Below are positions 1 through 64,000 of a stretch of 64,000 nucleotides of DNA, piece after piece. The notes beneath the pieces were generated by a model, which had not been told where the DNA came from, did no database searches, and worked only from the letters and a program-made list of their open reading frames with translations. The stretch covers positions 186,001-250,000 of the forward strand of contig NZ_BJUA01000005.1 of the NCBI RefSeq assembly GCF_007989825.1, read 5' to 3'. A program made the position numbers and the translations under genes. The first letter of the stretch is position 1, and each line of letters opens with the position of its first letter. Origin of the DNA: Cellulomonas persica (GTDB lineage: Bacteria; Actinomycetota; Actinomycetes; Actinomycetales; Cellulomonadaceae).

Positions 1-970
1 CGCGCAGGTTGAGCACGGCCTTGGCCGACGAGGCGACGGCGTTCAGCGGCGCGGTGGTCGGCGGGGCGTCGAAGCCGATGATCGTGACGGCGGGGCCGGA
101 CCAGATGCGTGAGCCGAGGTCGCCGTCGCCGACGAGCGGGACGCCGTCGAGAACCTCGCCGAGCTCGCGGAACTCGTCGTCGCTGTACGTCGAACCGGTC
201 CACGGGTCGCGTCGCAGGCCCGGGACGACGAGCGCGCCCTGGTCGTCATGCAGCGCCGCGAGCGCCCGCACGAGCGCGGTCCGCGCGTCCGGTGCCGCGC
301 CGCCGAACTGGCCCGAGTGCTTGTCCGAGCCCAGGGTCCGCGCCTCGACCGTGACGGTCACGGACCCGCGAAGGCCGATCGTGAGCGTGGGCTGACCGGG
401 ACGGACGTTGCCGACGTCGGCGATGACGATCGCGTCCGCGGCGTACGTCTCGGGCGACGCGGGCGGGTGCTCCTCGAAGACGCTGCCGAACTCCTCGTGC
501 CCTTCGAGCACGAACCGCAGCGTGACCGGCGGCTTCGTGCCGTACAGCTCGAGCGCGCCGATCATCGCGGCGATGTTCGCCTTGGAGTCCGCGACGCCGC
601 GGCCGACGACGCGGTCGTCGGTGACGACCGGCTCGTACGGCGGGCTGCTCCACAGCGCCTCGTCGCCCGCGGGCACCACGTCGTAGTGCGTGTACATGAG
701 GACCGTCGGAGCGCCGGGCGGTCCGGGCACGTCGGCGACGATCGTCGGCGCCGTCATGCCGTCGAGCAGGATCTGGTCGATCTGCTCGACGCCCGCGCGG
801 CGCAGCAGCGCGACGACCTCGTCGTGCGCCTCGAGCAGCGGGCCGGGCGGCGAGCCCGGCGCGGCGACCGAAGCGATGCGGGACAGCCGCACCACGTCGT
901 CGACGAGCGTGGGGAGCAGGCGCGCGGCCCCGGCCGCGATGGCGTCGTCACCCAGTGGGTCACTGCTCAT
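1..970 (-). CDS. M20 family metallo-dipeptidase (3' end beyond window)
   Basis: This is a zinc-dependent peptidase of the M20/M25/M40 type, expected to cleave short peptides in the cytoplasm. The frame is open from an ATG at 970 to the left edge, so about 323 residues are present and the C-terminus is missing. The first metal-binding motif is MYTHYDVVPAG, with His96 and catalytic-site Asp98. Asp129 in GVADSKAN would be the bridging metal ligand. EGHEEFGS holds the catalytic Glu160 and metal-binding Glu161. SDKHSGQFGG matches the start of the lid/dimerisation domain. All key residues in the visible part are intact. It is divergent from the permease that begins at 1126. The substrate cannot be told from the sequence. 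Confidence 0.9.
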   Translation of the reverse strand, partial: MSSDPLGDDAIAAGAARLLPTLVDDVVRLSRIASVAAPGSPPGPLLEAHDEVVALLRRAGVEQIDQILLDGMTAPTIVADVPGPPGAPTVLMYTHYDVVPAGDEALWSSPPYEPVVTDDRVVGRGVADSKANIAAMIGALELYGTKPPVTLRFVLEGHEEFGSVFEEHPPASPETYAADAIVIADVGNVRPGQPTLTIGLRGSVTVTVEARTLGSDKHSGQFGGAAPDARTALVRALAALHDDQGALVVPGLRRDPWTGSTYSDDEFRELGEVLDGVPLVGDGDLGSRIWSGPAVTIIGFDAPPTTAPLNAVASSAKAVLNLR

Positions 971-1125
971 AGACGGAACGTAGTTGTAGGGGCCACGTGA
1001 GCGCACCCCCTGGCGCGCGAAGAGATTCGTGGTGCATTGTCCGGCCTGGGCACGCGCGGCGCGGCAGACTGCGTCGTGGGGCCGTCTGCGGCGGTCCGGC
1101 GCCACCGGGCCACGGAGGGGACGAC

Positions 1126-2925
1126 GTGAGCGATGCGACGCTGAGCCTGATCGTGCTGGGCGCCACGGTCGCGCTGTTCGTCTGGAACCGGCTGCCGGTG
1201 GGTGCGGTCGCGGTCCTGTGCTCGCTGGCCCTGCTGGTGACCGGTCTGGTCGACGCGCGCACGGTCGTGGCGGGGTTCGGCGACCCGATCATCATCTTCA
1301 TCGCGTGCCTGTTCATCCTGGCCGGCGGGCTCGAGTCCGCCGGCGTCACCGCGTGGGCGGGACGCGAGATCGTCGCGCGCGCGGGCACCGGACGCGGTCG
1401 CCTGCTGATCGCGGTGATGGCGCTCGCCGCGGTGCTGACCGCGTTCGTGACCCCGAACGGCTCGGCCGCCGCGCTGCTGCCGGTCGCGGTGCTCGCCGCG
1501 CGCCGCTCGGGACGGTCGCCGTCGTCGCTGCTCATGCCGCTCGCGTTCGCCGCGAGCGCCGGTGGTCTGCTCATGCTCTCGGGCAGCCCCGTGAACGTGA
1601 TCGTCTCGGACGCGCTCGCCGACGCGACCGGTGAGGGCTTCGGGTTCTTCGAGTTCGGGGTCGTGGGTGTGCCGCTCGTGCTCGTGACGATCGGCGTGGT
1701 GCTGCTCCTGGGCCCGCGCCTGCTGCCGCACCGCGACGCCGAGGGCCTGCCTGCGGACCTGTCGGACCACCTCACCGCGATGCTCGAGCACTACCGGCTC
1801 GACGAGGGCTTCACGCGCGTGCGGGTCGGCGCCGGCTCGCCGCTCGTCGGCGCGCCGCCCGACGCGGTCCCGGCACCCGAGGGCGTCGTCGTCGTGGGCG
1901 TGCAGCACGCCGACGGCGCGCCGGGCCACGTGGGTGAGGCCGTGCGGGCCGACGACGTCGTGGTCGTCACGGGCACGTCGTCGCAGGTCGCACGGCTCGT
2001 CGCGGAGTCGGGCGTCGAGGTGGTCGCGACGCCGTTGACGCACGAGACCCGCGAGGCGCTGCTGGGTCGCGAGGCCGGCGTCGCGGAGGTCGTCGTCGCG
2101 CCGCGGTCCGACCTGATCGGGCAGCGCGTGTTCCCCGGGCAGGTCCGTTCGGGGCTGACCGTCCTCGCGGTCCGACGGCTCGGCAAGGACCGCGGTCCGC
2201 GCGAGACGATCGCCGCGGAGGGGGACTTCCTGCTGCTGCACGGGCCGTGGCCGGCCGTCGAGCAGCTCGAGCGCGACGACGACGTGCTCGTCGTCGCCGA
2301 CCCCGCGGCGGTCCGCCGCCAGAACGCCCCGCTCGGCGCCGCGGCGTGGCGAGCGCTCGCGGTCATGGCCGTGACCGTGGCGCTGCTGGCCTCGGGCGTG
2401 ACCATCCCGGCGGTCGCGGGGCTCGTCGGTGCCGTCGCGATGGTGCTGCTCCGCGTCGTGACGCCGCAGCAGGCGTACCGGTCGGTCTCGTGGCAGGCGC
2501 TCGTGCTCATCGGCGGTCTGATCCCGCTGTCCGCGGCGATCTCGTCGAGCGGCGCCGCGGACCTCGTCGCGGGTGGGATCGTCGCGGCGGTGTCCGGCGG
2601 TGGGGCGCACCTGCTGCTCGCCGCGCTCTTCCTGCTCACGCTCGTGCTGGGCCAGGTCGTCAGCAACACCGCGACCGTCCTGGTGGTCACGCCGATCGCG
2701 CTGTCCGCGGCCGCCGACGCAGGCGTCGCACCCGCACCCGTGCTCATGCTCGTCGCGGTCGCGGGAGCGGCGTCGTTCCTCACGCCCATCGCGACACCCG
2801 CCAACATGATCGTCATGGGGCCCGGGGGGTACCGGTTCGGCGACTACTGGAAGCTCGGGGCTGCGGTCACCGTCGCGTGGTTCGTGGTGGCGCTCGCGCT
2901 CATCCCGGTGGTGTGGCCGACGTGA
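1126..2925 (+). CDS. SLC13/DASS-type permease with internal TrkA-C-like domains
   Basis: This is a 599-residue membrane transporter of the SLC13 (divalent anion:Na+ symporter) type. I chose the GTG at 1126 because GGAGGGG lies 5 bases upstream; the open frame extends to 997 but that extension is Arg/Pro-rich and unlike a permease. Two hydrophobic blocks (about residues 1-205 and 405-599) flank a soluble middle of about 200 residues. The middle resembles two RCK_C/TrkA-C domains, common in this subfamily. The first block has TPNGSAA and SGSPVN, and the second has the SNT-type motif SNTATV. Both fit the paired substrate and sodium sites of the family. The stop codon overlaps the start of the next gene, so the two are probably translationally coupled. 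The substrate (dicarboxylate, sulfate or other) is unknown. Confidence 0.85.
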   Translation: MSDATLSLIVLGATVALFVWNRLPVGAVAVLCSLALLVTGLVDARTVVAGFGDPIIIFIACLFILAGGLESAGVTAWAGREIVARAGTGRGRLLIAVMALAAVLTAFVTPNGSAAALLPVAVLAARRSGRSPSSLLMPLAFAASAGGLLMLSGSPVNVIVSDALADATGEGFGFFEFGVVGVPLVLVTIGVVLLLGPRLLPHRDAEGLPADLSDHLTAMLEHYRLDEGFTRVRVGAGSPLVGAPPDAVPAPEGVVVVGVQHADGAPGHVGEAVRADDVVVVTGTSSQVARLVAESGVEVVATPLTHETREALLGREAGVAEVVVAPRSDLIGQRVFPGQVRSGLTVLAVRRLGKDRGPRETIAAEGDFLLLHGPWPAVEQLERDDDVLVVADPAAVRRQNAPLGAAAWRALAVMAVTVALLASGVTIPAVAGLVGAVAMVLLRVVTPQQAYRSVSWQALVLIGGLIPLSAAISSSGAADLVAGGIVAAVSGGGAHLLLAALFLLTLVLGQVVSNTATVLVVTPIALSAAADAGVAPAPVLMLVAVAGAASFLTPIATPANMIVMGPGGYRFGDYWKLGAAVTVAWFVVALALIPVVWPT

Positions 2926-3857
2926 GCGGGCCGTCCGACGAGCCGCCCGACGAGCCGCCCGACGACGCCCGCCGCGAGCGCCGCGCGCTCGTCGTCTCGA
3001 TCCTCGCCTCCGCCGTCATCGGGTTCGCCGCGGCCACGTGGGGCGTGCTGGTCCAGGCCGACGTGCTCGTGTTCGACGGCGTCTACATGCTCGCGGGGAT
3101 CGGGCTGGTCGCTGTCTCCCTGCTCGCGTCCCGTGCGGCGAACGCGCCGCCCTCCGCACGCTTCCCGTTCGGCCGGTCCGCGGCGACACCCCTCGCCGTG
3201 GCGGTGCAGGGTGCCGCGCTGCTCGCGGCGCTGCTGTACGGCGTGGTCTCCGCGGTGGGCACGATCCTCCAGGGCGGCTCTCCCGTGCCCGCGACGGTGC
3301 TCATGGTCTACGGCGTCGCATCGGCCGCCGCGTCCTGGCTGGTGGCGGTGCTCGTCGCGCGGACGGCCCCGGCGTCGGAGCTCGCCCGTGCCGAGGTCGT
3401 CGCGTGGCGCTCGGGTGCGGTGCTCAGCCTCGTCGTCGCGGTGGGCGGCGTCGTCGCCGCGGTGCTGCGGTCGGCGGGTCGTGACGGACTCGCCGACCAC
3501 GTCGACCCCGTGCTCGTGCTCGTCGCCGTCGCGCTCGTCGTGCACCTGCCGGTGCGGCTCGTGCGCGACGGCATGCACGAGCTCCTCGAGGGCGCGCCGA
3601 CCGGGACGCTCGCCGCGGCCCTCGACGACGCCGTCACGCGCACGCGCGAGCAGTTCGACCTGCCCGAACCCACGGTCCGCGCGACCAAGCTGGGTCGCCG
3701 CATGTACGTCGAGGTCACGTTCGTCGTCGGGGAGCACGGCTGGGAGGTCGACGACGAGGACGCGGTCCGCCGTGCGCTCACGGCGCGCCTCGACGCGCTG
3801 CCGCTCGACGTCTGGGCGACGATCGAGCTCACGACCGATCCGACCCTCGCCGGCTGA
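2922..3857 (+). CDS. CDF-like cation transporter homologue with degenerate metal sites
   Basis: This 311-residue membrane protein starts at a GTG that overlaps the stop of the SLC13 permease (GTGA). About five to six hydrophobic segments are followed by a cytoplasmic domain of about 80 residues (TVRATKLGRRMYVEVTFVV onward). The layout matches cation diffusion facilitators. The acidic and His residues that bind Zn/Fe in FieF-type proteins are only partly present. The first site reads VFDGVYM and keeps one Asp. The helix that should carry HxxxD reads VVAWRSGAV and lacks both ligands. It may therefore move another ion, act as a regulator, or belong to a little-studied branch. It ends immediately before the stop of the convergent HAD gene. 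Confidence 0.7.
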   Translation: MSGPSDEPPDEPPDDARRERRALVVSILASAVIGFAAATWGVLVQADVLVFDGVYMLAGIGLVAVSLLASRAANAPPSARFPFGRSAATPLAVAVQGAALLAALLYGVVSAVGTILQGGSPVPATVLMVYGVASAAASWLVAVLVARTAPASELARAEVVAWRSGAVLSLVVAVGGVVAAVLRSAGRDGLADHVDPVLVLVAVALVVHLPVRLVRDGMHELLEGAPTGTLAAALDDAVTRTREQFDLPEPTVRATKLGRRMYVEVTFVVGEHGWEVDDEDAVRRALTARLDALPLDVWATIELTTDPTLAG

Positions 3858-4526
3858 TCAGGCGCGACCCGCGCGGACCGCGGGGAGCGTGCGCCACCCG
3901 TGGCGCTCCGCGGCCGCCGTGAGCACGGGGTCGTCGCCCACGACGACGCCCGTGCCGACGGCCTCGAGCATCGGCAGGTCGCTCGCGTGGTCGCCGTACG
4001 CCACGCACGCGGCGGACCAGACGCCGCGCTCACGCACGACGTGCCGCACCACGTCCGCCTTGCGCTCGCCGACGATCGTGTCGCTCGCCACCCCGGTCAG
4101 CAGGCCGTCGCGCTCCTCCTGCACGGTCGCGAACCACGCGTCCGCACCGACGGCCCGGGCCACCGGCGCGACCGTCGCGCCGGGTGCGCCCGACACGAGC
4201 ACGAGGAACGTGCCCGCGGCGCGCAGGGCTGCGAGCTCGTCGGCCACCTGCGGGTGCAGCACGTCCGCCGCGAGCCCCGCGAACCACTGCTCGCCCAAGG
4301 TCCGCAGGTCGTCGGCGCGCGCGCCCGCGAACGTCGCGTAGTACGCGCGGCTCACCGCGTCACGGTCGCCGCCGACGTCGAGCGCCGCGATCTCGGCGAG
4401 CAGCGCCGCGACCTCGTCCGACGAGCGTCCGCGGGCCCGCTCGTGCGCGACGAGGAATCCGCCCATCGAGTTGATCGTCAGCAGCGTCTCGTCGACGTCG
4501 ACGAACGCGATCGCGTGCATCCTCAC
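3858..4526 (-). CDS. HAD superfamily (IB) phosphatase, SerB-like
   Basis: This 222-residue cytoplasmic phosphohydrolase belongs to the HAD-IB group. Motif I is DVDET (nucleophile Asp10, acid Asp12). Motif II is the Ser of LVSGAPG, motif III the Lys in GERKAD, and motif IV is GDHASDLPML. A helical cap lies between motifs I and II (about residues 16-105), as in SerB. The length suits a free-standing small-molecule phosphatase; the substrate is not determinable. The start could be ATG 4526 or the in-frame ATG two codons later. It converges on the CDF-like gene with no spacer between the two stop codons. Confidence 0.85.
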   Translation of the reverse strand: MRMHAIAFVDVDETLLTINSMGGFLVAHERARGRSSDEVAALLAEIAALDVGGDRDAVSRAYYATFAGARADDLRTLGEQWFAGLAADVLHPQVADELAALRAAGTFLVLVSGAPGATVAPVARAVGADAWFATVQEERDGLLTGVASDTIVGERKADVVRHVVRERGVWSAACVAYGDHASDLPMLEAVGTGVVVGDDPVLTAAAERHGWRTLPAVRAGRA

Positions 4527-4593
4527 CCCCGGCTCACGCGCCTCCCGGCCGCCCGCGGTCCCGGGCGTCGCGCCACGCTAGCGCGCGGTCAGG

Positions 4594-5841
4594 TCAGGTG
4601 AGCCACGCACCCGCGGCGACCAGCAGCGCGCGCGTCGCGTGCTCCACGGTCTGCGGGTGCGGCGCGAAGTCCGGCGCGTGGTTGGTGGGCGGGGCGGTCG
4701 GCTGACCCGACGCGCCCAGCGGCGACGACGGCGCCGCCAGGAGCAGCGCGGGGTCGGCCGAGCCCAGGAACCAGTACACGAGCGGGCAGCCCAGGCCGTG
4801 CGCGAGCGCCCCGACGTCGTCGCTCGCGGGCGACGGCGCGGTCAGCGGGTAGGTGGGCATGCGCCGGCCGACGAACGCGCGGTGCACGCGTCGCGCCGCG
4901 TCCGGGTCGTTGCGCACGTCCCCGAACGACGCGACGCGCGAGACCTCGGCGGGCCGCGGGCAGCGCGAGCGGTCCGCGACGTGCCGCGCGAGCGCACTGA
5001 CCTCGTCCGCGATCACGTCGAGCACGCGCTCGTCGGCGCCGCGCAGCGTCAGCTCGGCGTGCACCACGTGCGGCAGCGTGTTGTGGGACGCGCCGCCGTG
5101 CACGGCACTGACCGTGAGCTCGACGCCCGCCTCGGCGGCCAGGTCCCCGGCCGCGGCCAGCACGTCGAGCAGCACGGCGACCGTGTCCACGCCCCCGCCC
5201 GGGAGCGCGACGTGCCCGCCCGTCCCGTGCAGCGTGACCGCGAGCGCCACCGACGACGAGAGCATCGCGGTCGCGCCGAACGTCACCGTGCCGAGCGGGT
5301 CGGGGTTGACGTGCTGGGCGAGCAGCACGTCCGGTGCGGGGACACGCGCGGCCAGGCCGTCGGCCAGCATCGCCGCGGCGCCCCGGCCGGTCTCGGAGTC
5401 GGCCTGCAGCAGCACGACGAGCGTGCCCGACCACGCGTCGTGCGTGGTCGCGAGCTGGTCCACCGCGCTGAGCGCCGCCGCGAGGTGCACGTCGTGCCCG
5501 CACGCGTGGGACACCCCGACCTGCCGACCACCCAGGGTCGTGCGGCGGCTCGACGCGTACGGCAGCCCCGTCGCCTCCGTCACGGGCAGCGCGTCGAGCT
5601 CGGCCCGCAGCGCGACGACCGGCCCGGCGCCGTTGCGCAGCACCCCGACGACGCCGTGCCCGCCGACGCGCTCGCTCACGTCCGCGCCCGCGGCTCGCAG
5701 GTGCGCGGCACCGAGCGCGGCGGTCTCCCGCTCGCGACCGGACAGCTCGGGCGCCGCGTGCAGCGCGCGGTACAGGTCCTGCGCGGCCCGCGCGCGGTCG
5801 TCGTCGAGGGTCTGGGGCTCGGGAACGGTCGTGGTGGTCAC
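4594..5841 (-). CDS. M20D-family amidohydrolase with an altered active site
   Basis: This 415-residue protein belongs to the M20D amidohydrolase family (N-acyl amino acid or auxin-conjugate hydrolases). The GTG at 5841 is preferred: AGAGGG precedes it and the following text matches the family start (LYRALHAAPELSGRE). The metal motif SHACGHDVHLAA is intact. The segment that usually reads QPAEEG reads QADSETG, so the general-base Glu is Ser while the metal-binding Glu remains. The usual PH motif of the lid domain is PG here (HVALPGGG). Activity may therefore be altered or lost. It overlaps by two bases a 21-codon ORF with a very strong ribosome binding site. It is transcribed in the same direction as the TOMM genes upstream, from which an inverted repeat separates it. 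Confidence 0.82.
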   Translation of the reverse strand: MTTTTVPEPQTLDDDRARAAQDLYRALHAAPELSGRERETAALGAAHLRAAGADVSERVGGHGVVGVLRNGAGPVVALRAELDALPVTEATGLPYASSRRTTLGGRQVGVSHACGHDVHLAAALSAVDQLATTHDAWSGTLVVLLQADSETGRGAAAMLADGLAARVPAPDVLLAQHVNPDPLGTVTFGATAMLSSSVALAVTLHGTGGHVALPGGGVDTVAVLLDVLAAAGDLAAEAGVELTVSAVHGGASHNTLPHVVHAELTLRGADERVLDVIADEVSALARHVADRSRCPRPAEVSRVASFGDVRNDPDAARRVHRAFVGRRMPTYPLTAPSPASDDVGALAHGLGCPLVYWFLGSADPALLLAAPSSPLGASGQPTAPPTNHAPDFAPHPQTVEHATRALLVAAGAWLT

Positions 5842-5903
5842 CCTCGCCCGCCCTCTCGCCGGCGCTCGCCGCGGGGCGCCCGCGTGCTCAGCCCGTGCGT
5901 CAT
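5838..5903 (-). CDS. possible 21-codon upstream ORF coupled to the amidohydrolase
   Basis: A complete AAGGAGG (5915-5909) lies 5 bases before an ATG at 5903. The resulting peptide is 21 residues, Arg/Gly-rich (starting MTHGLSTRAPRGE). Its TGA overlaps the GTG of the amidohydrolase. This is the strongest Shine-Dalgarno in the neighbourhood, so ribosomes probably load here and reach the amidohydrolase by termination-reinitiation. The peptide itself may have no function. No homologue is recognised. Confidence 0.35.
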   Translation of the reverse strand: MTHGLSTRAPRGERRREGGRG

Positions 5904-5956
5904 CGGATCCTCCTTGCGGTGCTGCCGGCGCGTGCTCCCGCCGGCTGGTGGTGCTC

Positions 5957-6008
5957 GCACGGTTGTGCCGTCGGTGGCGGTGCGCGCCCAGCGGCGGCAC
6001 AACCGTGC
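5957..6008. terminator. 14-bp perfect inverted repeat downstream of the YcaO gene
   Basis: GCACGGTTGTGCCG (5957-5970) and its exact complement (5995-6008) are separated by 24 bases. It lies 68 bases after the YcaO stop and before the amidohydrolase, so it may end the TOMM transcript. No U-tract follows, so an operator or an attenuating hairpin is also possible. Confidence 0.5.
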
Positions 6009-6076
6009 GGAGTTCCATGCGCTCGCTCGCCCCCCTGCGTCGAGCGAGCGCACGAGCTAAGGCGTCCCCGGGACGC

Positions 6077-7858
6077 TCACGGGAACGGGTGCGGCACGGG
6101 GTTCGGGCGCGGGTCGTCGTCCCACGGCACGGCTCCTTCCAGGATCGAGGCCGCGCGAGCGAGGCGAGGGATGCCGACCGTGCGCCGGTGGCGGTGACCG
6201 AACGTCAGCGGGACGGTGCCGGGCACCAGCACCTTCACCGCGTGCAGCCCGAGCGCGTCGACGAGCTCGGGCGCGCTCTGGTCGACGACGACCACGTCCA
6301 TGCCGAGCATGTGCGTGCGTTCGAGCAGCTGCCGCAGCGCGAGCGCGACGTCGCCGGTCGCCAGGCGCGGGCGCGCGCACAGCTCGGCCTCGGTGATCGT
6401 CCCCGCCGGGTGCTCGAGGAACTCCCACAGCCCCCGGGACTCCCACAGCCCGTGCAGGCCCGTGTGGTCCTCGTGCGTCTGGACCAGGTCGAAGTCCTCG
6501 AGCAGCGGCCGGCACTGCTCGACGGGCAGCGACTCGCGCCGCCGCACCCACGTCGTGTGCATGACGGCCTTGGTCACGCACGCCTCGACGGCCTCCTGGA
6601 TCGCGGTGAGCGGGTCGGCCGCGGCGCTCGACGCGAGCGACAGCGCGGGTGCCTGCCCGCTGCGCACCGTCTCCTCGTCGGCCGTGACGACCGCGAGCGC
6701 GACGGGCACCTGGAAGTCCGAGGTCAGGTCGAGCACGCGCAGGTGCAGCCCGCGCGCCGCGAGGACGTCGCGCTGCGCGGCGAGCTCGCCGTCGTCGGCC
6801 GGCTGCACCTCGACGAGCCGGGCCCGCGCGTACCAGGCGAGCAGGAACGCGTCGCGCTCGATCACCTCGAGCAGCCCGTGCAGCACGGCCTCCTCGCGCG
6901 ATCCGCCCACCGCGCACCCGTTGGACGACTCGGCGACGAACCGCGAGCCGACCCCGCGCTCGTGCCAGTACGCGACGTGCTCGGGGACCAGCACCGCACG
7001 GTCGTGCAGCGTCGAGCGCGCCCAGACCCAGCTCGTCGCGCTGCTCGTCTCGAACTGCTCGTACCCCGTGCCACGTGCGAGCAGCGACGGCTCGTGCTCA
7101 CCGAGCGCACGCGGGTCCACGGCGAGGTGCGCGACCTCGCGCCACGACGCGACGACGACCGGCACCGCGGGCCGCCGGTACCCGCCGAGCGCACGCTCGA
7201 GGCCCTCGAGGATCGCGGGCACCTCGCTCGCGGCGAACGTCGGGGCCCGACCGGTCCCGCTCTCGCGCCGCGAGCGTCCCGGGACCGCGGTCTGCGCGGT
7301 GACCAGGGCGAGCGGGGACTCCTCGTCGCGCGCGACGTGCGCGACCGGCCCGAACCGCGGGTCGAGCAGGTGCTCGCGCAGCGTCTCGCGGTCGAACCCG
7401 CGCGTGCGCAGCGGTCCCGCGACCGCGGGCTGGGGCGTGCGCAGGTCCAGCGGCTCGGGCGGCTTGGCGGGGTTCGCGCACGCGACGCACGCGGGGTGCA
7501 CGAGGAACCGGTGCAGGGTGAGCTGCCCGCTGTCCCGGTCGAGCACGAGCACCGCGCGCCGCCACAGCCCCGGCGGGTCGGCGAGCACGCGCGCGACCAT
7601 CGCCCGTACGACGGGCGCCCAGTCGAGCCCTGTGTCGACCGGCGGCCCGCCCGCGGTGTGCGGCGAGACGTCGGACCACCACGCGAGCGCGCAGTCGGCG
7701 CACCCGCCCAGGCCGTCGCGCGCGACGAGCGGCCCGACGAGCACGTGGCTGCCGTGCACCCCGACGGCGAGCGAGCGCGGACCGGAGACCGCGAGACGAG
7801 ACCGACCGCGCGACAGGGCGATCGTGACGGCCTCGGCGACGTCGCTGGTCAGCTCCAT
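6077..7858 (-). CDS. YcaO-domain azoline cyclodehydratase (TOMM D-type protein)
   Basis: This 593-residue protein is an ATP-dependent cyclodehydratase of the thiazole/oxazole-modified microcin (TOMM) type. In this family YcaO enzymes turn Cys, Ser or Thr of a precursor peptide into azolines. The N-terminal domain (about residues 1-150) has two Cys pairs, GCADCAL and HPACVACANP, a likely structural zinc site as in SagD-type proteins. The YcaO core includes ESSNGCAVGGSREEAV and EVIERDAF, then ADPLTAIQEAVEA, which carry the acidic ATP/Mg residues. The C-terminus is PNPVPHPFP, fitting the PxPxP tail needed for catalysis in azoline-forming members. The ATG at 7858 overlaps the end of the upstream partner gene by 10 bases. 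No flavin dehydrogenase gene is nearby, so the product may remain azoline rather than azole. Confidence 0.88.
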   Translation of the reverse strand: MELTSDVAEAVTIALSRGRSRLAVSGPRSLAVGVHGSHVLVGPLVARDGLGGCADCALAWWSDVSPHTAGGPPVDTGLDWAPVVRAMVARVLADPPGLWRRAVLVLDRDSGQLTLHRFLVHPACVACANPAKPPEPLDLRTPQPAVAGPLRTRGFDRETLREHLLDPRFGPVAHVARDEESPLALVTAQTAVPGRSRRESGTGRAPTFAASEVPAILEGLERALGGYRRPAVPVVVASWREVAHLAVDPRALGEHEPSLLARGTGYEQFETSSATSWVWARSTLHDRAVLVPEHVAYWHERGVGSRFVAESSNGCAVGGSREEAVLHGLLEVIERDAFLLAWYARARLVEVQPADDGELAAQRDVLAARGLHLRVLDLTSDFQVPVALAVVTADEETVRSGQAPALSLASSAAADPLTAIQEAVEACVTKAVMHTTWVRRRESLPVEQCRPLLEDFDLVQTHEDHTGLHGLWESRGLWEFLEHPAGTITEAELCARPRLATGDVALALRQLLERTHMLGMDVVVVDQSAPELVDALGLHAVKVLVPGTVPLTFGHRHRRTVGIPRLARAASILEGAVPWDDDPRPNPVPHPFP

Positions 7859-9625
7859 GACGCCACCACCGCGTGCAGCCCGACGGTCCTCCAGTCGTCG
7901 GCCCGCTCGGGGACGACGAGCAGCAGCGCGCCGGTCTCGACGGCCGAGCGCGCCCACAGGTCGAGCTGGACGCGGACGGTGGGCGAGCGCGTGTCGAGCA
8001 CGTCGATCACCGGGTCGGGGGTGACGAGGTGCGCGCCCGAGGTCTGCCACTGCGCGAGCCCGACGGCGCGCAGCAACGCACCGTGCGCGGCGGCACCGAC
8101 GCCCGAGGCCACCGCGCGTCCGAGGAGCTCGCCGTCGGGGTCGCGCACGTCGACGCGGTGCAGCCCGACCTCGGACGCGGAGATCGACATCGTGACGGGC
8201 CGCCCGAGGTGGCGGGTGAGTGCCACGTGCAGCGAGCGGACGTCCGCACCGAGGGTCTCGACCTCGCGCCACAGCGGCCGCCAGCCCAGGTCGGACCGTT
8301 CGACGAGCCGCGCCACCGCGTCCACGCGCGCGGCCGCCGCCGAGGTGCCGAGCCCGAGCATCCCGGGCAGGTGCCCGACCGGGCCGTCGGCGGCGACGCG
8401 CAGTGCACCGAGCGCCACGTCGAGGCGCGCCGCCGCGGTCGTGGCCCCGACGCCGCCGAGAGTGCGCCCGTCGTCGTCGACGATCGCCGCCAGTCCGGCG
8501 GGCAGCTGCGGCAGGTCCAGCGGCAGCGGTTCGCCGACCAGGCCGAGGACCGTGTCCCAGAGCGGCTCGAGCCGCGCGATCGCGGCCGGGTCGCCGTGGT
8601 CGTCGTGCGGCTCGCTCGCGGACCACGCGTCGACGTCGAGCGCGCGCCCGTCGCGCGAGAGCCGCGGCAGCGCGACGTGCAGCCGGAGCTCGCTGACGAT
8701 CCCGTCCGTCGTGACGAGGAGCTCGGGCCACCGCTGCGGGTCGCCGTCCTCGACCAGACGTCCGGTCGAGTCGAGCACGGCGAGCGCAAGCTGGGCGGCG
8801 ACGAGCGCGACCGTCAGCGGGTCGTGCGCGGGAGCGGGTGCAGGGACGGGTGCGGACACGGGGGCGAAGGCGGGCGTCGTGCCGGGCGTCGTGCTCGACG
8901 CGGTGCCGTGCGCAGTACCGCCCGGCGAGGTGGCGGTCGGGCGCCCGGACGCGCCCTGCCGGGCGAGGCGCGCGAGCGCCGCGGCCTCGACCTCGGCGTC
9001 GGTGTCGCGGTTGCGGGGCCCGACGATCGTCGTGCGCGCGTCGCCGAACGCGAACGCGACGTCGTGCCACGTGTCGTCGGCGCACAGCCGCTCGACCCGC
9101 GCGAGCAGGTGCGGGACGCGATCCCCCGCGCCGGGAGCGCTCGGCTGCGTCACGACGTGCCCGTAGCCGACCGCCTCGAGGTGCGCGGCCACCGCGCGGG
9201 CGACCGGCCCGTCCCCGGTGACCCGCACGGTCGTCGTGGCGAACGAGCCGTGCGGCCGCCGCCGGCCGGCGCGTGACTGCCTCGAGGTGGACGAGCGCCG
9301 GGATCTCGAGCGTGTCGTGGTCCACCTCGCGCAGCAGCTGGTGCGCGTCGAGCCGGGCGAGGATGTTCGCCGCGAGGTCGCGGCCGCGCTGCGGGACCCG
9401 GGCCAGGAGCCGCTCGGGCTCGACGCCCGCGCGGAGCACCGGCTCGAGCGTCGCCCACAGCGCCTGCGCGCCCGCGTCGTCGACGATGACGGCGTTCGCA
9501 CCGGCGCTGATCGCGATCCCCCGCCCGTCGATCGGGCGCGCACGCGTGCCCACGCGCAGCCGCACCCCTCGGCCGGCGGGCAGCGGCGCGTCGACCGGCG
9601 GCGGGGTGCTGACGGGCGTGCTCAT
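7849..9625 (-). CDS. TOMM leader-peptide-binding / ThiF-like partner protein (frameshifted as read)
   Basis: This is the expected partner of the YcaO enzyme. Translation from ATG 9625 gives about 125 residues with a winged-helix-like segment (WATLEPVLRAG, LARLDAHQLLREV), typical of the RiPP recognition element that holds the precursor leader. The text then continues in another frame with a Rossmann-type motif VRVTGDGPVARAVAAHLE and runs about 465 residues to a stop at 7849. The span is 1777 bases, one more than a multiple of three. The frame must change near 9239-9245 (one extra base or two missing). Both halves have normal GC-rich third positions. This could be a sequencing error, a recent null mutation, or rarely a programmed shift. 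The start overlaps the stop of a 31-codon ORF (ATGA). Confidence 0.7.
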
Positions 9626-9717
9626 CGGACCCGCCCGCGCGGTGAGGGTGGCACGTGGGTCGCGGCGGTGCCCGGCACGGGCGGGCACGTGGCGTGCGCG
9701 GGATGCAGGTCGGTCAT
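9622..9717 (-). CDS. 31-residue ORF at the head of the TOMM operon; candidate precursor or leader
   Basis: ATG 9717 is preceded by AGAGAGG at a spacing of 8. The TGA overlaps the ATG of the leader-binding protein, so the two should be coupled. The peptide is small, Pro/His/Thr-rich (it contains ATCPPVPGTAATHVPP), with one Cys, one Ser and several Thr that could be modified. It lacks the dense Cys/Ser/Thr core of typical TOMM precursors, so it may only serve translation. No family is recognised. Confidence 0.35.
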   Translation of the reverse strand: MTDLHPAHATCPPVPGTAATHVPPSPRGRVR

Positions 9718-9820
9718 GCCACGTGCCTCTCTGTGGGCGTCGGGTGGGCATCTCGTCGGGTGATGCCCGGCCGTGCGAGCGCCCCCGTGCGGCGACGGCG
9801 ACGCGCGGACAGCCATCCGT

Positions 9821-9845
9821 AAACAAACCGAACGTCCGGCTTTGT
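9821..9845. promoter_or_regulatory. ARE-like operator 1 (TOMM operon side)
   Basis: Imperfect palindrome ACAAACCG (9823-9830) ... CGGCTTTGT (9837-9845). Read on the minus strand, the half-site GTTCGGTTTGT differs at one position from the ArpA half-site pattern GG(T/C)CGGT(A/T)(T/C)G(T/G). It lies about 105 bases before the first TOMM-operon start, where a promoter is expected. Confidence 0.6.
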
Positions 9846-9909
9846 CGAGGATGAACCACCGGCCCGGAGGTCGTCAAGCACCGAGACGCACCACCGCACG
9901 AACGGGGGT

Positions 9910-9937
9910 ATCAAACCGACCGCCCGCCTTGTTATGA
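9910..9937. promoter_or_regulatory. ARE-like operator 2 overlapping the probable afsA-like promoter
   Basis: The palindromic site contains ACCGACC followed by CCGCCTTGTT. It matches operator 3 at 22 of 25 aligned positions. The minus-strand half GGTCGGTTTGA fits the ArpA pattern except for its last base. It overlaps a possible -35 TTGTTA (9929-9934), 18 bases from a possible -10 TAGCGT (9953-9958). A bound receptor would block the AfsA-like gene. Confidence 0.65.
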
Positions 9938-10005
9938 CGAGTCCGTCGCGGCTAGCGTTCGGGGCACGCGGGCGCGTCGGGCGGCCGCAGACGCGGAGGT
10001 CAGCC

Positions 10006-10899
10006 ATGCAGATCAGCAGCTTCGACCAGCGGTACGTCCACAAGCTCGACCCGTGGGCGGTCCTCGTGACCCGCGTGGTGGCGCCCTACGCCGACGCAGC
10101 GCTCGACGAGGACACGATCTGGGACGTCGAGGTGAGCCTCCCGCTGCAGGTGGCCCACCCGGTGTACGCGCACCAGAGCGCGGTGCTGCTCGGCATGGAG
10201 GCCTTCCGCCAGGCGGGCACGGCGCTCGCCCACGTCGCCGGGGGCGTGCCGCTCGGTCACGCGTTCGTCGCGACGCGCGTCGCGATGCGCTGGACCGCCG
10301 ACCCCAGCGCGCTCGTCGGCGTCGTCCCCGTGCGCTTCTCCTTCCGTACTCTCTGTGCCGAGCACCGGCGCGGGACGCTCGTCCGGCACGTCTTCGACGC
10401 GGACGTGACCGTCGACGGCGTGGTCGTCGCGCAGGCGTCGGGCGACCTGCAGTGCGTGGACCCGCGCGTGCACGCCCGCCTTCGCGCCGGCGCACCGGCA
10501 TGGCACGAGCTCGAGCCGCGGCACGACCCGGCGGCGCTCGGCGACGTGCGGACCACGCCCGAGGGCCTCGAGGCCTGGCTCGGGTGGGACGCCCAGGACC
10601 GCATGGTGTTCGACCACGGCGTCGACCACGTCCCGGCGATGCACCTCGCCCGGGCCGCGATCACCGCGCACCACCTGCTGACCGCCGCCGACACCGTCAC
10701 CGCGATCGACGTGCGCTGCACGCGCTACGTCGAGCTCACCGGGACCGCCGGCGTGCGCTCGGTCCGCGAGGACGGCGCGACGCGCACCGAGATCCTGCAG
10801 GGCGACGAGCCGGCCGCCGTCGTGACGTGCGCGACCGAGGTCCTGCCACCGCTGCGCCGCGCGGACGTCGAGGAGCCGGCGGGCACGGCGCTCGTCTGA
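10006..10899 (+). CDS. AfsA-like butyrolactone-type signal synthase (tandem hotdog domains)
   Basis: This 297-residue protein resembles AfsA, which condenses a beta-ketoacyl-ACP chain with dihydroxyacetone phosphate to start A-factor-type signal synthesis. Two AfsA repeats are visible. The first has VHKLDPWAVLVTRV and HPVYAHQ...LLGMEAFRQAG. The second has MVFDHGVDHVPAMHLARAA. I chose the ATG at 10006 because GGAGGT lies 6 bases upstream; the frame extends to 9934 but that would run through the operator. It is divergent from the TOMM operon and convergent with an ArpA-like receptor gene, the classic synthase-receptor pairing. The chemical signal it makes cannot be deduced. Confidence 0.85.
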   Translation: MQISSFDQRYVHKLDPWAVLVTRVVAPYADAALDEDTIWDVEVSLPLQVAHPVYAHQSAVLLGMEAFRQAGTALAHVAGGVPLGHAFVATRVAMRWTADPSALVGVVPVRFSFRTLCAEHRRGTLVRHVFDADVTVDGVVVAQASGDLQCVDPRVHARLRAGAPAWHELEPRHDPAALGDVRTTPEGLEAWLGWDAQDRMVFDHGVDHVPAMHLARAAITAHHLLTAADTVTAIDVRCTRYVELTGTAGVRSVREDGATRTEILQGDEPAAVVTCATEVLPPLRRADVEEPAGTALV

Positions 10900-10903
10900 C
10901 TGC

Positions 10904-10924
10904 CCCGGTCCCGCAGCGACCGGG
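10904..10924. terminator. hairpin after the AfsA-like gene
   Basis: CCCGGTC and GACCGGG form a perfect 7-bp stem with a 7-base loop, 5 bases after the stop. It sits between the convergent synthase and receptor genes and could serve as a weak terminator. Confidence 0.45.
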
Positions 10925-11025
10925 ACTGCTCGGACCACCGGTGAGGTGACGCGCGGGAGGACCCGTGCGACGGGTCCGGTGCGAGTCGGCCGGGGCCGGG
11001 CGGCCGGCTCCCTCGCTGCGCGGCG

Positions 11026-11652
11026 TCAGGCGCGCTGCAGCATGTCCGGGATCACGTGCTCCCGGCCCGGCGCGACGATCCCCGGCAGCAGCAGCGTCCA
11101 CATCTCGCGCAGCCGCACCATGAGGTCGTCGAGCCGCGTGGACGCGAAGGAGGCCGTCTGGATGCCGGTGAACGCGGCGACGAGGAAGCGCGAGAGCGTC
11201 TCCGGGTCGATCGACTCGCGCAGGTCGCCCTGCGCCTTCGCGTGGCTGATCACGGTCGCGGTGGGACCGGCCCACGCGTCGTACGTGGGTCCGCGCACGT
11301 CGTCGTCGTCGGGGACCTCGACCGCGAGGCGCATCGCGGCGAGCGCGACGACGTCGTCCCGCATGAGCTCACCGAGCGCACGGACCATCGACACGAGGAT
11401 CGCGAGCGCGGACAGGTCGCTCGAGGCGAACCGGTCCTGGAGCGCGGTGTTGAGCTCACGCTGCCGGTCGATCACGGCCTGGGCCAGGAGGTCCTTGGAC
11501 TTGAAGTGGAAGTACATGGCGCCCTTGGTCGCCCCCGCGCGCTCCGCGATGTCGGCGATGCTCGCCCCCGCGAACCCGTGCTCGATGAACTCGGCCGCCG
11601 CCGCCTCGACGATCGCGTTCCTCGTCGCCACCGCGCGCGCCTGCTGCGCCAC
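11026..11652 (-). CDS. TetR-family regulator, ArpA-like gamma-butyrolactone receptor
   Basis: This 208-residue DNA-binding protein has an N-terminal TetR helix-turn-helix (ASIADIAERAGATKGAMYFHFKSKDLLAQ) of the ArpA/ScbR kind, in which YFHF and SK are hallmarks. The rest is a helical ligand-binding domain. The GTG at 11652 is chosen because GGGAGGAC lies just upstream; the frame extends to 11703 but that would place the start inside the operator. Such receptors repress target promoters until the butyrolactone binds. The palindrome at 11702-11734 covers its own promoter, suggesting autoregulation. Like sites occur before the AfsA-like gene and the TOMM operon. Confidence 0.85.
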   Translation of the reverse strand: MAQQARAVATRNAIVEAAAAEFIEHGFAGASIADIAERAGATKGAMYFHFKSKDLLAQAVIDRQRELNTALQDRFASSDLSALAILVSMVRALGELMRDDVVALAAMRLAVEVPDDDDVRGPTYDAWAGPTATVISHAKAQGDLRESIDPETLSRFLVAAFTGIQTASFASTRLDDLMVRLREMWTLLLPGIVAPGREHVIPDMLQRA

Positions 11653-11681
11653 GTCGTCCTCCCTCGGTCCGCTGCAGCGGC

Positions 11682-11734
11682 AATATACCCGCGTTTCGTT
11701 CAAAACGTACCGACCATCCGCCTTGTTTTGACGG
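11682..11734 (-). promoter_or_regulatory. ARE-like operator 3 and probable promoter of the receptor gene
   Basis: On the minus strand GGTCGGTACGT (11715-11705) matches the ArpA half-site pattern at every position. The opposite arm CCGCCTTGTTTT completes an imperfect palindrome (11702-11729). A minus-strand TATATT (11687-11682) is a good -10, about 30 bases before the chosen GTG. A receptor bound here would cover the region upstream of the -10. Confidence 0.65.
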
Positions 11735-11760
11735 AACCGGGTCGCTTGCTCAGTTTTCCC

Positions 11761-14073
11761 TCAGGTCTCCCTGAGACCGGCCCTGGTCAGGGTGTGCCAG
11801 TCGTCGAGCCAGGCGTCGAGCTCGAGGAGCGGCAGCGGGCGGCTGTGCAGGAAGCCCTGCGTCCGGTCGCACCCCATGGCCGCCAGGGCCTCCTGGGTAG
11901 CGTCGTCCTCGACACCCTCGGCGGTGACCTGAAGGCCGAGCCGATGGGCGAGGTCGACCGTACCGGCCACGATGGTGCTGGTCCTGTCGTCGGCCAGCAG
12001 GCGGGACGTGAAGCTCTGGTCGAGCTTGAGCTCACGCGCCGGGAGGTGGTTCAGGTACGCCAGGGTCGAGTGGCCCGTGCCGTAGTCGTCGATGCTCACC
12101 TGCACCCCCGACGACGTCAGCGTCGCCAGCGCGCGGATCGCCTTGTTCGGGTCGTCCATGATCGCCGTCTCGGTGACCTCGAGCGTGAGCATCCCGGCCG
12201 GGAGCTGTGAGCGCTGGAGCGCCTGCTCGAGCGTGGGCAGCAGGCCCGGGTGCGTCAGGCAGCTCGCCGAGAGGTTCACCGAGACGGGCAGCCGACGGCC
12301 GGTGCGCAGCCACGCCGTCGCGTCCTCGACCGCGCGCGTGAGCACCCACTCGGTCAGGCGCGGCATGAGCTGGTACCGCTCGGCGAGGTCGAGGAACTCG
12401 ATCGGGGCGAGCAGGCCGAACCGCGGGTGCTGCCAGCGCACGAGCGCCTCGACGCCGACGACGGTGCCGTCGGTGCACGAGATCTGCGGCTGGTAGTGCA
12501 GGACGAGCTCGCCCACCTGGTGCGAGGTCGTGGTCAGCAGCGCACGCAGGTCCCGCAGCAGCCCGACACGGCGGTCGGCGTCCGCGGCGATGCGCTCGTC
12601 GAACACCGTGATGCCCACTCCCGCGCGCTTGGCGGAGTACATCGCGTGGTCGGCCGCGCGCAGCAGCTCCTCGACGGTGGCCGCGCGCTGCCGCGTGCTG
12701 ACCACGCCGATGCTCGCGTCGATGTGCACGGGCTCGTCGTCGATGAGGATCGGGGTCCGCACGGCGTCGAGCACCGAGCGCGCGGTGCGCAGCGCGAGCT
12801 CGTGGTCGTGCCCGTCGAGCAGCACCGCGAACTCGTCGCCGCCGATCCGGGCGAGCAGGCCGTCGACGCTCAGCGCCGCGGCCATGCGCGCCGCGACGGT
12901 CCGCATGAGCGCGTCGCCCGCCGCGTGCCCGCGGTCGTCGTTGACGGCCTTGAACTCGTCGAGGTCGATCATCATGAGGCTGACCTCGCGGCCCCGCAGG
13001 AGCCGGCGCTCGAGCCGCTCGACGAACGCGCGCCGGTTCGCGACGCCCGTGAGCCCATCGGTGCGCGACTCGCGCTGCGCGGTCGTCAGCTCGGCGTAGT
13101 CGCGGACCATGTAGGCCAGGCGCAGGGTGCCCGCGAGCCCGGCGAGCGCCGCGAGCAGCGGGACGTCGACCCGCCCGCTCGACGAGATCGCGTCGACGAC
13201 GACCACGGCGACGGCCACGACGACCATGACGATCGAGCCGATGGTCGACGCCGTCGGGGAGATGCCGGCCCGCGGCCGCACCACGGGGGGCGCGGTGCTC
13301 GCGAGCGCGATCATCAGCGCGAGGACGATCCAGCCGCAGACGACGCCCGCCATGAGCCGGTCGTGGTGCCCGTTGCCCGTCACCACGGACACGTACGCCA
13401 CCAGCTCGAGGACGAGGATCGTCGTCAGCACGAGCCCGAGCGCCCACGAGCGCCAGTCGGCCACGAGCCGCGCGGTGGGGATGATCGCGCCGAGCGTGAC
13501 CAGCAGGACCAGGATCGACGCGACGCGCAGCGCGTGCGTGTTGGACTCCCAGCCGTCGGCGGCGGGGCCGACCATGCGGGTCGCGACGTACATCAGGAGC
13601 GCGGTGGCGGTGAGCGCACCGCCCAGCCCCACGAGCCACTCGCCCGACTCCTGGTCGTCGGTGCGCGTGCGGTTCCAGTGCTGGATCGCCTGGTACAGCA
13701 TGGCTACCGACAGGATCGTCCCGACGCCGAACCCGACCGTCCCGAGGCCGGTCGAGATGTGGCCGCTCAGCGCGACGAGCCCGGCCTCGATCGTGAGCCC
13801 GCACCCGACCGCCCACGTGGTCCGTCGGAACCACTGCCACGCGAGCCGCTCACGCGGTGCGCGCAGGCGTGCCGCCTGCGTGGTCGCCACCGCGGCCCAC
13901 AGCCCGATCCCGCCCGCGAGCGCGAGCATCGGGGCGCTCGGGCCCTGGAGCAGGGCGACGACGAGCAGCACGAACAGGGCCGGGGCGGCCCCGGCCCGCA
14001 CAGCACGCGCACTCGTCACTTCTTCGACATCGGTACCGAGGCGGTTGAGGTGAGGCCTCGCCCGGCCGGTCAC
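11761..14073 (-). CDS. membrane-bound GGDEF-EAL cyclic-di-GMP protein
   Basis: This 770-residue protein combines synthesis and breakdown modules for cyclic di-GMP. About eight membrane segments occupy residues 30-325. The GGDEF domain follows (about 335-495), with RIGGDEFAVLLDG intact and DGLTGVANRRAF at its start. The EAL domain (about 515-755) has GVEALVRW, SVNLSA, EVTETA, DDYGTG, KLDQSF and TAEGVED, so every catalytic metal ligand appears present. Both activities are possible; one often dominates. The GTG at 14073 has no clear ribosome binding site. A GTG near 14017 (VTSARAVRAG) is an alternative start. It is transcribed toward the receptor gene and follows an unlinked short spacer. Confidence 0.88.
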   Translation of the reverse strand: MTGRARPHLNRLGTDVEEVTSARAVRAGAAPALFVLLVVALLQGPSAPMLALAGGIGLWAAVATTQAARLRAPRERLAWQWFRRTTWAVGCGLTIEAGLVALSGHISTGLGTVGFGVGTILSVAMLYQAIQHWNRTRTDDQESGEWLVGLGGALTATALLMYVATRMVGPAADGWESNTHALRVASILVLLVTLGAIIPTARLVADWRSWALGLVLTTILVLELVAYVSVVTGNGHHDRLMAGVVCGWIVLALMIALASTAPPVVRPRAGISPTASTIGSIVMVVVAVAVVVVDAISSSGRVDVPLLAALAGLAGTLRLAYMVRDYAELTTAQRESRTDGLTGVANRRAFVERLERRLLRGREVSLMMIDLDEFKAVNDDRGHAAGDALMRTVAARMAAALSVDGLLARIGGDEFAVLLDGHDHELALRTARSVLDAVRTPILIDDEPVHIDASIGVVSTRQRAATVEELLRAADHAMYSAKRAGVGITVFDERIAADADRRVGLLRDLRALLTTTSHQVGELVLHYQPQISCTDGTVVGVEALVRWQHPRFGLLAPIEFLDLAERYQLMPRLTEWVLTRAVEDATAWLRTGRRLPVSVNLSASCLTHPGLLPTLEQALQRSQLPAGMLTLEVTETAIMDDPNKAIRALATLTSSGVQVSIDDYGTGHSTLAYLNHLPARELKLDQSFTSRLLADDRTSTIVAGTVDLAHRLGLQVTAEGVEDDATQEALAAMGCDRTQGFLHSRPLPLLELDAWLDDWHTLTRAGLRET

Positions 14074-14317
14074 CCCACGGGGCGGCGAGGTACGTCCCTC
14101 GTCGTCCGCATTTCACGCAAGGTCGACGACGAACGCCACCCGATCGGTCGAGCGCCTCGCCCCGCCGGGGTGAACGACGAGCGGGTGGCCGCGCGGACGG
14201 GGGACGACGAGCGCACCACCCGCCGACCGTCCGGACGCCGACCGGGCCGACGCGGGCCTGCCGCAACCGACCGTGCCGACGCGAGCCGTGCCGACGCCGG
14301 GCCCGCGGCAGGGCGCC

Positions 14318-14884
14318 TCAGGCGACCGAGGGCGTGCGCGCCCGGGCGATGCCGGCGATCGCCGCCGACAGCCCGAGCCGCGGCGCGAGACCGTCCACCT
14401 GGACGACCGCGGCGGGCCCGTGCTCGCTGTACAGCTCGACGAGCGCCGCGAGCTCGCCGCGCCCCCCGTAGGGGCACGTGACCTCGAGCAGGGTCTGCGG
14501 GCCGTCGTGCACGACGTAGACGACCTCGCCGTCGAACCCGAAGGCCGGCGACACGCGGAACCGCACCGAACCGATCTCGACCGGCGGCGGCAGCACCCGG
14601 CCGCGCACGTGCGCGATGCCGAGCAGCGCGCTCAACCCGTGGCGCTCCTCGTCGGACAGACCCTCGCACGCGTCGAGTGCGTCCATGTCGACGAGCACGA
14701 CGCAGTCCGCCTCCGGCTCCGACGACCCCGGGTGCCACGACGCGTCGACCTCGAGCGTGAGGAACCCGTCGTACGCGCTGTAGGCGGTGCGCACGAGGTC
14801 CATGCGCTCCTCGATCGGTACGCCACGCAGGGGGTGGGTGCGCGAGTTCGCGGCCGCGCCGCACGAGCACGAGATCGTCACCAT
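14318..14884 (-). CDS. hypothetical protein (188 aa)
   Basis: No family is recognised. The ATG at 14884 is preceded by GGGGG. The protein is soluble and acidic, with no signal peptide or membrane segment. The N-terminus has a Cys pair (SCSCGAAA). The C-terminal half reads like an alpha/beta fold (VVYVVHDGPQTLLEVTCPYG). Codon use is typical of the genome, which supports it as a real gene. It is divergent from the small antitoxin-like gene. Confidence 0.65.
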   Translation of the reverse strand: MVTISCSCGAAANSRTHPLRGVPIEERMDLVRTAYSAYDGFLTLEVDASWHPGSSEPEADCVVLVDMDALDACEGLSDEERHGLSALLGIAHVRGRVLPPPVEIGSVRFRVSPAFGFDGEVVYVVHDGPQTLLEVTCPYGGRGELAALVELYSEHGPAAVVQVDGLAPRLGLSAAIAGIARARTPSVA

Positions 14885-15116
14885 GACCCCCAGGGTGCGC
14901 CCGACCACTGACACCCGCCCGCGGGACGCGCCGAGGAACGGGCGATCCGGACGCCGGGACTCGCCGCAACAGTCGCGTTCCTCCCGTTCCGGGTGCGCGC
15001 GCTCACCAGCGGGACGACACTGTGCGTCTCGGTGGGGCGGCACCTGACGGACGGCCCGCTCGACGGTCGCACCGTCAGCCCGACGGACCGCCCCCGTACG
15101 ACGACGGAGGTGCGCG

Positions 15117-15302
15117 ATGGGTCTCGACGACCTGGTCTCGAAGGCGAAGGGCGCTCTGGAGGGTCACGAGGAGCAGGCCAAGGACGCGCTCGACAAGGCG
15201 GCCGACGCGGTCAAGTCCCGCACCGACGACGCGGGTGACGCGAAGGTCGACGAGGTCACGGCCAAGGCCAAGGAGTTCCTCGACCAGCAGAAGAACACCT
15301 GA
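15117..15302 (+). CDS. MT0933-like small antitoxin-family protein
   Basis: This 61-residue protein is charged and helical (GLDDLVSKAKGALEGHEEQA ... KEFLDQQKNT). It resembles the MT0933/Rv0909 antitoxin-like family, widespread in actinobacteria. AGGTGCGCG precedes the ATG. No toxin gene is adjacent, so a stand-alone role, for example in stress or DNA and protein binding, is equally possible. It lies just upstream of the fhaA operon. Confidence 0.7.
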   Translation: MGLDDLVSKAKGALEGHEEQAKDALDKAADAVKSRTDDAGDAKVDEVTAKAKEFLDQQKNT

Positions 15303-15354
15303 CGCTCCTGCGGCAAGACGCTGCGCGACGCCGGGGCGCGGATACCATCGAGTC

Positions 15355-15370
15355 GGATCGGGACCGATCC
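15355..15370. promoter_or_regulatory. palindrome upstream of fhaA
   Basis: GGATCGG and CCGATCC flank a 2-base centre, 57 bases before fhaA. A possible -10, TACCAT, lies at 15343-15348, so the palindrome would sit near the transcription start of the envelope operon. A protein-binding site is inferred from symmetry only. Confidence 0.35.
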
Positions 15371-15426
15371 TCGCGTGGCTGCCCCCCGGGGTCGTGCGCG
15401 CCGGTGTGCCGAAGGGAGGTGGGTTC

Positions 15427-16134
15427 GTGGGTTTCCTCGACCGTTTCGAGAACGGTGTGGAGCGCGCGGTGAACAACGTGTTCGCCAAGACCTTCCGCAG
15501 CGACCTGAAGCCCGTCGAGCTGGCCAGCCGGCTGCGGCGCGAGGTCGACGAGCGCGCGGCCGTCGTGGGCCGTGACCGCACGGTCGTGCCGAACGAGTTC
15601 ACCATCGAGCTGTCCACCCCCGACTACGACCAGGTCGAGGCCTGGGGTGCCGAGACGCTCGCCGACGAGTTCGCCGCGAACGTCACGGACTACGCCGCCA
15701 GCCAGCGCTACGCGTTCGTCGGGCCGGTGACCGTGAGCTTCGCGGAGGACACCGAGCTCGAGGCCGGCCGGTTCGAGGTGCACTCGGCGACCGTGCGCGG
15801 CGCCGTGGCGCCCGCGACCACGGCCGCGCCCAGCCCGCGCCACCCGCTGCTGGACATCGACGGCCAGCGCTACCTGCTCACGGGTCCCGTCACGGTGATC
15901 GGCCGCGGCTCGGAGGCGGACATCATCGTCGACGACCCGGGCGTCTCGCGCCGCCACCTGGAGATCCGGGTCACCGGGGACACCGTCGTGGCCACGGACA
16001 TGGGGTCGACCAACGGCCTGTTCGTCGAGGGTCACAAGGTGCCCGCCGCGACGCTGCTCGACGGCAACACGCTGACCATCGGGCGGACGCGGATCCTGTT
16101 CTGGACGGGCGGGGACCAGGAGCCCGACGAGTGA
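15427..16134 (+). CDS. fhaA: FhaA: DUF3662 plus FHA domain protein
   Basis: This 235-residue cytoplasmic adaptor heads the cell-division/cell-wall signalling operon. The N-terminal DUF3662 domain (about residues 1-120) begins GFLDRFENGVERAVNNVFAK. The C-terminal FHA domain (about 145-225) has GRGSEADI, GVSRRHLEI and DMGSTNG, the residues that bind phosphothreonine. I chose GTG 15427, which follows AAGGGAGGTG at suitable spacing. In Mycobacterium the homologue binds phosphorylated MviN/MurJ and PknB substrates. The linker between domains is shorter than in mycobacteria. Confidence 0.92.
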   Translation: MGFLDRFENGVERAVNNVFAKTFRSDLKPVELASRLRREVDERAAVVGRDRTVVPNEFTIELSTPDYDQVEAWGAETLADEFAANVTDYAASQRYAFVGPVTVSFAEDTELEAGRFEVHSATVRGAVAPATTAAPSPRHPLLDIDGQRYLLTGPVTVIGRGSEADIIVDDPGVSRRHLEIRVTGDTVVATDMGSTNGLFVEGHKVPAATLLDGNTLTIGRTRILFWTGGDQEPDE

Positions 16135-16155
16135 CCGGCCGGTGACGCCCGAACG

Positions 16156-16713
16156 ATGAGCGAGCTGACCATCACCCTGCTGCGGCTGGGCTACCTGGCC
16201 CTGCTGTGGGTCCTCGTGCTCTCGTCGATCGCCGTCCTGCGCCGCGACCTGTACGGCACGCGCATCACGAAGCGCCGCGCCCGCCGCCAGGCACCGGTGC
16301 CCGCGGGTGGTCCGGTGGCCGTCGGCCCGTCGACCGCGCCGACGCCCGTGGTCGGGCACCAGGGCCGTGCCGGTCAGGGCCGTGCGGGTCAGGGTCGTGG
16401 CGCTCAGGGCCGCGGCAGCCAGCGCTCGGCCCGCCTCGTCGTCACCCAGGGCCCGCTGACCGGCACGATCGTCCCGCTCGGCCAGTCCGCCGTGGTCGTG
16501 GGTCGCGCCCCGGGCTGCACGCTCGTGCTCGACGACGACTACTCGAGCTCGAAGCACGCGCGGATCTTCCCGCAGGCCGGGCAGTGGTTCGTCGAGGACC
16601 TCGGCTCGACCAACGGCACGTTCGTCGGCGACGAGCGCATCGACGCGCCGACCCCCCTGCCCCCCGGTCGCTCGGTCCGTGTGGGCCGTAGCGTGATCGA
16701 GCTGCAGGGGTAG
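16156..16713 (+). CDS. fhaB: FhaB/FipA: membrane-anchored FHA protein
   Basis: This 185-residue protein has one N-terminal membrane helix (LLRLGYLALLWVLVLSSIAV). A basic segment and a Gly/Gln/Arg-rich linker made of GRAGQ-like repeats follow. The C-terminal FHA domain (about 100-180) has VGRAPGCT, SSSKHARI and DLGSTNGTF. It should recruit kinase-phosphorylated partners at the division site, as FhaB (FipA) does with FtsZ/FtsQ in mycobacteria. It follows fhaA after 21 bases and precedes pstP by 4. Confidence 0.92.
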   Translation: MSELTITLLRLGYLALLWVLVLSSIAVLRRDLYGTRITKRRARRQAPVPAGGPVAVGPSTAPTPVVGHQGRAGQGRAGQGRGAQGRGSQRSARLVVTQGPLTGTIVPLGQSAVVVGRAPGCTLVLDDDYSSSKHARIFPQAGQWFVEDLGSTNGTFVGDERIDAPTPLPPGRSVRVGRSVIELQG

Positions 16714-16717
16714 CCGG

Positions 16718-18148
16718 ATGACGGTCGCGCTGCGGTACGCCGCCCGGTCCGACGTGGGCCTCGTGCGGAGCAACAACCAGGACTCCGCCTACGCGGGTCC
16801 GCACCTGCTCATGGTCGCCGACGGCATGGGCGGTCACGCGGGCGGCGACGTCGCGTCGTCCGTCGCGGTCGCCACGTTCGCGCCGCTCGACGAGGAGTCG
16901 CACGGTCCCGACGACGCGCTCGACGAGCTCGAGGGCGCGCTCGAGGAGGCCCGCGAGGAGATCAAGGCCCGCTCGGGTGCCGAGCCGGACCTCGCGGGCA
17001 TGGGCACCACGGTCACGGCGATCCTGCGGGCGGGCAACAAGCTCGCGATGGTGCACCTGGGCGACTCGCGCGGGTACCTGCTGCGCGACGGCGTGCTCAC
17101 GCAGGTCACGACCGACCACACGTTCGTGCAGCACCTGGTCGACATCGGCCGCATCACGCCGGCGGAGGCCGAGCACCACCCGCAGCGCTCGGTCGTCATG
17201 CGGGTCCTCGGAGACTTCGAGGCGGACCTGACGCCGGACCTGTCCGTGCGCGAGGCGCGCGTGGGTGACCGCTGGCTGCTGTGCTCCGACGGCCTGTCGG
17301 GCTTCGTGAGCGCGCAGACCATCGAGACGACGATGCGCGAGCTCACGGACCTCGACTCGTGCGCGGACCGGCTGGTGCAGCTCGCGCTGCGCGGCGGCGG
17401 CGGTGACAACGTCACGGTCGTGCTCGCGGACGTGATCGAGCTCGACGACGTCGCCGACGGTGACGCGCCCGGCACGGCGCCGCAGGTCGTGGGCGCGGCG
17501 GCGAGCACGCGCGACGACCCGACGGTCGCGGCCGACGGCCCGGCGACCCGCGCGGCCGAGCTCGCGCAGGCGGCGGCTCGTGCGCAGCGAGCGGGTCTGG
17601 CGGCAGGCGAGCGCGCGGGCGCGGACGACGAGGCCGGCGGCGCACCGCCGGCCGGGACCGACCCGGGCGACGACGAGGACAGCGACGACTCCGACGAGCA
17701 GCCGACGGCCCGCTCGCGACGTGGCCGTGCGGCCATCGCCGGGGCCGTGGCCCTCGCGCTGGTCGTCGCGGTGCTCGGCGGCGGGTACGCCTGGACGCGC
17801 ACGCAGTACTTCGTCGGCGTGCACGACGGCGAGGTCGCGATCTTCCGGGGCGTGCCCGAGGCCGTCGGGCCGGTCGCGCTCTCGCAGGTCGTGGAGCGCA
17901 CGGGCGTCGCGGTCGACGACATCGCGTCGCAGTACGTGCGCGAACGCGTCTACCAGACCATCCACGCGGACGACCGCGAGTCCGCACGCCTCCTCGTCGA
18001 CGAGATCGGCCTGCGTGACGACGCGACGTACCCCGGCCCCGGCTCGGACGAGGGCCCCGACGACAGCGCGACCACGGCCGCGCCCACCCGCACCCCTTCA
18101 GCAGAGACGACCACGACCGCGCCGGCCACCACCGGCGCGGACGGGTGA
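16718..18148 (+). CDS. pstP: PstP: PP2C-type Ser/Thr protein phosphatase
   Basis: This 476-residue phosphatase reverses PknA/PknB phosphorylation. The PP2C domain (about residues 1-238) has RSNNQDSAY, VADGMGGHAGG and LGDSRGYLLR near the start. LCSDGLSGFV and GGGGDNVTVV lie near the end. These supply the Mn/Mg-binding Asp residues. A long acidic linker with a basic patch leads to one membrane helix (about 340-362, AIAGAVALALVVAVLGGGYAW). An exported tail rich in Thr/Ala follows. Its stop overlaps the start of rodA. Confidence 0.95.
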   Translation: MTVALRYAARSDVGLVRSNNQDSAYAGPHLLMVADGMGGHAGGDVASSVAVATFAPLDEESHGPDDALDELEGALEEAREEIKARSGAEPDLAGMGTTVTAILRAGNKLAMVHLGDSRGYLLRDGVLTQVTTDHTFVQHLVDIGRITPAEAEHHPQRSVVMRVLGDFEADLTPDLSVREARVGDRWLLCSDGLSGFVSAQTIETTMRELTDLDSCADRLVQLALRGGGGDNVTVVLADVIELDDVADGDAPGTAPQVVGAAASTRDDPTVAADGPATRAAELAQAAARAQRAGLAAGERAGADDEAGGAPPAGTDPGDDEDSDDSDEQPTARSRRGRAAIAGAVALALVVAVLGGGYAWTRTQYFVGVHDGEVAIFRGVPEAVGPVALSQVVERTGVAVDDIASQYVRERVYQTIHADDRESARLLVDEIGLRDDATYPGPGSDEGPDDSATTAAPTRTPSAETTTTAPATTGADG

Positions 18149-19659
18149 GCCTCATGGCGACCGTCGAGCCGCACCGCGTGCGCGCCGGCCGCGGCACCGA
18201 GCTCCTGCTGCTGGTCCTGGCGCTCGCGATCGGGGTCGGGGCGTACGCACTCGTCGGGCTCGGCACCTCGGACGAGGTGCCGCCGGACGTGCTCGGCTAC
18301 GGCGCCGGGCTCGCGGCCCTGGCCGTCGCGCTGCACCTCGTGCTGCGCTGGCGCGCGCCGTACGCGGACCCGGTGATCCTGCCCGCGACCGTCGCGCTCA
18401 ACGGCATCGGGCTGGCGATGATCTACCGGATCGACTTCGCCTACGAGCTGCGGGACAAGGCCAACGGCTTCGCGGGCCGCCAGCTCATGTGGACCGCGAT
18501 CGCGGTGGGCCTGGCCGCGATCGTGCTCGTCGTCCTGCGCGACCACCGCACGCTGCGCCGGTTCACGTACACCGCGATGGTCGTCGCGCTCGGGCTGCTC
18601 GCGCTGCCGCTCATGCCCGTGATCGGCCGCTCGATCAACGGGGCCCGCATCTGGGTGTACTTCGGCGGCGTCGGCATGCAGCCCGCGGAGTTCGCCAAGC
18701 TCGCACTCGCCGTGTTCTTCGCGGGGTACCTGGTCACGCACCGCGACACGCTCGCGCTCGCCGGGTCCAAGTTCCTCGGCCTGCAGCTGCCGCGCGCGCG
18801 GGATCTCGGGCCGATCCTCGTCGTGTGGGCGTGCTCGATCGCGGTCCTGGTCCTCGAGAAGGACCTCGGGACGTCGCTGCTGATCTTCGGCCTGTTCGTC
18901 GCGATGCTGTACCTCGCGACCGAGCGCGTCAGCTGGGTCGTCATCGGCCTGCTCATGTTCGTGGGCGGCGCGATGGTCGCCGCGACCGCGTTCGCGCACG
19001 TCGGCGCGCGGTTCGACGTGTGGCTGCACGCGCTCGACCCGGAGATCTTCGACCGCGCGCCCGGCGGGTCGGGCCAGCTGGTGCGCGGGCTGTTCGGCAT
19101 GGCGAGCGGCGGCCTGTTCGGCACCGGGTGGGGCGACGGCCGGCCGGACCTCGTGCCGTACGCCGAGTCCGACTTCATCGTCGCGTCGCTCGGTGAGGAG
19201 CTCGGCCTGACGGGCCTGCTCGCGATCCTCATGCTGTACGCCGTCCTCACGCAGCGCGGCATGCGCGCCGCGATCGGCGTGCGCGACGGGTTCGGCAAGC
19301 TGCTCGCGGGCGGTCTGGCGTTCGTGGTGGCGTGGCAGTGCTTCGTCGTCGTCGGGGGCGTCACGCGGCTCATCCCGCTGACGGGCCTGACCACGCCGTT
19401 CCTCGCGTACGGCGGCTCGAGCCTGCTCGCGAACTGGATCATCGTCGCGCTGCTGCTCCGGATCTCGAACGACGCGCGTCGTCCCGCCCCCGCCGCACGC
19501 GGCCTGCGTCCCGACGAGCCGCTGCCCGACGACCTGCTCGACGACGTGCCCGACGAGCCCGACGACGCCGTGCCGGTCCGCGTCTCGGCGAGGGGCGAGC
19601 ACCCCGTGGGCGCCGAGCCCGACGAGCACCCGACCGAGCGGATCGGGCGGCTGTCGTGA
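18145..19659 (+). CDS. rodA: RodA/FtsW-type SEDS glycosyltransferase
   Basis: This 504-residue integral membrane protein belongs to the SEDS family that polymerises lipid II into peptidoglycan. About ten to eleven membrane helices are visible. Hallmarks include GRSINGARIWVYFGGVGMQP, EFAKLALAVFFAGYL, LEKDLGTSLLIFG, SDFIVASLGEELGL and FLAYGGSSLLANW. The GTG at 18145 overlaps the pstP stop; an ATG three codons later is possible. It is paired with the class B PBP gene that overlaps its end, the usual SEDS-bPBP unit. A Pro/Asp-rich cytoplasmic tail of about 55 residues ends the protein. Confidence 0.95.
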   Translation: MSLMATVEPHRVRAGRGTELLLLVLALAIGVGAYALVGLGTSDEVPPDVLGYGAGLAALAVALHLVLRWRAPYADPVILPATVALNGIGLAMIYRIDFAYELRDKANGFAGRQLMWTAIAVGLAAIVLVVLRDHRTLRRFTYTAMVVALGLLALPLMPVIGRSINGARIWVYFGGVGMQPAEFAKLALAVFFAGYLVTHRDTLALAGSKFLGLQLPRARDLGPILVVWACSIAVLVLEKDLGTSLLIFGLFVAMLYLATERVSWVVIGLLMFVGGAMVAATAFAHVGARFDVWLHALDPEIFDRAPGGSGQLVRGLFGMASGGLFGTGWGDGRPDLVPYAESDFIVASLGEELGLTGLLAILMLYAVLTQRGMRAAIGVRDGFGKLLAGGLAFVVAWQCFVVVGGVTRLIPLTGLTTPFLAYGGSSLLANWIIVALLLRISNDARRPAPAARGLRPDEPLPDDLLDDVPDEPDDAVPVRVSARGEHPVGAEPDEHPTERIGRLS

Positions 19660-21107
19660 ACACTCCCCTGCGCCGCGTCGCGACCGTCATGCTCGTGATG
19701 TTCCTGGCCCTCATGGGCTCGGCCACGTGGGTGCAGTACGTCCAGGCACCCGACCTCAACGCCGACTCGCGCAACGTGCGCACGCTGTACCGCGAGTACG
19801 GGAACGCGCGCGGGCCGATCGTCGTCGCGGGTGAGGCGATCGCGCAGTCCGTGAAGGTCGACGACCCGTTCGGCTACCAGCGCCAGTACACCGACGGCGA
19901 GCTGTACTCCGCGGTCACGGGCTTCTACTCGATCGTCAACGGCAGCTCGCAGCTCGAGCACGCCGCGAACGACCAGCTCACGGGCCGCAGCGACCAGCTG
20001 TTCTTCTCGCGCCTGCGGGACATCATCACGGGCCGCAAGCCCGAGGGCGCCGCGGTCGAGACGACCCTGCTCGCGGCCGCGCAGCGCGCCGCACGGGAGG
20101 GCCTGGGGGACCAGCACGGTGCGGTCGTCGCGATCGAGCCGAGCACGGGGCGGATCCTGGCGATGGTCTCGACCCCGGGGTTCGACCCGAACGCGCTCGC
20201 GACGCACGACTCGGCGGCGGCGAGCGCCGTCTACGCCGAGCTCGCCGCCGCCGACGGCAACCCGCTGCGCAGCAACGCGACGCTCGAGACGTACCCGCCG
20301 GGGTCGACGTTCAAGCTCGTCACGGCCGCCGCGGCGCTCGAGAGCGGCGAGTACGACGCGAGCACCACGCTGCCCGCGCCCGTCACCCTCGACCTGCCGC
20401 AGACCACGGCGACGATCGGCAACTTCGGCGGCGGCGGCTGCGGCAGCAACCCGATCACGCTGGCCGACGCGCTGCGCGTCTCGTGCAACACCGCGTTCGC
20501 CCAGCTGGGAATGGACGTCGGCGACGACGCGCTGCGCGAGCAGGCGGAGCGATTCGGGTTCGACGACGCGTCGCTGACCATCCCGATGCGCGTCGTCGCG
20601 AGCCGCTTCCCGCAGGACCCGAACGCGCCGCAGACCGCGCAGTCGGCGATCGGGCAGTTCGACGTCGCGGCCACGCCCCTGCAGATGGCGATGGTGTCCG
20701 CCGCGATCGCGAACGACGGCAAGCTCATGCGTCCCTACGTCGTCGACCGCGTGCGCGCCGCGAACCTGTCGGTCGTCTCGCAGACCGAGCCCGAGCAGCT
20801 GTCGACCGCGGTCTCGCCCGGGACCGCCGCACAGCTCACCGACATGATGGTCGGCGTCGTCGAGAGCGGGTCCGGCACGGCGGCGAAGATCTCGGGCGTG
20901 CAGGTCGCCGGCAAGACCGGCACCGCCCAGACCTCGTCGGAGGCCGCGCCGCACGCGTGGTTCACCGCGTTCGCCCCCGCAGACGACCCGCAGGTCGCCG
21001 TCGCGGTGCTCGTCGAGCACGGCGGCTCCGCGGGCTCCGAGGCGACCGGTGGCCGCGTCGCCGCGCCGATCGCGCGCGCCGTGATCCAGGCGGTGCTCGG
21101 CTCATGA
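19656..21107 (+). CDS. pbpA: PbpA: class B penicillin-binding protein (transpeptidase)
   Basis: This 483-residue bitopic transpeptidase cross-links peptidoglycan made by the adjacent SEDS enzyme. An N-terminal membrane helix (VATVMLVMFLALMGSATWVQ) is followed by a short pedestal. The transpeptidase domain has the catalytic Ser in STFK, the second motif SCN and the third motif KTGTAQ. The GTG at 19656 overlaps the rodA stop (GTGA). The 3' end overlaps pknA (ATGA), so translation of the operon is coupled throughout. The length matches actinobacterial PbpA. Confidence 0.95.
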   Translation: MNTPLRRVATVMLVMFLALMGSATWVQYVQAPDLNADSRNVRTLYREYGNARGPIVVAGEAIAQSVKVDDPFGYQRQYTDGELYSAVTGFYSIVNGSSQLEHAANDQLTGRSDQLFFSRLRDIITGRKPEGAAVETTLLAAAQRAAREGLGDQHGAVVAIEPSTGRILAMVSTPGFDPNALATHDSAAASAVYAELAAADGNPLRSNATLETYPPGSTFKLVTAAAALESGEYDASTTLPAPVTLDLPQTTATIGNFGGGGCGSNPITLADALRVSCNTAFAQLGMDVGDDALREQAERFGFDDASLTIPMRVVASRFPQDPNAPQTAQSAIGQFDVAATPLQMAMVSAAIANDGKLMRPYVVDRVRAANLSVVSQTEPEQLSTAVSPGTAAQLTDMMVGVVESGSGTAAKISGVQVAGKTGTAQTSSEAAPHAWFTAFAPADDPQVAVAVLVEHGGSAGSEATGGRVAAPIARAVIQAVLGS

Positions 21108-22597
21108 GGACCACCGCGGGCATCGCGCTCGGCAACCGCTACCGGCTGATCAAGCAGATCGCCGTCGGCGGCATGGGCGAGGTCTGGGAGGGGTACGACG
21201 AGTCCCTCGTGCGACCCGTCGCGGTCAAGGTGCTCAAGCAGGAGTTCGCCGGCGACCAGGGCTTCCTCGAGCGGTTCCGCACCGAGGCACGCAACTCCGC
21301 GTCGCTGTCGCACGCGAACATCGCCCAGCTCTTCGACTACGGCGAGCAGGACGGCTCGTCGTACCTCGTCATGGAGCTCGTGACCGGCGAACCGCTGTCC
21401 GACCTGCTCGAACGCGAGCCCGTCCTGCCCGTGCGCCGGCTCCTGCCGATCCTCGCGCAGACCGCGCGCGGACTGCACGCCGCGCACGAGGCCGGTGTGG
21501 TGCACCGCGACGTCAAGCCCGGCAACATCCTGCTGGGCCGCGGCGGGCGCGTGAAGATCACCGACTTCGGGGTCTCGCTCGCGCGCAACCAGATGACCAT
21601 GACCGCGACCGGCATGGTCATGGGGACCGCGCAGTACCTGTCGCCCGAGCAGGCCGTCGGCCGGCCCGCGACGCCGCTGTCCGACCTGTACTCCCTCGGG
21701 ATCATCGCCTACGAGGCGCTCGTCGGGCACCGCCCGTTCACCGGCCCCACCGCGGTCGACATCGCGGTCGCGCACGTCAACACGCCCGTGCCGCCGCTGC
21801 CCGCGGCGGTCGAGCCGCGTCTCGCGGCCCTCGTCATGCGCCTGCTGTCGAAGGACCCCGCGCAGCGGCCGACCTCGGGCGCCGCGCTCGCGCGCGAGCT
21901 CGACCGGCTCATGCCGCGCACCCCGCCGAGCGGCGTGCCGATGGTCGTGACGACCCCGCCCGCCCGGCCGTTGACCCCGCCGCGGCCCGCGACGCCCGTC
22001 GGCGTGCCGCCGGGCACCCCGCCGCCGCCCCCACCCTCGTCCATCGCGCCCTCGTCGGGACAGGGCTCGTCGGGACAGGTCTCGTCGGCACGGGGCTCGT
22101 CGGGACAGGTCTCGTCGGGACAGGGCTCGTCGGGACAGGGCTCGTCGGGACAGGGCTCGTCGGGACAGGGCTCGTCGGTCCCCGGCGGCACTCCCCCGGT
22201 CCCGCCGCCGCCGTCCTACCCGCCGCGCCACGACGTGCGACCGGACTCGACGCCGCTGCGCTCGCGCCGCTCGGTGTCGAGCGGCGGCGCCCGGTCCGGC
22301 GCCGGTCGCTCGGTGACCTCGAGCCGCCTCCGCATGCAGGGCTCCGGGCCCCGGATCGGCCGGTTCGGCCGGCTGAGCTGGCCGGTGCTCGCGCTCGTCC
22401 TGCTGCTCGGCGCGCTGCTCGGCGCCGCCCTCGCGGGGCAGCTGACCAAGGCCGACGGCCCGTACGATCAGGACCGTCTCGCCCGTATCGTGACCTGGAC
22501 GTCCGTCAGGGCGACCCCCTCAGGTGGGATGATCGCCCCGGACGTCACCCCTGTGCGCGTCAGCCAGGGAACCCAGACGGAAGTGAAGGACGCCTAG
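21104..22597 (+). CDS. pknA: PknA: Ser/Thr protein kinase with a repeat-bearing linker
   Basis: This 497-residue membrane kinase controls growth and division. The kinase domain (about residues 10-275) has the Gly loop VGGMGEV, Lys42 in VAVKVLK, HRDVKPGN, DFG and SPEQ. The cytoplasmic linker is Pro-rich and contains eight SSGQG-like pentapeptides encoded by a 15-bp tandem repeat. One membrane helix (LALVLLLGALLGAALAG) and a short external tail without PASTA domains end the protein. The ATG overlaps the pbpA stop. The stop TAG overlaps the pknB start by one base. Confidence 0.95.
   Translation: MRTTAGIALGNRYRLIKQIAVGGMGEVWEGYDESLVRPVAVKVLKQEFAGDQGFLERFRTEARNSASLSHANIAQLFDYGEQDGSSYLVMELVTGEPLSDLLEREPVLPVRRLLPILAQTARGLHAAHEAGVVHRDVKPGNILLGRGGRVKITDFGVSLARNQMTMTATGMVMGTAQYLSPEQAVGRPATPLSDLYSLGIIAYEALVGHRPFTGPTAVDIAVAHVNTPVPPLPAAVEPRLAALVMRLLSKDPAQRPTSGAALARELDRLMPRTPPSGVPMVVTTPPARPLTPPRPATPVGVPPGTPPPPPPSSIAPSSGQGSSGQVSSARGSSGQVSSGQGSSGQGSSGQGSSGQGSSVPGGTPPVPPPPSYPPRHDVRPDSTPLRSRRSVSSGGARSGAGRSVTSSRLRMQGSGPRIGRFGRLSWPVLALVLLLGALLGAALAGQLTKADGPYDQDRLARIVTWTSVRATPSGGMIAPDVTPVRVSQGTQTEVKDA
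22052..22186 (+). repeat. 15-bp tandem repeat in pknA (eight full copies)
   Basis: Units of TCGTCGGGACAGGGC run from 22052 to 22171, with small changes in copies 2, 3 and 4. A degenerate ninth unit ends at 22186. Each unit encodes Ser-Ser-Gly-Gln-Gly or a close variant. Copies 5-8 are identical, a sign of recent slippage or unequal exchange. Copy number probably varies between strains and changes only linker length. Confidence 0.9.
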
Positions 22598-24612
22598 TGG
22601 TGGACAGCGGACCCCGCATCCTCGCCGGTCGGTACGAGGTCGGTGAGCTCATCGGCCGCGGCGGCATGGCCGAGGTGCACATCGGGCACGACACGCGGCT
22701 GGGCCGGACCGTCGCGATCAAGATCCTGCGCTCCGACCTCGCCCGCGACCCGTCGTTCCAGAACCGGTTCCGCCGCGAGGCGCAGGCCGCGGCGGCGCTC
22801 AACCACCCGGCGATCGTGGCCGTGTACGACACGGGCGAGGACGTGTTCACCGAGCCCACGGGCGTCGTCGCGCACGTGCCGTTCATCGTCATGGAGTACG
22901 TCGAGGGCCACACCGTGCGGGACATCCTGCGCGACGGCCACGCGGTGCCGATCGAGGAGGCCGTCGAGATCACGATCGGCGTGCTCTCGGCGCTCGAGTA
23001 CTCGCACCACGCGGGCATCGTGCACCGCGACATCAAGCCCGCGAACGTCATGCTCACGCCCACCGGCGCGGTCAAGGTCATGGACTTCGGCATCGCGCGT
23101 GCCGTCGCGGACTCCGCGGCGACCATGACCGCGACGCAGGCCGTGATCGGCACCGCGCAGTACCTGTCGCCCGAGCAGGCCCGCGGCGAGTCCGTCGACG
23201 CGCGCTCCGACCTGTACTCCACGGGCTGCCTGCTGTTCGAGCTGCTCACCGGCCGGCCGCCGTTCACGGGTGACTCGCTCGTCTCGGTCGCGTACCAGCA
23301 CGTGCGCGAGGCCGCGCCGGTCCCGAGCTCGCTCGCGTCCGACGTGCCCGAGGCGCTCGACCGCATCACCATGAAGGCCCTGACCAAGGACCGCGACCAG
23401 CGCTACCCGAACGCGGCCGAGTTCCGCTCGGACCTCGAGGCCGTCCTGCGCGGCGGCGTGGTCGGCGCGCCCCCGGTGGGCACCGCGATGGTCGCGGCGG
23501 TCCCGGCGGCGGAGGCCACGCAGGTCATGGCGCCGGCGACCGCCACGCAGGCGTTCCCGCCCGCCGCGACGCCGTGGGGGTCCACGGGCCTGACCGCCGT
23601 CGCAGCCGAGACCCCGCCGGTCGACGAGGACGAGAACAAGCGCCCGTGGCTCATCTGGGTGCTCGTCGCGATCGCGGTGCTCGCCGTCGCGGGGATCGTC
23701 GCGCTGCTCGTCGCGAACAGCGGCGACGACACCGCCAAGCAGGTCGAGGTGCCGACGCTCGTCGGGCTCACGGAGGACGACGCGAAAGCGGCGATCCTCG
23801 CGGCCGACCTGGTGGTCGGCAAGCGCACCACCGAGCCGTCGGACAAGCCGCAGGGCGAGGTCATCAGCAGCAACCCCGCCGAGGGCACGCTCGTCGACAC
23901 CGAGACGCGCGTCGACTACGTGCTGTCGTCGGGCCCGGACTCCGTCGAGATCGAGGACGTCTCGGGACGCACCGAGGGGCAGGCCGAGCAGATCCTCGAG
24001 GGTCAGGGCCTCAAGGTGAACGGCGACCGCCAGGAGGACAACAACCCGAACTTCCCGAAGGGCCAGGTCACCAAGACCGACCCGGCCGCGGGGGAGACGG
24101 TCGACGCGGGCTCGTCGGTCACGCTGTTCGTCTCGACGGGCAACGTCGAGCTGCCGGACCTCGTGGGCAAGACCCAGGACGAGGCGCTCGACATCCTGGC
24201 CGACCTCAAGCTCGTCTCGTCGGTCCGCGAGGTCACGACGACCGAGAAGGAGGCCGGGACGGTGCTCAGCCAGGACCGTCAGGCGGGCCTGGTCTCGCAG
24301 GGGACGCGCGTGACGATCGAGGTCGCGGTCGCGCCCGAGACCGCCATCGTGCCGAAGCTCGAGAACATGACGTACTCCGAGGCCGTCCAGGCGCTCGCCG
24401 CGCTGGGCCTGACCAACGTCCAGAAGCAGGAGGACGGCTCCGACCGCGAGGCCGGCCGCGTGCTGTTCACCGACCCGAACGCGGGCACCGAGGTCGAGCT
24501 CGACCAGCTGATCATCATCCACGTCTCGGCCGGCCCGCAGCAGCCGCCACCCGACCCGGACCCGGGCACCTCCGAGGAGCCAGACCCGGGTGACGGGAAC
24601 GACCAGGGCTGA
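22597..24612 (+). CDS. pknB: PknB: Ser/Thr protein kinase with four PASTA domains
   Basis: This 671-residue receptor kinase senses muropeptides or lipid II. The kinase domain (about residues 12-280) has RGGMAEV, Lys42 in VAIKIL, HRDIKPAN, DFG, and the activation-loop pair TMTAT. A single membrane helix (LIWVLVAIAVLAVAGIVALL) precedes four external PASTA repeats (about 380-650). Three begin with forms of VPTLVGLT, LPDLVGKT or VPKLENMT. The second is more divergent (IEDVSGRT). The GTG shares one base with the pknA stop. It is the last gene of the operon; a strong hairpin follows. Confidence 0.96.
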   Translation: MVDSGPRILAGRYEVGELIGRGGMAEVHIGHDTRLGRTVAIKILRSDLARDPSFQNRFRREAQAAAALNHPAIVAVYDTGEDVFTEPTGVVAHVPFIVMEYVEGHTVRDILRDGHAVPIEEAVEITIGVLSALEYSHHAGIVHRDIKPANVMLTPTGAVKVMDFGIARAVADSAATMTATQAVIGTAQYLSPEQARGESVDARSDLYSTGCLLFELLTGRPPFTGDSLVSVAYQHVREAAPVPSSLASDVPEALDRITMKALTKDRDQRYPNAAEFRSDLEAVLRGGVVGAPPVGTAMVAAVPAAEATQVMAPATATQAFPPAATPWGSTGLTAVAAETPPVDEDENKRPWLIWVLVAIAVLAVAGIVALLVANSGDDTAKQVEVPTLVGLTEDDAKAAILAADLVVGKRTTEPSDKPQGEVISSNPAEGTLVDTETRVDYVLSSGPDSVEIEDVSGRTEGQAEQILEGQGLKVNGDRQEDNNPNFPKGQVTKTDPAAGETVDAGSSVTLFVSTGNVELPDLVGKTQDEALDILADLKLVSSVREVTTTEKEAGTVLSQDRQAGLVSQGTRVTIEVAVAPETAIVPKLENMTYSEAVQALAALGLTNVQKQEDGSDREAGRVLFTDPNAGTEVELDQLIIIHVSAGPQQPPPDPDPGTSEEPDPGDGNDQG

Positions 24613-24633
24613 CCCTGACGGGACCCGCAAGCA

Positions 24634-24695
24634 CGACGACCCCGCGGGTGCGCCGGATCTGAGCGTTCAGATCCCGCGCAGACGCGGGGTCGTCG
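24634..24695. terminator. nested-hairpin terminator between pknB and pabA/trpG
   Basis: CGACGACCCCGCG (24634-24646) pairs perfectly with 24683-24695. Inside the loop GGATCTGA/TCAGATCC (24655-24674) forms a second perfect 8-bp hairpin with a GCGT loop. It lies between convergent genes and can terminate both. Confidence 0.75.
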
Positions 24696-24719
24696 CCGTT
24701 CGGGGGCTGTGCGAGGGTG

Positions 24720-25343
24720 TTACAGGCGGACCAGGGGGTGCAGGCCCGCCGAGCGGGCGACCGCCTCGTCGTCCCCGCACGCCTGGAGCCAGTTGGCCAG
24801 CAGGCGGTGACCGCCCTCGGTCAGCACGGACTCGGGGTGGAACTGCACGCCGTACAGCGGCAGGGTGCGGTGCTGCAGGCCCATGATCACGTCGCCCGTG
24901 CGGGCGGTCACGACGAGCTCGTCGGACACCGTCCCGTTGACCACCGCGAGCGAGTGGTACCGCGTCGCGGTGAACGGCGACGGCAGGTCCTCGAGCACGC
25001 CCTGGCCCTCGTGCTCGACCGGGCTCGTCTTGCCGTGCATGAGCTCGGGCGCGTGCGTGACGGTGCCGCCGTAGACCTCGCCGAGCGCCTGGTGACCCAG
25101 GCAGACGCCGAGCATCGGCGTGCCGGTCGCGGCGCAGTCACGGATGACGTCCATGCTCGCGCCGGCCTCGGCGGGCGTCCCCGGGCCGGGCGAGACGAGC
25201 ACGCCGTCGAACTCGGCACGCTCGGCCAGCGGAGGCACGGCGTCGTTGCGCACGACGACGGTCTCGGCACCGAGCTGGTTGAGGTAGCCCACGATCGTGT
25301 AGACGAACGAGTCGTAGTTGTCGATCACGAGGATCCGGGTCAT
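24720..25343 (-). CDS. pabA: glutamine amidotransferase subunit of anthranilate/aminodeoxychorismate synthase
   Basis: This 207-residue class I glutamine amidotransferase supplies ammonia to a chorismate-using synthase. It starts ILVIDNYDSFVYTIVGYL. It has the oxyanion segment SPGPGTP, the nucleophile Cys in GVCLGHQALGE, and the His/Glu pair in QFHPESVLT. The ATG at 25343 shares one base with the stop of the upstream small gene; a GTG one codon earlier is possible. No synthase large subunit is present in the window, so pabA or trpG cannot be told apart; pabA is the usual label at this locus. Confidence 0.9.
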   Translation of the reverse strand: MTRILVIDNYDSFVYTIVGYLNQLGAETVVVRNDAVPPLAERAEFDGVLVSPGPGTPAEAGASMDVIRDCAATGTPMLGVCLGHQALGEVYGGTVTHAPELMHGKTSPVEHEGQGVLEDLPSPFTATRYHSLAVVNGTVSDELVVTARTGDVIMGLQHRTLPLYGVQFHPESVLTEGGHRLLANWLQACGDDEAVARSAGLHPLVRL

Positions 25344-25501
25344 CACTCACCCACCGTGGTGTCGTTGAAGGGCATGAACGGCGCGACCGCGGGGAACACC
25401 CACGTGAAGCAGACCGCGAGCACGGCGGCCACGAGGACCGCCACGAGCAGCACGCGCACCAGCACCGGGCCGGGCAGGTGGCGCCAGAGCCAGGCGTACA
25501 T
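25343..25501 (-). CDS. small membrane protein (52 aa)
   Basis: A short ORF encodes one membrane helix (VLVRVLLVAVLVAAVLAVCF) after a start of MYAWLWRHLPGP. AGGAGG lies 5 bases before the ATG at 25501; a second ATG one codon upstream is too close to it. Its TGA overlaps the pabA/trpG start (TGATG), so the genes are coupled. It lies between sortase and pabA/trpG. No function is recognised. Confidence 0.75.
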   Translation of the reverse strand: MYAWLWRHLPGPVLVRVLLVAVLVAAVLAVCFTWVFPAVAPFMPFNDTTVGE

Positions 25502-25568
25502 CATCGCCTCCTGCGGTCGTCACGACGAACGGCATTCCCACCGGCGAGGGCAGGACCGCCGCGCTCCC

Positions 25569-26363
25569 TCATGATGCGCCCTCGAGCAGCTCGGCCGGCG
25601 TGCCGTCCGCGACGGGCGCCCAGTAGTCGAGCACCGCGTGCACGACGTACCGCTCGCGCGCGGAGAACATCGGGTGGCACGTCGTGAGCGTCAGGTAGCG
25701 CTCGGTGGGGGACTCGCCGGGCTTGCCGGGCACCGGGGCGATGACCTCGGTCTGCGACGGCTTGACGACCTGCCACGACGTCACGCGGTACACGTACCAG
25801 GTGTCGGTGCCGGGTCCGCCGTCCACGGTCGCCGTGCGCAGCACGATCGGGTCGCCCTCCTGCAGCTCGGCGACGCGGTTGAACGGCTTGGCGAACGTGG
25901 TCCGGTGGCCGGCGAGCGCGACGTTGCCCAGGCCGCCGGGCATCGCGGTGCCCGGATAGTGCCCGACGCCGAGCACGTCGAGGACCGTCTCGCGGTCCAC
26001 GCCCTCGCTGACGGGGCGCTCGGGCTCGCCGTCCCAGCGCGGCACCTGGATCGTCGCGAACGTGACCGCGTGGTCGACCTCGGCCATGACGGGCGGCTCG
26101 TCGTGCCGCTCGGGCGCGACGAGGGGGCCGCTCGACGCGGTGGGCGCGGGGGTCGGGACGGGGATGCGGGGGAGCTCACGGACCACCTCGGCCTGCGCAC
26201 GGTTGCCCTGCACGTCGGTCCACCACAGCTGCCACACGAGGAACGCCAGCACGAGCACGCCGAGCGTGATGAGCAGCTCCCCGACGACGCCGAGCACGCC
26301 GTACGCGACACGCGCGCCACGCGACGGCCGGCGTCGCGCCGGTGCGGACGTCCGGGCGCTCAT
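25569..26363 (-). CDS. srtE: class E sortase
   Basis: This 264-residue membrane-anchored transpeptidase is of the actinobacterial class E. An N-terminal basic tail and a membrane helix (LLITLGVLVLAFLVWQLWW) precede a Pro-rich stalk. The catalytic domain has the His in NVALAGHRTTF, the Cys in YLTLTTCHPM and the Arg in SARERYVVHAV. Class E enzymes attach proteins with LAxTG signals to the wall. No such substrate is visible in the window. Its start overlaps the stop of the DUF881 gene. Confidence 0.93.
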   Translation of the reverse strand: MSARTSAPARRRPSRGARVAYGVLGVVGELLITLGVLVLAFLVWQLWWTDVQGNRAQAEVVRELPRIPVPTPAPTASSGPLVAPERHDEPPVMAEVDHAVTFATIQVPRWDGEPERPVSEGVDRETVLDVLGVGHYPGTAMPGGLGNVALAGHRTTFAKPFNRVAELQEGDPIVLRTATVDGGPGTDTWYVYRVTSWQVVKPSQTEVIAPVPGKPGESPTERYLTLTTCHPMFSARERYVVHAVLDYWAPVADGTPAELLEGAS

Positions 26364-27187
26364 CGCGCCGGTGCGGGGTCGGCGGTCGCCGCGGCGCCCA
26401 CCTCGGTGCTCGCGGTGTCGTCGTCCACACCCGGCAGCACGGGCGTGCCCTCCGGGACGGTCGCGTACCGCAGGTCTGTCGAGCCGGAGTACGCGTCGAG
26501 CTCGATCCCGTTCTCGGTCTCGACGGACCAGCCGAGCCCGACGGCCGCGGCGTCCGCGCGGTAGGCGCGCACCTGCGGCGAGTCGCTCAGCGCCGCGCGG
26601 AGCTTGTCGGGGTCACCGATCGCCTGCACGACGTACGGCGGCGAGTACACCTGCCCCTGCAGACGCAGCACGTTGCCGACGCACCGGAACGCGCTCGTCG
26701 AGATCACGCGCTGCCCCATGAGGGACATCGCCTCGGCCCCGCCGGCCCACAGCGCGTTCATCACCGACTGGATGTCCTGCTGGTGCACGACGAGCACGTC
26801 GGGGCTGATGCCCTCGAGACCGGGCTGGTCCTGCGGGGCGCCGTCCAGCGTGACCGTCAGGCCGGGGCCGGTCACCGGCAGCGCGCCCGACTCGACGCGG
26901 AAGCCCGTGGGCGGGTCGAGCACGCGCGTGCCCGCCGCGCGCGCGGCGGCCTCGGTGAGCCCGTCGACCTCGCCGCGCAGCTGGTCGACCTCGGCGGTCA
27001 GGTCCTCGACGCGCTCGACCTCCGCGACGGTGAGCTCGCGCAGGTCCTGGGGGTGCCGCTCGGCCTCGTCGGCCTGGGCGAACTTGGCGTTCGCGGCGAA
27101 CAGCGCGCCGGACAGCACGAGCACCACGGTCACGGACGCGGTGCCGCGGGGCACGCGTCGGGACGCGCGGTGCGTGCGTTCGGTCAC
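26360..27187 (-). CDS. DUF881 family exported coiled-coil protein
   Basis: This 275-residue protein has an N-terminal membrane anchor (ASVTVVLVLSGALFAANAKF). A short coiled coil (about residues 45-85, ELTVAEVERVEDLTAEVDQL) is followed by the DUF881 domain (about 95-245, containing VVHQQDIQSVMNALWAGGAE and YVVQAIGDP). Actinobacterial genomes often place such genes near division genes. Its biochemical role is unknown. The stop overlaps the sortase start (ATGA). It is divergent from crgA. Confidence 0.88.
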   Translation of the reverse strand: MTERTHRASRRVPRGTASVTVVLVLSGALFAANAKFAQADEAERHPQDLRELTVAEVERVEDLTAEVDQLRGEVDGLTEAAARAAGTRVLDPPTGFRVESGALPVTGPGLTVTLDGAPQDQPGLEGISPDVLVVHQQDIQSVMNALWAGGAEAMSLMGQRVISTSAFRCVGNVLRLQGQVYSPPYVVQAIGDPDKLRAALSDSPQVRAYRADAAAVGLGWSVETENGIELDAYSGSTDLRYATVPEGTPVLPGVDDDTASTEVGAAATADPAPAR

Positions 27188-27427
27188 GGCGTCCTCTCGG
27201 GCCGAGGGCTGGGGCGGCCCTGCGGCGTTCGGCGATCAGTGCGGCGGTCGGTGCTGCGCACGGCGCGGGAGAGGCGCACCGGCACGGTATTGTCGCCCAC
27301 TACGCTAGGCGATGGTGCCGGTAGCCGATCCGAGGTCGATCCGACCGCTCGATCCGTCCCGTCACCGTCCGACCATCCCGGTGAGGCGGCCGTCCGACGG
27401 GGCCTCGTCGCAGAGCAGGAGATCTCG

Positions 27428-27682
27428 GTGCCCGAGTCGAAGTCGCGCAAGAAGGCCACGTACACGCCTCCGCCGGAGAAGGCGGCCGCCAAGCCGAGCC
27501 CCCGCTGGTGGGTCCCGGTGATGCTCGGGCTCATGGTGCTCGGGCTCGTGTGGATCGTGGTCTTCTACATCGGCCGCTCGACGAGCGGCGCGGACCTGCC
27601 GCTGCCGATCGGCAGCTGGAACCTGGCCGTCGGCGCGGCCCTGATCATCGCCGGCTTCAGCATGACGACGCGCTGGCGCTGA
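27428..27682 (+). CDS. crgA: CrgA cell-division protein
   Basis: This 84-residue membrane protein matches CrgA, an actinobacterial septum factor that helps place FtsZ and peptidoglycan synthases. The start is GTG with AGGAG 6 bases upstream. A basic tail (SKSRKKATYTPPPEKA) precedes two membrane helices (VPVMLGLMVLGLVWIVVFYI and GAALIIAGFSMTTRW). The family signature PRWWVPVM is present. A strong hairpin follows. Confidence 0.95.
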   Translation: MPESKSRKKATYTPPPEKAAAKPSPRWWVPVMLGLMVLGLVWIVVFYIGRSTSGADLPLPIGSWNLAVGAALIIAGFSMTTRWR

Positions 27683-27710
27683 GCCCACGGCTCAGCCCGC
27701 CCGCTGCACG

Positions 27711-27752
27711 CACGAGAGGCGCCGCCCCCACCGGGGGTCGGCGCCTCTCGTG
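27711..27752 (+). terminator. crgA terminator hairpin
   Basis: CACGAGAGGCGCCG (27711-27724) pairs perfectly with 27739-27752. The loop contains a further CCCCC/GGGGG pairing, so the full stem is near 19 bp. It starts 28 bases after the crgA stop. Confidence 0.85.
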
Positions 27753-27825
27753 CGTCCCGGCTTCTCGTGCGTCCGTGCCGGCTGTCCACGCCCGATGCCC
27801 GGTCATCCCCAGCGGTGGACACAGC

Positions 27826-27850
27826 TGTGGATAACTACACGCGTGTAGTT
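27826..27850. promoter_or_regulatory. exact DnaA box abutting an 18-bp palindrome
   Basis: TGTGGATAA (27826-27834) is the exact complement of the DnaA box TTATCCACA. It overlaps by two bases a perfect palindrome, AACTACACGCGTGTAGTT (27833-27850). Two weaker box-like texts (TGTCCAC, GTGGACA) lie within 45 bases upstream. The site is between the crgA terminator and the rhomboid stop, about 25 kb from dnaA. Confidence 0.6.
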
Positions 27851-27890
27851 CTCGTCGTCAGGCGGTGTCCAGCCGGTCGCGCCGCGCCCG

Positions 27891-28829
27891 TCAGGGCCCT
27901 TCGACGATCGCCCACTGCAGCTCGCGCGGCAGCGTCCACAGCGTCTGCACGTCCTCGGGCGCGGTCCCGTAGGCCCACGTCGTGACCACGAGCAGCAGCG
28001 CGACGACGACCACGGGCAGCACCACGGCGACCAGCCGACGCCGCTCCTGCGGGGCGAACGCGTACGCCGCAGCGACGAGGGCCCCGACGACGAGACCGCC
28101 CAGGTGCCCCTGCCAGGAGATCCCCGGCACGACGAAGCTGAACAGCATGTTGATCGCGATGATCCCGAGGATGCTCTGCGCGGGATGGCCCGAGCGCCAC
28201 ATCACGACGAACGCCGCACCGAACAACCCGAAGATCGCCCCCGAGGCACCGACCACGCCGCCGAACCAGTTCGACCACCCGAGCGCCGCGGACGCGAGCA
28301 CCACGACGCTGCCGCCCAGCGCGCTGAGCAGGTAGAGCGTGACGTACCGCGCACGGCCGAGCTGCACCTCGAGGTACGGCCCGACCGCCCACAGCGCCAC
28401 CATGTTGAGCAGGATGTGGAAGAACGAGCCCTCGGAGTGCAGGAACGCCGACGTGAGGAACCGGAACGGCTCCTCGTGCCCCCAGAACGGCGAGTAGTAC
28501 CAGCGCGCGGTGAAGTCGGGGACGGTGCGCTGTGCGATGAACGCGACCACGCACACCGCGATGATCGACAGCGTGACGACCGGCCGGGTGCCGGGCCGCA
28601 GCACGCCGCCGAACGCGGTGCGCGTCGAGCGCTGGTTCGCGGCCGCCTCCCGCACGCAGTCGACGCACTGCACGCCGACTGCGGCGGGCCGCTGGCAGTC
28701 GGGGCACACGGGACGTGCGCACCGCTGGCAGCGGACGTAGGCGACCCGGTCCGGATGACGCGGGCAGACGGGAGCCGCGTCCGTGGGGGCACCCGGGGGA
28801 GCGTCCGGAGGGACGGTGTTCTCGCTGAT
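27891..28829 (-). CDS. rhomboid-family intramembrane serine protease with N-terminal zinc-finger-like motif
   Basis: This intramembrane protease has six membrane helices. The catalytic Ser is in VVGASGAIFGLFGA and the catalytic His is in WQGHLGGLVVG. HILLNMVALWAVG is the conserved helix-2 text. An N-terminal Cys/His-rich segment (CPRHPDRVAYVRCQRC, then VCPDCQRP and QCVDC) resembles the B-box-like finger common in actinobacterial rhomboids. The only usual start codon keeping the protease domain is GTG 28709, inside this finger. Coding pattern continues to an ATC at 28829 with GAGGA 6 bases upstream, so I place the start there (312 residues). Whether ATC is used or reflects a base error is open. 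Confidence 0.85.
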   Translation of the reverse strand: MSENTVPPDAPPGAPTDAAPVCPRHPDRVAYVRCQRCARPVCPDCQRPAAVGVQCVDCVREAAANQRSTRTAFGGVLRPGTRPVVTLSIIAVCVVAFIAQRTVPDFTARWYYSPFWGHEEPFRFLTSAFLHSEGSFFHILLNMVALWAVGPYLEVQLGRARYVTLYLLSALGGSVVVLASAALGWSNWFGGVVGASGAIFGLFGAAFVVMWRSGHPAQSILGIIAINMLFSFVVPGISWQGHLGGLVVGALVAAAYAFAPQERRRLVAVVLPVVVVALLLVVTTWAYGTAPEDVQTLWTLPRELQWAIVEGP

Positions 28830-28853
28830 GGTGGGTCCTCGCAGGTCGGGAGG

Positions 28854-29393
28854 TCAGTCCTCGATGTCGACCGACTCGATGACGACGTCCGTGACGGGAC
28901 GGTCACCGGGGCGGGTCGGGGAGGTCGCGATCGCGTCGACCACGGCACGGCTCGCGTCGTCGGCGACCTTGCCGAAGATCGTGTGCTTGCCGTTGAGCCA
29001 CGTGGTCGCGGCCACCGAGATGAAGAACTGCGAGCCGTTCGTCCCGCCGACCTTGCCGGTCACCGGGTCGAGGCGCTTGCCGGCGTTCGCCATGGCGAGC
29101 AGGTAGGGCTCCGAGAACGTCAGCTCGGGGTGGATCTCGTCGTCGAAGGTGTAGCCGGGGCCGCCGCGGCCGTTCCCGAGCGGGTCGCCGCCCTGGATCA
29201 TGAAGCCCTCGATGACGCGGTGGAACACCGTGCCCGGGTACAGCGGGTCGGTGCTCGTCGCACCGGTCGCCGGGTTCGTCCACTCCCGGGTGCCCTTCGC
29301 CAGTCCGACGAAGTTGGCCACCGTCTGGGGGGCGTGGTTCGGGTAGAGCTCGATCCGGATGTCACCGGCCGTCGTGTGCAGGGTCGCGAACAT
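28854..29393 (-). CDS. ppiA: cyclophilin-type peptidyl-prolyl isomerase
   Basis: This 179-residue single-domain cyclophilin catalyses cis-trans isomerisation of prolyl bonds in the cytoplasm. Active-site text is intact: VFHRVIEGFMIQGGDP (Arg, Phe, Gln), NGSQFFIS and WLNGKHTIFGKV. It lacks a signal peptide. The ATG at 29393 begins MFATLHTTAGDIRIELYP, the common family start. It lies 25 bases upstream of the rhomboid gene in the same direction. Confidence 0.95.
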   Translation of the reverse strand: MFATLHTTAGDIRIELYPNHAPQTVANFVGLAKGTREWTNPATGATSTDPLYPGTVFHRVIEGFMIQGGDPLGNGRGGPGYTFDDEIHPELTFSEPYLLAMANAGKRLDPVTGKVGGTNGSQFFISVAATTWLNGKHTIFGKVADDASRAVVDAIATSPTRPGDRPVTDVVIESVDIED

Positions 29394-29507
29394 GCCGTCA
29401 AGTCTCGCACGGGTGACCTGACGCAGGTCCGCTGCACGCGCGCCGGTCCGGTGGCAGAGTGTGAGGCCAGCGCCAGCAGCGCGAACGTGGAACCGTGGGG
29501 AGTGGAC

Positions 29508-33852
<4,345 letters not shown>

Positions 33853-33873
33853 CCGCCGCCTGAGGCAGGACCC

Positions 33874-33907
33874 GGAGGGGGTCGGCGCGCGTGCGTCGGC
33901 CCCCTCC
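33874..33907 (+). terminator. cellulase terminator hairpin
   Basis: GGAGGGGGTCGGCGC pairs with GCGTCGGCCCCCTCC, using two G-U pairs, across a very short loop. It starts 22 bases after the stop of the cellulase. Confidence 0.75.
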
Positions 33908-34080
33908 CCTGTGCCCGCCGCCCGTCGCTGCCGCGCGCGGGGCGGGTGCTCGCCAGCTCGGCACACACGCGCGAGCTCGGCAGTCCGGATGCACGATCTC
34001 GCGCGGTACTGCCGAGCTCGGCGCCCGGACCGGGACCAAATGGTGTTGCCGCGGGCCGGGGCGCCCGACAGCCTCGTCGC

Positions 34081-34746
34081 ATGACTCCTCAGCTCGTCGA
34101 CCAGTGGCCCCCCGCCGGCGTCCGCATCCTGTGCGGCGACCTCGAGCTGCGGTTCCTCACCGACGACCTGCTCGTGCCGCTCGCCGCGCTCGCGAGCGAG
34201 GGCGTGCACGCCCCCGACTTCATGCCGTTCACGCAGCCGTGGACCCGTGGCACGCCCGACGAGGTGCGCCGCTCGGTGCTGCAGTACCAGTGGGGCCTGC
34301 GCGGCTCGTGGTCGCGCGAGAAGTGGTCGCTCGAGCTCGGGGTGCTGCGCGACGGCGAGGTGCTCGGCATCCAGGGCGTGTACGCCAAGGACTTCGCGGT
34401 GACGCGCGAGGCGGAGACCGGTTCGTGGCTCGGCCTGCGCCACCAGGGCCAGGGCGTCGGCACGCTCATGCGGCTCGCGGTGCTGCACCTGTTCTTCGAC
34501 GGCCTGGGCGGCGAGCACGCGACGACGTCGGCGTTCGAGGACAACGGTCCGTCGAACGGTGTGACCCGCCGGCTCGGCTACCGCACGAACGGCGAGACGA
34601 CGGTCGCCCGCGAGGGCACCGCCGCGCGTTCGCTGCGCTACGTGCTGCACCGCGCCGACTGGGACACGCGTCCCGCCGAGCTGCGCCCGGGCGTCACCCT
34701 GGAGGGTGTCCCCGCGCTGCGGGCCTTCCTCGGCCTCGACGAGTAG
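34081..34746 (+). CDS. GNAT family N-acetyltransferase
   Basis: This 221-residue protein is a GCN5-related acetyltransferase of the RimJ/RimL-like kind. The acetyl-CoA segment is LGLRHQGQGVGTLMRLAVLH, in which QGQGVGT is the pyrophosphate loop. ATTSAFEDNGPSNGVTRRLGY is the conserved beta-bulge and helix text. The ATG is 228 bases after the cellulase stop. The acceptor is unknown; N-terminal amino groups or small amines are possible. Confidence 0.85.
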   Translation: MTPQLVDQWPPAGVRILCGDLELRFLTDDLLVPLAALASEGVHAPDFMPFTQPWTRGTPDEVRRSVLQYQWGLRGSWSREKWSLELGVLRDGEVLGIQGVYAKDFAVTREAETGSWLGLRHQGQGVGTLMRLAVLHLFFDGLGGEHATTSAFEDNGPSNGVTRRLGYRTNGETTVAREGTAARSLRYVLHRADWDTRPAELRPGVTLEGVPALRAFLGLDE

Positions 34747-34858
34747 GCACCCTCCCGCTCGTGCTCGGGCGCCCCTCCGGGGCAATCGGGTCCCCCCTGA
34801 GAACCAGGCACGTCCGGGACGACCGGGTCTCTCGGAGAGCTGGATGCTGTCGGTAGGT

Positions 34859-34890
34859 TGTGCGCCTGACTAGATGGTCGTACTGTCTAG
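34859..34890 (+). promoter_or_regulatory. padR promoter and palindromic operator, probably leaderless
   Basis: CTAGA (34870-34874) and TCTAG (34886-34890) form an inverted repeat with an 11-base centre. A -35 TTGTGC (34859-34864) and a -10 TACTGT (34881-34886) are 16 bases apart. The start GTG at 34894 is 7 bases after the -10, so transcription probably begins at the GTG. The symmetric site would let PadR repress its own gene. Confidence 0.6.
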
Positions 34891-34893
34891 CAC

Positions 34894-35259
34894 GTGGACG
34901 ACGACGTGCGGTGGCCCGCCGAGTGGATGCGTGGCGTGCTCGAGGTGTGCGTGCTGCGCGTCGTCGGGCACGGGCCCACCTACGGGTACGCCATCGCTCA
35001 GGCGCTCGAGGACGCGGGACTCGGGGCCGTCAAGGGCGGCACGCTCTACCCGCTGCTGGCGCGGTTCGAGACCGCGGGGCTCGTCGCCGTCGAGTGGCGG
35101 CCGGGCACCAGCGGGCCGGGGCGCAAGTACTACACGCTGACCGAGAGCGGCCGGGCCGAGGCCGCCCGCCGCAGCGCCGACTGGCTCGCCTTCAGCGACG
35201 CCGCGCGCGCACTGCTGACCAGCACCGACGACGCGGCACGACGCAGGGGAGACGAGTGA
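34894..35259 (+). CDS. PadR-family transcriptional regulator
   Basis: This 121-residue regulator has the PadR winged helix: VLRVVGHGPTYGYAIAQALE, then GTLYPLLARFETAGLVAVEW and RKYYTLTESG. The C-terminal dimer helix is short, typical of the small PadR-s2 subfamily. No ribosome binding site is present because the GTG lies at the expected 5' end of the RNA. It overlaps the next gene, which encodes a membrane protein with a HAAS-like domain, a very common PadR partner. Confidence 0.92.
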   Translation: MDDDVRWPAEWMRGVLEVCVLRVVGHGPTYGYAIAQALEDAGLGAVKGGTLYPLLARFETAGLVAVEWRPGTSGPGRKYYTLTESGRAEAARRSADWLAFSDAARALLTSTDDAARRRGDE

Positions 35260-36053
35260 CCATGACGAAGGAGACCACGGGCCGTCGCTACGCGATCGAG
35301 CGCTCGCTCGCGCCGCACGTCGACGCGCAGTGGGCCGAGGCCGTGCTGGTGGAGCTGCGGCTGCAGGGCGTCGCCGGGACGGCGATCGCCGAGGTGCTGA
35401 GCGAGGTCGAGTCGCACGTCGTCGAGAGCGGAGAGGACGCCCTGACGGCCTTCGGGGACCCGGTGCAGTTCGCGCAGTCGCTCGAGCTGCCCGCCGACCC
35501 GCGCCAGGACCTCACCGTCCAGCCGTCGGCGGTCGTCCTGAGCGCGGCGCAGGTGCTCGGCGCGCTGCTGGTCGTCGGCGGTGCGGCCGCGCTCGGCGCG
35601 GGCGAGCCGGCCCCGATCACGTGGGGTCTGCTCATGTCCGCCCTCGCGGCGACGCTGCTCACGCTCGTCGTCCTGCGCGTCGGCACCCGACTCCTGCGGG
35701 TCGTCGTGTCAGCACCGGTGCGCAGCAGGCAGTTCGCGGCCGTCGTCGCCGCCGGGACCGCAGCGTTCGCGCTCGTCGTGCTCCCCGCCGCGCTGCTGCG
35801 CGAGGTGGTGCTCGAGCTGCCCGGTCCGCTCGCACTCGGCCTGGGTGCCCTCACGCTCGCCGCGACGACGGGCTTCTCGCTGTGGCACGACCGCCTGGAG
35901 CCTGACGACCTGATCGTCTCGCCGTTCGACGACGCGCTCGACGACCCGCGGGACTCGCGTCACCGCGCCCCGTGGGTCGCACAGCTCGCCCTGCTCCTCC
36001 CGGTGGCCCTGGCCGCCGTGGCCGTCTACGTCCTGGTCCGCACAGGCGCCTGA
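35256..36053 (+). CDS. HAAS-domain membrane protein paired with PadR
   Basis: This 265-residue protein has an N-terminal helical HAAS-type domain (about residues 15-85, with VLSEVESHVVESGEDALTAFGDPVQF). About six membrane helices follow. The GTG at 35256 overlaps the PadR stop with AGGGGAG upstream; the ATG at 35262 is an alternative start. PadR-HAAS pairs often sense envelope stress, but no ligand is known. It converges on the ABC exporter genes. Confidence 0.8.
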   Translation: MTMTKETTGRRYAIERSLAPHVDAQWAEAVLVELRLQGVAGTAIAEVLSEVESHVVESGEDALTAFGDPVQFAQSLELPADPRQDLTVQPSAVVLSAAQVLGALLVVGGAAALGAGEPAPITWGLLMSALAATLLTLVVLRVGTRLLRVVVSAPVRSRQFAAVVAAGTAAFALVVLPAALLREVVLELPGPLALGLGALTLAATTGFSLWHDRLEPDDLIVSPFDDALDDPRDSRHRAPWVAQLALLLPVALAAVAVYVLVRTGA

Positions 36054-36068
36054 CCGGCGCCCGGCGGG

Positions 36069-36884
36069 TCAGGACAGGAACAGGGCGCGCAGCCTCGTCG
36101 TCGTGAGCGTGACTCCCGCGGCGATCATCACCAGGAAGTACGCGGTGTGGCCGAGCATCGCGACGCTCAGCGCACCCGTGGTCAGGCCGCGGATCAGCTC
36201 GACGGCGTGCCACAGCGGGAACGCCTTGATGACCCACTGGATCGGCTCGCTGTAGACCGACAGCGGGTAGAACGTGGCGGAGAACAGGAACATCGGCAGC
36301 AGCACGAAGTTGATCCAGTCCATCTGCTGGAAGGTCTTCATGAAGCTGGTGATCGCCATGCCGACGGACGCGAAGCCGAACGCGACGAGCAGCACCGCGG
36401 GGATCGCGAGGGCCGCCGTCCAGGCCAGGTTCAGGCCCAGGACCTGCATGACGGTGAGGAACCCGACCGCGTAGACCCCGCCGCGCAGCAGCGCGTAGAC
36501 GATCTCACCGAGCGCGACGTCGAGCGGGCCGATCGACGTCGCGAGCATCGCGTCGTACAGCCGGCCGAACCGCATCTTGAAGAACACGTTCCACGTCGAG
36601 TCGTAGATCGCGCCGTTCATCGCGGACACCGCGAGGAGCCCGGGCGCGATGAACGCGGCGTACGGCACCTCGGTGCCGGTCGACAGCGTCACGTCGCCGA
36701 TGAAGGAGCCCAGGCCCCAGCCCATCGCGAGCAGGTAGAACACGGGCTCGAAGAACCCGGAGACGACGACCGCCCAGTTGCTCGAGCGGGTGGCCTGCAG
36801 CGACCGTGCGACGACCGCGCGCGCGTTGCCCGCGTACAGCGCGCGGATCGCGCCGGTGCCGGGCACCGAGACGACGGAGCTCAT
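36069..36884 (-). CDS. ABC-2 type exporter permease (second subunit)
   Basis: This 271-residue permease has six membrane helices of the ABC-2/NodJ/DrrB type. It ends with the family text FSATFYPLSVYSEPIQWVIKAFPLWHAVELIRGL. The ATG at 36884 overlaps the stop of the first permease. The two differ in sequence and probably form a heterodimer driven by the ATPase at 37729. The substrate is unknown; homologues export drugs or lipo-oligosaccharides. Confidence 0.9.
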   Translation of the reverse strand: MSSVVSVPGTGAIRALYAGNARAVVARSLQATRSSNWAVVVSGFFEPVFYLLAMGWGLGSFIGDVTLSTGTEVPYAAFIAPGLLAVSAMNGAIYDSTWNVFFKMRFGRLYDAMLATSIGPLDVALGEIVYALLRGGVYAVGFLTVMQVLGLNLAWTAALAIPAVLLVAFGFASVGMAITSFMKTFQQMDWINFVLLPMFLFSATFYPLSVYSEPIQWVIKAFPLWHAVELIRGLTTGALSVAMLGHTAYFLVMIAAGVTLTTTRLRALFLS

Positions 36885-37732
36885 CGCAGCCTCCCGACGA
36901 AGATGCGGCGGGCGATCACCCAGCCGACGGCCGCCAGGACGACGAGCACCGCGAGGTGCGCGCCGATCGGCCACGAGTCCGACCCTGCGCCGTACGACAG
37001 GGTGCGGCCCACCTCGGAGCCGTGCCAGATGGGGGAGACCCACCCGATCCACTGCAGCCAGCCGGGCAGCGTCGCCAGCGGGTAGAACGTGCCGGAGAAC
37101 AGGAACAGCGGCGTGAAGACGAAGCGCTGGACCATGGCGAACTGGCCGGTGTCCTCCGTGAGGCTGGCCGAGAAGGCGAGCAGCGGCAGGCCGAACGCGA
37201 GTCCCGCGAGCACACCGACCGGGACGAGCAGCGCGCCGGTCGCGACGTCGCCGACCGCACCGAACGCGACCATGAGGGCGTAGTAGGCCGTCGAGACGAA
37301 GACCATGCGCAGCGTCACCGCGACGATCAGGCCCGTGCAGATCTGGTGCGGGCTGACCGGGGAGGCGTTCATCGCCCAGAAGATGCGCCGCCACCGGAAA
37401 CCGCCCATCACGGTGTACGTGAACTCCTCGGTGGTCACCGAGACCGCCGCGGTCACCAGCAGCGCGGGGGCGACGAACCACAGGTAGTCCACGGGTCCGT
37501 CCGGCCCGCTCGCCACGGGCACGGTCAGGAACGCGGCCAGCCCCAGCCCGATGCCGAGCATGTAGATCAGCGGGTTGCCGATGCCGGTCATCACCACGGT
37601 CCAGCCGTAGGACCGCATCTGCCGCAGCTGGTGCTCGGCGATGTACCACCAGCCGAGCCGGCGCGGGCGCACGGCAGCGCCGAGCGCCGCCGTGACCATG
37701 GCGGGCTCGTCCGTCGTCACGTCGGCGCTCAC
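36881..37732 (-). CDS. ABC-2 type exporter permease (first subunit)
   Basis: This 283-residue permease has six membrane helices and the NodJ-like text FVFTPLFLFSGTFYPLATLPGWLQWIGWVSPIWHG. Its ATG overlaps the stop of the ATPase gene (ATGA), and its own stop overlaps the next permease. The three genes form a tight translationally coupled operon. Confidence 0.9.
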   Translation of the reverse strand: MSADVTTDEPAMVTAALGAAVRPRRLGWWYIAEHQLRQMRSYGWTVVMTGIGNPLIYMLGIGLGLAAFLTVPVASGPDGPVDYLWFVAPALLVTAAVSVTTEEFTYTVMGGFRWRRIFWAMNASPVSPHQICTGLIVAVTLRMVFVSTAYYALMVAFGAVGDVATGALLVPVGVLAGLAFGLPLLAFSASLTEDTGQFAMVQRFVFTPLFLFSGTFYPLATLPGWLQWIGWVSPIWHGSEVGRTLSYGAGSDSWPIGAHLAVLVVLAAVGWVIARRIFVGRLR

Positions 37733-38655
37733 TCGATCAGGCTCCGCCCGGTCAGGCGCAGGAACACGTCCTCGAGCGACGAGCGCCGCACGAGGCTCGT
37801 CGTCGGGTGCAGACCTGCGTGCGCGACGCGCTCGAGCAGCCGCTCGCCGTCGTCGGTGTAGAGCAGCACACGGTCCGGGAGCACCTCGAGGCGCTCGGCC
37901 AGCCCCGCGAGCTGCTCGGCGGCCGACGCGTTGCGGTCCGAGCCGAACCGCAGCTCGACCACCTCACGCGTCGAGTACTGCCGGATCAGCGCCGCAGGCG
38001 AGCCCTCGGCCATGATCTGACCCTTGTCGACGACGATCAGGCGGTCGCACAGCTGCTCCGCCTCGTCCATGTAGTGCGTGGTGAGCACGAGCGTCGTGCC
38101 GCGCTCCTTGAGCCGGAACAGCCGGTCCCACAGCACGTGGCGCGCCTGCGGGTCGAGCCCGGTCGTCGGCTCGTCGAGCATGAGGATGCGCGGCTCGTTG
38201 ATGAGGGCGCGCGCGATCGTCAGGCGCCGCTTCATGCCGCCCGACAGGTCGTCGACCTTGGCCTTCGCCTTGTCCTCGAGCTGCGCGAAGGACAGCAGCT
38301 CGTCGGCCCGCGTCGCGCACACCGAGCGGGGGATGCCGAAGTAGCGGCCGTACACGATGAGGTTCTCGCGCACGCGCAGCTCGGCGTCGAGGTTGTCCTC
38401 CTGCGGGACCACGCCGAGCTGCGAGCGGATCTCCGGCCCGTGCGTGTCCGGGTCCAGGCCGACGACGCGCAGGTCACCGGCGGTGCGCTGCGAGACCGCG
38501 CCGATCATGCGCATCGTCGTCGACTTGCCCGCACCGTTGGGTCCCAGCAGCCCGAACGACTCGCCGGGCGGGACCTCGAAGTCGATGCCGGCGACGGCGG
38601 TGAAGTCACCGAAGCGTTTGGTCAGTCCACGGGCGCTGATCACGGGCTGGCTCAC
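37729..38655 (-). CDS. ABC exporter ATPase, DrrA/NodI-like
   Basis: This 308-residue ATPase powers the two permeases. Walker A is GPNGAGKST, the signature is LSGGMKRRLTIARAL, and Walker B is RILMLDEPTTGLDPQ. The switch His is in TTHYMDEAEQLCDRL. The C-terminal extension of about 80 residues is typical of daunorubicin-resistance (DrrA) and NodI ATPases. It heads the operon. No resistance or biosynthesis gene is adjacent, so the cargo is open. Confidence 0.93.
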   Translation of the reverse strand: MSQPVISARGLTKRFGDFTAVAGIDFEVPPGESFGLLGPNGAGKSTTMRMIGAVSQRTAGDLRVVGLDPDTHGPEIRSQLGVVPQEDNLDAELRVRENLIVYGRYFGIPRSVCATRADELLSFAQLEDKAKAKVDDLSGGMKRRLTIARALINEPRILMLDEPTTGLDPQARHVLWDRLFRLKERGTTLVLTTHYMDEAEQLCDRLIVVDKGQIMAEGSPAALIRQYSTREVVELRFGSDRNASAAEQLAGLAERLEVLPDRVLLYTDDGERLLERVAHAGLHPTTSLVRRSSLEDVFLRLTGRSLIE

Positions 38656-38799
38656 AGCCGCCCAACCTAACCCGGGGGACCGACACCGCCGAACGTTTAC
38701 CTGGCGACCGCCCGCCTCGTCCCGATCTGCCCACGCGTCGTCGTCCGCGGCTGCGCCTCGACCGGTCCGTCGCGCGGTGCTGCCCTCTGTGGTCGACCG

Positions 38800-39426
38800 T
38801 CAGTGGCCGGTGGTCACGATCCGGTCGAGCTCCTCAGGCGTGCCGGCACGGGCCGCCGCCCACGGGTTGGTCCGGCACGCGGTCCCCGCGACGGTGTCGC
38901 TCAGGAACGCCTGGTCCTGCCGGATGCGCTCGGCGAGCTCGGCGCCGCTCATCCCCTGCGCCGCGGCGACGTCGTGCCGGGTCACGCAGTCCTCGAGCGC
39001 CTGCTCGACCGGGATGCCGTCGGGGTTGTCCCGCAGCTGGCCGTAGAGCATCTCGACGTACATCGTGGTGCCGCGTGAGCAGCCGTCGACGTCCGCACGC
39101 TGCTCGTCGTCGCTGCGGTCCTGCGGGTCGCCGGTGTCGAGACCGCCCTGCGGCGGCAGCCGCACGTCGTAGCCCTTCGCGACGAGGCACTCCTTGGCCG
39201 CGTCGCGGGCGCGCGCGTACTCGTCGTCGGTGATGCGGTAGTCCGCGAGGACCTCACGCTCGAGGTCGCTGGGTCCCGAGGCGAGGATCTCGTCGACCTG
39301 CTCGCGGAAGGTCGGCGCGACGGCCGACGAGTCGGTGGAGGCGCCGTCGGTGGCGCCCGTCGACGAGCACGCCCCGCAGAGCGCGACGACGACGAGCGCC
39401 ACCAGCGGCGCGATGGCTCGGGTCAT
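38800..39426 (-). CDS. predicted lipoprotein (208 aa)
   Basis: A signal peptide with lipobox LCGAC (Cys20) is followed by a Ser/Thr linker and a helical acidic domain. The domain includes KECLVAKGYDVRLPP and two further Cys, which may form disulfides outside the membrane. No catalytic motif is seen. It lies 3 bases downstream of a small secreted-protein gene and is probably transcribed with it. Similar texts occur in a decayed gene at 41916-42123. Confidence 0.8.
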   Translation of the reverse strand: MTRAIAPLVALVVVALCGACSSTGATDGASTDSSAVAPTFREQVDEILASGPSDLEREVLADYRITDDEYARARDAAKECLVAKGYDVRLPPQGGLDTGDPQDRSDDEQRADVDGCSRGTTMYVEMLYGQLRDNPDGIPVEQALEDCVTRHDVAAAQGMSGAELAERIRQDQAFLSDTVAGTACRTNPWAAARAGTPEELDRIVTTGH

Positions 39427-39429
39427 CGA

Positions 39430-39780
39430 TCAGAAGTAGTACGAACCCGAGACCGAGCCGCTCTTGGTGCCCTGCGCGATGCGGTGCGTGATCATCGTCG
39501 TCGTCGCGGTCGCGACCGACGCCTGGTTCTGGCCGACCCAGCTGCCCCACGAGGTGCGCTGCGTGCCGCCGGCGTCGTAGTACTTCACGCCGGCACGAGC
39601 GGTCGTACAGGTGTAGTTCGTGACCGTCGCGCCCCTGGCGGTGGCGGCACCGTCGACGCTGCAGCTGCCCGCCATGGTCGAGAGCGTGATGGTCTTGGCC
39701 GAGGCCGGCACGGACGTGCCGACGATCGCGAGGACGGCGAGGCCGCCGGCCACGAGTGACGTACGCAAGGAACGCTTCAC
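39430..39780 (-). CDS. small secreted protein (116 aa), function unknown
   Basis: AGGGGG lies 5 bases before the GTG. A signal peptide (LVAGGLAVLAIVGTSVPASA) is cleaved after ASA, leaving about 87 residues. The mature part has two Cys (GSCSVD, NYTCTT), is Thr/Ser/Gly-rich, and ends SGSYYF. This composition suggests a beta-rich extracellular protein. Resemblance to lactococcin-972-type peptides is too weak to claim. The lipoprotein gene follows after 3 bases. Confidence 0.7.
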   Translation of the reverse strand: MKRSLRTSLVAGGLAVLAIVGTSVPASAKTITLSTMAGSCSVDGAATARGATVTNYTCTTARAGVKYYDAGGTQRTSWGSWVGQNQASVATATTTMITHRIAQGTKSGSVSGSYYF

Positions 39781-40045
39781 TGCTACCCCCTGGAAGTGCC
39801 TTCGGCGGCGCCGGACGACGCCGTCGTCGTCGGACCTTGCGGCCCGCGCCGACCCTTGCAAAGTGGACCAACCGGTGTCAAGCGATCGTTTCGGACTCGG
39901 CTGCGAAATGCAGGTGAACGGTGGGCGAAAGTGGGGCGTCCGGGTGTCCGCGGCCGACGACCGTGCGGCAGCGGCCCCGAAGACGAAACCTGCTCGTAGC
40001 CCTAGGGCCTGCCCGCCGTGACATCGGGACGAGTAGCGTCCGGCC

Positions 40046-40609
40046 ATGATCCTCGCCGACCTCCAGTCGCGCCTGCGCATCGCCCTGACCAACACGCTGG
40101 TCGAGGAGTGGACCCTGTTCACCCCGACCACCGGCACGAGCAGGCCGAGCGAGCGCACGATCGCGTTCCAGCTCGGGTGGTACGTGCGGCAGACCGTCGA
40201 GCGCACGTGGAACGTCGACAGCGAGTACGACCGCTCCGGGATGATGCTCGAGTCGTCGGTGCAGTTCGGTCCCGACGCGGGGCACGTGCCCAACCTGATC
40301 GTCCACCACCGCGGCCTGCTCGGCCCCGAGCACAACCTGCTGCTCGTGCACGTGGCCGTCGACTCCACGACCGCCGACGAGCCCGGACCCGGGATCGAGA
40401 CCGCGCAGGCGCTGCAACGCCGGTTCGGCTACCGCTACGCCATGCTGCTCGACCTGCGCCTGCACACCGAGGGCCGACGCGCGTCGGTCACGCCGTACTG
40501 GCAGTGGGCGACGCTCGAGCACGGCCCCGAGACGCCCGAGCCGGTGGCCGTCTACACGCCGCGCGTGCTCAACGAGATCACCGAACGCGCCCGGCGCGCG
40601 GGGGACTGA
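40046..40609 (+). CDS. hypothetical protein (187 aa)
   Basis: No family is recognised. It is soluble, with an N-terminal helical part (ILADLQSRLRIALTNTLVEE) and later beta-rich text (NLLLVHVAVDST, YRYAMLLDLRLHTEG). This order resembles restriction-endonuclease-like folds, but no PD-(D/E)xK motif is clear. Codon use is native. It precedes the BenE-type transporter by 15 bases and may share its transcript. Confidence 0.65.
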   Translation: MILADLQSRLRIALTNTLVEEWTLFTPTTGTSRPSERTIAFQLGWYVRQTVERTWNVDSEYDRSGMMLESSVQFGPDAGHVPNLIVHHRGLLGPEHNLLLVHVAVDSTTADEPGPGIETAQALQRRFGYRYAMLLDLRLHTEGRRASVTPYWQWATLEHGPETPEPVAVYTPRVLNEITERARRAGD

Positions 40610-40624
40610 CCCTAGAGTTCCGCC

Positions 40625-41908
40625 ATGTCGAAACCCCGTTCCTCGGCCGTCCCGGTCGGCGTCGTCACCGCGCTCGTCGGCTTCACGAGCTCGTTCGCCG
40701 TGGTGCTCGCCGGCCTGCGGGCCGTGGGCGCCGACGCGTCTCAGGCCTCCTCGGGGCTCGTCGCACTGTGCGTGCTGCAGGGGGTCGGGACCGTCTGGCT
40801 GAGCCGCCGGTACCGCACGCCGATCACGCTCGCGTGGTCCACGCCCGGCGCCGCGCTGCTCGTGACCTCGGCCGTCGTCTCGTGGCGCGCCGCAGTCGGT
40901 GCGTTCCTGGTGACCGGCCTGCTCATCGCCGCGACCGGGCTGTGGGGCGCGCTCGGCCGTCTCGTCGCCGCGATCCCCGTGTGGCTCGCGCACGCGATGC
41001 TCGCCGGCATCCTGCTGCCCCTGTGCCTCGCGCCCGTGCTGGCCGCCGTCGACACACCGCTGTACGTCCTGCCGATCGTCGTCGTGTGGCTCGTCGTGCA
41101 GCGGTACGCGCCGCGCTGGTCGGCGCCCGCCGCGTTCGCGGTCGCGCTCGTCGTGGCCGTCGTCTTCGCGGTCGAGTCCGACCTGCTCGCGTGGCCCGAC
41201 GTGCCCGGCATGCAGCTCACCGCGCCCGCGTTCGAGGTCGGTGCGGTCGTCGGCGTCGCGCTCCCGCTCTACGTGGTGACGATGGCGTCCCAGAACGTCC
41301 CGGGCGCGGCCGTGCTCGCGACGGCCGGCTACACCGCGCCGTGGCGTCCGACGATGCTGCTGACCGGCCTCGGGACCGCGCTCGGCGCACCCGCCGGCGC
41401 GCACGCGATCAACCTCGCCGCGATCACCGCCGCGCTCCCGGCCTCGCCCGACGCGGACCCCGACCCCGCGCAGCGCTGGCGCGCCTCGCAGGCCGCCGGG
41501 TGGACGTACGTCGTCCTGGCGCCGCTCGCACCCGCGCTCATCGCGCTCGTCGACGTCGGACCCTACGGCCTCGTGGAGTCCGTCGCCGGTCTCGCCCTGC
41601 TCACCACGTTCGCCGCGTCGCTGCACGCCGCGATGTCGTCCGCGGCGGACCGGGTCGCGGCCGCGCTCGCCCTCATGCTCGCCGCGAGCGGGCTGTCGAT
41701 CGCCGGCGTCGGCTCGGCGTTCTGGGCACTCGTCGTCGGACTCGTGGTGCACGCCGTCCTGCGCCCGCGCGAGGCCGCCGCCGCCACGCTCGCCGCGCAG
41801 GACGCCCACGCACGCGACGACGGGGCCGTCACCGGCGGCGACGTGGACGGCGAGGCGCCGGACGACGACATCCTGGGCGAACCCGCGCAGGACCAGCCGG
41901 CCCGATGA
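40625..41908 (+). CDS. benE: BenE-family (benzoate:H+ symporter-like) transporter
   Basis: This 427-residue permease has about eleven to twelve membrane helices. Family hallmarks include ITLAWSTPGAALL, WLAHAMLAGILLPLCLAP, TMASQNVPGAAVL and LGAPAGAHAINLAAITAA. BenE proteins import benzoate or related aromatic acids with protons. No aromatic-degradation gene lies nearby, so the real substrate is uncertain. The last 50 residues are an acidic cytoplasmic tail. Confidence 0.9.
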   Translation: MSKPRSSAVPVGVVTALVGFTSSFAVVLAGLRAVGADASQASSGLVALCVLQGVGTVWLSRRYRTPITLAWSTPGAALLVTSAVVSWRAAVGAFLVTGLLIAATGLWGALGRLVAAIPVWLAHAMLAGILLPLCLAPVLAAVDTPLYVLPIVVVWLVVQRYAPRWSAPAAFAVALVVAVVFAVESDLLAWPDVPGMQLTAPAFEVGAVVGVALPLYVVTMASQNVPGAAVLATAGYTAPWRPTMLLTGLGTALGAPAGAHAINLAAITAALPASPDADPDPAQRWRASQAAGWTYVVLAPLAPALIALVDVGPYGLVESVAGLALLTTFAASLHAAMSSAADRVAAALALMLAASGLSIAGVGSAFWALVVGLVVHAVLRPREAAAATLAAQDAHARDDGAVTGGDVDGEAPDDDILGEPAQDQPAR

Positions 41909-41915
41909 GCGACGG

Positions 41916-42123
41916 CTAACCCTCCGGAAGCTCCCAGCCCTCGTCGGAGACGCAGCGAGGAACGCCTCGGCGTTCGCTGCCGCCTGCGCCGGCGCGCTGC
42001 TCTCGAGCGTCGCGACCGCGTCGGTCAGCGGGCTGTCGTCGAGGAGATCCCGCCCGTGCAACCGGCGAGCAGCACGACGGGCAAGACACCGAGCGCAAGA
42101 GACCGGGCGACCGTCCGCTGCAT
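41916..42123 (-). pseudogene. decayed lipoprotein gene
   Basis: From ATG 42123 one frame gives a lipoprotein signal ending in VVLLAGCTGG and stops after 32 residues. A second frame continues with SPLTDAVATLESSAPAQAA and a third ends with CVSDEGWELPEG and TAG at 41916. The three pieces join into one short lipoprotein only if at least two indels are corrected. The final text resembles ECLVAKGYDV in the lipoprotein at 38800, suggesting a relative that has been lost. Confidence 0.55.
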
Positions 42124-42200
42124 GCGGGCACCCTACTGGCGGATGCAGGTCGGCGTGCGCGAGACGACGGCGTCCTTGCCCGTCAGGGCGATGTCAGAGC

Positions 42201-42276
42201 TGGTGGAGCCAAGGGGACTCGAACCCCTAACCCCCTGCTTGCAAAGCAGGTGCGCTACCAATTGCGCCATGGCCCC
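42201..42276 (-). tRNA. tRNA-Ala(TGC)
   Basis: The 76-base cloverleaf begins GGGGCCATGGCGCAATTGG. The anticodon loop is TTTGCAA (anticodon TGC), the T-arm is GGTTCGAGTCC, and CCA is encoded. The acceptor stem GGGGCCA pairs with TGGCTCC apart from one G-U-type position. Confidence 0.97.
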
Positions 42277-42321
42277 GGGAGCCGCACGCCGCGTCCCGGG
42301 GGTGCGGCGATCAGGCGGGGA

Positions 42322-42441
42322 TCACTCGAAGGTGTCGGTGACCTCGGCCCACAGGTCCCGCTCGTCGCGGTCCTGCGTGACCTTCTGGTAGACGACGTAG
42401 CCGACGGCGGCCAGGGCCACCAGGAGCAGAAGCTTCTTCAT
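42322..42441 (-). CDS. DLW-39 family small protein
   Basis: Thirty-nine residues start MKKLLLLVALAAVGYVVYQK and contain the DLW tripeptide (ERDLWAEVTDTFE at the end). Length and motif both match the DLW-39 family. One membrane helix with a charged cytoplasmic or external tail is expected. It sits between two tRNA genes near gyrA, a placement seen in other actinobacteria. Its function is unknown. Confidence 0.9.
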   Translation of the reverse strand: MKKLLLLVALAAVGYVVYQKVTQDRDERDLWAEVTDTFE

Positions 42442-42463
42442 GGGTCCCCCACAAGGTCGGGAG

Positions 42464-42537
42464 TGGGCCTAACAGGACTTGAACCTGTGACCTCTTCCTT
42501 ATCAGGGAAGCGCTCTAACCGTCTGAGCTATAGGCCC
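42464..42537 (-). tRNA. tRNA-Ile(GAT)
   Basis: The 74-base cloverleaf begins GGGCCTATAGCTCAGACGG. The anticodon loop is CTGATAA (anticodon GAT) and the T-arm is GGTTCAAGTCC. The acceptor stem GGGCCTA/TAGGCCC is perfect, with discriminator A. CCA is not encoded. Confidence 0.97.
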
Positions 42538-42642
42538 GTGCACCGCTGCAGCCGCAGCGCGCCGGACGAGACTACCTCAGCGCGTGCCCGTCGCCCAAAC
42601 CGGCGGAGCACGCGAGGTGGTCCCGCTGTCAGGGAGCGACGA

Positions 42643-43562
42643 TCACTCGTCCGTCATGGTCACGTGCAGCCCGCCGACGAGGGCCGCGACGATGTTGTAG
42701 AGGAACGCCGCGATGGTCGCGAGCGCCGTCAGCAGGAACACGTCGACGACCGCGATGAGCGTCGCACCGGAGATCACGCGCTTGAACTCGACGTACTGCA
42801 GGATGTCGATGTTGCCCTCGGTACCGGTGACCTGGGTGACCAGGTCGTCGATGTTCGTGAACACGTGCAGACCGTTGAGCGTGTACCAGACCACGCCGAC
42901 CGCGACGACGAGCAGGATGCCGAACGCCACCGACAGCAGGAACGACAGCTTCATCACCGACCACGGGTCGATGCGCGAGATCGCGAGCCGCACGCGGCGC
43001 GGGCCGCCCGACGACGCGACCGTCGGGATGCGACCGGTCTGCGGACGCGCGCCCGAGGTGCCGGAGGCGGGCTGCGACGTGGTGGAGGTGCGCGGAGGGA
43101 CCGACGGCGGGTTGGTGCCGGTCGCGCCCGCGGACGCGGGGGGCGCCGTGGGAGTGGTGGTCATGGCGGTGTCCTCGTTCCGGGGCCGGGTGGCCGTGGA
43201 GATCGCGGTGCTCGTGGCTCCGGCCGCCTTCTTGAACCAGGCGGTGGTCTTGTCCACCGCCGCCATGAGCGGAGTGGGCGGGTCGTGCTGCGCGGAGGTC
43301 GACGACCGCTCGTCGGGCGTCGACTTCTCGTCGACGGCGACCGCGGGCTTGCCGGACGACGAGGCCGAGCCCGTCGTCGGGGCCGCGGAGGCCGTCGCGG
43401 CGGACGGACCCGCGCCCGAGCCGACGGGCTTCGGCGCGGACGCCGTGCCCTGACCCGACCCGCTCGAGTCCCGACCGGCCGGCGTCGTCGCGGTGCGCGC
43501 CGAGGACGCGGACTTCGGAGTCGGCCGGTTCTTCGGCGGGATCGAAGGGGGAGCCGGGTCCG

Positions 43563-43566
<4 letters not shown>
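42643..43566 (-). CDS. DUF3566 membrane protein
   Basis: This 307-residue protein has a disordered Ser/Thr/Pro/Ala-rich N-terminal region of about 185 residues. The DUF3566 domain follows, with two membrane helices ([20 protein letters not shown] and [20 protein letters not shown]) and the signature [19 protein letters not shown]. Its ATG overlaps the gyrA stop. The gyrB-gyrA-DUF3566-tRNA-Ile-tRNA-Ala order is conserved in actinobacteria. Confidence 0.92.
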
Positions 43567-46169
<2,603 letters not shown>

Positions 46170-46234
46170 GTCAGTCCTTCGGTGGTGCGGGAAGTACGGG
46201 AGAGGTCGTGGGTTCGTCGTCTAGATCTCGTCGA

Positions 46235-48265
<2,031 letters not shown>

Positions 48266-48455
48266 GGGCGGTGGTACTCCTCAGGATCTGCGAAACGCGC
48301 CGGAGCGGCCCGCCCGACTGCGAGGAGGGCAGATCACTCCGTGACGTTGGAGTTCCGGGCACCAAGGCGCCAGGAATGACCCTAGAAGTCTACCCGGAGA
48401 GTTGGGGGAGACCCTCGGAAACACGGGGTGGCGCGGGACGGGTTCCGTGAAGGTC

Positions 48456-49022
48456 TCAGCCGTACGTGTCGCGCACGCCCCGACCCTTGACGCTGCGCGG
48501 GCCCCGACCGAAGCCCGGGCCCCCCGGCCCCTGGACCTCGATCTGCACCACGACGCCCTCGCCGAGCTCGTCGCCCAGCGTCCGCAGCATCGTCGGGACG
48601 GTCCACCGCAGGTTCGTCGCCCACGCGGTGGAGTCCGCGCGCATCGTCAGGACGCCCGCGTCGAACGACACGTACGACGTGTGGGAGGCGACCTCCGCAC
48701 CGAACAGCTCGGTCCACCGCGCCTGGATCGTGCCTGCGGTCACCCCGGGGGACCACGCGAGCTGGCCGACGAGCGAGTCGAGCGCCTCCCCGACCGTGCG
48801 CGGGTCGCGGCCGCCGGGCCGTGCGTCCCCGAGCTGCACCTCGCGTCGCGCGCCCCGGGGCGCGTCACCCGGGCGCAGGCCGCGCCGGCGTGCGCTCTCC
48901 TTCGCCCGGCCCAGCGCCGCAGCCGCGACCTGACGCTCCGGCAGCAGGTCGACGAGGTCGCGCAGCGTGTGCGTCGTCGTGCCGTCCGCCCCGCGGCGAT
49001 CCCGCGCCAGGTCAGAGGACAC
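48456..49022 (-). CDS. DUF721 (DciA-like) protein
   Basis: This 188-residue protein has a basic N-terminal linker and a C-terminal DUF721/DciA-type domain (about residues 80-175, with [18 protein letters not shown] and [17 protein letters not shown]-like text). DciA proteins load or assist the replicative helicase in bacteria without DnaC. The GTG at 49022 overlaps the recF stop and follows GAGGTG. Its place after recF is the standard actinobacterial order. Confidence 0.85.
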
Positions 49023-50214
49023 GCGACACCTCGCCACCCATGACGTCGACGCGCGCACCGGCCAACGGCTCCGGCACGTCCGCGGCGACCGCCGCGGTGA
49101 TCAGCACCTGCCGGGCCGGTGCGACGAGCTCGGCCAGCCGCTCACGACGACGCGCGTCGAGCTCGGCGAACACGTCGTCGAGGATCAGGACGGGCTCGTC
49201 GTCGGGATCCGACTGCGGACCGCCGGCCGCCAGGACCCGCCAGGAGGCCAGGCGCAGCGCGAGCGCGAACGACCACGACTCGCCGTGGCTCGCGTACCCC
49301 TTGGCGGGCAGGTCGGCGAGCGTCAGGACCAGGTCGTCGCGGTGCGGGCCGACGAGGCAGACGCCGCGCTCGATCTCCTTGGGTCGCAGCCGACCCATCG
49401 CCTCCAGGAGCTGGGCCTCGACCAGCTCGACCGTGGCCTCGTCGTCGGACGCCCCCGCAGCCGGGGCGCCGGGCGCGTCGTCGTGCAGGACACCCTCGAG
49501 GGACGCGCGGTACGTTATACGCGCCGCCCCCTGACCCGCGCTGACCTGCTCGTACGCCGCCTCGACGTGCGGTGCCAGCGCCCGGACCAGCGCCCGGCGC
49601 TCCGTGACGAGGCGCGCGCCGAGCTGCGCGAGCTTGCCGTCCCACACGTCGAGCGTGCGCAGGTCGGCACCCTGCCGCGCACGGCTCGCCGCACCGGCCG
49701 ACTTCAGCAGCGCCGACCGCTGCCGCAGCACACGCTCGTAGTCGCTCACCGTCGCCGCCATGCGCGGCGTGAGCTGCACCAGCAGCGCGTCGAGGAACCG
49801 GCGACGACCGTCCGGGTCACCCTTGACGAGCGCCAGGTCCTCCGGCGCGAACAGCACCGTGTGCAGCATCCCGAGGATGTCGCGCGCCCGCACCGGACTG
49901 CCGCCGTTGACCCGCGCCCGGTTCGCCTTGCCCGCCGTGATCTCGACCTCGACGACCGACGACCGCGGACGCCCCGGCTCAAGCTCCCGGACGATCTTGG
50001 CGCCGACGACCGCACGCGGGCTGCCCGCCCGGATCAGCGCCGCGTCGGTGGGCACCCGGTGACTCGAGAGCGTCGCGACGTACCCGATCGCCTCGACGAG
50101 GTTCGTCTTGCCCTGCCCGTTGGGACCGACGAGCGCCGTGATCCCCGGGTCGAGCTCCAGCTCGGCGTGCGGGTACGAACGGAAGTCGGTCAGCTGCAGG
50201 TGGGCGACGTACAT
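49012..50214 (-). CDS. recF: RecF recombination/repair protein
   Basis: This 400-residue SMC-like ATPase acts in gap repair. Walker A is [15 protein letters not shown]. The signature segment and Walker B ([21 protein letters not shown]) are intact. The start [16 protein letters not shown] is typical. The ATG is preceded by GAGAACCCCGACGAGAG. It lies 35 bases from gnd. Confidence 0.97.
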
Positions 50215-50249
50215 GTGCTCTCGTCGGGGTTCTCGTGAGGGTCAGCCGG

Positions 50250-51167
50250 TCAGGCGACCGGCGGCGGAGGTGCGGCGAGGGCGTCTGCGGGCTTCACGGC
50301 GTGCCCGCCGAACTGCTGACGGAGCGCCGCGACGGCCTTCATCGCCGGCGACTCACCCTGCCGCGACGCGAACCGCGCGAACAGCGCCGCCGAGATCACC
50401 GGCGCCGGGACGGCCAGGTCGATCGCCTCGTCGACCGTCCACCGGCCCTCGCCCGAGTCCTCGACCCAGTCGTCGATCGCTGCCAGGCCGGGGTCCTGCT
50501 CGAGCGCTCGCACGAGCAGCTCCAACAGCCACGACCGCACGACCGTGCCGTTCGTCCACGCGCGCATCGTCCCGTGCACGTCCGTGACGAGGTCCTTCGC
50601 CGCGAGCAGCTCGTAGCCCTCGGCGTACGCCTGCATCAGCCCGTACTCGATGCCGTTGTGCACCATCTTCGCGAAGTGCCCCGCGCCGACCGTGCCTGCG
50701 TGCACGAACCCGTCCGCACGGTCGCCCGGCGGCCGCAGCGCGTCGAAGACCGGCATGACCCGGTCGACGAGCTCCTTGTCACCGCCGACCATGAGGCCGT
50801 AGCCGTTCTCGAGACCCCAGACGCCGCCCGAGACCCCCGCGTCGAGGAAGCCGACACCCGTCTCACGCAGCAGCGCCGCGTGCGGCTCGTCGTCCTGGTA
50901 GTACGAGTTCCCGCCGTCGATCACCACGTCGCCCGCCGCGAGCAGGCCCGCGAGCTGCGTGATCACCGCGTCCGTGACCGGGCCGGACGGCACCATGACC
51001 CACACGATCCGCTCACCCGCGGGCAGGGCCGCGACCAGCGCCTCGAGCGAGTCGACGTCCGTGACGTCCGGGTTCCTGTCGTACCCCACGACCTCGATGC
51101 CGGCGCGGCGGATCCGCTCGCGCATGTTCGCGCCCATCTTGCCGAGCCCGACGAGACCGACCTTCAT
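50250..51167 (-). CDS. gnd: 6-phosphogluconate dehydrogenase, decarboxylating (GntZ/YqeC type)
   Basis: This 305-residue enzyme oxidises 6-phosphogluconate to ribulose 5-phosphate in the pentose phosphate route. The Rossmann motif is VGLVGLGKMGANM. The substrate motifs are VIDGGNSYYQDD, DAGVSGGVWGLENG and HAGTVGAGHFAKMVHNGIEYG. It is the short NAD-type rather than the 470-residue E. coli type. Its insertion between dnaN and recF is a common actinobacterial arrangement. Confidence 0.95.
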   Translation of the reverse strand: MKVGLVGLGKMGANMRERIRRAGIEVVGYDRNPDVTDVDSLEALVAALPAGERIVWVMVPSGPVTDAVITQLAGLLAAGDVVIDGGNSYYQDDEPHAALLRETGVGFLDAGVSGGVWGLENGYGLMVGGDKELVDRVMPVFDALRPPGDRADGFVHAGTVGAGHFAKMVHNGIEYGLMQAYAEGYELLAAKDLVTDVHGTMRAWTNGTVVRSWLLELLVRALEQDPGLAAIDDWVEDSGEGRWTVDEAIDLAVPAPVISAALFARFASRQGESPAMKAVAALRQQFGGHAVKPADALAAPPPPVA

Positions 51168-51281
51168 GACGTCCGTCCTTCCCTCGCTGCGGGTGCCGGC
51201 GTGGTGCGCCGTCGTGCTGATCGACCCCGGCCTCGCGGCCGGTCGTCGTGCTCGTCGTGACCTCGCCCCGACGTCTCACTG

Positions 51282-51321
51282 TGCCCGCCGGAACCCCGCC
51301 CTGCCCGCCGGAACCTCGCCC
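51282..51321. repeat. 20-bp direct repeat between dnaN and gnd
   Basis: TGCCCGCCGGAACCCCGCCC is followed directly by a copy with one change (CTCG for CCCG). A third, weaker copy starts at 51322. It lies in the 214-base gap before gnd. No function is evident. Confidence 0.6.
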
Positions 51322-51381
51322 TGCGCGTCGGGTGGTCGCGTGCTCCCGCGGACGCCGGCCGCGCTGTCCCGTCCGGTCCTG

Positions 51382-52512
51382 TCAGCTCGCGAAGCGGATC
51401 GGGACCAGCAGGTAGCGGTACGTCTTGTCGTCCTCGCTCTCGACCGAGCCCTGGCCCGTGAACTCGACCGGCTTGTTCGGGTGCGTGAACGACAGGCGCA
51501 CGAACGGCGTGTCCAGCGCGCCGAGCCCGTCGAGCAGGAACTGCGGGTTGAACGCCACCGAGATCGGCTCGCCCTCGAGCGTCGCCTCGAGCGCCTCGGA
51601 CGCCTGCGCGTCGTCGCCCTGACCGGCGTCGAGCACGACCTGCCCGTCGGCGAAGCTCAGGCGGATGGGGGTGTTGCGCTCGGCGACGAGCGAGACACGC
51701 TTGGCCGCCTCGGCCAGCTGCGAGGTCCCGACGATCGCGTGGATCGGCGTCTCGTCGGGGAACAGGCGACGCACCGCGGGGTAGTCGCCGTCGACGAGCA
51801 GGCTCGTCGACTGACGGCCGGCGGCCTCGAACCCGATGAGGTCCACGCCGGCACCCGTGGACAGGCTGACCGAGACGTCGCCCGCGCTCCCGAGCGACTT
51901 CGCCGCGTCGGACAGCGTGCGCGCACGCACCAGCGCGACCGTCGAGATGTCGGGTGACGCCGGCGTCCACGTGAGCTCACGCAGCGCGAGGCGGTAGCGG
52001 TCGGTCGCGAGCAGCGTGACCTTCTCGCCCTCGATCTCCACGCGCACGCCCGTGAGCAGGGGGAGCGTGTCGTCCCGGCTCGCGGCGACGGAGACCTGCG
52101 CGACCGCGTGCGTGAGCGCGTCGCCGTCGACCGTGCCCGTGACCGGCGGCATGACCGGCAGGTTCGGGTAGTCCTCGACCGGCATCGTCAGGAGCGTGAA
52201 GCGGCTCGCGCCGCAGGTCACGACGACCTTCGTGCCGTCGAGCGACACGTCCACCGGCTTGTCGGGCAGGGCGCGGGAGATCTCCGCGAGGAGCCGGCCC
52301 GAGACGAGCACCGTCCCGGCCTCGCTCACGTCGGCAGGGATCTGCGACCGCGCGGAGACCTCGTAGTCGAAGCTGGAGAGCTGGATGACGCCGCTCGAGT
52401 CGGCCTCGATGCGCACACCCGCGAGCACCGGCACCGGGGGACGGGTCGGCAGGCTGCGAGCCGTCCAGGTGACGGCCTCGGCGAGAACGTCGCGCTCGAC
52501 CCGGAACCTCAT
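51382..52512 (-). CDS. dnaN: DNA polymerase III beta sliding clamp
   Basis: This 376-residue clamp forms the ring that tethers polymerase. Three similar domains are present, starting MRFRVERDVLAEAVTWTARSL. The C-terminal clamp-binding pocket text is YRYLLVPIRFAS, with the family VP-RF ending. The ATG at 52512 follows the oriC spacer. Confidence 0.97.
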   Translation of the reverse strand: MRFRVERDVLAEAVTWTARSLPTRPPVPVLAGVRIEADSSGVIQLSSFDYEVSARSQIPADVSEAGTVLVSGRLLAEISRALPDKPVDVSLDGTKVVVTCGASRFTLLTMPVEDYPNLPVMPPVTGTVDGDALTHAVAQVSVAASRDDTLPLLTGVRVEIEGEKVTLLATDRYRLALRELTWTPASPDISTVALVRARTLSDAAKSLGSAGDVSVSLSTGAGVDLIGFEAAGRQSTSLLVDGDYPAVRRLFPDETPIHAIVGTSQLAEAAKRVSLVAERNTPIRLSFADGQVVLDAGQGDDAQASEALEATLEGEPISVAFNPQFLLDGLGALDTPFVRLSFTHPNKPVEFTGQGSVESEDDKTYRYLLVPIRFAS

Positions 52513-53278
52513 GGACCACTACCTCTCGTCGAACTTCGTCGTACGTGCGCGACGAGCGTCCGCCACGGTGAGACGCACGACCTCGTTGCCGCGCCCGACG
52601 TCGGTGTCGTCTCCGAGTCGGTGGTGCGTCGCAGTGGGTCGTCCGTCCAGGCAGGCGCCGTCACGCGAACACTACGCGAGACGCCCCACACGGGGAGCAG
52701 GTGGGGCGTCTTGTGATTAGGAGAGGTCCTGCGTCGCCGCCGGCTCGTCGAGCTCGAGGCATCGAAGGTGTGTGGATTCTCATGACAAGAATCTGTCGTC
52801 GTCGTCATCGCGGCTGTGCATCATGTGGACGAAGGGCCGTCTGCGCAGGTCGCGACGAAGATCCACGTGTGCACACGGGATGTGGACCAGCGCGTCCCGG
52901 CGGTGGGTGACGGTGGACGTCCAGGTTCTTGTCGTTCGTCGTCCACCGGGACGACACCCGGCGTCCACATCGCCAGTCGTGTCATCCACCGCCATCCACA
53001 GGGCTGTGCACAGGTGTGTGTATTCGTCCCATGCATGTCTCGACCTGGGGATGAAGGTGACCATGCGAGCGTCCTGGTCTGTCCGAGTCTGTCCCGGTCT
53101 CACGCGTGCCGAGGTGGGTGGTTCTGTCCGGTTCTGCGTTTGCGCAGGTCAGTGACGTGCTGGGCGGCTCGGATCGCCGAGGGTCGGCAATCGGGTGACA
53201 TGATTCACATGATCCCCAGGGCGTGACCTGCGGTTGTGGAAAAACCTGGGGAGGACGACGAGCCGTCCCCAGCCTGCG
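52513..53278. other. oriC: oriC (dnaA-dnaN intergenic region)
   Basis: This 766-base non-coding gap between dnaA and dnaN holds a cluster of DnaA-box-like 9-mers. Texts within one mismatch of TTGTCCACA or TTATCCACA are at 52824-52832 (TGTGGACGA), 52881-52889 (TGTGGACCA) and 53235-53243 (TGTGGAAAA). Weaker ones are at 52771-52779, 52961-52969 and 52992-53000. The composition is slightly less GC-rich than the genes. Position and content match the actinobacterial origin. Confidence 0.85.
52680..52710. other. 10-bp stem-loop at the dnaN edge of oriC
   Basis: GACGCCCCAC (52680-52689) and GTGGGGCGTC (52701-52710) form a perfect stem with an 11-base loop, followed by TTGTGATT on the plus strand. 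It could be a plus-strand terminator that protects the origin, or a structural element of the dnaN leader. Confidence 0.5.
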
Positions 53279-54784
53279 TCAGCCGCGGCTCTGCTGCTTG
53301 ATGCGGTTGGTGAGCTCGGTCACCTGGTTGTAGATCGAGCGACGCTCGGCCATGAGCTCACGGATCTTGCGGTTCGCGTGCATGACCGTGGTGTGGTCGC
53401 GACCGCCGAAGGCCTGCCCGATCTTCGGCAGCGACAGGTCGGTGAGCTCGCGACACAGGTACATCGCGATCTGCCGGGCCGTCACCAGGACACGTGAGCG
53501 CGACGAACCGCACAGGTCGTCGATCGTGAGACCGAAGTACGCCGCCGTCTGGCCGATGACCTGCGTCGAGGTGATCTCGGTCGTCTGGTCGTCGGTGATG
53601 AGGTCCTTCAGCACGATCTCCGCGAGCGAAAGGTCGACCTGCTGCCGGTTGAGGCTCGCGAACGCCGTGACCCGGATCAGCGCGCCCTCGAGCTCGCGGA
53701 TGTTCGTCGAGATCTTCGAGGCGATGTACTCCAGGACGTCCGGCGGCGCCTGCATGTTGTCGCCACCGGCCTTCTTGCGGAGGATCGCGATGCGCGTCTC
53801 GAGGTCCGGCGGCTGGACGTCCGTGATGAGCCCCCACTCGAAGCGCGAGCGCATCCGGTCCTCGAAGCCGTTGAGCTGCTTCGGGGGCAGGTCGGACGTG
53901 ATCACGACCTGCTTGTTCGCGTTGTGCAGGGTGTTGAACGTGTGGAAGAACTCCTCCATCGTCTGTTCCTTGCCCTGCAGGAACTGGATGTCGTCGATGA
54001 GGAGCACGTCGACCTCGCGGTAGCGCCGCTGGAACGCGCCTGCCTTGCCCTCGGAGATCGAGTTGATGAAGTCGTTGGTGAACTCCTCGGAGTTCACGTA
54101 GCGCACCCGCACGCTCGGGTAGAGGTTCTGCGCGTAGTGACCGATCGCGTGCAGCAGGTGGGTCTTGCCCAGCCCGGAGTCGCCGTAGATGAACAGCGGG
54201 TTGTAGGCCTTCGCGGGCGCCTCGGCCACGGCGACGGCCGCGGCGTGCGCGAACCGGTTCGACGAACCGATGACGAACGTCTCGAACAGGTAGTTCGGGT
54301 TGAGGCGAGCGGGCTCGGCCTGCTGCCGACGCGCGTTCGGCACGTGCTGGGTGCCGGGTCGCGGTGCGTCCGGCTCCGGCCGCCGCACCTCGGGCTCGTG
54401 GGCCGGGCGGGCGGGTTCGTCGTCGACCGGGGTGTGCACGTCGTCCGGGGGGACCGCCGGTGAGGGGGAGCTCCCGGGAGCGGTGGTCATCGCCCGCACC
54501 GCCGGCGGGGCGTCGTCGACGAGCTGGGGGTCGACCGTGATCGCGAACCGGCCCTCACGCCCGAGTGCGTCGTTCAGCGCCTCGGTGACCTCGGTGCGGA
54601 CCTTCGTCTCGAGGTACTCCTTGGTGTACTCGTTGCCCACAGCAAGGATCAGGGTGCCGTCGAGGAGGCCCAGCGGCTGCGCGAGCCGGACGAACGCGAG
54701 CTGCCGCTGCGTGATGTCGGGGCTGGACTCGAGCGAGTTCACGACGTGACCCCAGACTCGAGTGAGCTCTTCGTCCTGTGCCAC
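53279..54784 (-). CDS. dnaA: DnaA replication initiator
   Basis: This 501-residue AAA+ initiator opens oriC. Domain I (about residues 1-90) is followed by a disordered Pro-rich domain II. Domain III has Walker A GDSGLGKTHLLHAIG and Walker B VDVLLIDDIQFLQGKEQT. Domain IV has the DNA-binding signature FGGRDHTTVMHANRKI. The start GTG 54784 follows TAGGACGTG-type text with a weak ribosome binding site (AGGTAGGA). Confidence 0.98.
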   Translation of the reverse strand: MAQDEELTRVWGHVVNSLESSPDITQRQLAFVRLAQPLGLLDGTLILAVGNEYTKEYLETKVRTEVTEALNDALGREGRFAITVDPQLVDDAPPAVRAMTTAPGSSPSPAVPPDDVHTPVDDEPARPAHEPEVRRPEPDAPRPGTQHVPNARRQQAEPARLNPNYLFETFVIGSSNRFAHAAAVAVAEAPAKAYNPLFIYGDSGLGKTHLLHAIGHYAQNLYPSVRVRYVNSEEFTNDFINSISEGKAGAFQRRYREVDVLLIDDIQFLQGKEQTMEEFFHTFNTLHNANKQVVITSDLPPKQLNGFEDRMRSRFEWGLITDVQPPDLETRIAILRKKAGGDNMQAPPDVLEYIASKISTNIRELEGALIRVTAFASLNRQQVDLSLAEIVLKDLITDDQTTEITSTQVIGQTAAYFGLTIDDLCGSSRSRVLVTARQIAMYLCRELTDLSLPKIGQAFGGRDHTTVMHANRKIRELMAERRSIYNQVTELTNRIKQQSRG

Positions 54785-55344
54785 GTCCTACCTCGGGTCG
54801 TCTCGTCCGTTCGACGTGCGAGTCTCGCACGGTGCGCCGTCGTCCACACACTTGTCCACACCTGTGAGCCGAGCCAGGCGACCGACGCGCGGCCGCACGG
54901 ATGCCCATCGCGACGCGCCTCGTCGTCGAGTCGCGCCGGCAGCACCACGCGGACGGCGTGCGTCGTCATCCACAGGCGACGACGAGCCTCGATGCTAGTG
55001 TCCACAGGCGCCGGCCGGGCACCGCCTGATGGGGTGATGAACGGCTCACCGACGGCGTGACCGCCCACGCTGCGGGGCTCTGACCTGGGGTGCGAGCCCG
55101 GACGCGTCGGGAGGCGCGAGAACCGCGATCTGATGCGGCTCGCGCAGGCCGCCTGACGTGCCCGGTCACATTTGACCGGCTAGACGCGCGCGGCGTATCG
55201 TCGTGCAGCCCTTTGATGGCTCCTGTCGGCGCGCCCAGACGCCGCACGCACCTCCAGGTGCGTGTCCTCGGAGCAGTCGAGCCAGGCAGAAGACCAGGAC
55301 GCGTGTGCCGCGCGCCCATCCGATGGACCAGTGGGAGAACTCTC
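54785..55344. promoter_or_regulatory. dnaA-rpmH divergent region with a second DnaA-box cluster
   Basis: This 560-base gap carries the promoters of dnaA and rpmH. It has one exact actinobacterial DnaA box TTGTCCACA (54852-54860). One-mismatch boxes are at 54840-54848 (TCGTCCACA), 54966-54974 (TCATCCACA) and 54998-55006 (GTGTCCACA). They probably autoregulate dnaA or form part of a bipartite origin. Nothing else is seen in the rpmH-proximal half. Confidence 0.7.
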
Positions 55345-55482
55345 GTGAGCAAGCGCACGTTCCAGCCGAACAACCGGCGCCGGGCCAAGACGCACGGCTT
55401 CCGTCTGCGCATGCGGACGCGCGCCGGCCGCGCGATCCTCGCCGCTCGCCGGCGCAAGGGTCGCTCCGAGCTCTCGGCCTGA
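55345..55482 (+). CDS. rpmH: 50S ribosomal protein L34
   Basis: Forty-five basic residues start [19 protein letters not shown] and contain the L34 text [13 protein letters not shown]. The GTG at 55345 follows GGGAGA. It begins the rpmH-rnpA-yidD-yidC-jag operon on the plus strand. Confidence 0.97.
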
Positions 55483-55492
55483 CCCAGCGTCG

Positions 55493-55852
55493 GTGCTGCC
55501 CGCCGCGCACCGGATGCGTCGATCCGCGGACTTCGAGTCGGCGGTGCGGCGCGGTGCGCGCGGCGGACGGGAGACGTTGGTGGTGCACCTGACGAGTCGA
55601 ACCGACCCCGGGCCTGATGGCCCGGTGGTCGGTTTCGTCGTGTCCAAGGGCGTCGGCAACGCGGTGGTGCGGAACCGTGTGAAGCGACGTCTGCGTGCCC
55701 TCATGGCCGGCCGCCTCGACGCCCTCCCCGCTCGCGCGTCCCTCGTCGTGCGAGCCCAGGCGCCCGCCGCTGCGGCGTCGTACGCCACGCTCGGGGCCGA
55801 TCTCGACGGCGCGCTGCGCACCGCGACGCGACGAGCAGGGGCCACGCGATGA
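55493..55852 (+). CDS. rnpA: ribonuclease P protein component
   Basis: This 119-residue basic protein is the RNase P protein subunit for tRNA 5' maturation. It has the start [21 protein letters not shown] and the RNR motif in [17 protein letters not shown]. The GTG is 10 bases after rpmH. The end overlaps yidD (ATGA). Confidence 0.96.
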
Positions 55853-56145
55853 CGACCCTCGGGCGGGCGGCCCGGTTCGCGCTGCGCCTGCCCGGCATGG
55901 CGCTGCTCGGTCTGCTCTGGCTCTACCAGCACCTGGTCTCGCCGCTCACGCCGCCCACGTGCCGGTACTACCCGTCCTGCTCGCAGTACGCGGTGATCGC
56001 GATTCGCCGCCACGGCGCGCTGCGCGGGACCTGGCTCGCCGGCCGACGCCTGCTGCGATGCCACCCATGGACGCCCGGTGGCGTGGACGACGTGCCTCCC
56101 GCGCGCTCGCCCCGCCGACTCGACGTGGCGCACAGCGCCCACTGA
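55849..56145 (+). CDS. yidD: YidD membrane protein insertion efficiency factor
   Basis: This 98-residue protein has the YidD signature [23 protein letters not shown] and later [17 protein letters not shown]. It is peripheral at the inner face of the membrane and assists YidC-dependent insertion. It overlaps rnpA and precedes yidC by 24 bases. Confidence 0.96.
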
Positions 56146-56169
56146 CACCCCGACAGGAGCTCTGCCCAC

Positions 56170-57348
56170 ATGGGTTGGTTCGACGGTCTGCTGCAGCCGA
56201 TCATGGTCGCGGTGGCCTGGATCATGGTCCAGTTCCACTCGCTGCTCACGAGCATCGGCATGGATCCCGACGGGGGAACGGCGTGGACGCTGTCCATCGT
56301 CGGCCTCGTGATCGTGATCCGGATCCTGCTGATCCCGCTGTTCTTCAAGCAGATCAAGGCGTCGCGCGGCATGCAGCTGCTGCAGCCCGAGATGCAGAAG
56401 ATCCAGAAGAAGTACAAGGGCAAGACCGATCCCGCGTCCCGCGAGGCGATGAGCCGCGAGACGATGGAGCTCTACCGCAAGCACGGGACGAACCCGTTCG
56501 CGTCCTGCTTGCCGATCCTGCTGCAGTCGCCGATCTTCTTCGCGCTGTTCCGCGTGCTCAACTCGCTCAAGCCGCTGTCCGAAGGCACGTACCCGCGCGG
56601 TGACCATATCGGCCCGATGACCGCCGACCTCGCCGCCTCGGCGGAGTCCGCCACGATCTTCGGCGCCCCGCTGTCGGGCACGTTCATGCAGGCCAACGGC
56701 GACATCCACATCCAGATCGTCACCATCGCGCTCATCGTCGCGATGTCCGCGACGACGTTCTTCACCCAGCGCCAGCTCACGCGCAAGAACATGCCGCCGG
56801 CCGCGCTCGAGGGTCCGATGGCGCAGCAGCAGAAGGTGCTGCTCTACGTCCTGCCGCTGATCTTCGCGTTCTCCGGCGTGAACTTCCCGATCGGTGTCCT
56901 CATCTACTGGACCACCACGAACCTCTGGTCGATGGGCCAGCAGTTCTACACGATCCGTCGCATGCCGGCGCCCGGCTCCGAGGCCGAGCGCCTGATGCTC
57001 GAGCGCCGCGCCCGCCGCGGCAAGGCCGTCCCCGTGGTCGAGGCCCCGTCCACCGTCGTCGACGAGAAGCCTCGTGGTCAGCGTCAGCAGCCGAAGCGCA
57101 AGGACCGTCAGAAGCCGGCGGGGACGCAGCGTCCTGTCGGAGCCGGCACCGGCACCGGCGCAGCGTCGGCCAAGGGCGCGACGGGGTCTGGGGCTTCAGC
57201 GACGGCCGACGCTCCGATCCAGGATGCGCCTGTTCAGGATGCCCCGGTGGAGGACGGGTCGCTGAGCGACGGTCCGACGAAGCCGTCCAGCAGCGCCAAG
57301 GCGAAGAAGCCGGCCCAGGGCGGCAAGAAGCCCCGCCCCAAGAACTGA
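56170..57348 (+). CDS. yidC: YidC/Oxa1 membrane protein insertase
   Basis: This 392-residue insertase has five membrane helices of the Gram-positive YidC2 type with an extended N-terminal loop. Conserved text includes IRILLIPLFFKQIKASRGMQ, NPFASCLPILLQSPIFFALF and the C-terminal helix. The hydrophilic-groove Arg is in VIRILLIPL. A basic, Ala/Pro-rich tail of about 90 residues should contact the ribosome. AGGAG lies 11 bases before the ATG. Confidence 0.95.
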   Translation: MGWFDGLLQPIMVAVAWIMVQFHSLLTSIGMDPDGGTAWTLSIVGLVIVIRILLIPLFFKQIKASRGMQLLQPEMQKIQKKYKGKTDPASREAMSRETMELYRKHGTNPFASCLPILLQSPIFFALFRVLNSLKPLSEGTYPRGDHIGPMTADLAASAESATIFGAPLSGTFMQANGDIHIQIVTIALIVAMSATTFFTQRQLTRKNMPPAALEGPMAQQQKVLLYVLPLIFAFSGVNFPIGVLIYWTTTNLWSMGQQFYTIRRMPAPGSEAERLMLERRARRGKAVPVVEAPSTVVDEKPRGQRQQPKRKDRQKPAGTQRPVGAGTGTGAASAKGATGSGASATADAPIQDAPVQDAPVEDGSLSDGPTKPSSSAKAKKPAQGGKKPRPKN

Positions 57349-57388
57349 CCGCCGCTCCGCGGCCCCAGCCACGTCGAACGGAGACACC

Positions 57389-57889
57389 ATGACCACCCAG
57401 CCTGACGCTGCGAGCTCGACGAGCCGACTCGAAGAGGAAGGCGAGATCGCGGCCGACTACCTCGAGGAGCTCCTCGACATCGCCGATCTCGACGGTGACA
57501 TCGACATCGACGTCGATCACGGTCGCGCCGCCGTCGAGATCGTCTCGGAGGACGCCGCCGACCGCTCGCTGCGTCGACTCGCCGGCCGCGACGGTGAGGT
57601 CCTGGACGCCCTGCAGGAGCTCACCCGCCTCGCCGTGCAGGCCAAGACGGGGGAGCGCAGCCGACTGATGCTCGACATCGCCGGCTACCGCGCGGCTCGC
57701 CGAGAGGCGCTGACGGCCGTCGCGAACGACGCCGTCGCGCGCGCGAAGGAGTCCGGCTCGCCGGTCTCCCTCGAGCCGATGAACCCGTTCGAGCGCAAGG
57801 TCATCCACGACGCCGTGGCCGCCGCCGGTCTCGTGAGCGACTCCGAGGGCGTCGAGCCGCACCGCTACGTGGTGGTGCGTCCGGCCTGA
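57389..57889 (+). CDS. khpB: Jag/KhpB RNA-binding protein (KH-like and R3H)
   Basis: This 166-residue protein has an acidic N-terminus and a KH-like domain (about residues 20-105, including GRDGEVLDALQELTRLAVQ). The R3H domain is at the C-terminus (about 110-166, with PMNPFERKVIHDAVAA and SEGVEPHRYVVVRP). It probably binds RNA and helps coordinate cell-wall growth. It ends the yidC operon. A strong terminator follows, and rsmG does not come next as it usually does. Confidence 0.95.
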   Translation: MTTQPDAASSTSRLEEEGEIAADYLEELLDIADLDGDIDIDVDHGRAAVEIVSEDAADRSLRRLAGRDGEVLDALQELTRLAVQAKTGERSRLMLDIAGYRAARREALTAVANDAVARAKESGSPVSLEPMNPFERKVIHDAVAAAGLVSDSEGVEPHRYVVVRPA

Positions 57890-57904
57890 CACCCGTCACA
57901 CAGT

Positions 57905-57946
57905 CGGCAAAGGGTGGCGCTCCGCACGGGGCGCCACCCTTTGCCG
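57905..57946 (+). terminator. operon terminator after jag/khpB
   Basis: CGGCAAAGGGTGGCGC (57905-57920) pairs perfectly over 16 bp with 57931-57946 across a 10-base loop. It lies 15 bases after the stop. It closes the rpmH-jag operon before the gene-poor region. Confidence 0.9.
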
Positions 57947-58160
57947 TACTAGCGGGCGCCGTGATGGCGACGCAGCTGGCCTGCGGCGGGCGGTCGAGCT
58001 GGCTGACGAGGATGTCCACGGCTGGCCCGACGTGCCCCCGCTACTACCACCTCCACATCCACAGAGCCGCCAGGCGTGGACGGCAGGGCCAGGTTCTCTT
58101 CTGGCGGAGTCGGCGCCGTGGGTTGGAGGCCCATGTGGTGTGGCGTCCAGTCGGTCGCTG

Positions 58161-58176
58161 CGTTTCACGTGAAACG
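58161..58176. promoter_or_regulatory. parS site 1 (exact core)
   Basis: The core GTTTCACGTGAAAC (58162-58175) is an exact match to the bacterial parS palindrome. The outer bases are C and G instead of T and A. Confidence 0.9.
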
Positions 58177-58314
58177 GGCGGCCCTTCGCCGCAGTCGGAT
58201 ACCCGTCCGCGCCGGGACGGTTCGCGGTAGGACGCCGATTCCTGGTGGTCCGCAGCCGAGCTCGCTCGTGGAACAGAGCTTGACGTGTCATCGGCCTCCC
58301 CACGGGATCACTGG

Positions 58315-58330
58315 TGTTTCACGTGGAACA
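58315..58330. promoter_or_regulatory. parS site 2 (one mismatch)
   Basis: TGTTTCACGTGGAACA carries both outer bases of the 16-mer consensus. The only change is A to G at core position 11. Confidence 0.85.
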
Positions 58331-59404
58331 TCGGGCTCGGACGTCGGGGTCCGGCTTGGTGCGACCGCGCCTGGCCGGTGAGGCTGCGCACTTGACGGAC
58401 AGGATGGCCCGCTGCGCCGCGTACCTGGTGACCCGTGCGCTGCGACTGGTCCCTGGCGCGCCAGCACACGCGGCATGAGGGCGGGTCGCGGCTGCCTCAG
58501 CGCGCGGCACCGTTCTCTGCTAGGTCGGGGTCCTGCCCGTGTCGGCACGGCGCGGCGCCCCAGATCAGCCATTCGGACGCCCGGAGGTCCCCAGAACCGG
58601 AGCGGAACAGTCTTCCGCCCTCAGCTCTCCACGCGGCTTGGCGTCCCGGCACAAGCCCTGTGCCCTGTGCAGAACGGGCACATGGCAGGCCTGTCAGTAG
58701 CGAGAGGGCTGTGCTGGTCGCCTGCATACCCGCGCCAGCTCGTCGTTGTGCGCTGGAGTAGGTGGCGGAGGTGGGACCTTCGACGCTGGGAGAGCTCTCG
58801 GGAGCGCCCGGGTCCGGCGTCCGCATCAGATGGTTGGCACGTGAGACCCGTCCCCTCCGGCACCTGCCTGTGTGGCCACGCTCGGACCTCGGTATGCGTC
58901 GAGAGCCTGAGTGATCCGCACGGCGCCGACGTGCCTCGCCGCTGGCTACATGCCCGGACGTTGTCTGTCCGCGCGACGCGACCCGTCCAGGCGGGACGGC
59001 GGCATCGAACGAACGGCCATCGTCGATTCACGCCTGTCGCGCCCGGTGACGTGCTCACGCGGAGCGAGAGTCGGCCGCTCCCGCGTGTGCCTGACGTCGA
59101 CGTCGGAGCGGAGCGGATGCCTGAGGTGGCGACTAGCGCTGGGCCGACGGCTCTACCTCGTCCCACTTCGCCGCGGCACGTCCGGTGGGTTGAACGGTGG
59201 AACTCGCTCCGCGCTTGTGCGAAGGGCGCCGCACGAGGTGAAGCTCATCGACTCCACGGGTCGGACAACGACGACGGGCCGGCGCTCAGCCTTGCCGCGG
59301 CGCGATGCCGTCCGGTCCGTGCCGTCGACGCCTCGGGCGTCGGGGGTTCCGGTATGTCCTGCTGGATGCCGCCCACCGACCTGCGCACGGAACCGGCCTG
59401 GGCG

Positions 59405-59503
59405 AGTCGCGCTCCGAAAGAACTGCTGGTGTGGGGGAGTCGCGCTCCGCAAATGGGGCTGGTGTGGGGGACCCGCGCTCTGCCCGAGGGTCCGGTCTGG
59501 CGT
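59405..59503. repeat. 33-bp tandem repeat, three imperfect copies
   Basis: Units start at 59405, 59438 and 59471. They share CGCGCTC near the start and the end text GGTGTGGGGG in the first two. Copies 1 and 2 are close and copy 3 is degraded. The unit length is a multiple of three, but no convincing gene contains it. Confidence 0.7.
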
Positions 59504-60059
59504 GGTCGGGCTCGGCACCCGAGGCAGGCCCGGCGCTTGGCGCTCTATCGCCTCGGTATCCCTAGCCGGGTCTGGTTCTCGAGGAGGAACGACGAGATAA
59601 GTCGCCGGAGCACTGCCGCCGCGCTGCACTCGACGTGCGACGAGTAGCAGTAAGGCGATGAAGCCCCCTGTCGATGGAGTTGCCGGTGGGACTCTCGCGG
59701 GTACCTGGCGCTCCCTGAGGCCCCGCCAGATTGCCGCACCGTCTGCAGTCGTTCCTGCACAGCCAGCGCGGCGTGGCTGCTCAGCGGATCAAGGTGTCGG
59801 CACGAGATGGCTCGGGCGGGTTCCCGAGGCCGGCTCAGCCGATGCGTTCACGACGCGACTGAACGGGCAACGCGGTCGGCGACGAGCTGAGCGACTCCGT
59901 TACCCGGGTTGTGCTGGTGATTGACAGTGAGTTACCGGCTCGCTGGAGACCGGCAGCAGCGCGCGCACCGAGCAGCGGGAGGCCGAAGCGCATTGAGGAG
60001 GTATCGGCCGACCTCAGCTAGCGCGGGCGGGTCGAGGCGCGGGAGGGCCTTGCGGCCTC

Positions 60060-60135
60060 CGTTTCACGTGAAACGACCCCTGCAGTCTCCGTTTCACGAG
60101 AGACGTCCTCTGCAGTCGCCGTTCTACGTGAGACG
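60060..60135. repeat. parS sites 3-5 in a 30-bp tandem repeat
   Basis: Three parS-like palindromes start at 60060, 60090 and 60120. The first core is exact (GTTTCACGTGAAAC). The second has two mismatches (GTTTCACGAGAGAC). The third has three (GTTCTACGTGAGAC). The spacers also match, with CTGCAGTC followed by TCC or GCC. The unit was evidently duplicated in tandem and then drifted. Confidence 0.85.
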
Positions 60136-60185
60136 GGGGAGGGGCGGCACTCTGGACTGGCGCATGGTTCGACTAGGCCGTGTTG

Positions 60186-60593
60186 CTAGAGGTTGGTGGG
60201 GAAGAGTCGGATGTCCGTCGCTGGAATGGCGACTCGTGCTCCGAGCAGACCGTCGGGTTGCGGACCGACCATTTCGAGGAGTGTGGTCGTGGGTCCCGCG
60301 CGCAGTACAGCCACGCCGTCGCGCTGTACCCGTTCGATGACGCCGTGCAGCGATCCCGGAGGCTGTTCTCCAGCAGCGATTCCGATGACGACGTCCGTCC
60401 AGCGGCAGGGCGCGCAGTCGATCTCGACGTCGACGACGTCGCCGACCGCAGGCACGGGGCCTTGCCAGGTTGCGGCGAACCGGCCGACGGGCGAGTCGAC
60501 GACTACGGTCTGCGACGAACCGGCATCGACACACCGCATCTCGATCCGCGTACTCCGTCCCTCGTGCTGAAGTCTCCACCAAGTGTGCTTCAC
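60186..60593 (-). CDS. orphan ORF (135 aa), unknown
   Basis: This is the only open frame in the island with protein-like composition, with alternating hydrophobic and polar beta-type text (VDSPVGRFAATWQGPVPAVG, VVDVEIDCAPCRWTDVVIGI). Codon use is native-like but less strict than in neighbours (GTA, CTT, ACT, GGA are used). The GTG at 60593 lacks a ribosome binding site; an ATG at 60539 is an alternative start. No family is recognised. It may be a transferred gene or a remnant. It lies between parS site 5 and the transposase fragment. Confidence 0.5.
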   Translation of the reverse strand: MKHTWWRLQHEGRSTRIEMRCVDAGSSQTVVVDSPVGRFAATWQGPVPAVGDVVDVEIDCAPCRWTDVVIGIAAGEQPPGSLHGVIERVQRDGVAVLRAGPTTTLLEMVGPQPDGLLGARVAIPATDIRLFPTNL

Positions 60594-60638
60594 GGGGGTG
60601 CCCAGATCGGGCCGGCGACACGCTGGACCAGGTAAAGG

Positions 60639-60830
60639 TCACCGACTGATGCTCTGCACCCAGTGGAGGGTCGCAGAAGGGCATTGGCCGGAGTGGTGGC
60701 TGCGGGCGGTCTTGTCTGACCGCATCGCGAGCCCGCGCCACCGCTTGAGCTTGTTGAAGCAGCGCTCGACGACATCGCGGCTCCGGTACCGCTGCCGCCG
60801 TTCGTCGCCGAAGTCGATCGGCCGCCCGGG
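60639..60830 (-). pseudogene. IS5-family (IS427-like) transposase C-terminal remnant
   Basis: Minus-strand translation gives RYRSRDVVERCFNKLKRWRG followed by LAMRSDKTARS and ATLHWV. This is the conserved end of IS5/IS427 transposases, including the DDE-domain final Glu in VVERCFNKLK. The Glu and flanks are intact. The upstream part is missing or scrambled, and no inverted repeats or target duplication were identified. Confidence 0.75.
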
Positions 60831-60859
60831 ACGTTTCCGGCGGCTTCGGCGGGCGGCGT

Positions 60860-60875
60860 CGTTCCACGTGAAACA
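60860..60875. promoter_or_regulatory. parS site 6 (one mismatch)
   Basis: The core GTTCCACGTGAAAC (60861-60874) has T to C at position 4, the mirror image of the change in site 2. It sits just beyond the transposase remnant. Confidence 0.85.
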
Positions 60876-61368
60876 TGGCGGCCTGAGGCCTGAGACGCAC
60901 GGCCTTGGCGGCCGTGTCTGGATCGTCACGGCACGCCCCCGGCCGATGGCACCAGTGGCGCTTGATCCAGCGCGGCGTGCTGGGGCGTGCAGGTGCTGGC
61001 GAGGCACCGGACACTTCGAGGCGTACCCGTCGGGGACCGGGATTCGCGCGGAGGGAGCTCGCGTCGGAGCGCGCCGGATGCGCAGCGGCTTCCGACCTGG
61101 CTGCTGGACGCCGCCCGTGACAGGTGGATCGACAACGCGGTGGGAAGCCGGTGACCGAGGGCGTACAGTCGGCGTGGGGCGTGGCGGCGTGGCTCGCCGC
61201 GAGGCTGGCGGAGGAGAGCTGCTCGTCCTGGGAGTCTCATCGCGCTCGACGCAGGCGCGGGCACTCCACCCGACGTGCCCTCCAAGCCCGGCGGAGCGCT
61301 GCGGTCCCTCGGGACGTCGCAGGGGACGCGACAAAGACCGAGTCTCAACCGCCGGCCGCCGGGGTCTG

Positions 61369-61384
61369 TGTTCCACGTGAAACA
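61369..61384. promoter_or_regulatory. parS site 7 (one mismatch)
   Basis: TGTTCCACGTGAAACA has the full 16-mer outer bases with T to C at core position 4. Confidence 0.85.
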
Positions 61385-61582
61385 CCGCTCCACACACCGA
61401 CGCCCGTGTGCAACGCCGGGGAATCCGACTATGGCTCGGTCTGGGCCGCGACGCCGTGAGTGGCGCCAGCGTCTCGAGCGCACGGGCGGCGCGGCGTGCC
61501 GACAGCGGCTCCGCGCACGCCACGGAGCACGACGCCACGGTCGGGTGCTGCTGCGGGTCGGTGAGCCGTGGCAGGTCGACCG

Positions 61583-61598
61583 TGTCTCATGTGGAACC
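61583..61598. promoter_or_regulatory. parS-like site 8 (three mismatches)
   Basis: The core GTCTCATGTGGAAC (61584-61597) differs at positions 3, 7 and 11 and has lost the central CACGTG. It is probably a degraded copy and a weak ParB site at most. Confidence 0.45.
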
Positions 61599-61923
61599 GC
61601 CTGCCCGACGCTCACGAGAACCAGAGGCGCGGAGCGATCTCAGCACCGCTGGTGTGCCCAAGTAGAGGGGGAGGGCTCGGATGTGGATCGGAGTCGGACG
61701 GGAGCGCAGACGCCCCGAGCATGTGGGCTCGGCTAGGCGTGGCTACCTCTGCATCGCGGCACCCGGTGAAGCGGGTCTTTTCGAGGAGCGCGAGTGACGA
61801 CGCACCGGTCGGTCCGCCCGAGGCGTCCGGTCATGCCAGACGTGGACAGAGACCGCCATCCGCCTGGCGGGGGAGCCGGTCGTGCGGGCCGCCTGCGACG
61901 TCATTCGAGAGACGCCGAGCTCG

Positions 61924-61939
61924 TCTTTCACGTGGAACG
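61924..61939. promoter_or_regulatory. parS-like site 9 (two mismatches)
   Basis: The core CTTTCACGTGGAAC (61925-61938) keeps TTTCACGTG and changes positions 1 and 11. Confidence 0.65.
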
Positions 61940-62129
61940 GGCGCGTCGAGACCCGTGCCTCCAACAGTGCACCCGACGGAAGTGACTCCGGCCGTTCAAC
62001 CTCTGCCGCTGTCCGCTATCCGTGCGGGGGCCGGCCAGCGCTAACCACGAGCACGACCCGCTGTGCCCTCTGGTGCACCGCGGGAGCACACGAAAGGAAG
62101 CGGCGTGCCGGGGGATGAGGCAGCTGTGG

Positions 62130-62250
62130 GCAGGGCTCTCAGGACGGGGAGCGCCCGAGAGCAGGGCCCTGAGGACCGGGAGCGCCCGAGGACCGTGAGG
62201 ACGGGGAGTACCCGAGGGCAGGGCTGCGGGTCAGGGAACACCCTCCCGAC
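62130..62250. repeat. 31-bp imperfect tandem repeat
   Basis: Units of 31 bp start at 62130 and 62161, sharing GGGAGCGCCCGAG. Shorter degraded copies follow from about 62192 and 62218. No gene contains them convincingly. They sit between parS-like sites 9 and 10. Confidence 0.6.
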
Positions 62251-63228
62251 ACCGGAGTCAGGCAGCGGAGGGTGCGAGCGGATCCAACGGCCGGACAAGT
62301 TGTGGGGCGCGTTGTGGGGCGCGGAAACCGAAAGTGGAGCGGCGGAGGGGGCACGAGAGGGTGCACGGTTGCAGACCCAGACAGAGGTGGCGCAGTCTCG
62401 CCGGGCGGGTCCGCAGCCGCAGACAGCGGCTGGTTGCGGCGGTGGGTCACGGCCGGTCGTGAAGGGCTGTCGGCGCGCCAGCGTTGGCCGGGAAGCCGTG
62501 GCCGTGGTGGTCGCGGGAGTGGGTGGCAGGGCGACGCCGACATGTGAGCCCGGGGCCTCGCGGCGGCGTGAGTGGGTGGCGTGCTGACGGGGCTGCGAAC
62601 ACGGGAGCCATAGCCTGGATGGAGATCGTCCGAGGCCGGGCGCTCGTAGGCCGGGGCGCTGAGGCGTCCTGAAATCAGGTCAGCCCAGGGTGTGGGGTCC
62701 GCGGAGGGTCGTGGCGGAGTTGGGGCGGACCGCGGTGCTGGGGCGTCGGCTTGGGGAGAGGTCGCGGCACCGGGGGCGGCTAATTGCGGTGTGCGGGCGC
62801 GGGCTCGCGGAGTCGTGGCCGGGCGGGTGAGGAGGTGGTCGGCATCCGGGCGGGGTTGCGAACCAGCGACCGAGGGCGGCGCTGATCATGGTCGGCGCGC
62901 AGCGGACAGCATCGTCGGCGCGGTCCAGCATGCGGGCGGAAAGTACCGGGGGCGCGGCCGTGCCGTGCGTCGGGAGAAAGGCCGAGCCGCGCACGCTGTG
63001 CGGTGAGTCGACGACCGCGCACGCACCTGTGCATGGCTGGTCAGGGCGTAGCCGGACGGGTCGGAGGTGGTCGGGCGCGATGCGCAGACGGGGGCCGCCG
63101 TGCGCCGACGGCACGGGGATGAAACTCGGGGTCGACGAGCTGTGGGTGAAGCGCCGGGAGCGGGTGATGAGCCGGTACGGTGGGACGTCCGCGCAGCCAG
63201 GAGGCCGCAGCAGGCGATCGGTAGCGGA

Positions 63229-63244
63229 GGTTGCACGTGGAACG
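63229..63244. promoter_or_regulatory. parS-like site 10, upstream of rsmG
   Basis: The core GTTGCACGTGGAAC (63230-63243) has changes at positions 4 and 11 and keeps CACGTG. It ends 13 bases before the rsmG start, touching its ribosome binding site, so ParB binding could affect rsmG-parA expression. Confidence 0.65.
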
Positions 63245-63256
63245 GAGAGTGGCGTC

Positions 63257-63928
63257 GTGAGCGAGAACGGCGACCTCACCGACGTTCACGACCCGCTCGA
63301 CGGCGACGCGCGGCTCCCCGAGTTCTTCGGAGCAGCGTGGCCCCAGGTCGAGGGTTTCCACCGGATGCTCGTCGATCAGGGCGTCCTGCGTGGCCTGATC
63401 GGGCCGCGCGAGGTCGCGCGCCTGTGGGAGCGGCACCTGCTCAACTCCGCGGCGGCCGTGCCCTTCCTGCCCACGAGCGGGCTGATCGTCGACCTCGGGA
63501 GCGGCGCCGGACTTCCGGGCGTCGTCGTCGCCGCGATGGTGCCTGACGCGCAGGTCGTGCTGCTCGAGCCGATGGAGCGACGCACCGACTGGCTCTCCGA
63601 GGTCGTCGACGAGCTCGGCTTGCCGAACGCGCAGGTCAGGCGCGCGCGAGCGCAGGAGGCGCTCGACCTCCAGGCGGACGTGGTCACCACCCGAGCGGTC
63701 GCGGCGCTCGACAAGCTCTACGCGTGGGCGATGCCGCTGATCCGTCCGGGAGGCACGCTCGTAGCGCTCAAGGGCGCTCGGGCGCAGGAGGAGATCGACA
63801 AGGGGCGCAGCGCCGCACGCCGCGCTCACGTGGGAGCGGTCGAGGTGCGCGAGGTGTCGACGCTTGAGGGTGTCGAGCCGACGCGCGTCGTGATCGCCGT
63901 GCACGAGGGGGGCAAGCGTGTTCGGTAG
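63257..63928 (+). CDS. rsmG: RsmG 16S rRNA (guanine-N7) methyltransferase
   Basis: This 223-residue enzyme methylates G527 of 16S rRNA using S-adenosylmethionine. The SAM motif is LIVDLGSGAGLPGVVVA. Family texts include GPREVARLWERHLLNSAA and VTTRAVAALDKLYAWAMPLI. I chose GTG 63257 because GGAGAG lies 7 bases upstream; the open frame extends far upstream into non-coding island DNA. The stop overlaps the next gene start. Confidence 0.95.
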   Translation: MSENGDLTDVHDPLDGDARLPEFFGAAWPQVEGFHRMLVDQGVLRGLIGPREVARLWERHLLNSAAAVPFLPTSGLIVDLGSGAGLPGVVVAAMVPDAQVVLLEPMERRTDWLSEVVDELGLPNAQVRRARAQEALDLQADVVTTRAVAALDKLYAWAMPLIRPGGTLVALKGARAQEEIDKGRSAARRAHVGAVEVREVSTLEGVEPTRVVIAVHEGGKRVR

Positions 63929-64000
63929 GCGCAAGCAAGGTCGTGCACCGCAGCCCGTGCCGGCGACCGCGGCGTGGCCGCTGCCCGCTGAGACCTCGGC
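63918..64000 (+). CDS. start of a gene at the parA position (partial)
   Basis: A GTG at 63918 overlaps the end of rsmG and opens a frame to the window edge (VFGRRKQGRAPQPVPATAAW...). Gene order (jag, rsmG, then parA-parB) makes this the N-terminal extension of ParA likely. No ParA motif is reached, so identity rests on context alone. Confidence 0.5.
   Translation, partial: MFGRRKQGRAPQPVPATAAWPLPAETS

Follow-up and report, generated by a model that had tools for sequence, protein, structure and literature searches.

Why would a bacterial chromosome keep numerous parS copies where a single one may do, and how does ParB spreading coexist with transcription? The gap between jag and rsmG in Cellulomonas persica bears on both questions. 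That one parS can suffice is documented for Corynebacterium glutamicum (PMC7083940). Within the window, i.e. the whole 64-kb stretch of DNA that was analysed, the features used here are as follows.

53279..54784, minus strand: dnaA, the origin marker (Pfam Bac_DnaA, E=2.7e-74)
57389..57889, plus strand: jag (khpB), left border (Pfam R3H, E=1.4e-20)
57890..63256: jag–rsmG gap, the parS island, 5,367 bp
57905..57946, plus strand: terminator-like hairpin directly 3' of jag (19 net pairs by an in-house scorer)
58162..58175, plus strand: parS, exact (pattern scan)
58316..58329, plus strand: parS, one mismatch, position 11 (pattern scan)
60057..60135, plus strand: 30-bp tandem repeat of 2.6 copies, carrying the parS at 60061, 60091 and 60121
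60061..60074, plus strand: parS, exact, first repeat copy (pattern scan)
60091..60104, plus strand: parS-like, two mismatches, second repeat copy (pattern scan and repeat)
60121..60134, plus strand: parS-like, three mismatches, third repeat copy, probably inactive
60173..60843: plasmid-like stretch, 671 bp, 84.5% identical to Cellulosimicrobium plasmid pTL2A
60186..60593, minus strand: hypothetical 135-aa ORF in the plasmid-like stretch (an annotated relative exists)
60660..60843, minus strand: 3' remnant of an IS5-family transposase (matches to plasmid IS5)
60861..60874, plus strand: parS, one mismatch, position 4 (pattern scan)
61370..61383, plus strand: parS, one mismatch, position 4 (pattern scan)
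61584..61597, plus strand: parS-like, three mismatches (pattern scan)
61925..61938, plus strand: parS-like, two mismatches (pattern scan)
63176..63181, plus strand: -10-like TACGGT, presumed rsmG-parA-parB promoter
63230..63243, plus strand: leader parS, two mismatches, 13 bp ahead of the start codon of rsmG
63257..63928, plus strand: rsmG (gidB), right border (Pfam GidB, E=1.3e-42; start codon by reading)
63918..64000, plus strand: start of parA, running past the window end (start codon by reading)

parS sites between jag and rsmG

The parS palindrome GTTTCACGTGAAAC (other words named beside it are GTTCCACGTGAAAC, GTTCCACGTGGAAC and GTTTCCCGTGAAAC) was matched above chance in the island. With up to three mismatches the whole window holds ten matches, all inside the island; 100 dinucleotide shuffles of the window average 0.94 matches and never exceed 4. 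These are exactly the positions proposed by an earlier sequence-only reading, and its description of the words survived a recount, with CACG at the centre of 8/10 sites and 8 of the 15 mismatches, counted by hand, at the mirror positions 4 or 11. That reading had also predicted a higher density here than elsewhere in the genome, which is borne out: genome-wide, seven sites have no more than one mismatch, five of them being island sites. Allowing two mismatches gives 12 sites, eight from the island, where the reversed control gives 1, and allowing three gives 27, ten from the island. As the reversed control reaches 9 at this last threshold, three-mismatch sites outside the island are near background. 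The two within it are probably not ParB loaders, because degenerate sites with at least three mismatches failed to recruit ParB in C. glutamicum (PMC7083940). The one at 61584 marks the end of a 65% identical stretch, whose counterpart in C. gelida ends at a two-mismatch site.

The surrounding genes agree with the placement in an origin-proximal ParABS locus that had been read from the sequence. The island lies close to oriC and dnaA, with one exact DnaA box at 54852, and parA and parB come after rsmG. In the single frame searched for rpmH, Pfam gave no hit. ParA has the ATPase domain AAA_31 (E=4.8e-56), and ParB has ParB_N, HTH_ParB and ParB_C domains.

Coding content and borders of the gap

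None of the six frames of the gap scores as coding on codon usage; the neighbouring upstream gene rnpA is likewise close to zero, so short genes can escape this measure. In the 464 kb sampled of this genome, no interval between called genes is longer than that in the gap (4,998 bp by an in-house caller; the next is 1,986). In 54 long gaps, all ORFs of 50 aa or more stay at or below a log-odds of 9.8 (jag, 43.9; rsmG, 46.5), in a test that would miss foreign genes of unusual composition. A gene-rich reading of the block was rejected, as native codon signal is absent here and in the gaps of relatives. The sequence-only reading had called the block gene-free. It is not quite so: native coding signal is absent from 57.9–63.3 kb, but the plasmid-like 60173–60843 carries the 135-aa ORF (no Pfam or NCBIfam match) and the IS5 remnant (NF033580, E=4.6e-9, and PF13586, E=0.0024, each under its cut-off). 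No known RNA family matched at gathering score in 53000–64000, and a phage origin was rejected on zero matches.

At the left border, 57887–57970 folds at -57.2 kcal/mol (z -6.35). The hairpin lacks a T-tract and was not called by a consensus terminator scan; a counterpart follows jag in 34/34 long-gap Cellulomonas loci (in this survey the shuffles preserve base composition only, and for gaps <90 bp the hairpin window reaches into rsmG). At the right border, a sigma-70 promoter scan found none ahead of rsmG. The -10-like word, chosen after looking, lies within 200 bp before rsmG in 32 of the 34 loci, against 2.7 expected.

Site retention and spacer turnover in Cellulomonas

We analysed 161 loci, of which 11 without jag upstream (the contig ends first) were dropped to leave 150, and 145 remained once identical rsmG were removed. 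The dropped loci are from C. gelida and C. uda (more than once each), C. terrae, C. septica and C. algicola, together with BIN39, G130 and G143. The wider samples comprise regions from 80 of 149 other family genomes, and 60 regions out of 94 rows for the order and class, some genomes being shared between rows. The 35 complete Cellulomonas loci include a record entered as Cellulosimicrobium cellulans DE0111, whose RsmG similarity and parS words, rather than a tree, place it with C. hominis.

The gap is at least 500 bp long in 34/35 complete loci, ranging from 0.5 to 5.7 kb, and each of the 34 holds 3–9 parS. These amount to 187 sites, whereas the reversed pattern and 12 random palindromes gave 0 matches. 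In 21 genomes of the genus, 83 of the 165 degenerate parS found genome-wide (reversed control, 0) fall in gaps that make up ~0.06% of the DNA, using rounded genome sizes. In the incomplete loci from C. septica and C. algicola, the 3.4 and 1.9 kb upstream of rsmG contain the leader parS and no other. Across 60 genomes sampled from the rest of the order and class, jag and rsmG are separated by a median of 14 bp and most genomes are without the long gap, so ParABS does not need it. Adjacent jag and rsmG with parS elsewhere, an arrangement that the sequence-only reading had counted against itself, is common outside the genus and within Cellulomonas occurs in one genome, G140. There the two genes are 20 bp apart, and the case is softened by a 2.9-kb stretch without called genes, one gene further on, that bears four parS and is edged by Mutator-family transposase fragments.

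We compared whole gaps in 18 species pairs with rsmG 82–90% identical, leaving out pairs below 82%. Global identity was 46–56%, against 44–49% for reversed or shuffled partners in the six pairs re-run (shuffles holding base composition only); the alignment is hardly better than that of shuffled DNA, yet the parS persist. Spacers are partly alignable in some cases, with an alignable fraction of 0.30–1.00 in five C. hominis-group pairs (12 pairs compared). In aligned stretches, 285/308 parS columns are identical (92.5%) against 5334/8363 elsewhere (63.8%), a footprint drawn from the seven species pairs with interior parS and possibly inflated, as BLAST may pair non-orthologous parS. The cleanest pair, ACRRI/hominis, covers the whole gap (parS 41/42 and 48/56 vs 63%), while G067/G148 runs opposite (8/14 vs 65%). 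Judged from these alignments, with one of seven pairs against, the sites are kept by selection. The expectation that parS content would be conserved while the rest is not holds across the genus, with most spacer sequence lost.

The island as a probable centromere, alternatives and related systems

We consider it likely, from sequence comparison, that in this Cellulomonas species the origin-proximal parS cluster between jag and rsmG serves as the chromosomal centromere, an ordinary ParABS one within an insulated spacer. ParB would load at the exact, one-mismatch and probably two-mismatch sites, about 5–8 of the ten, slide over a few kilobases almost devoid of genes and build a partition complex moved by ParA. 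A terminator behind jag, together with a promoter serving rsmG-parAB separately, would shut transcription out of the block, and the leader parS may let ParB dampen rsmG-parAB. The spacer sequence appears nearly free, with the parS sites, the hairpin and ~150 bp ahead of rsmG apparently held. ParB spreading in S. venezuelae is reported as 2.5–3 kb (PMC12511625). On the opposing side, a modelling paper deduces that transcription leaves ParB sliding largely undisturbed (PMC10387095).

A further and more tentative suggestion, which we think somewhat unlikely, is that the length of the block is itself selected, as a few-kb, nearly sequence-free and transcription-free landing strip for sliding ParB clamps between terminator and promoter, in which parS are retained or re-formed. 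Such a strip would have originated once among Cellulomonas and its relatives and a second time, independently, in Schumannella. If so, the block would be the bacterial counterpart to a regional centromere and would present a 'centromere paradox' too, its DNA turning over about as fast as unconstrained DNA.

Alternatively, only the parS are selected and the length has no role, an account that otherwise fits the centromere reading and to which we give a little under an even chance. Once terminator and promoter had split jag from rsmG, insertions and tandem duplications would be cost-free, and the gap would simply have grown. The plasmid-like stretch and IS5 remnant, the transposase fragments around the displaced G140 island, the 0.5–5.7 kb range of lengths and the share of tandem repeats (7.3% of gaps vs 2.0% of the mostly coding flanks) are all consistent with such growth. 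However, bacterial genomes tend to delete useless DNA, and a gap of at least 500 bp was nevertheless kept in all but one complete locus. In addition, longer gaps carry more parS (Spearman 0.72, n=34, kinship ignored), and four of seven loci in one group measure 4,609–4,767 bp despite scrambled sequence (the other three, 2,434–4,036 bp).

That the sites serve mainly gene control, with ParB at the leader parS repressing rsmG-parAB and the other copies titrating ParB, is unlikely. In 20/34 long-gap loci the final parS does start 20–45 bp before rsmG, and M. bovis BCG has a putative parS that overlaps the -10 of a gidB promoter (PMC2346475); yet one or two sites would be enough, against the 3–9 present, and in 13/34 loci the final site is at least 160 bp away. 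Still less probable is a satellite-like array built by local tandem duplication, an origin that the sequence-only reading had offered as one of two. In this island it applies only to the trio at 60061, 60091 and 60121, and arrays with at least two parS occur in 4/34 gaps, including G144 with units of about 110–155 bp. Across the 34 gaps, however, tandem repeats hold 12/187 parS against 14.3 expected, and regular spacing was rejected, as it looks random (mean percentile 0.42, 32 loci); in place of regular head-to-tail units, this island has the one 2.6-copy repeat. Decaying foreign DNA with parS-like words left by chance or descent would fit the plasmid and IS debris and the quick turnover of the gap, but is most improbable given parS retained where spacer is lost, the empty control patterns and the scant codon signal in gaps (in the test blind to odd-composition foreign genes).

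The centromere reading can be set beside known systems. In F plasmid sopC and plasmid parC, binding sites are clustered in non-coding DNA beside par genes; those arrays are regular tandem units, whereas sites in the Cellulomonas island are unevenly spaced and most of its spacer DNA is not repetitive. Regional centromeres of eukaryotes keep their function while the DNA sequence turns over, but the likeness is an analogy only, as the Cellulomonas sites are sequence-specific and kept, and an epigenetic definition is not implied. Streptomyces also has many parS near oriC, dispersed over hundreds of kb among genes. There are 21 origin-proximal sites in S. coelicolor (PMC7022226) and 16–17 in S. venezuelae (PMC12511625), and the accessible text of these two papers does not mention a single parS island. 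Mycobacterium shares the jag-gidB-parA-parB order, but its intergenic regions are short or missing and two putative parS are described, in M. bovis BCG one before gidB and another inside parA (PMC2346475); three parS are tabulated for M. smegmatis (PMC7022226). The closest likeness in site number is C. glutamicum, with ten parS in one origin-proximal cluster, from which ParB loading and chromosome folding have been demonstrated (PMC7083940). Nine of these are intergenic, so the claim that an island is unusual because parS are spread through genes was over-general. That cluster extends over 35 kb, 73 kb from oriC, with all sites identical (PMC7083940), whereas in C. persica eight sites with at most two mismatches and variant words share one 5-kb gap ~3–9 kb from dnaA. 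Among the papers listed in a literature search, none deals with a Cellulomonas parS island, judged from titles and abstracts.

Cellulomonas provides dozens of natural variants that differ in the number and wording of their sites and in the length and sequence of their spacers, between mostly constant flanking genes, next to sister lineages without the block; spacer length and insulation can therefore be tested as features of a centromere. The contrast between retained sites and changing spacers is also clear evidence of selection acting on a centromere in bacteria. Lineages whose gap contains no exact parS are relevant to the evolution of ParB specificity. A change in the ParB recognition helix behind the variant parS is not supported, as SRPQISNTLRLL is identical in the 24 rows listed; the residue directly after it is K or R.

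The jag–rsmG gap and its candidate parS sites

In C. persica, dnaA is followed by rnpA, yidC, jag, a 5,367-bp gap, rsmG, parA and parB. Using GTTTCACGTGAAAC, the parS pattern at which the chromosome-segregation protein ParB is expected to dock, a scan of the window at ≤3 mismatches returned ten matches, all within 58162-63243; shuffled windows gave a mean of 0.94 in the same scan. These are the same ten sites that the sequence-only reading had listed, all inside the gap, and its sequence claim holds in full.

Features in and around the gap (window positions)
53279-54784, minus strand: dnaA
57890-63256: jag–rsmG gap
60121: three-mismatch parS-like site, a tandem copy
60173-60843: plasmid-like stretch, 84.5% identity to Cellulosimicrobium cellulans plasmid pTL2A
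61584: three-mismatch parS-like site, closing a stretch of 65% identity to C. gelida, where the corresponding stretch ends at a two-mismatch site
63230-63243: leader parS, the last one before rsmG
Start near 63918: parA
After parA: parB, with three ParB domains

Across the whole 3.66-Mb assembly, the gap holds 5 of the 7 sites with ≤1 mismatch, 8 of the 12 with ≤2 (reversed control pattern, 1) and 10 of the 27 with ≤3 (reversed control pattern, 9). With 9 control sites against 27, the three-mismatch class lies near background outside the gap; two such sites within 5 kb are not background-like. The other sites with ≤1 mismatch lie in the 5' part of parA, past the window end (contig 250587, 1.3 kb past the rsmG start), and, with one mismatch, inside moaE on a different contig far from the gap (source genome G000, C12:82132; locus L006, ~5001; Pfam MoaE, E = 3e-32).

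Exact parS is absent from the gap at nine related loci (L032 of genome G067; L036, L037, L038, L111, L112, L120, L126 and L131, the C. hominis group with its kin). All four gap sites of G067 read GTTTCCCGTGAAAC. Elsewhere the replacement words are GTTCCACGTGGAAC or its half-form, with GTTCCACGTGGAAC making up 5/6 gap sites in DE0111, 4/6 in C. hominis, 3/6 in C. triticagri and fewer in the rest. No change in the ParB recognition-helix core accompanied the variant words in the 24 rows compared. Variant words alongside an unchanged helix core speak for sites mismatched at positions 4 and 11 being working variants, and hence for counting most of the one- and two-mismatch sites listed earlier.

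Candidate sites also occur within parA, whose frame is open for ~270-520 codons ahead of the conserved part and reads there as a low-complexity protein (for example loci L039, L042 and L035 of genomes G020, G040 and G054). This extension is absent in 9/33 loci (C. hominis group and kin) and, where found, contains 1-6 parS. Genus-wide, 58 of 66 extension parS lie in the frame reading V-S-R-E-T, and the G020 extension carries five at 54-bp spacing.

A codon scan of all six frames of the gap picked up no native coding signal. In 464 kb sampled from the source genome, no other stretch free of called genes is as long; the next-longest ones are richer in GC, and the caller may have missed genes in them. 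To this extent the block is gene-free as proposed, but not strictly: the plasmid-like stretch carries a small hypothetical 135-aa ORF and an IS5 transposase end, a remnant. As this ORF escaped the codon scan, the scan does not see foreign genes whose composition is atypical. Matches to the ORF at E ≤ 0.01 occur in 14/81 Cellulomonas genomes, source genome counted; in four of these, the source genome aside, the match falls below E 1e-8 (33-38% identity). The plasmid-like stretch stops 17 bp short of a parS.

Distribution of the gap among relatives

We located rsmG in 150 family genomes, fetched 80 regions from these and added 80 named loci; keeping distinct loci that have jag as well as rsmG left 145 for comparison (35 Cellulomonas, 110 other). 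Of the named relatives, C. gelida is closest, with RsmG 88% identical. The gap is ≥500 bp in 34 of the 35 Cellulomonas loci (median of all 35, 2,434 bp; maximum, 5,718 bp), each of the 34 with 3-9 parS at ≤2 mismatches. Among non-Cellulomonas loci, 20/110 gaps reach 500 bp: 19/56 within the family (nine genera besides Cellulomonas) and 1/54 in the named outgroups, a Schumannella gap of 1,992 bp with four parS. A second Schumannella locus has a gap of just 12 bp. Sampling 60 more genomes from the order and class gave a median gap of 14 bp; three of these gaps are ≥500 bp, one of them with parS. Judged by these lengths, the block is characteristic of Cellulomonas, patchy nearby and not general. 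Several Cellulomonas assemblies are broken within the gap (loci L108, L113, L127, L129, L130, L134 and others), which suggests that it is hard to assemble.

The exception is genome G140, with just 20 bp between jag and rsmG. There, an M24-peptidase gene is followed by a 2.9-kb stretch without called genes that bears four parS (locus L041, 12570-15434) and runs up to a transposase fragment, the first part of a Mutator-family enzyme. On another contig (L269), parA and parB lie near the end, together with three parS-like sites and the last portion of a transposase that is again Mutator-family. It seems that the block was displaced and not lost, with its pieces on separate contigs in an order not fixed by the assembly; such displacement fits a functional unit.

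Spacer turnover and parS retention

Outside the last ~180 bp before rsmG, significant local matches between the C. persica and C. gelida gaps are limited to one ~140-bp stretch (65% identity) and two weak, out-of-order matches. Global gap identity is 46-56% in 18 species pairs with 82-90% identical rsmG, against 44-49% for reversed or shuffled partners in six pairs re-run, for which the true partners give 46-56%. In local alignments of 12 pairs ordered by fourfold-site identity, the alignable share of the gap is 0.32-1.00 at 71-76%, 0.08 and 0.30 at 66-68%, 0.04-0.11 in four pairs at 57-61% (one with 0.07 versus 0.08 for the reversed control), and 0.00 and 0.26 in two more distant pairs. The most similar pair aligns over the entire gap at 60% identity. 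Among 1,711 gap pairs searched, other genera included, five gave 12 interior matches at E 1e-6.

Within aligned stretches, 285/308 parS columns are identical versus 5334/8363 others. The 15 stretches behind these counts come from 7 species pairs; some stretches were counted in both directions, and some may pair non-orthologous parS. Whole-gap alignment of ACRRI and C. hominis gives 41/42 and 48/56 identical parS columns versus 63% elsewhere; G067/G148 shows the opposite trend (8/14 versus 65%). Longer gaps carry more parS (Spearman 0.72, 34 loci, kinship uncorrected). We consider it rather doubtful that spacer length is itself under selection. The proposal of a dedicated ParB loading platform, kept non-coding by selection or built by local duplication, survives in its core; it was too strong on duplication, strict gene absence and the three-mismatch sites.

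Gap borders and proposed mechanism

A hairpin of 13-20 net pairs lies directly 3' of jag in all 34 long-gap Cellulomonas loci and beats the best of 30 shuffles in 32; elsewhere, 14/20 other long gaps and 25/91 short gaps do so, the short ones including 18/31 of those of 90-500 bp. Because the C. persica hairpin lacks a T-run and a consensus scan calls no terminator after jag, we only infer termination there. At the other border, a -10-like word (TACGGT, TACCGT or TAGCGT), picked after inspecting the sequences, occurs ≤200 bp before rsmG in 32/34 loci (2.7 expected). The last gap parS starts 20-45 bp before rsmG in 20 of the 34 loci, 5 bp before it in one and ≥160 bp away in 13. In the partial loci of C. 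septica and C. algicola (3.4 and 1.9 kb upstream of rsmG), the leader parS alone was found. A putative parS is reported at a gidB promoter of M. bovis BCG (PMC2346475).

Following established ParABS biology, ParB would load at these sites and slide as a clamp, and ParA would pull. The natural reading is that the putative terminator and presumed promoter would insulate the block from transcription; one model inferred ParB sliding to be largely unaffected by transcription (PMC10387095). Streptomyces ParB is reported to spread 2.5-3 kb to each side, and the block size of 0.5-5.7 kb is within the range of this spreading (PMC12511625).

The hairpin stem after jag is centred on an exact parS palindrome at loci L031 (G144), L050 (G149), L071 (G124), L077 (G099), L103 (G004) and L176 (Schumannella), and a single element could thus both stop transcription and load ParB.
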